In this document: positions 1 through 25,761 of the stretch, piece after piece
Layout: each line of letters starts with the position of its first letter
Position numbering within the stretch: position 1 is the first letter of the stretch
IMG/VR virus record: IMGVR_UViG_3300030098_001436
Span: 1-25,761 of that record
Source of the DNA: a virus
DNA: 25,761 nt
Reading direction: 5' to 3' (one strand)
The notes under the pieces: generated by a model
The model's input: the letters and a program-made list of their open reading frames with translations, nothing else
The model's database searches: none
Told to the model about the DNA's origin: nothing
Made by a program: the position numbers and the translations under genes

Positions 1-2737
1 AACTGAAGATTATGATCAGTTTTATTTAGATAATGATAATGCTGTAAGTAGTAGAGAACTTATAGAACTTGCTGGATCTAATGGAATGACTGCAATTAAA
101 AAATTGTTTGATAGATTTAGTAGAGGAGCAAGAGGAGAAGGCTCTGGTAAAAAAGTAGAAAAATTAGATAATATGGTTTCTTTGGTGAATCAAAATATAT
201 ATCAAGAAGTTACACCTGGCAATGCAGATAAAATATTTGTTGAGATGTTAAAAGATGAATTACAACTTAATCCACAATTAAAAGATATTGATTTAGGTAG
301 TAATACAACAATCACACAAATGTTAATGAAACCAGATGCAAACGGACAAACATTAGTTAATAGTCCTGAGTTTGCTACAGTAATAAGCAAACTACACAAT
401 TTATCAAAACTACCAAAACCTTTACATGGATTAATTCATGATGCTAGATATTTAAATTTAAAAACCATATTTGAACAATCACTTCCTATACTAGATATTA
501 TTAAAGAAGAAAATGAAAATTTATATTTTAGAGAAAAGAATAGAACTGCTTCTGGCATTGGTTTTTTAGAAAGTATTGGAGGATTAAATGTTGAATTAAA
601 TGAAAATGGATCATATTCAGGTATTACTGTTAAAAAATTTGAAACATTACAAGACTTATTTCAGCAACCAGATATTTTAAATATAGTAAATAATGATGTT
701 TTTAAAATTATAGGAAAAAATAAAACAAAAGAAAATGTTACAACCAAAGATGTTAAGAGTGCTATACAAATTATGGCTGAAAAACAATTTAAAAATGATG
801 AAGATAAATTAAGTATATATAAAGAAAATTTAACAGATATTACAAATGCAGTATATTCTGATGTTATATCTCGAAGATATATAGGAGAAGATAGTTTTGA
901 TGTTGAAGATTATATACAAAAAGATTTATCATCAAGAGTAAATAGATTTGTACCATCATCTAAAACACCTTTTGTAAAATCAAAAAAGGTAGATAGCATA
1001 GACCATAAATTAGCAACTAATAAAGAAATAACAATAACTAGCAAATATAATGGTTTAGAATCTTTAATGAGTTCATACCAAGTAAAATTAGCAAGTGAAA
1101 TATTAAGTAATGGCAATGTATCTTTAGAAGAATCACAACCAAATTTATTAGATATTATTGAAGATTCAATTACTATACCTGATGTTAATAAAGATAGAAC
1201 ATTTTTAGCTGGTAAACTTAAAGAAGAAACTAGAATAAAAGATTTTAACACTATTATTGCAAGTGAGCATAATTTAGAATTAAACTTTAATAATGCTAAT
1301 TTAAAAACAAATCAAGATATATTAACTCCTAGTATTACTATAAATGGACAAAAACAAAATGTACCAATAGTAATTGGTAAAAATGCAAGACTACAAGAAG
1401 TAGATACAAAAGAACTTGCAGATGGTTCAACTAATGTAACATATGCTGTTCAAATGCACTATTTTGATAAAAATAATATGACTGCTACTAATAAAGACTA
1501 TTTAATGGATGGTACTGATATATTTAAATTTACTGTAAATCGTACTAACCAACTTAATAATGCAATAAAAAATCAAGCAGTGTTAGATGCCAAGAATTTA
1601 ATTAACAATAATATTAAAATAGCAAAAAGAAATATAGAAAATAGTACAGTAGTAGATGATAAAGATAAACCAAGAATATTAGAAAACTTATCTTATAAAG
1701 AATTTAGTGAAGATAATTTATATAAAGATATTAAAAATGGATCTAACTATATAGCTTATCATAGAGATAATTTATTTTTAGCAAAACCAAATGAAAATGG
1801 AGAAATACAAACAGTAAAAGGTACAATTATATCTTTAGATTCTTATCCAGAAGAAAAAACTTTACAAGATTTTTTAAAAAATGATTTAGGACTCTTGAAA
1901 AAAACAACGCATTATTTAGTGCCAACTATACGAGTAAATGCTCAAGGTAAATTAGAAGATGTGCCACAGAGTCAAATAGTAGCTCATGCAAAATCACTTG
2001 GTCTAAATAATTTAGTATCAGGAGATTCTGTACAAGAAGTTAGACAACATCAAATTAGATTAAAAAAAGTAATTGATGCTGATAATAAAACACATCAAGA
2101 TAATCAAAACATTAAGGCTCCACTACCTATGTTTACAGAAAATGCTAAAGGAGTAAAAGTAACTATAGATGTGATTAATGAAGTATTAGATTTATCTGAC
2201 AAAGCATTTCCTAGCACTAAATCTGGTAGAGATGATAACTTTAGAATGATGTTAAGTACAGCAAAAGCAGAAAGTAAATTTGGTTTAGCAGATGGAACTT
2301 TTAATCCTGATAGAGTAAGCACTGGTATTTTTCAATTTGATAAACGTAGAACTATTATAGATGAAAATGGTCAGCCTAAAGATATAATTCCTATTTTTGC
2401 TGATTTACAAAAATTTAAAATAAAATCTAGCAGAAAGTTTGCAAAGAATGTAGAGAAAATGGATAAAGTAATTAATGAAAAATATCCAGATATAGATTTT
2501 AAATTTTCAGAACTTCAACATTCAGATTTAAGAGTGCCATTTAATGCCGCAGTTGTAATGAGATTATGGCTTATGACTATACCATCATCATATAAGACAA
2601 TAGATCAAGCGGCAAAGTTATATAAAGATAGATACAATAGTAATGATCCTAATGCAAAAGGTAGTGAAGAAGGTTTTAAATTATTAAATAGATATTTTTA
2701 TAATAAAGATGTACAGGATATAATTGATGGCTACTGA
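1..2737 (+). CDS. Internal virion (ejection) protein, gp15-like, with C-terminal lytic-transglycosylase-like domain; 5' partial
   Basis: The frame is open from base 2 with no stop before the first ATG at 86, and that ATG has no Shine-Dalgarno sequence. The gene therefore begins upstream of the window and 911 codons are visible. Most of the protein is soluble, rich in Lys, Asn and Asp, with no membrane segment, and I cannot assign a domain there. Near the C-terminus, AESKFG (Glu codon at 2270) is followed by STGIFQFD (2318-2341). This is the ES...GIxQ pattern of lysozyme-like lytic transglycosylases, where the Glu is catalytic and the Gln lies in the active-site cleft. The next two genes are gp16-like and gp17-like, so position suggests a T7 gp15-type ejection protein. 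The inferred job is to help build the DNA conduit, with the terminal domain opening peptidoglycan. The family call rests on context and this short motif, not on end-to-end similarity. Confidence 0.6.
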   Translation, partial: TEDYDQFYLDNDNAVSSRELIELAGSNGMTAIKKLFDRFSRGARGEGSGKKVEKLDNMVSLVNQNIYQEVTPGNADKIFVEMLKDELQLNPQLKDIDLGSNTTITQMLMKPDANGQTLVNSPEFATVISKLHNLSKLPKPLHGLIHDARYLNLKTIFEQSLPILDIIKEENENLYFREKNRTASGIGFLESIGGLNVELNENGSYSGITVKKFETLQDLFQQPDILNIVNNDVFKIIGKNKTKENVTTKDVKSAIQIMAEKQFKNDEDKLSIYKENLTDITNAVYSDVISRRYIGEDSFDVEDYIQKDLSSRVNRFVPSSKTPFVKSKKVDSIDHKLATNKEITITSKYNGLESLMSSYQVKLASEILSNGNVSLEESQPNLLDIIEDSITIPDVNKDRTFLAGKLKEETRIKDFNTIIASEHNLELNFNNANLKTNQDILTPSITINGQKQNVPIVIGKNARLQEVDTKELADGSTNVTYAVQMHYFDKNNMTATNKDYLMDGTDIFKFTVNRTNQLNNAIKNQAVLDAKNLINNNIKIAKRNIENSTVVDDKDKPRILENLSYKEFSEDNLYKDIKNGSNYIAYHRDNLFLAKPNENGEIQTVKGTIISLDSYPEEKTLQDFLKNDLGLLKKTTHYLVPTIRVNAQGKLEDVPQSQIVAHAKSLGLNNLVSGDSVQEVRQHQIRLKKVIDADNKTHQDNQNIKAPLPMFTENAKGVKVTIDVINEVLDLSDKAFPSTKSGRDDNFRMMLSTAKAESKFGLADGTFNPDRVSTGIFQFDKRRTIIDENGQPKDIIPIFADLQKFKIKSSRKFAKNVEKMDKVINEKYPDIDFKFSELQHSDLRVPFNAAVVMRLWLMTIPSSYKTIDQAAKLYKDRYNSNDPNAKGSEEGFKLLNRYFYNKDVQDIIDGY

Positions 2738-5700
2738 TTTTCAAAATCCATACAAAATAAACCATATAAGAAGTAGACTGCCTGAGATATTTGAAGTAGA
2801 TGAAAATCCTACATGGTGGCAAGATGTTGGTAGTAACTACAAACTTATGTATGCACCAGTCATATCTAGAATAAAAGAAGGACAGCTATTTGGTTTTGAA
2901 GATGATCCTAATTTTAACGTAACATCTGATATGTTTGATGGATCAGAGCCTTTTGAATTGTATGAAGATCTCATAGATTCTAAAAGTCAAAAAGAATTTG
3001 ATTATAGAAAAAATATATATTCAAAGATGGAAGGTATTAGAAAAGAATTAAGTATAAATAATTCTATATCTGCTGGTTTGTTTGCTGGTGTATTTGATCC
3101 TATAAATTTGATACCAATACCAACAGCTGTAGGAATGGGTTTTGCAAAAGGAGCGGCAAGATTAGCTATGGGAGCATCAGCAGTAACAGGAGTACAAGAA
3201 GGGTTTAGAGGATACAACGATCCACTATATGAACCTATTGAAACTGTTTTTGCATTAGGAGGGTCTACATTATTTGGTGGATTGCTTGGTGGCACAATAG
3301 GTCATGTTACAAGAAACTCTGGTAAAAATTTTAGTAAAGCTACCTATTCTGATGATGGTGCAGATATATCAAAAGAAACAAAACTAATAACATATGAGCC
3401 TAATGAAAAACAACCTATACCTAAAAAGAAAGTAGAACCTGTAAATAAAGAAGATATAAAAGTATCAGGTGATGTAGATTATAAAGAAGTAAAACCTATA
3501 CCTAAAAATAAAAATGATGAAATAGATGATGTAGTAGAAGAAGTAGATTTAAAAGAAAAAACTATACAAGAAGAAGTAGCTCCAGAAAAAGCATTTGGTT
3601 TAGAGTTTACTTTAAAAGGCAGTATATTTGGTAGATCAGTAACAAGATTTAAAGCAAAAAGACTTAGAGATTGGAGTGTTAATGTTGCCGCAGATTTTGG
3701 TATAGCTTTTAGAGATTCTAAATTAGGTAGAGTTATTACCAACAATACTATTGGTGGTACTGTTAATTTAAACAAAGGTATATGGTTAGGACAAACAGCA
3801 GACTATATTAAGTTTGCACAAAACAAATACCTTGAAGCAGTACAAAATATCAAAGATCCTACATACATAACTGGTATTAACATACCATTACAAAAAGAAA
3901 AAATAAGACAATTTTTTACTAGAGATGGTACTTTAAAATACAAAGATTTTATGGATGAAGTAGGACTTGCTATTATCAAAGGTAGTGATTCTGGAAAGAT
4001 AGAACATGAAATACCACAAGTAAAAGAAGTAGCACAAAAGTTTTTAGAAAAAATGGATCTTGCTAAAAAGTCTGGTATAGAAGCTAACTTCTTTATGACA
4101 GGTAAAAGTTTATTAAGAAGGCATAAACAATTAGCTACAGAGATTCGAAGTGCTTTAAATATACAAAAAGGACTACTAAGAGCAAATAGAAAAAAAGCAA
4201 CTGGAGAATATAAACTACGATTAAGATATAACTTGCAAAGAATATATACAGCTTTACAAAGTATAGAATCATTAGAAAGATTTCAGTTTTCTAAGATAAG
4301 AAATACAGAAAGAACACAAGGTAGATTAGATGATTTAGTGGAAGAACTAGATGCAGAAAGTGAAAATGCTTTTGCTGAGTTTGAAAAAATTATAAAAAAT
4401 CCAGAATCTATATTAGATATAGAAAAAGATATTATGAAGAGATTAAAAAAATCTCATCAAAGAAATCTAAAAGTATTAAGAGAACTATCTGAAGAATTTG
4501 CTACTAGAGGTTTAACAAAAAAACAAAAAGCATATTATGATATTCTTATTGATAGAGTTACAAGTATATATAAAAATGCAACACCAAGAGAAAAAGCTAT
4601 ATTAGATGAGATTATAACATTTAAGATAGGTGAAACAACAGTACGTGGTAGTAAAAGTAGAGCAAACAAATTACGTCAGCTTCTTGGTAAAATAGAAAAC
4701 CCACAAAGATTAGATGCAGATTCTTTGATAGCTAATATGACAAGAACATTTGAAGCATTGTATACAAAACCAGTTAAACCTACAAACGAAAAGTTTTATT
4801 TTACAAGACATTGGAATACAGGAGCAATACAGGATAATGAAGTATTATTTAGAGGTATTCTGTATAATCATTATTTAAAAAATCCTGTTGGTAGACTAGC
4901 ATCAATAATTGAAGATGGTGATAAAGCTAAAATAGAATCAGAAATAAATAAAAAAGTTACACAAACCTATAACAGAATTATTGCTGATCACGATAACTTA
5001 AATGTAGAAAACATAAATGGGCAAGGTTTAAACAAGTTTGTTATGCATAGAAAACTTGATGCACCTAATAGTTTGTTTGTAGGAGTTGGTCCAGATAAAA
5101 TTAATTTTATAGATGTAAATGCAGACTCAGTAATGAGAGTGTATATGCAAAGGTTCGGACCTAATGTAGAAATGGCAAGAATGTTTAATGGAGATAGATT
5201 TGGAGATAGTGAGTTATTTCAATCTATAGATGATGCTATACAAAGATATAGTAAAGAAGTAAATAAAAACTACAACAAAGAAGCAAATAGATTTGCAAAT
5301 CAATATGATGATATGCGTGAATTATCTTATGCTGTTATGGGTAGAATGGGATTAGGTGCTAATACAGGCTCACGTTCTAATCAAGTAGCAAGAATATTAC
5401 AGCAATATGCACAGCTTACTATGATGGGTAGTGCAACACTAGCATCTCTTGCAGATCCATTTAAAGTAATTCTATCTAGAGGACTAAGAGAAACTTTTGG
5501 CAGATATATTAATTCTTGGCTAGGTGATTTAAATGGTATTGAAAAAGCATTAAGAAAAGCTGGAGAAGAAGACTTACTTATTGTTACTGGAGAAGCTAAT
5601 GATCCAATACTTAATACAGTAGCAACTAGAATGTCAGATATTGATTCATCACTTGGTATGCATGGTAATAGAAAGTTAGGTAAAATAGGAGATAAAATTG

Positions 5701-6668
5701 CAGATATTACAGATAGAGCATCAGCTAGTTTTTATAATGTAAATTTATTAAATCAATGGACTACAGGTCTTAAAAGATGGGTATCAAGTATGTCTGCTGA
5801 TAGAATAATTAGAACTGGCATAGCTATTGTTGATGGTAAACCAACAACCAAAAACTTAAAGTTTGATGAACAAATATTACTACAGCATGGTTTAACAAGA
5901 ACTGATTTAAGAAAGATAGCAAAAGTTTGGAGAGCAAATAATGGCGAAAGAGGTAAAAAAATATATTATAGCAATGTTACAAAGTGGATGGATCAAGAAC
6001 CAGAGTTAGCTAGAAAGTATATTGCGGCTGTTAGAGCAGACATTATTAGCACAATCATTACACCTACAGATGCAGATAAACCACTATTATCATATGGTAA
6101 ATTTAAAGGCAGTAGATTTGGTAAATTACTAGGTGATAGACAACATACATTTTTTAAACTACCTATACAATTTATGAGTTGGAGTTTTGCCGCTAACAAT
6201 AAAATATTACTATCTACATTGCAAGGTAGACACAAAGGAGTTATGGCTGGGGTTGTTGCTATGTTAGCAGCTGGGGTAGCAAGTGATTATATTAGAAATA
6301 GAAGTTGGTGGGAAAATAAATCTTTAACAGAAAAAATTATAAGAGGTATTGAATATTCAGGACTAACAAGTTATTGGTTAGATATTAATAACTTTGTAGA
6401 AGTAGCTTCATATAATAACTTTGGTATACGACCTTTGTTTGGGCAAGAGAATCCTTTTGCTGGTGAAACAGGTGATGCATTGTCAGAACCATTCGGTCCT
6501 GTAGGTAGTTTAGCTTATGATAGTTATAGGTTATTTGCAGATGATGAATTGACATTAGATAGAAAAGCATCAATAATACGCAGATTGATACCATACAACA
6601 ATATTTTATATTTAAAATGGTTGTTTAAAAGTATGGAAAATACTATAGTGGATCAAATAGAGGATTAA
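2727..6668 (+). CDS. Large internal virion/ejection protein, T7 gp16-like
   Basis: This 1313-residue protein is close to the 1318 residues of T7 gp16 and sits just before the tail-fibre gene as gp16 does. I start it at ATG 2727, not TTG 2724, because AGGA at 2715-2718 lies eight bases upstream. It overlaps the previous gene by 11 bases. Residues about 119-196 contain two hydrophobic, glycine-rich stretches (SAGLFAGVFDPINLIPIP and FALGGSTLFGGLLGG), as expected for a protein that enters the host envelope. A charged region follows, then long helical segments (about 400-680). The C-terminal third contains FFKLPIQFMSWSFAANNKILLS, the hydrophobic MAGVVAMLAAGVA (about 1173-1185) and a Trp-rich tail, resembling the gp16 C-terminus. 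No transglycosylase motif is visible at its own N-terminus, unlike T7 gp16. The inferred role is an ejected channel protein for genome delivery. Confidence 0.65.
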   Translation: MATDFQNPYKINHIRSRLPEIFEVDENPTWWQDVGSNYKLMYAPVISRIKEGQLFGFEDDPNFNVTSDMFDGSEPFELYEDLIDSKSQKEFDYRKNIYSKMEGIRKELSINNSISAGLFAGVFDPINLIPIPTAVGMGFAKGAARLAMGASAVTGVQEGFRGYNDPLYEPIETVFALGGSTLFGGLLGGTIGHVTRNSGKNFSKATYSDDGADISKETKLITYEPNEKQPIPKKKVEPVNKEDIKVSGDVDYKEVKPIPKNKNDEIDDVVEEVDLKEKTIQEEVAPEKAFGLEFTLKGSIFGRSVTRFKAKRLRDWSVNVAADFGIAFRDSKLGRVITNNTIGGTVNLNKGIWLGQTADYIKFAQNKYLEAVQNIKDPTYITGINIPLQKEKIRQFFTRDGTLKYKDFMDEVGLAIIKGSDSGKIEHEIPQVKEVAQKFLEKMDLAKKSGIEANFFMTGKSLLRRHKQLATEIRSALNIQKGLLRANRKKATGEYKLRLRYNLQRIYTALQSIESLERFQFSKIRNTERTQGRLDDLVEELDAESENAFAEFEKIIKNPESILDIEKDIMKRLKKSHQRNLKVLRELSEEFATRGLTKKQKAYYDILIDRVTSIYKNATPREKAILDEIITFKIGETTVRGSKSRANKLRQLLGKIENPQRLDADSLIANMTRTFEALYTKPVKPTNEKFYFTRHWNTGAIQDNEVLFRGILYNHYLKNPVGRLASIIEDGDKAKIESEINKKVTQTYNRIIADHDNLNVENINGQGLNKFVMHRKLDAPNSLFVGVGPDKINFIDVNADSVMRVYMQRFGPNVEMARMFNGDRFGDSELFQSIDDAIQRYSKEVNKNYNKEANRFANQYDDMRELSYAVMGRMGLGANTGSRSNQVARILQQYAQLTMMGSATLASLADPFKVILSRGLRETFGRYINSWLGDLNGIEKALRKAGEEDLLIVTGEANDPILNTVATRMSDIDSSLGMHGNRKLGKIGDKIADITDRASASFYNVNLLNQWTTGLKRWVSSMSADRIIRTGIAIVDGKPTTKNLKFDEQILLQHGLTRTDLRKIAKVWRANNGERGKKIYYSNVTKWMDQEPELARKYIAAVRADIISTIITPTDADKPLLSYGKFKGSRFGKLLGDRQHTFFKLPIQFMSWSFAANNKILLSTLQGRHKGVMAGVVAMLAAGVASDYIRNRSWWENKSLTEKIIRGIEYSGLTSYWLDINNFVEVASYNNFGIRPLFGQENPFAGETGDALSEPFGPVGSLAYDSYRLFADDELTLDRKASIIRRLIPYNNILYLKWLFKSMENTIVDQIED

Positions 6669-8642
6669 ATGGCAATAGTAGTCAATGATACAACACCAAG
6701 AAACCAGTACACTGCTAGTGGTGGTCAAACACAGTTTACTTATAGCTTTGAAATATTTGAAGTAACAGATATTAAAGTATTTAAAGGATCTACATTACTT
6801 ACATATGCCGCTTCTCCTAGTGATGCTACACAATATTCAGTTCAAAATGCTGGTGTAAGTGGTGGTGGTACAATAACATTAGGTGGTGGTGCTACTGCTA
6901 GTGATGTATATACATTGGTAAGAGATATACCAGTAAAAAGAACTACAGATTTTCCTACATCTGGACCATTTGTTATTGATAGTTTAAATACAGACTTAGA
7001 TAAAATGGTTGCTATGATGGGTGAGAGAGAAGATGAGATAGCAAGATCAATTCAATTATCAGATGAAGATTCTTCAGCAACATTAACTTTACCTTTAAAA
7101 GCATCTAGAGCAAATAATATACTTACATTTGATAGTAGTGGTAATGTATCAGCATCTATAGCGGCAACTGATGTTGCAACTGTTGCTGGTATATCAGCTA
7201 ATGTAACTACTGTAGCTGGTATATCTTCAAATATAACAACTGTAGCTGGTAAAGCTAGTTTAATTACTTCTGATTTTGTAGCAGATCTAAATACATTAGC
7301 AACCACAGATATAGTAGCAGATATAAATTTACTTGCTACTAGTGATGTAGTCGCAGACTTAAACACATTAGCTACTACAGATATAGTATCGGATTTAAAC
7401 ACTTTAGCTACTACAGACATAGTTAGTGATTTAAATACTTTAGCAACATCTGATATTGTAAGTGATATAAATACATTAGCTACAAGTGATATTGTTTCAG
7501 ATTTAAATACATTGGCTACCTCTGATTTTGTATCAGATTTAAACACAATGGCAACATCAACAAATGTTACTAACTTAAATACAGTAGCTAGTGCTAATTC
7601 TAATATTACAGCTGTAGCTGGTGCAATAACAAATATAAATACTGTTGCTACTAATGTTGCTTCTGTTAATTCATTTGCAGAAAAATATAGAATAGCAAGT
7701 AGTGATCCTTCAAGTTCTTTAGATACAGGTGATTTGTATTATAATACAAGTGAAGATGCCTTAAAAGTTTATAATGGTTCTGCGTGGGTAACTGCTACTG
7801 CTGGTTCTGTTTTAACTTCTTTAGCATCAGATACAACTCCACAATTAGGTGGAAATTTAGATATGAATGGTCAAGATATTGTTACTACATCTAATGCTGA
7901 TATAGAATTAGCACCTAATGGTACCGGTAAAACTGTTTTAAAAGGTAATACAAATCCAGGAACTATTGTATTTAATTGTGAAAGTAACACGCATGGACAA
8001 ACAGTAAAATCTCAACCTCATAGTGCAAGTGTAACTAATACATTAACACTACCTCCAGGAGGTGACCAAGAAATAGTAGGTACTACAGCTACTCAAACAC
8101 TTACAAATAAAAGTATAGTAGCTACACAATTAACAGGCACAATAGCAAATGCAAGACTTGATGCACAGTTACAAGATGTAGCTGGATTAGCAGTTACAAA
8201 TGGTAATTTTATTGTTGGTGATGGTGCTAATTTTGTAGCTGAAAGTGGTGCTACTGCAAGAGCAAGTTTAGGTCTTACAATAGGATCTGATGTACAAGCA
8301 TTTGATAGCGATACAGCTAAAACAGATGTAACACAAAGTTTTACTAAACCTCAAAGAAATGCACTTACTACAGATAATGATGGATCATTTGATATGGATG
8401 CTAATAATAATTTTAAATGTACTCCTAGTGGTAACTTTGCTTTAACTTTTACTAATCATGCAGATGGACAGTCTGGTTATATTTTACTTATTAACTCTGG
8501 TGGGCATACAGTATCACTTCATGCAAATACTAAAGCAGATGCAAACTTAGCAACAACAGTATCAAGTGCTGGTACATACCTTATATCGTATTTGTCTGAT
8601 GGCACAAATGCTTATTTGACCAATTCTGCTATTTTTGCATAG
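6669..8642 (+). CDS. Tail fibre protein with T7 gp17-type N-terminal domain
   Basis: Residues 1-130 match the T7 tail-fibre N-terminal pattern that anchors the fibre to the tail. There is an early QTQFTYSFEIFEV strand, then YTLVRDIPVKRTTDF and a helical LNTDLDKMVAMMGEREDEIARS. Short VTTVAGIS-type repeats follow (about 170-200), then eight 12-residue repeats of the DLNTLATSDIVS type (206-301). Next come a segment common in phage fibres (YRIASSDPSSSLDTGDLYYN ... YNGSAW), a low-complexity beta-rich shaft, and a Gly/Ser/Thr-rich end suited to a trimeric tip. The start ATG follows the previous stop directly, with AGAGGA at 6659-6664. The tip probably binds a surface receptor, but it shows no recognisable enzyme motif. 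The family call is firm for the N-terminus and weaker for the tip. Confidence 0.85.
   Translation: MAIVVNDTTPRNQYTASGGQTQFTYSFEIFEVTDIKVFKGSTLLTYAASPSDATQYSVQNAGVSGGGTITLGGGATASDVYTLVRDIPVKRTTDFPTSGPFVIDSLNTDLDKMVAMMGEREDEIARSIQLSDEDSSATLTLPLKASRANNILTFDSSGNVSASIAATDVATVAGISANVTTVAGISSNITTVAGKASLITSDFVADLNTLATTDIVADINLLATSDVVADLNTLATTDIVSDLNTLATTDIVSDLNTLATSDIVSDINTLATSDIVSDLNTLATSDFVSDLNTMATSTNVTNLNTVASANSNITAVAGAITNINTVATNVASVNSFAEKYRIASSDPSSSLDTGDLYYNTSEDALKVYNGSAWVTATAGSVLTSLASDTTPQLGGNLDMNGQDIVTTSNADIELAPNGTGKTVLKGNTNPGTIVFNCESNTHGQTVKSQPHSASVTNTLTLPPGGDQEIVGTTATQTLTNKSIVATQLTGTIANARLDAQLQDVAGLAVTNGNFIVGDGANFVAESGATARASLGLTIGSDVQAFDSDTAKTDVTQSFTKPQRNALTTDNDGSFDMDANNNFKCTPSGNFALTFTNHADGQSGYILLINSGGHTVSLHANTKADANLATTVSSAGTYLISYLSDGTNAYLTNSAIFA
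7284..7571 (+). repeat. Eight tandem 36-bp repeats coding DLNTLATSDIVS-type 12-mers
   Basis: These are eight in-frame 36-base units inside the tail-fibre gene, giving residues 206-301. A ninth, broken unit (NLNTVA) follows. Units differ mainly at synonymous positions and by conservative swaps (Thr/Ser, Ile/Val/Phe, Leu/Ile), so the peptide period is kept while the DNA has drifted. A strict 12-residue period with Leu/Ile at fixed places suits a coiled or helical trimeric shaft whose length can change by whole units. Confidence 0.9.
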
Positions 8643-9428
8643 ATGAGTATTTTACAAAACAGTAATGCAATACCAGTTGCTAGTGCTGCTGGATTTTATG
8701 ACCATCAGATAGAACAGTCACTTTTAATTCCTAGATCAACAACAGCAAAATTAAGTAGAACTTTAGGAACACCCACTAATCAATATAAGATGACTTTTAG
8801 TGCATGGATAAAAAGAGCATTTATAGGTAATACAAATCTTTGTATGGTATTGAATACTGTAGATGGTAGTTCAGGTGTCAATACAGCATTTGATTATTCT
8901 GTTGATGACAAACTAGGTATTGCAGTTTCAGGTTCGTATGATGGTGATACTTCTTCATCTACTTTAGACCCAGTTTTTAGAGATACATCTGCATTTATGC
9001 ACTTGGTTATAGCGTATGATACTACTGATGGAACATCTACAAATAGAGTAAAAGTATATCAAAATGGAACTCAACTGACTGGATATACAACAACAGTATC
9101 ACAAAATACGACTGTAGCTTATAATAAAAATGGACTCACGCTTAATTTAGGTGGTCATGTGAGTGCTAGTTATTCTTTAGGTGGATACATAGCAGAGGTA
9201 GTCATAATAGATGGGCAACAACTTGCACCAACTTCTTTTGCAGAGGAAAAGAATGGGGTTTGGAAGCCTGTCTCTGTAAGTGGTCTCACCTTCGGAAATA
9301 ATGGAGCTTACCTTAAATTTGTATCTGGAGCCATTGGCACAGACAGTAGTGGAAACGGAAATACATTTACTACAAGTGGCTTAACTGACACGAATATCGT
9401 GTTGGATAGTCCAACATTTGGGAGTTAA
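8643..9428 (+). CDS. LamG-like (concanavalin-type) virion adhesin, N-terminal half of a split protein
   Basis: This 261-residue protein starts with GFYDHQIEQSL and then carries a jelly-roll lectin pattern over about 25-195. The pattern includes MTFSAWIKR, FMHLVIAYDTTDGT, RVKVYQNGTQL and GGYIAEVVIIDGQQL. It ends GTDSSGNGNTFTTSGLTDTNIVLDSPTFGS. As I recall phage proteins of this type, this LamG unit is normally followed in the same chain by a D(S/T)PT...NF..NPL linker and a SPRY-like domain. Here the stop at 9426-9428 falls in that linker, and the next gene begins with the rest of it. The ATG follows the fibre stop directly (TAGATG) and has no Shine-Dalgarno sequence, so translation is probably coupled to the fibre gene. 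The likely role is glycan or surface binding on the virion; the ligand is unknown. Confidence 0.7.
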   Translation: MSILQNSNAIPVASAAGFYDHQIEQSLLIPRSTTAKLSRTLGTPTNQYKMTFSAWIKRAFIGNTNLCMVLNTVDGSSGVNTAFDYSVDDKLGIAVSGSYDGDTSSSTLDPVFRDTSAFMHLVIAYDTTDGTSTNRVKVYQNGTQLTGYTTTVSQNTTVAYNKNGLTLNLGGHVSASYSLGGYIAEVVIIDGQQLAPTSFAEEKNGVWKPVSVSGLTFGNNGAYLKFVSGAIGTDSSGNGNTFTTSGLTDTNIVLDSPTFGS

Positions 9429-9433
9429 TTAAT

Positions 9434-11164
9434 ATGGCAAGTAGTGGAAATTTTTGTGTAATGAATCCTTTAGTTAGAACAACTAATACTATGGTCTATA
9501 GTTTTGGTAATTTAAGAACTAGTCCTAGTAGTAACTGGAGTACAACTACTTGGGCAAGAGGAAGCATGGTTATACCTTCAGATAAAAAAATATATTTTGA
9601 GGTTTTGCTTCAAAATCAAACAAGTGTTTATTCTGTGACAGGTATTGGAACTAATTTATCTGTGCCTTCTAGTAGTAATGTGGGAGGAGATGGTAGTGTA
9701 ACTATATATAATACTGGTAAATTTGTAAATGGAAGTTCTACTACTGGTCTTTTTTCAACACTATCTTCTGGAACTATATTACAAATAGCAGTAGATGGTT
9801 CTACTAGAAAAGTATGGTTAGGTTATAATAATACTTGGATAGGTTCTGGTGACCCAGCAAATGGAACAAATGAAGCTGGAACAGTAAATGTAAGTAATTC
9901 TTTAGGTAATGATTTAATGCCAGTTGGTCAGAATAATTCTATAGGAGTAACTCATTACAATTTTGGTGCTGACAGTTCTTTTGGTGGGGAAAAAACAAGT
10001 GGTTCTGCAAACGCAAGCGACTCAAATTCGGTGGGTGATTTCTATTATACACCTCCTAATAACTTTCTTGCCTTATCGAGTTCTGCCTTACCCATATCAG
10101 ATGACATAGACCCTGCACAAACTGATGACAATTTTCCCCAGAAGCAATTTGGTGTAGTTACTTATACTGGTAATGGTGGTGCTTCTCAAAGTATAACAGG
10201 ATTAGGATTTCAACCAGACCTTGTGTGGCTCAAACAAAGAAGTGCTAGTGAAGCATTTTCAAATAATTTAATAGATAGCACAAGAGGTAGGTCAAAAACT
10301 CTTTATTCTTCACGAGCAGATGCAGAAGCAACATCAGCTTCAGATAAAGATTTTGGAACTTTTGATAGTGATGGTTTTACTGTTTTAGATGATTTTAACA
10401 CAAATATGAATCAAAGTTCTATAACAAATGTTGGTTGGTGTTGGAGAGCAAATGGGGGAGTAACCTCATCAAACACACAAGGAGATATTACTAGCACAGT
10501 ACAGGTGAATGATAATGCTGGGTTCAGCATCATTTCTTTTTCAGGGAGTGGTTCTGCTCAGAGTGTAGGGCATGGTTTATCAGTAGCACCTGATATGGTT
10601 ATAACAAAAAATAGGTCAACGACAGATGACTGGAGAGTACATCATAAAGGATTAACAAATGGAGTTGGTACATATCATTTAAAATTAAATACAAATGCAT
10701 CAGAAACAAATGATGCTTCTTGCATGTCTGGTTCGCCTTCAAACACAGTTTTAAATTTAGGTAATAATACATCAATGAATGGTAGTGGTAATAATATTAT
10801 CATGTATGCTTGGAGAGAGATTGAAGGCTTTTCTAAATTTTCTAGATTTGTTGGTAATGGTAATAATGATGGACCATTTATTTATACAGGTTTTAGACCT
10901 AGACTTTGGTTTATAAAAGAAATAAGTTCATCAGATGACTGGGTTGTATATGATACTGCAAGAGATACTTTTAATAGTGGAAGTTCAAAAGTTTTAAGAT
11001 GGGATTCAAGTAATTCAGAATTTGATGATTCATCAAGGGCAGTAGATGTAACTTCAAATGGACTAAAAATTAGGACTTCAAATGCTACTATGAATGGTAG
11101 TGGTGTTACTTACATTTTTGGTGCTTGGGGTGATGTGCCATTTAAATATAACAATACTTTTTAG
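9434..11164 (+). CDS. SPRY-like plus three-repeat virion adhesin, C-terminal half of a split protein
   Basis: This 576-residue protein opens with SSGNFCVMNPL, the linker motif expected after a LamG unit. Residues 24-215 form a SPRY-like beta-sandwich pattern (KIYFEVLLQ, LQIAVDGSTRKVWLGYNNTW, GVTHYNFG). Three related repeats follow at about 239-342, 363-463 and 470-575. Each has a (V/I)xYTGNG or SFSGSG start, then G-x-x-P-(D/R)-(L/M)-(V/W) and, in repeats 2 and 3, a DDW motif (TTDDWRVHH, SSDDWVVYD). The protein ends WGDVPFKYNNTF. GGGAG at 9420-9424 is nine bases before the ATG and supports a real separate start in the -1 frame relative to the gene before. Lack of a signal peptide and the position after the fibre suggest a virion appendage that binds the cell surface. 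Confidence 0.65.
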   Translation: MASSGNFCVMNPLVRTTNTMVYSFGNLRTSPSSNWSTTTWARGSMVIPSDKKIYFEVLLQNQTSVYSVTGIGTNLSVPSSSNVGGDGSVTIYNTGKFVNGSSTTGLFSTLSSGTILQIAVDGSTRKVWLGYNNTWIGSGDPANGTNEAGTVNVSNSLGNDLMPVGQNNSIGVTHYNFGADSSFGGEKTSGSANASDSNSVGDFYYTPPNNFLALSSSALPISDDIDPAQTDDNFPQKQFGVVTYTGNGGASQSITGLGFQPDLVWLKQRSASEAFSNNLIDSTRGRSKTLYSSRADAEATSASDKDFGTFDSDGFTVLDDFNTNMNQSSITNVGWCWRANGGVTSSNTQGDITSTVQVNDNAGFSIISFSGSGSAQSVGHGLSVAPDMVITKNRSTTDDWRVHHKGLTNGVGTYHLKLNTNASETNDASCMSGSPSNTVLNLGNNTSMNGSGNNIIMYAWREIEGFSKFSRFVGNGNNDGPFIYTGFRPRLWFIKEISSSDDWVVYDTARDTFNSGSSKVLRWDSSNSEFDDSSRAVDVTSNGLKIRTSNATMNGSGVTYIFGAWGDVPFKYNNTF

Positions 11165-11170
11165 GAGGTG
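11163..11170 (+). promoter_or_regulatory. Strong Shine-Dalgarno site for the 211-residue protein
   Basis: AGGAGGTG overlaps the stop codon of the preceding adhesin gene (TAG 11162-11164) and lies seven bases before ATG 11178. It is one of the best ribosome binding sites in the window. Confidence 0.85.
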
Positions 11171-11177
11171 AAATAAT

Positions 11178-11813
11178 ATGTGGGCTTATGTAAAGGATAA
11201 CAAGATAGAGGAGATAATAGCTAGACCCAAAGATATGGTCATAGATGATATTAGACATTCTCGAAGAATATTTACTGCATGGACTTGGGATGAATTAAAT
11301 GCCATAGGTATTTACACAGTAGAACCAGGAACACAAGGTGATGATAGGTTTGAAATTACAAGTCAACCTACATACACTTTTAGTAGTTCTGGTAAAAAAA
11401 TTACTACTAAATATACCACAACTGATAAAGCATTAGATGATGCAGAAGCTAAAGATAAGGATGGTAAAAATATATTAGACCTTGATGGCAACAAAGTAAT
11501 TAATTATGGATTAAAAACAATAGCTAAAAATCAATGTAAAATTACTGCTAATGGATTAATAGCTAGATTTAATTGGTTAGTAGAAAGAAGTATTTATGAT
11601 AGTAGCAAAGCCATTCCTGATGCAGTAAAAACATATGTTGCAGCTATTAGAAAAGACTGTGATGATATTGAAACTGCAATTACTAATGCTAGTGATATGA
11701 ATGCTTTCAAAGCTTTGTATACAGATGAACTAAATAGTGATGGTACAGTAAAAACTGTAAATAGAATAAATAGGTGGACAAGTGATAGCACAGTTGAAGA
11801 GTATATTAGGTAA
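11178..11813 (+). CDS. Fibre-associated (tail-fibre assembly-like) protein of unknown function
   Basis: This 211-residue protein begins MWAYVKDNKIEEIIARPKDMVIDDIRHS and then has FTAWTWDELNAIGIYTVE. I recognise this opening from proteins that follow fibre genes in marine phages. The middle has a central DAEAKDKDGKNILDLDG segment. The C-terminal half (about 115-205) is helical with evenly spaced Trp and acidic residues, like the DUF4376-type tails of fibre-assembly proteins. There is no membrane segment and no enzyme motif. It could be a chaperone for fibre trimerisation or a minor virion part; position is the main argument. A perfect ribosome binding site suggests it is translated strongly. 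Its 3' end overlaps a small AT-hook gene by 32 bases. Confidence 0.55.
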   Translation: MWAYVKDNKIEEIIARPKDMVIDDIRHSRRIFTAWTWDELNAIGIYTVEPGTQGDDRFEITSQPTYTFSSSGKKITTKYTTTDKALDDAEAKDKDGKNILDLDGNKVINYGLKTIAKNQCKITANGLIARFNWLVERSIYDSSKAIPDAVKTYVAAIRKDCDDIETAITNASDMNAFKALYTDELNSDGTVKTVNRINRWTSDSTVEEYIR

Positions 11814-11892
11814 AATAAAACAGAGACTATTTGGTAAACTTTGTGAGTGTAAGCCTAAGAAAAAAAGAGGCAGACCGAGAAAGAGTGGTTAG
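11782..11892 (+). CDS. 36-residue AT-hook microprotein
   Basis: This short frame runs from GTG 11782 to TAG 11890-11892 and fills what would otherwise be a gap between two genes. The product has an amphipathic basic N-terminus (LKSILGKIKQRLFGKL), a CEC pair of cysteines, and the tail KPKKKRGRPRKSG. RGRP flanked by Lys/Arg is the core of the AT-hook, which inserts into the minor groove of AT-rich DNA. AGGTGG at 11772-11777 lies four bases before GTG, a short but workable spacing; TTG 11794 is an alternative start. It overlaps the upstream gene by 32 bases and ends two bases before the next start. A DNA-binding or condensing role is inferred from the motif alone; the CEC site could also bind a metal. 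Confidence 0.6.
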   Translation: MIAQLKSILGKIKQRLFGKLCECKPKKKRGRPRKSG

Positions 11893-11894
11893 TT

Positions 11895-14171
11895 GTGCCT
11901 TTAAAAAAGATACCTTTTAAACCAGGGGTTAACAGAGAAACCACATCTTATGCTAACGAATTTGGTTGGTTTAATTCTGATTTAATACGATTTAGAAAAG
12001 GTCGTCCTGAAAAAATGGGAGGGTGGTCTCGATTAAGCAGTAATAACTATGATGGCACTGGTAGATCGTTACACGTTTGGGCGGCTTTAGATGGTTCTAA
12101 ATTTATGGGTTTAGGAACCGAGGCAAAATTTTACATCGAGCAAGGTGGTGGATACAATGATATTACTCCCATTCGATCTACCGTTACTTTAGGAGCCAAT
12201 CCATTTTATACTGGTAGTGCAGGAACAAGTACTTTAACTGTTACACACGCAAGTCACGGAGCCGTTGTAAATGATTATGTTACTTATAGTGGAGCGACCG
12301 CTGTGGATGGAATAACTGCCGCACAAATAAATAAAGAACATCAAATTACACAAGTCATAGATGCAAATTCTTATGTAATAACTACGACAGGAAGTGCGTC
12401 CTCTGGTTCTACCGCAGGAGGTGGTTCTTCTGTATTGGCTCAATATCAAATTAATACAGGTTTAGGAACGGTTGTTTCAGGTACAGGTTGGGGCGCAGGT
12501 TTTTGGGGTGGTACTGCCTCCACTTACTCTGCAACCACATTATCTACAGGCATTAATAACTCTGTTACCTCTATACCTTTAACTAGTGCTTCTGATTTTG
12601 AAACTGCATCTACTACATTAAGTTCTGATTTAGATGTGTATAGTACAAGTATTACAGTAGCAGACGCCTCTTCTTTTCCATCAAAAGGCACTATAAAAAT
12701 AAACAGTGAGTTTATACGATACGCAACAAAAACAGGAAATACATTTGGTTCTTTAACAAGAGCTTCTGATGGCTCTACCATAGCGGCACATAGTAGCACC
12801 GATACGGTTACTTTTGTAGGATTAATATTAATAGAAGATGAGTTAATTTTATACACAGGTAAATCTACAAATACGCTTGATGCAGGAGTTGCTCGAGGAG
12901 CAAGAGGCACAACTGCTGTAGCACATAGTAGTGGCGTATCTGTAAAAGAAGCAAATGATTTTATTGGATGGGGTGAAGGATCTTTAACTTCTGCATCTAC
13001 TGGTCAAAATATACGTTTATGGTCTCAAGATAACTGGGGTGAAGATTTAATATTTAATGTGTTTGACGGTACACCATATTATTGGGATAAAACACTTGGT
13101 ACTTCTACACGAGGTTCTAGTTTAGCTTCTCAAGCAGGAGCATCTGATTGTCCTACAATTGTAAGAAAGATTATGGTATCTCCTTCTGATAGACATGTTA
13201 TTGCTTTAGCGTCTAACCCTCGAGGAGAAACACAACAAGATTTGTTACAAGTTCGTTGGTCTGATCAAGAAAACCCATTTGACTGGACACCTACTGCTAC
13301 TAACACCGCAGGTGGTCAAAGAATATCTTCTGGTTCAGAAATTATTACAGCAAGAAAAACAAGGCAAGAAATATTAATATTAACAGATGCTAACTTACAC
13401 GCTATGCGTTTTGTAGGGCCACCATTTACTTTTAGTTTTACATTGCTTGCAGGCAATGTTTCTATTGTAGGGCCAAACGCTATTACAACTGTAGGAGATA
13501 GAGTGTTTTGGATGGATAGAGAAAATTTTTATGCATACACTGGTAAGTTACAAGTTATACCTTGTACTGTATTGCGTTATGTTTTTGATGATATTAACCT
13601 ACAACAAAGTTTTAAATTTTTTGCTGCATCAAACAGAATGTTTGATGAGGTATTTTGGTTTTATGTATCTGGTGACTCAACAGAAATAGATCGTTATGTA
13701 AAATATAACTACACAGAAAATACTTGGGATATTGGCACTATGGTAAGAACAGCTTGGGTTGATTATGGGATACACGATAACCCTAGAGCCGCAGGTTCTT
13801 TGAACGGAACACAATATATATACACGCACGAAACAGGAAATAATGATGACGGGTCAGCTATGACAAGTTTTATAGAATCTGCGGATTTTGATTTAGGTGA
13901 TGGTAATGAATTTATGTTTGTAAATAGATTAATACCAGATGTATCGTTAAATAACTCTGATGCATCTGTTCAATATATTATTAAGACTAGAAACTTTCCT
14001 GGTCAAAGTTTAACAACAAACTCTACAAATATTGTTACCTCTACTACCGATCAATCTTTTTTGCGAGCTAGAACAAGACAAGCAGTAGTTCGAGTAGAAA
14101 GTAATACCACAGATGTTGCGTGGACACTTGGAGATTTACGATTAGATATTAGAAAAGATGGGAGAAGATAA
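11895..14171 (+). CDS. Tail nozzle/packaged-DNA stabilisation-like structural protein
   Basis: This is a 758-residue protein with a GTG start. The N-terminus MPLKKIPFKPGVNRETTSYANEFGWFNSDLIRFRKGRPEKMGGW and the later RLWSQDNWGEDL, YYWDKTLG, VRWSDQENPFDWTP, TRQEILILTD, RVFWMDRENFYAYTG and FWFYVSGDSTEIDRYVKYNYTENTW belong to a family I know from many marine phage genomes. Repeated four-strand blades with W/Y-rich turns suggest a beta-propeller, as in phage nozzle or stabilisation proteins (compare P22 gp10). That link is by inferred fold, not by clear sequence identity. Residues 214-350 hold an inserted beta module that is itself nested. Arg codons CGA/CGT are frequent here, unlike the first 9 kb. 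The gene opens the second structural block and is followed by an overlapping 55-residue gene. Confidence 0.55.
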   Translation: MPLKKIPFKPGVNRETTSYANEFGWFNSDLIRFRKGRPEKMGGWSRLSSNNYDGTGRSLHVWAALDGSKFMGLGTEAKFYIEQGGGYNDITPIRSTVTLGANPFYTGSAGTSTLTVTHASHGAVVNDYVTYSGATAVDGITAAQINKEHQITQVIDANSYVITTTGSASSGSTAGGGSSVLAQYQINTGLGTVVSGTGWGAGFWGGTASTYSATTLSTGINNSVTSIPLTSASDFETASTTLSSDLDVYSTSITVADASSFPSKGTIKINSEFIRYATKTGNTFGSLTRASDGSTIAAHSSTDTVTFVGLILIEDELILYTGKSTNTLDAGVARGARGTTAVAHSSGVSVKEANDFIGWGEGSLTSASTGQNIRLWSQDNWGEDLIFNVFDGTPYYWDKTLGTSTRGSSLASQAGASDCPTIVRKIMVSPSDRHVIALASNPRGETQQDLLQVRWSDQENPFDWTPTATNTAGGQRISSGSEIITARKTRQEILILTDANLHAMRFVGPPFTFSFTLLAGNVSIVGPNAITTVGDRVFWMDRENFYAYTGKLQVIPCTVLRYVFDDINLQQSFKFFAASNRMFDEVFWFYVSGDSTEIDRYVKYNYTENTWDIGTMVRTAWVDYGIHDNPRAAGSLNGTQYIYTHETGNNDDGSAMTSFIESADFDLGDGNEFMFVNRLIPDVSLNNSDASVQYIIKTRNFPGQSLTTNSTNIVTSTTDQSFLRARTRQAVVRVESNTTDVAWTLGDLRLDIRKDGRR
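12534..12944 (+). repeat. Nested protein-module duplication inside the nozzle-like gene
   Basis: Residues 214-235 (TTLSTGINNSVTSIPLTSASDF) look like the first half of a module. Residues 240-305 are a complete module that starts TTLSSDLDVYSTSITVADAS and goes on through GTIKINSEFIRYATKTGNT to AAHSSTDTV. Residues 306-350 look like the second half of another copy (GLILIEDELILYTGKSTNTL ... RGTTAVAHSSGVSV). The order is half A, whole A-B, half B. Confidence 0.7.
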
Positions 14172-14338
14172 TGGCTAAATTGTTAGAACAAAGTTTTGCA
14201 GATGCTCCAGATGAGTATGATGTAATAACATTTCAAAGAATATTACGAGATATAGAGACTGCTTTGACTAAAAAAGAGTTTCCTCAAGAAGTAGAAAGCC
14301 TAGATGGATCTAGGTCAGTTTCTTGGTTTATGAGTTAA
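14171..14338 (+). CDS. 55-residue conserved-looking small protein, unknown function
   Basis: The ATG overlaps the preceding stop as TAATG, with GGGAGA at 14160-14165 five bases upstream. The frame runs 55 codons to TAA 14336-14338. The product starts MAKLLEQSFADAPDEYDV, has a helix with alternating charge (FQRILRDIETALTKKEF), and ends SRSVSWFMS. It has no membrane segment or Cys. It exactly fills the space between the nozzle-like gene and the 106-residue gene, and the stop-start overlap implies coupled translation. A short helical protein in this place could be a minor tail or connector part, but I cannot name a family. Confidence 0.65.
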   Translation: MAKLLEQSFADAPDEYDVITFQRILRDIETALTKKEFPQEVESLDGSRSVSWFMS

Positions 14339-14341
14339 ATT

Positions 14342-14662
14342 ATGGCAAATTCGTTTCAAAATGTAGCAACAGTAGTGTCAGGGACATCAGATACCACAAT
14401 ATATACATGCCCTACTGCTACACAATCTATTGTAAAAAATATAAATTTGTATAATAATCATAGTGGAACAGTAGATGTTATTGTAAGCATACGAGATAGC
14501 TCTGCTTCTACAACAGTCATTATAGATAAAAGTACTATGGCTGCCGCTGGAGAAACGTCCCTCACTGCTCCGTTTGTTTTAGAGGAAAGTGATACGCTCA
14601 TATTAAATTGTGCAACAGGAAGTGTAATTAATGCATTTCTAAGTATTTTGGAGATTTCATAA
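14342..14662 (+). CDS. 106-residue all-beta small virion protein (putative)
   Basis: The sequence MANSFQNVATVVSGTSDTTIYTCPTATQSIV alternates hydrophobic and polar residues almost throughout, ending SVINAFLSILEIS. That is the signature of a single beta-sandwich with no helix, membrane span or enzyme motif. It starts three bases after the previous stop, has no clear Shine-Dalgarno sequence, and overlaps the next gene by one base (TAATG). Such proteins are common between tail genes in marine phages. A decoration or tail-accessory role is possible but unproven. Confidence 0.55.
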   Translation: MANSFQNVATVVSGTSDTTIYTCPTATQSIVKNINLYNNHSGTVDVIVSIRDSSASTTVIIDKSTMAAAGETSLTAPFVLEESDTLILNCATGSVINAFLSILEIS

Positions 14663-16155
14663 TGGAGCAGACAAGTCCTAAATATTCAGGTGAACCAAGT
14701 GTTCAATCCGTTGCTTCAGGTTTAGCATCATTAGGTAGATATGGAGATACATATATGGTACACGCTGCTGAAGGCGAAACAGTTGTGCCATCAGAAATAC
14801 TTGACGCTAATCCAGAACTAAAGAACCAATTATTTGCACAAATGCGTATGATGGGTATCAAAGACCCAAATCGATATGTGGTAGGTAATAGTTTAAACTC
14901 AATCAATCCTATAACTGGTCAACCAGAGTTTTTCTTTAAAAAAGCTTTTAGAGCAGTTAGAAAAATTATTAAAAAAGCCGCCCCTGTTATTGTACCCATA
15001 GTTGGTAATATGATAGCTCCGGGCGTAGGTGGACCTCTTGCATCTGCTTTAATGACAAAGATACAAGGTGGTTCAATGTCCGATGCTTTTAGAAGTGCTG
15101 CATTAGCGTATGCAGGTCAAGCCGTGGCAGGTGGCGCAAGTAGAGCTTTTTCACAAGGCTCAACGGCAGGGTATGGTAAATCATTTTTAGAAGGTCTAAA
15201 ACAAGGAGCATTGTCTCCTATTGAAGCCGCAGGTAATCTTTTTAGTAGTGGCCCACAAAATCCATTAGCTCAAGGTGTCTTTGGCCCAAGAGGAGCAAAC
15301 GTGTTATTTAGAGAAAGTGCAAGAGAGTTAGGTCAAAATAAGTTTGGTAGTATTGGCTCTGCATTGTTTCCTGGTTATCAAGGAGCAGCAGCTAATTATG
15401 GAGTTCCACAAACAATACAACAAAGTCCTGGTGTTGATACAGGAGGTTCTGATTTAAGTGGTCAATATAAACAAACTTCTAATATAGATGGTAGTACTAA
15501 TGTTGGAGATGTAAGAGTTGATACGGCAGCAGGAACCACAGGAGGAGATCAAATAGTAACAAAAGATCAAATATTAGATAATATTGGTTTTACTGGAGAC
15601 CGTTCTTTAACTAATCCTTTACCTCCAGGTGCAGGAAAAACAGCTAGTGGTATTTTCTCAGGAACCGCAGGAGAAATAGCCAAGAAACTTGTAAAAAATC
15701 CACTTGTTTTAGCGGGTGGAGTTGGAGCTTTAGCATATGCTTTGACACCTGAGGGTAAACTACCAGAAGAAGATTTAGGTAAACTATCTGAACCACAAAG
15801 AACTGCTTATGACCAATATTTAGCATTAGCAGATAAAAACAGTGCAGAAGCACAATCGTTAAAACAAAAAGCGGGTATCTTCTCTCCTTATGCTGACAGC
15901 CCGCAAACTCTAGCTAATATTGCAGGTATATCATTAGCAGATGCACAAAGATATCTAGCTAATTTTGCAGGTGGTGGTGAAGTCATTGGACCAGGTACAG
16001 GTACCTCTGATGATATAAACGCTAAACTATCTGATGGTGAATTTGTTATGACCGCCAAGGCAGTACGAAACGCAGGTGGTGGAGATAGAAATGTAGGTGC
16101 TGCAAGAATGTATGATTTAATGAGAAGATTTGAAGGAGGTTCTGCTTATGGCTGA
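14662..16155 (+). CDS. Tape-measure/ejection-like protein with terminal GE-VV and GEFVMTAKAV motifs
   Basis: This 497-residue protein starts at ATG 14662 in a TAATG overlap. Residues 33-70 carry VHAAEGETVVPSEILDANPEL followed by FAQMRMMG. Residues about 91-130 have EFFFKKAFRAVRKIIKKAAP then VIVPIVGNMIAPGVGGPL, a basic helix followed by a hydrophobic segment. The centre is Gly/Ala/Ser-rich. The C-terminus (about 435-497) has AGGGEVIGPGTGTSDDINAKLSDGEFVMTAKAV and MYDLMRRFEGG, a motif set I associate with phage tail or injection proteins of marine viruses. The membrane-active middle and the neighbouring long helical proteins favour a protein that is ejected or lines the tail. Its last bases contain the ribosome binding site of the next gene. 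Confidence 0.5.
   Translation: MEQTSPKYSGEPSVQSVASGLASLGRYGDTYMVHAAEGETVVPSEILDANPELKNQLFAQMRMMGIKDPNRYVVGNSLNSINPITGQPEFFFKKAFRAVRKIIKKAAPVIVPIVGNMIAPGVGGPLASALMTKIQGGSMSDAFRSAALAYAGQAVAGGASRAFSQGSTAGYGKSFLEGLKQGALSPIEAAGNLFSSGPQNPLAQGVFGPRGANVLFRESARELGQNKFGSIGSALFPGYQGAAANYGVPQTIQQSPGVDTGGSDLSGQYKQTSNIDGSTNVGDVRVDTAAGTTGGDQIVTKDQILDNIGFTGDRSLTNPLPPGAGKTASGIFSGTAGEIAKKLVKNPLVLAGGVGALAYALTPEGKLPEEDLGKLSEPQRTAYDQYLALADKNSAEAQSLKQKAGIFSPYADSPQTLANIAGISLADAQRYLANFAGGGEVIGPGTGTSDDINAKLSDGEFVMTAKAVRNAGGGDRNVGAARMYDLMRRFEGGSAYG
16133..16140 (+). promoter_or_regulatory. Shine-Dalgarno site that fixes the start of the 339-residue gene
   Basis: AAGGAGGT, near perfect, lies seven bases before ATG 16148 and inside the 3' end of the preceding gene. 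It rules against the in-frame TTG at 16130 as start. Confidence 0.85.
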
Positions 16156-17167
16156 GATGACAACTACTTCTAGTATAGTAAGACAAGCTCCCTTTTTAGA
16201 GGATATACAGAGAAAAATACTAGACCAAGCACTGGCAAGAGGGGAAACACCAATTGATGTCCCTGAGATACAGGTAGCCGCTCAAGATCCATTAACTACA
16301 CAAGCAATTGAAACTGGTGCAGGAATTGGTTCTTTTATGCCGTACTTTACCAAAGGTGCAGGTACTATTGATGAAGGATTAGCAACATTAAAATCACAAG
16401 CAACGGGTGTTCCAGGATTATTAGAAGAGGCGGCGGCAACTGCAAGAGGTGCCGATGAGTTACCAACACAGGCAAATATACAAGCCTTAATGGATCCGTA
16501 TCAAAGTCTTGTTACAGAAAAGGCAACTGCTGAGTTAGCCAGACAAGCTGATATAGAACGAAATAAACTACTTGCTCAACAGGCAGGTATAGGTGCACTT
16601 GGTGGTGACAGAGGACAGTTACAGTTAGCAGAGTTGCAGAGAAACTTAACTGATTTACAAAGCAGACGTATTTTTGAAGATATGTCTAAAAACTTTCAAC
16701 AAGCACAAAATGCTTTTCAAAACCAACAGGCAAGACAACAACAGGTTAGCCAATTGTTAACAGGTATAGGACAGACCACAGGTCAAGAGGCACAAAGACT
16801 TGGTCAAGGTATAGGTGCGTTTGGTGAGGCACAACAACAGTTAGCAGGTGCAGGTCAAGCATTGACACAGTCACAGACACAGTTGTTATCTGGTCTTGGT
16901 AATTTAAGACAACAACAAGCTCAGACAGAACTAGATGCGGCTAGACAGTCACAACTACAACAGATTTATGAGCCTTTCCAAAGAATTGGATTTACAAGTG
17001 ATATCTTTAAACCTAATATAGGTTCTGCGGCTACCACACTAGGAACAAACGTAGCACCATCACCTAGTCCGTTATCACAGGCTATTGGTGCAGGGACAGC
17101 GGTTCTTGGTGGTATAAAAGCTTTTGGTAATCCGTTTGAATCTATATTTAAACCGAGCGCAGAATAA
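16148..17167 (+). CDS. Gln-rich helical virion protein, probable ejection protein
   Basis: This 339-residue protein starts at ATG 16148 behind AAGGAGGT. It contains PTQANIQALMDPYQSLVTEKA, then AQQAGIGALGGDRGQLQLAELQRNL, and a long Gln/Ala-rich coiled-coil-like stretch over about 180-285 with AQ, QQ and LGQG periodicities. FTSDIFKPNIGSA and a Gly/Ala-rich end follow. The A..G(A/I)(F/L)GG(S/D)R motif with flanking helices recurs, as I recall, in marine phage structural proteins of unknown detailed role. Its place between two larger helical proteins and its extended helical make-up suggest an ejection or tail-interior protein. It overlaps the neighbouring genes by a few bases on both sides, so the block is likely made as one unit. 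Confidence 0.5.
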   Translation: MAEMTTTSSIVRQAPFLEDIQRKILDQALARGETPIDVPEIQVAAQDPLTTQAIETGAGIGSFMPYFTKGAGTIDEGLATLKSQATGVPGLLEEAAATARGADELPTQANIQALMDPYQSLVTEKATAELARQADIERNKLLAQQAGIGALGGDRGQLQLAELQRNLTDLQSRRIFEDMSKNFQQAQNAFQNQQARQQQVSQLLTGIGQTTGQEAQRLGQGIGAFGEAQQQLAGAGQALTQSQTQLLSGLGNLRQQQAQTELDAARQSQLQQIYEPFQRIGFTSDIFKPNIGSAATTLGTNVAPSPSPLSQAIGAGTAVLGGIKAFGNPFESIFKPSAE

Positions 17168-19416
17168 TGAGAAAACCCGTACGATCAGCAGTAGCAAATA
17201 GAAAATACTTTCAAGGTGGTGGACTAGCTCCGATGAAACCTGCCGCACCTGAAGAAGCCGTTGGTATTATGGCATCTTCACAACCACTGGTAGATATGGT
17301 GGCACAAAGTGCAGGTAACCCACAAGGTGGTATGTCTCCTTTGAACTTTAATCAAGGTGGTTCAGTTTTTTTACGACAAGCAAATCAAGTTCCAACTGAG
17401 TCTTCTATACTTAACTTTAATCAAAGAGATTTAAAAAAAAGATTGGTTCCTACTTTAGATATACCTAAAAGAAAACCTGGTTTTTCTATAGATGTTCCTG
17501 AAACAGGTAGCAGGTTGGAAAAAATATTAAAAACAAAAATTAATTTACCCTCTTTATTGCCCGGAGCTCTTTCTGGTGTTCCTAGTCAAATACTTGGAAC
17601 TAAAGTTAATCTTCCTTTACGATCTCCTTTTAAAGGGATTGCTCAATATTTTGGTTCTGATCCAGCAGATGAGGGCGGAATTGCTAGTAGATTTCCTACA
17701 GCCTCGTCTAGTCAATTAGCAACATTAGATGCTCTTGCTCAAATGAATCCTAACAATAAAGACGAGATATATTCTTTAGGTGAAAAAATTATTACGGATG
17801 ATAAATCAGAAGCCACTGGAGAAGATTTAGCTAACTTAATGAAATCTGAAAAATTAATGTTAGATAAAAAAGCTGATGATGAACTTGATAGAATACAAAA
17901 AGAGGCTAATGAACAAGCTAGAAAAGAAGCAGAAGGTAAAGCTCCTGAAATAGATCCTATCACAGATAAACAAAAGAAAGATAGCGAAGAGTTAATAGAA
18001 AAAGAAAAATCTAAAACAAGTGTAGTTAAAAAATCAGAGGATGATGAAACTATTGATAATGTTGAAAATATTACAGGTAGTGAGGAAAAAAAAGACCTTA
18101 CTCAAGACCCTGTCAAACAAGGCGAAGACCCTAAAACTGCTATGGATGAAACAATTCAAAACATAAACAAGAACGCAGAAGAAGGTAATCAAGAAGCAAC
18201 AACAAAAAGTATTGAAGATTATGCAGAGGAATTTAAGAAAGCTATGCCTAAATTTGAGGGAATGACTGAAGAAGAAAAAGGCTTTGCTTTTATGGAGGCA
18301 GGACTCGCTATTATGGGTGGTCAAAGTCCTAGAGCCTTAGAAAATATATCTAACGGATTAAGTAATTTAGTGAAAAAATTTACTAAAAACAAAGAACAAG
18401 AAAGAACTTTTAATCAACAAATAAATATAGCTGCAGCTAAGTATGGAATAGAAAGAACCAATTCTATGTTAGAAAGAGAAATGGATTTTGAAATGAAGGA
18501 AAGAAATTTAATTCAAATATATAATCCAAAAACAGATGAAACAAGAAGCATTACTCAAGCTGCTGTAAGAGCAGGAAAAGTACCAGATGGATTTTTTATA
18601 ACAGCAGATCCTTTAAAAAGCAAAATTGATAGTATTAATGCCACCGCTAATTTATTAGCCAAAGAAGCTAAATTAGCTAAAGAAACAGCTGATTTAGTAA
18701 AAGAACGAAAAGAAGCTACTGAAGCAGGTGAGTTTGACGTTTACAAGGGTCAAAAAATTAATGTTGCTTACAGAGAACAAGCTTATCAACTTTTAAATGC
18801 TCAAGAATCAAAACAATTATTAGGTCCTGTTTTAGAAAATATTTTAAGTGATGAAGGTAAAAAAATGGTTGGTCTAGAGGGAGCCTTTGCAACAGGTTTA
18901 GATCAAGTTTTAAATGCAGTTGGTTTGCAAAAAGGTGATGAAACGTTAGCTAGAAGAAAAGGTATAAGAGGAAGAGCTGAAAATATAGCTGAGTATAGAA
19001 CAAGAGTAGGAATAGTTTTAAATAGAAAAATTAGCTCTCTTTTAGGAGAAGGAGGAAAAACAGTTTCCGATAATGATAGAAGATTAGCAAAAGAAATTGG
19101 AGGTTTATGGGCAACTTATTTATCTGATTCTGTTTTTGGACAAGGAGCAAATATATCTTCTTTAAGAACAAAAGTAACAGAGCTATATAAAACAATTCAA
19201 AATGATGAAAGAAGAGCAATTGCCGCAATGAAGCAAATAGAAAGTGATGTAGGAAGATTAAGAGTGCCAGGAACAGATACAACAAAAGCAGAACAGTTTG
19301 CAGATGTTAGATCAAATATTTTTGCTACTACAAGTGGTATTACTGGAAACGTTATTAACATGGATGATGTTTACGATTATGAAAAAAATGATTTTAAAGA
19401 ACAGGTTAAAATTTAG
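17167..19416 (+). CDS. Large charged helical protein, probable ejection protein
   Basis: This 749-residue protein starts in a TAATG overlap. The N-terminus has two short Gly-rich tags, YFQGGGLAP and NFNQGGSVF, and the linker EAVGIMASSQPLVDMV, which I have seen in other marine phage proteins. Residues about 200-350 are very rich in Glu, Lys and Asp and probably disordered or coiled coil. Residues about 361-445 (EGMTEEEKGFAFMEAGLAIMGG ... FNQQINIAAAKYGIERTNSM) are helical with a short hydrophobic patch. The C-terminal 545-700 region is again helical. There is no enzyme motif or true membrane span. Context between the 339- and 1119-residue proteins favours an ejected internal protein. Confidence 0.45.
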   Translation: MRKPVRSAVANRKYFQGGGLAPMKPAAPEEAVGIMASSQPLVDMVAQSAGNPQGGMSPLNFNQGGSVFLRQANQVPTESSILNFNQRDLKKRLVPTLDIPKRKPGFSIDVPETGSRLEKILKTKINLPSLLPGALSGVPSQILGTKVNLPLRSPFKGIAQYFGSDPADEGGIASRFPTASSSQLATLDALAQMNPNNKDEIYSLGEKIITDDKSEATGEDLANLMKSEKLMLDKKADDELDRIQKEANEQARKEAEGKAPEIDPITDKQKKDSEELIEKEKSKTSVVKKSEDDETIDNVENITGSEEKKDLTQDPVKQGEDPKTAMDETIQNINKNAEEGNQEATTKSIEDYAEEFKKAMPKFEGMTEEEKGFAFMEAGLAIMGGQSPRALENISNGLSNLVKKFTKNKEQERTFNQQINIAAAKYGIERTNSMLEREMDFEMKERNLIQIYNPKTDETRSITQAAVRAGKVPDGFFITADPLKSKIDSINATANLLAKEAKLAKETADLVKERKEATEAGEFDVYKGQKINVAYREQAYQLLNAQESKQLLGPVLENILSDEGKKMVGLEGAFATGLDQVLNAVGLQKGDETLARRKGIRGRAENIAEYRTRVGIVLNRKISSLLGEGGKTVSDNDRRLAKEIGGLWATYLSDSVFGQGANISSLRTKVTELYKTIQNDERRAIAAMKQIESDVGRLRVPGTDTTKAEQFADVRSNIFATTSGITGNVINMDDVYDYEKNDFKEQVKI

Positions 19417-22400
19417 TGACTAAAATACGAACCCCATCAGGAACTATACTCGATTTTGGAGATAAAGATAGAGAAACAATAAAAAATGCAATTAATTCTT
19501 TAAGAGAAAAAAGACCTCAATTATTTGAACAGGCAGAATTTGATTATAAGTCGGCAACTTTAGAAGATATTCAAGAAAGAGCTAAGCAGAGAAATGTTTT
19601 TGCAGGCACTGAAACTGCAACAAGCGACAGTAAAGAAAAAGATTTAGTCACTAATGATGGTGAGATACAAAGTCATGCTTTTCAATACTTTTATGGTAAA
19701 GCAGACAATGACAAAGGTAGAGAAATGCGATTAACTCAAGAATTTGGTGATGGCACTTTTCAAAAATTAGGTACTAACGATTATATGCTATTATTAGATA
19801 ACATATCTACAGAGAAAAAAAGACAATATAATTTACCAGAGGAAGGCACAATACGTGTAAATAAAAAAGGTTTTTCCAGATACGATTTAAGTAGATTTGG
19901 TGGTGAATATCGTGGTCCGTTAATTGCTACTACTGCAGCAAGTTTAGCATTTACAGGTTTTGGAATATTGCCATCAATGGCGATTATGGGTGTAGCAGGT
20001 GCTACAGGCAAAGCATATGATGAATTAGTTTCTGAAGAGTATTTTGAAGATTTACAAGATCAACCTACAAATGAAATATATGGAGATATTGCTAAAGAGG
20101 GTATATTTATGGCTTTAGGTGAAGGTTTTTTTAGAGGTTTATTTGCAGGAGCAAGAAGACTTATTAAAGGACCGGGGCCGAAACCTAATGAAGCAAGAGT
20201 TGATGAGTTAATTGATTTAGGATCTAGTCCAAGGGAAGCAAGAAAAATTGCTACAGAAGAAGCACGCTTTGATATGAGAACAGCTATAAAAGAAGGTGCA
20301 AGACCAAATATAAACGAAGCTAGTGGAAAAGCATTTTTAGGAAGAATGCAAGCTATTTACGAAGCTATTATTCCTAATAGAGGAGCTGCAGTTGCTAATC
20401 GTAATTATGTAAAAAAAGTTTTTGATGAATTTAACGCAGGTAATTTATCAGAAACAGAACTAAAACAAACATTAAAAGCACAAGCAGATGATGTAAGTTC
20501 TATTATAGCAAATGATATGAAAGATCCTAATAAAGCCTTTAAACAAGCTCAAGGTAGATTAAATGATGTTATTAAAAAAGAATTAGATGAGTTGGATAAT
20601 ATTGTTACTAAAGGTGTGCCAAACGAAACACAAGCATCTTTTTTTGAAACATTATATGAAGGTGCTTCTAAACTATGGAAAACAGATTCTGATGCTTTGT
20701 TTAGAAACGCAGAAAGTTTAATTGGCACAGGTAAAAGAGGTAAAATAGATGCTTTGCCCGGACTAGTTAAATTAATTGAAGATTTACAGAAAGATGTTTT
20801 TAAAAGAGCAGACAAATCTGCAAATCTTTTTGACTCTCCAATAATGGTAGAATTAAGAAAAAAAATTGGTTTTGTAAAAGACCCAAAAAAAGCAGGAGTT
20901 TTTGTTCACGATCCATCAAAACAAAAAGCATTTACCATCAAAGAAATTAATTCTTTAAGACAAGCTTTAAGGTCTTTATCTAAAGACCCATCTGTTGCTC
21001 CAGGAATATTAGATAATGATATTGGTAGAGTTATAGAACAAATTAATAAATCAATAGAAGCAAAACAAGTACAATTAGGTTTAGATTTAGCAGAAGCAAC
21101 TGCTAAAAAAGATATTATTGGTATTGAAAAAGTACAAAGAGGATTTGATGCCTTACGTCAAGCAAATGAGTATTATGCCGAAGGAGCAAAAACTTTTCTT
21201 AATAGTAATGTAAAAACTTTTCTTAGAAAAGTAAAAGAAAAAGAAGTAGTAGATCTTAATTTTGCTATGGATACGTTTAAAAGACAACCAGGGCAGTTAG
21301 ACAATTTTTTACAAACTATTACACCAGATCAAACTGAGGTTCTTTCTTTGTCTAAAATTCCATCTTCTGTTTTTAATGAATTAGCTAGTTATTCTAAACG
21401 TGGAGATTTTATTAATTTTAACAAATTAGTAAAAGAAAAAAAGTTAGCTAAATTTATACCTATGTTTGATGAAAGATTAGATCAACTACCTAAAGATTTA
21501 GATTATGTAAAATATTTAGGTAAACAAGTTGGAGATCAAATGGATACTTATGCGACTCTTTCTACGAGAAAAGCAGATCCTTCTGCTTTTATTAATGGTG
21601 TAAAAGAAAAAATAGCAAACAATGAAATGAAAAACTTGTTAACCGCAGGTATTGGAAGACAAAAAGATACTTTTGATTTTAGTTCTTTTAGTGGTGAGTT
21701 TAAAAAAAATAGAGAGTTTTATAAAAAAGTATTTGATAAAGATACTTTTAATTCTTTAGAAAACATAATGAATGATTCATTTGTTGTTGGTCAAGCAACA
21801 TTAAAAGATTTAAGTCCGTTAGGTAATTTAACACTAAAAAGCACACGCTCTATGGTTGAAGATATACAAAACAATTTAAATAGTATTATAGCAGACAGTT
21901 CTGATGATTTATTTAAAGCACTATCTAGTGGTAAGGTTGATAATTTAGAAACAATTACAACTGGTTTATTAAAAAATCCAGAGTCTTATCAAAAGTTAAT
22001 CAATAAGTTAAGACAAACAGGAGACCAAGGTAAAAGAGCTGCAGATGCTATGGAGGGTTTCGTAAGTCCAGAGGGTGTTTATCAACCAGGAATAAAAGAT
22101 TATGTAATGCAAAAAGTTTTATCAGCAGGTTTTCCTGATGGCATAAGTGCAGATTTAGTGCAATCAGGTAAATTTGCAGACCCTATACTTAAAAATATTG
22201 ATACAATGAATCAAGCAGGTGCCTTAGACACTATCATAGGCAAAGAACAAATTAGGTTATTGAGAGAAGCTTTAAAAAATACTGTTAAAATGTCTGATCA
22301 ATCTTTTAAAGGTCAAGCGGGATTAGCTCCTGCTGCATTTATTGCAGGCGCAGGTCTAAGAGCCATTACTGCTCCTATATCATTTTTAGGAGAGGTAAGT

Positions 22401-22775
22401 GCTATTTTATTTTTAGGCAAAGCTTTACGAACAGAAACAGTTTTAAAATCTTTAACCCAAACTAGATTGTCATCTAGAGAATTAAAAAGAGCAAGAGAAT
22501 TAGGTGCAGGTTTAGATGATTTAAGTATAAGAAATATGCAGATAAAAGAGTTTATAAACCAAAACGCAAGAAAATATTCAACATTAAGTTTAACTGATAC
22601 AGGAGGATCTGGAGCAGAAGCAATAGGCAGAGAACTTGTAACACCTGCAACAGAAGCTATACAAAGTGAATTAGAAGAAAGTGATATACAAATACCAACC
22701 AAAAACCAAATCGTTAATCAAGCAAGTAACGCACTTAAACAAGTAGAACAAGACAAATTACTAGGAATAAACTAA
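19416..22775 (+). CDS. Very large ejection-type protein with N- and C-terminal membrane-active segments
   Basis: This 1119-residue protein starts at GTG 19416, overlapping the stop of the gene before (TAGTG); only a weak AGG lies upstream. It opens TKIRTPSGTILDFGDKDRETI. Residues 168-198 (PLIATTAASLAFTGFGILPSMAIMGVAGATG) and 229-246 (IFMALGEGFFRGLFAGAR) are hydrophobic and Gly-rich. The centre is a long charged helical body. A further hydrophobic stretch lies near 965-1005 (LAPAAFIAGAGLRAITAPIS). The layout of membrane-active ends around a helical body resembles the gp16-like protein at 2727-6668, although I see no clear shared motif. The inferred role is membrane penetration during genome delivery. 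No transglycosylase motif was found. Confidence 0.5.
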   Translation: MTKIRTPSGTILDFGDKDRETIKNAINSLREKRPQLFEQAEFDYKSATLEDIQERAKQRNVFAGTETATSDSKEKDLVTNDGEIQSHAFQYFYGKADNDKGREMRLTQEFGDGTFQKLGTNDYMLLLDNISTEKKRQYNLPEEGTIRVNKKGFSRYDLSRFGGEYRGPLIATTAASLAFTGFGILPSMAIMGVAGATGKAYDELVSEEYFEDLQDQPTNEIYGDIAKEGIFMALGEGFFRGLFAGARRLIKGPGPKPNEARVDELIDLGSSPREARKIATEEARFDMRTAIKEGARPNINEASGKAFLGRMQAIYEAIIPNRGAAVANRNYVKKVFDEFNAGNLSETELKQTLKAQADDVSSIIANDMKDPNKAFKQAQGRLNDVIKKELDELDNIVTKGVPNETQASFFETLYEGASKLWKTDSDALFRNAESLIGTGKRGKIDALPGLVKLIEDLQKDVFKRADKSANLFDSPIMVELRKKIGFVKDPKKAGVFVHDPSKQKAFTIKEINSLRQALRSLSKDPSVAPGILDNDIGRVIEQINKSIEAKQVQLGLDLAEATAKKDIIGIEKVQRGFDALRQANEYYAEGAKTFLNSNVKTFLRKVKEKEVVDLNFAMDTFKRQPGQLDNFLQTITPDQTEVLSLSKIPSSVFNELASYSKRGDFINFNKLVKEKKLAKFIPMFDERLDQLPKDLDYVKYLGKQVGDQMDTYATLSTRKADPSAFINGVKEKIANNEMKNLLTAGIGRQKDTFDFSSFSGEFKKNREFYKKVFDKDTFNSLENIMNDSFVVGQATLKDLSPLGNLTLKSTRSMVEDIQNNLNSIIADSSDDLFKALSSGKVDNLETITTGLLKNPESYQKLINKLRQTGDQGKRAADAMEGFVSPEGVYQPGIKDYVMQKVLSAGFPDGISADLVQSGKFADPILKNIDTMNQAGALDTIIGKEQIRLLREALKNTVKMSDQSFKGQAGLAPAAFIAGAGLRAITAPISFLGEVSAILFLGKALRTETVLKSLTQTRLSSRELKRARELGAGLDDLSIRNMQIKEFINQNARKYSTLSLTDTGGSGAEAIGRELVTPATEAIQSELEESDIQIPTKNQIVNQASNALKQVEQDKLLGIN

Positions 22776-23011
22776 TGCAAATAGATCCAATGTTAATGTG
22801 GAACGTTATCATAACCGTGGTTCTTGGGCCATTTGCATGGGCATTTAGTAAAATGTTTAATGAAGTAAAACGTTTACAGATCTTGTTAAATAGAACAAGA
22901 GAAGATTACGCAACAAAATCAGAACTTCACAATGAAACGAAAGAGATAAAGGAATTAGTGATTCGCATAGAGCAAAAGCTAGATCGTTTTATTGAGAAGC
23001 AAAATGGTTGA
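22775..23011 (+). CDS. 78-residue membrane-anchored coiled-coil protein
   Basis: It starts in a TAATG overlap. Residues 7-24 (LMWNVIITVVLGPFAWAF) form one membrane span. The rest (FNEVKRLQILLNRTREDYATKSELHNETKEIKELVIRIEQKL) is a heptad-like coiled coil. Similar one-span proteins with a TREDYATK-type segment occur in marine phages. The shape would fit an inner-membrane spanin subunit, a holin regulator or a virion membrane-contact protein. With no lipoprotein partner visible, I cannot choose. It overlaps the next gene by eight bases. Confidence 0.55.
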   Translation: MQIDPMLMWNVIITVVLGPFAWAFSKMFNEVKRLQILLNRTREDYATKSELHNETKEIKELVIRIEQKLDRFIEKQNG

Positions 23012-23633
23012 ACCAATATCCACAGCGCTCGCTGGTATAGCATTAGTTAAAAAAAGTGTAGATTTTGTTAAACAACAAATACAAACTTGCAATGACATAG
23101 GCGATATTATTGGTCATATCGATAAAGCTATGACTGGTGAACAACAAGTTATTAAAGCTAGAGACAGTAAAAAAGTTGACCATTTTGCTGTAGAAAATGT
23201 GGCCCAAGAAGTGATAGATGCTAAATTAGCTCGTGAACAAATGAACGAACTACGTAACTTGGTTAATCTTCGTTTTGGTCCTGGCACTTGGGAGTTTATC
23301 TTACAAGAGCGTAAGAAACGTATTGATGCAAAAAAACAAGCAATTAGAGAAGCAAAAGCAAAAAAGTTAAAACAACAAAAAGAAATGTACGAAATGATAC
23401 GAATGGGTTTTATAGTATTAGCAGTGATAAGTTTTATAGCAGTGGCTATAGGTATTACAGTAAAAATTGTTTTAGCTCACTCGCTTTTAGAGGGAGATGA
23501 AAAATCGTGTATGTTGTATGAGCCTAAATATTTTATGATATGTATGAATGAAGGCAGAGGTTATGCAGACACAGAATTATACTTAGATTATAAAAGAGAA
23601 AAAGAAAATTGGATAATAATAGAAGGAGACTGA
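23004..23633 (+). CDS. 209-residue single-span membrane protein, unknown function
   Basis: I start it at ATG 23004, after GAGAAG at 22994-22999, not at TTG 22992. The N-terminus MVEPISTALAGIALVKKSVDF and the segment AREQMNELRNLVNLRFGPGTWEFILQERKKRI are familiar from many marine phage genomes. Residues 105-130 are a strongly basic helix, followed by one membrane span at 133-158 (IRMGFIVLAVISFIAVAIG). The last 50 residues hold SCMLYEPKYFMICMN, with two Cys eleven residues apart that could form a disulfide in the periplasm. The positive-inside rule puts the N-terminus in the cytoplasm. It lies among lysis-type genes and may act in membrane disruption, but this is inference. Confidence 0.55.
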   Translation: MVEPISTALAGIALVKKSVDFVKQQIQTCNDIGDIIGHIDKAMTGEQQVIKARDSKKVDHFAVENVAQEVIDAKLAREQMNELRNLVNLRFGPGTWEFILQERKKRIDAKKQAIREAKAKKLKQQKEMYEMIRMGFIVLAVISFIAVAIGITVKIVLAHSLLEGDEKSCMLYEPKYFMICMNEGRGYADTELYLDYKREKENWIIIEGD

Positions 23634-23634
23634 T

Positions 23635-23835
23635 ATGAAACCAGAAAACTTAGATAAGTGGCGTATATGGCCAAGACTGCTAATAAGCTTATATGGTCTA
23701 GCTTTCTTTAGAGTTACAGAATGGTTTATGCAACTTGAAGACCCAACCAATGCACAATCTGCTTTTGTAAGTGTTTTAGTAGGAGCAGGTGCCGCTTGGT
23801 TTGGTTTGTATTGTGGGTCTGGTAAAAAAGAATAA
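23635..23835 (+). CDS. Putative holin, 66 residues, two membrane segments
   Basis: The ATG follows the previous stop TGA (23631-23633) by one base, with AAGGAG at 23623-23628 six bases upstream. The protein has WRIWPRLLISLYGLAFFRVTEWFM and QSAFVSVLVGAGAAWFGLYCGS as two membrane segments separated by a short polar loop (QLEDPTNA), and a Lys-Lys-Glu tail. Small size, two spans, a charged end and position before an endolysin fit a class II holin, which makes the inner-membrane hole that lets a cytoplasmic endolysin out. As I recall, proteins with this RIWPRL...WFM pattern are frequent in marine phages. Confidence 0.6.
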   Translation: MKPENLDKWRIWPRLLISLYGLAFFRVTEWFMQLEDPTNAQSAFVSVLVGAGAAWFGLYCGSGKKE

Positions 23836-23885
23836 AGTGTGTTATCTTATGGGATGTCATATTTGATGTCCAACATCCCACACTT
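23835..23885 (+). promoter_or_regulatory. Bipartite hairpin around a start codon
   Basis: AAGTGTG (23835-23841) pairs with CACACTT (23879-23885), and GGATGT (23852-23857) pairs with ACATCC (23873-23878). Ten unpaired bases bulge on the left arm. ATG 23866 lies in the 15-base loop, and the alternative GTG 23839 lies in the outer stem. There is no T-run, so it is not an intrinsic terminator. It may control translation of the gene that starts here. Confidence 0.5.
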
Positions 23886-24516
23886 CAAAGCGTGGGTTAG
23901 AAAAGAGTTTACACACAATCACATAAAATATCACGGTGAGTATTTGCACGCTTTGGTTATAGCGGTAACTACTATCCCTGATCGATGTTTATCTTTTCAA
24001 GTAGTATTTACAGGTATTGATGAAGAAGAAAATGTTCACGGTGGAGCAATGTGGGCACGTATGCCGATTACTAGTTTGATTGCCGATGAAGTGTTAGATG
24101 AGATGCCAGAGCGTATGGATACACACTTAGCACAACCTTGGGACTGCTCATCAAGAGGTCATTCTATTATTGTTATGGATAGAATAAGCTCTAGTCCTTG
24201 GTTTTGTAAAATAGGTGGTGAGTTTTATAAAGGCAGATATATGTTTACAGTAGACTATACAGATAGCTATATCTCAGATGATCCTGCACAACATAAGCAG
24301 AGTCACGTACTACAACTTATTGACTCAGGTAAATGGACTGGTAATATAGTAGCATTACCTAATAACAGAGTTAGGGTAACAAATCCTGCTTTGTGGACAA
24401 CAGGCGAAGGGGCACCAGATTTTAGACCTAGCCAATATATTCACACCGCAGAAATACACGATAGTTACACTGATTCTGAGGTGACGTTTAATAACCTATA
24501 TAATAAGGAGAAGTGA
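23866..24516 (+). CDS. Conserved marine-phage protein of unknown function (NIPHFKAWVRKE family)
   Basis: I start it at ATG 23866, which gives MSNIPHFKAWVRKEFTHNH and 216 residues, because relatives I remember begin close to NIPHF. GTG 23839 and ATG 23854 are in-frame alternatives. Motifs include a VHGGAMWARMPI strand, a LAQPWDCSSRGHSIIVMDR segment, and GEFYKGRYMFTVDYTDSYISDDPAQHKQSHVLQLIDSGKW with NNRVRVTNPALW near the end. It looks like a compact alpha-beta soluble protein with no signal or membrane span. The role is unknown; a virion component is plausible given its neighbours. No standard Shine-Dalgarno sequence precedes it, and a hairpin surrounds the start. Confidence 0.6.
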   Translation: MSNIPHFKAWVRKEFTHNHIKYHGEYLHALVIAVTTIPDRCLSFQVVFTGIDEEENVHGGAMWARMPITSLIADEVLDEMPERMDTHLAQPWDCSSRGHSIIVMDRISSSPWFCKIGGEFYKGRYMFTVDYTDSYISDDPAQHKQSHVLQLIDSGKWTGNIVALPNNRVRVTNPALWTTGEGAPDFRPSQYIHTAEIHDSYTDSEVTFNNLYNKEK

Positions 24517-24735
24517 ATGCCCGGAAGAAAAATGAGTAAGTATATGGCCAAAGGAGGCAAGTATATGTCTAAAATGGCTAAAGGTGGTAAGTATATGTCC
24601 AAGATGGCTAAAGGCGGTAAATATATGTCTAAGATGGCTAAGGGCGGTGTAAAGAAAACAGGTAAAACTATGACCGTTGCACAGATCAGAGCTGCTGCAA
24701 ATAAAAAAGGTTATAAACTAGTGAAGAAGTCATAA
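24517..24735 (+). CDS. Small basic repeat protein (KGGKYMSKMA repeats)
   Basis: This 72-residue protein begins right after the previous stop, with AAGGAG at 24505-24510 six bases upstream. It opens MPGRKMSKYMA and carries three 10-residue repeats KGGKYMSKMA at 12-41 plus a partial KGG. The C-terminus TMTVAQIRAAANKKGYKLVKKS looks like a small folded helix-turn element that I have seen in other marine phage proteins. About one residue in three is Lys or Arg, with very few acidic residues, so it should bind nucleic acid or membranes. It heads a run of three basic proteins. The repeats also place strong ribosome-binding-like DNA before in-frame ATGs. Confidence 0.65.
   Translation: MPGRKMSKYMAKGGKYMSKMAKGGKYMSKMAKGGKYMSKMAKGGVKKTGKTMTVAQIRAAANKKGYKLVKKS
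24550..24648 (+). repeat. Three 30-bp tandem repeats encoding KGGKYMSKMA, each with an SD-like/ATG cassette
   Basis: Units lie at 24550-24579, 24580-24609 and 24610-24639, plus a 9-base remnant. Bases differ at wobble positions (GGA GGC, GGT GGT, GGC GGT) while the peptide is unchanged. In the first unit AAGGAGG (24551-24557) stands seven bases before in-frame ATG 24565. Confidence 0.85.
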
Positions 24736-24932
24736 TGCCTCCTAAAAAAAAAACCACTACACGAAAGAAAAAAACTACCAAGAAAAAAGGAGCAAAGCCA
24801 ACTAATCCTGCGTTATATGCAAGGGTTAAGGCAGAGGCAAAAAGAAAGTTTGCAGTTTATCCCTCCGCTTATGCAAATGCTTGGTTAGTTCGTACGTACA
24901 AAAAACGTGGTGGTGGATACAGGACTGCATAA
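24735..24932 (+). CDS. Small basic protein with YPSAYANAW motif
   Basis: This 65-residue protein starts in a TAATG overlap. A Lys/Arg/Thr tail (MPPKKKTTTRKKKTTKKKGA) precedes a short conserved core, KPTNPALYARVKAEAKRKF then AVYPSAYANAWLVRTYKKRGGGYR. I recognise the YPSAYANAW...YKKRGGG core from phages and large algal viruses, where its function is unknown (a DUF5872-like family; the family number is from memory). The highly basic tail suggests nucleic-acid binding, perhaps packaging with the genome. It lies between two other basic proteins. Confidence 0.65.
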   Translation: MPPKKKTTTRKKKTTKKKGAKPTNPALYARVKAEAKRKFAVYPSAYANAWLVRTYKKRGGGYRTA

Positions 24933-25234
24933 TGGCTAAACCTACAGGTGGTCTTACAGCGTGGTTTGGGAAAGGTCCCAAAGGCGACTGGGTAGATATA
25001 GGAGCACCTAAGAAAAAAGGCAAGTTTCAGGCTTGTGGTAGAAAGTCAGCTAAAAAAAGTAAACGCAAATATCCTAAATGCGTTCCAAGAGCTACTGCTC
25101 AACGTATGACCAAATCTCAAATAACAAGTGCTGTAAAACGAAAAAGAGCCGCAGGCAATCCTGGTAAGAAACCGACAAATGTAAAAACATTTGCTAAAAG
25201 AAAAACAAGGAGAAAAAGTGTCAAAAGAGCTTAA
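24932..25234 (+). CDS. Small basic protein with RKYPKCVP motif
   Basis: I start it at ATG 24932 (TAATG overlap) with AGGA at 24921-24924 seven bases upstream; the in-frame codon at 24881 would run deep into the previous gene. The 100-residue product has GPKGDWVDIGAPKKKGKF, then QACGRKSAKKSKRKYPKCVP, TAVKRKRAAGN-type basic sequence and a Lys/Arg-rich end. The WVDIGAPKK...CGRK..RKYPKCVP core is, as I recall, shared by many phages and large DNA viruses of algae. Two Cys (35 and 50) could bind metal or form a disulfide. The charge suggests DNA binding; the function is not known to me. Confidence 0.65.
   Translation: MAKPTGGLTAWFGKGPKGDWVDIGAPKKKGKFQACGRKSAKKSKRKYPKCVPRATAQRMTKSQITSAVKRKRAAGNPGKKPTNVKTFAKRKTRRKSVKRA
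25207..25212 (+). promoter_or_regulatory. Shine-Dalgarno site that fixes the endolysin start
   Basis: AAGGAG lies five bases before GTG 25218, inside the 3' end of the basic-protein gene. It supports GTG 25218 over the upstream in-frame TTG 25191. Confidence 0.8.
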
Positions 25235-25682
25235 CAAATTAATTTCTTTACATGAAGGAGTTCGTTACAAAGTTTATGATGATGCTAACGGCAAAGAGAT
25301 AAAAGCAGGTGATACTTTAGTAGGTCACCCTACAATTGGTGTAGGAAGAAATATTGCCGCAGATGGTTTAGGAATTACTAAAGAAGAAGTAGATTTTTTG
25401 TTGGATAATGATATACAAAGAGTAAAAGAAGAAACAAATGATTGGAATTTTTTTAACAATCTTAGTGAAGTTAGGCAAGCTGTTATAATAGATATGCTGT
25501 TTAATATGGGTAAAACTAGATTTAATCCTAACAAGTGGCCTAAATTTTTTACTTATATAAAAAATAACGAATGGGAAAATGCCTCACAAGAAATGTTAAA
25601 TAGTTCTTGGAGTAATCAAGTTAAATCAAGAGCAAATAGATTAAGTGAAATGATGAAAACAAACGAATGGCCTAATATTTAA
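25218..25682 (+). CDS. Endolysin, T4-type lysozyme (GH24)
   Basis: This 154-residue muramidase cleaves the beta-1,4 link between N-acetylmuramic acid and N-acetylglucosamine of peptidoglycan. The catalytic triad of the family is visible as Glu13 (SLHEGVR), Asp22 (VYDDANG) and Thr39 (HPTIGVG), matching E11, D20 and T26 of T4 lysozyme, with a longer loop between the last two. The C-terminal lobe has AVIIDMLFNMGKTRF, then W..AS.EML.S.W..Q...RA.R, as in T4. There is no signal peptide, so release should need a holin, for which the 66-residue protein upstream is the best candidate. The GTG start overlaps the preceding gene by 17 bases. Confidence 0.92.
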   Translation: MSKELNKLISLHEGVRYKVYDDANGKEIKAGDTLVGHPTIGVGRNIAADGLGITKEEVDFLLDNDIQRVKEETNDWNFFNNLSEVRQAVIIDMLFNMGKTRFNPNKWPKFFTYIKNNEWENASQEMLNSSWSNQVKSRANRLSEMMKTNEWPNI

Positions 25683-25694
25683 AAGGAGTAAATT

Positions 25695-25761
25695 ATGCAT
25701 GAAAAAAAATTAAAAGGTGTAATAGCAGGTTTAGAAAAAGCATCTAAACTACATAAGAAAC
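25695..25761 (+). CDS. Small protein, 3' partial (MHEKKLKGVIAGLEKASKLHKK...)
   Basis: AAAGGAG at 25682-25688 overlaps the endolysin stop and stands six bases before ATG 25695. The visible 22 codons give MHEKKLKGVIAGLEKASKLHKK, an amphipathic basic helix. Similar short proteins with a GLEKASKLH segment occur in marine phages near lysis genes. The window ends inside it, so length and function cannot be judged. Confidence 0.65.
   Translation, partial: MHEKKLKGVIAGLEKASKLHKK

Follow-up and report, generated by a model that had tools for sequence, protein, structure and literature searches.

The question raised by this locus is whether a 36-codon frame, lying between two larger genes of an uncultured marine bacteriophage, is a gene at all and, if so, what a protein of that size with a basic, AT-hook-like end might do. 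The window, i.e. the whole stretch of DNA analysed, is a virus record of 25,761 bases, which is probably a fragment and has a G+C content of 33%. The peptide encoded by the frame, as read from the sequence, is MIAQLKSILGKIKQRLFGKLCECKPKKKRGRPRKSG. The frame, its parts and its neighbours are as follows.

11178–11813, plus strand: upstream gene of 211 aa (MWAY family), the end of the tail-fibre cassette, overlapping the microprotein gene by 32 nt
11772–11777, plus strand: AGGTGG, a Shine-Dalgarno-like sequence 4 nt before the GTG, its AGGT core 6 nt before
11782–11892, plus strand: gene of the 36-aa microprotein, GTG start, TAG stop; frame conserved, as judged also by dN/dS
11785–11832, plus strand: predicted basic helix, residues 2–17 (AlphaFold2 on A2, block pLDDT 83 and 75)
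11842–11850, plus strand: Cys21-x-Cys23 pair, both cysteines invariant in 50 variants
11857–11883, plus strand: KKKRGRPRK AT-hook, G30-R31-P32 invariant, with Pfam and PDB matches
11895–14171, plus strand: downstream gene of 758 aa, GTG start, phrog_3287 virion structural protein

The first 32 nt of the microprotein gene are shared with the end of the 211-aa gene, and at its other end 2 nt separate the stop codon from the GTG of the 758-aa gene. The microprotein gene is preceded by genes of the tail fibre (T7-type fibre N-terminus, LamG, DUF7483) and then the 211-aa gene, whose family recurs as the closing gene of fibre cassettes. Several named-phage homologues of the 758-aa neighbour are annotated as 'phage stabilization protein' (a P22-type "stabilization" homologue), and its best matches among named phages include DSL-LC04 (38.6%) and Pelagibacter phage HTVC023P (33%). 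An earlier note on this DNA had reported the position, strand and length of the frame, its KKKRGRPRK end and its CEC pair, all of which proved exact when the sequence was re-read. It had also placed the frame in the only apparent gap, which is not exact; gaps between larger frames occur at 14171–14342, 22775–22992, 23633–23839 and 24516–24881 as well. The first of these, after the stabilization gene, contains a 55-aa frame (14171–14338) that is found at the same position in many relatives.

Viral contigs were searched with the 758-aa neighbour, which yielded 80 loci. The microprotein is intact in the same slot in 35 of the 80, including all 17 loci with at least 85% identity to that neighbour. 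Its GTG start is replaced by ATG at the same codon in two loci (L015 and L017), the start stands 16 codons before an invariant Phe in about four-fifths of the family variants, and a Shine-Dalgarno-like sequence precedes most of them. Coding DNA was also scanned with the pattern FGKLCxCKPKK, from which the tail is absent; the scan returned 66 contigs, and in 66 of 66 the frame runs on to [KR]GRP, with a stop within a few codons after it. Over 50 aligned variants, F17, G18, C21, C23, K28, G30-R31-P32 and K34 never vary, and the linker preceding GRP changes through insertions and deletions (KK, KKK, KKRG, KKKSK, KKKKG). The earlier note had expected a spurious gene to be broken by stops in close relatives, or to lose GRP while the surrounding DNA was kept. 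Neither was observed, and the tail and the cysteine pair, which it had proposed following through related phages, are invariant.

The dN/dS ratio outside the overlap, also proposed there, indicates purifying selection. It was calculated only from codons lying outside the overlap or left unfixed by the search pattern, and amounts to 0.07 (bootstrap 0.01–0.14) for loci found only via the neighbouring gene, at non-overlap codons; the three sets gave 0.07 (0.01–0.14), 0.10 (0.03–0.21) and 0.17 (0.08–0.27). The codon table of the peptide-selected loci was set aside as evidence of selection, because those loci had been picked by the microprotein peptide itself. The frame is short, as an open frame arising by chance between two genes would be, but the same peptide occurs in unrelated gene contexts and its start is kept as GTG or ATG; on the dN/dS values of 0.07–0.17 chance was rejected, and its probability is negligible. 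The 36-codon frame is a real gene under purifying selection.

Two genomic homes were found for the gene. In the first, it closes the tail-fibre cassette, often beside a holin and an endolysin gene, and is followed by the stabilization gene, or by a PF11351 holin and then the stabilization gene; other downstream sets are two small proteins plus a holin–lysozyme cassette, or a membrane protein (MVEP) plus a holin. The second home has the terminase large-subunit gene on one side and a putative portal region on the other, and one of the terminases concerned is 74% identical to that of HTVC023P. Of 30 records tested, the longest of 59.5 kb, 28 contained exactly one copy and the other two none. A further 30 records, nearly all chosen for a slot without the microprotein and including HTVC023P, contained no copy, and a six-frame search of the whole HTVC023P genome did not find it. 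As this terminase relative does without the microprotein, the gene is dispensable or replaceable. Its single copy, its two homes and its absence from some records look like one replaceable function exercised in two places.

Two neighbouring genes were observed in the course of these comparisons. The gene between terminase and microprotein (L196:11502–12278, L171:2771–2977) ranges from 68 to 258 aa with its ends kept (start LRI.MSSSKNKPK, end KKKNKGGLLV[TS]PKLAKRGF), as if its middle had been deleted or inserted as a block. In some more distant relatives (L064, L065, L068 and L073), the slot before the stabilization gene holds another small frame, MAKVKDVEAKLNTHEAVCAERWKETIERIKRLELVMITGAGSLILLMAGMLWKI, with a coiled coil and a TM segment, XhlA-like by eye.

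The microgene is often a meeting point of exchanged modules, i.e. a mosaic junction. DNA identities upstream of the gene, within it and downstream of it were 87/92/53% for L163 versus L123, 55/78/98% for L015 versus L163 and 58/81/98% for L123 versus L134. It might therefore be supposed that the gene is a homology linker, a short conserved gene at module borders that lets fibre cassettes swap by recombination and has little function as a protein; similarity to one side does stop repeatedly at the microprotein (L163 versus L123; L015 versus L163). A linker alone, however, predicts conserved DNA, and the reverse is seen: synonymous sites differ freely (pS about 0.4–0.55) and amino acids do not. 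Because synonymous sites vary freely, position at a mosaic border is not the reason for the conservation of the microprotein. A pure recombination linker was rejected on dN/dS, is largely refuted as the sole explanation and is very improbable; a linker role can still be a side effect.

The plan of the family is a basic helix, a CxC pair and one C-terminal AT-hook. AlphaFold2 predicts a helix over residues 2–17 and an extended tail (mean pLDDT 73). Net charge across the family is +10 to +17 on 34–39 residues. A textbook AT-hook has a GRP core with basic flanking residues (PMC11354804), and a GRP core flanked by K/R was found in 50 variants. The Pfam AT_hook model (PF02178) matches 21 of 50 members at E<=1, with a best E value of 0.0032; the window copy, at 13.7 bits, falls below the curated cut-off of 17.4. 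A PDB profile search gave weak matches only; all of them fall on tails of the KRGRP type in chromatin or DNA-binding proteins (GLYR1, TFIIIC tau91, ELYS, ORC2). There was no credible match for the microprotein in PHROGs, and none that was convincing between its FG-x-x-C-x-C part and a known domain in Pfam, PHROGs or PDB. The description 'hidden AT-hook microprotein gene', given in the earlier note, holds as a description, since the gene is conserved, under purifying selection and absent from PHROGs. Judged from its sequence, the tail would bind DNA in the minor groove.

The reading favoured here, with a probability of about 0.5, is that a late-module microprotein tethers or condenses AT-rich DNA via its C-terminal AT-hook. 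The single hook would grip the DNA, and the N-terminal basic helix, with the CxC pair, would hold on to another copy of the microprotein, a partner protein or the inner membrane; AT-rich DNA would thereby be tethered or condensed late in infection. The target might be the genome of the phage itself, around the time of packaging, or the nucleoid of the host. This DNA-binding reading is favoured because of the invariant GRP, the AT-rich genomes and the terminase–portal home. The 66 contigs that all keep GRP were chosen without reference to it, and the linker beside it is variable. AT-hooks prefer AT-rich DNA. The order terminase, microprotein, portal is that of a packaging module, and the motif is otherwise rare at the 80 neighbour-found loci, occurring elsewhere in only two frames, of 17–20 aa. 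A working precedent is WhiB7, a small bacterial protein with a single C-terminal AT-hook (PMC10245118). Isolated AT-hook peptides of 5–11 residues have low affinity (PMC11354804), and a single hook alone may likewise bind weakly. Against DNA binding count the first home, which adjoins tail-fibre and lysis genes and no DNA genes, the score of the window copy and the lack of the gene in HTVC023P. A tail-protein partner, another role that the earlier note had offered, is weakened by the terminase–portal home of the family, which is not near tail genes. A 117-aa very basic protein encoded at 24881–25234 in the window, beside the lysozyme gene (phrog_23735, of unknown function), is a separate candidate DNA-binding protein.

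The main rival to the DNA-binding reading is a cationic lysis peptide of the disruptin type. It would be produced late in the cytoplasm and released by the holin, and would disrupt the outer membrane instead of a spanin; lipopolysaccharide or phosphate would be bound by its basic tail, and the look of an AT-hook would be incidental. Disruptins are already known as cationic peptides, and how spanin-less phages accomplish the outer-membrane step has been called an open question (PMC12819732). The high charge on so short a protein with a basic helix would suit such a peptide, as would a hydrophobic moment above that of shuffled sequences (p<0.1) in 24 of 52 variants; in the window copy, however, the moment exceeds the shuffle mean without significance (p 0.18), and in the FGAR subgroup amphipathicity is absent relative to shuffles. 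In several arrangements the microprotein lies in or just before a holin–endolysin cassette (PF11351 holin, Phage_lysozyme), and in L121 and L154 it directly abuts the holin. Lysis neighbours are present in many, not all, of the lineages with the microprotein, and the terminase–portal home is no lysis locus. A local examination around the lysis genes of six relatives revealed no frame for a lipoprotein o-spanin, which makes a lysis role more credible than it would otherwise be; the cassettes nevertheless include a gene of 78–82 aa, encoding a TM segment and a coiled coil, that could be a spanin. Invariant GRP and CxC are not expected in a generic amphipathic peptide, and there is no resemblance by eye to the disruptin gp28 of phage phiKT. 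Taken together, a lysis peptide is considered unlikely, if a little less so than the regulator discussed below.

Two further genes near the lysis genes are recorded here. The 78–82 aa gene (L134:7121–7369, L158:8427–8675, L124:1671–1907) encodes an N-terminal TM segment and a coiled coil (M.IDPMMMWNIIITVVLGPFAWAFSKMF...) and is a candidate i-spanin, u-spanin or antiholin. The MVEP family membrane protein (22992–23633 in the window) has a TM segment at about residue 160, followed by two conserved Cys, and is encoded next to lysis genes in many relatives; the family had no Pfam match, and one relative was without a named-phage match.

The invariant CxC pair is left unexplained by both the DNA-binding and the lysis-peptide readings. 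FG-x-x-C-x-C is as invariant as GRP, and it is therefore likely that the microprotein does something specific besides contacting DNA. The microprotein might instead act as a regulator or inhibitor of a protein of the host or the phage, such as RNA polymerase, terminase or a fibre-assembly partner, its CxC pair binding metal or forming a disulfide and its basic tail contacting RNA or protein. A single-copy, positionally mobile gene would fit such a role, but two Cys alone provide at most half a metal site, and the domain searches in Pfam, PHROGs and PDB gave it no convincing match; a regulator is rated improbable.

Known systems resemble the microprotein in part. AT-hook proteins (PF02178; HMGA type) share the GRP core with K/R flanks and the AT-rich DNA background, whereas the microprotein is a stand-alone phage protein of 34–39 aa with one putative hook, a helix and CxC. 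WhiB7 of actinobacteria is likewise small and Cys-containing, with a single C-terminal RGRP AT-hook (PMC10245118), but an iron-sulfur cluster and binding to sigma-A characterise Wbl proteins; the microprotein has only two conserved Cys and no Pfam match to Wbl families. H-NS and Lsr2 have an AT-hook-like Q/RGR motif, an AT-rich target and an oligomerising N-terminus with C-terminal DNA binding (PMC6936261). The microprotein differs in having a GRP hook at its end and no folded DNA-binding domain, and Pfam and PDB profile searches gave no sequence match to H-NS/Lsr2. Disruptins (phiKT gp28) are also short basic phage peptides, helical as the microprotein is predicted to be, and encoded near holin and endolysin as it is in many lineages; the microprotein differs from them in its invariant GRP and CxC and in its second home between terminase and portal.

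The microprotein represents a family that is new, lacks annotation and belongs to uncultured marine phages. A tblastn search of named phages with the window peptide and one relative gave no match, and blastn gave no real match to the gene; this is weak evidence of absence, as queries of such basic composition may be masked by the low-complexity filter. The microprotein was also unmatched in 50,697 phage records. When bacterial and archaeal genomes were searched with a loose pattern, the matches listed and inspected were chance-like frames, none of them in the family. Some lineages are related to the SAR11 phage HTVC023P via terminase or stabilization genes.

A 36-codon gene that is absent from PHROGs is thus common to several marine phage lineages. 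More speculatively, and with a low probability, a widespread family of proteins of about 36 residues might serve viruses as DNA-to-membrane (or DNA-to-capsid) tethers, in which a basic amphipathic helix would anchor at the membrane or packaging machine, CxC would link copies and the AT-hook would grip AT-rich DNA. If so, unrelated lineages of marine phages would share such tethers and hand them on to one another at module borders. The family lends itself to testing whether minimal AT-hook proteins are at work on the AT-rich genomes of phages, and how the outer membrane is broken where a phage has no spanin that can be recognised.
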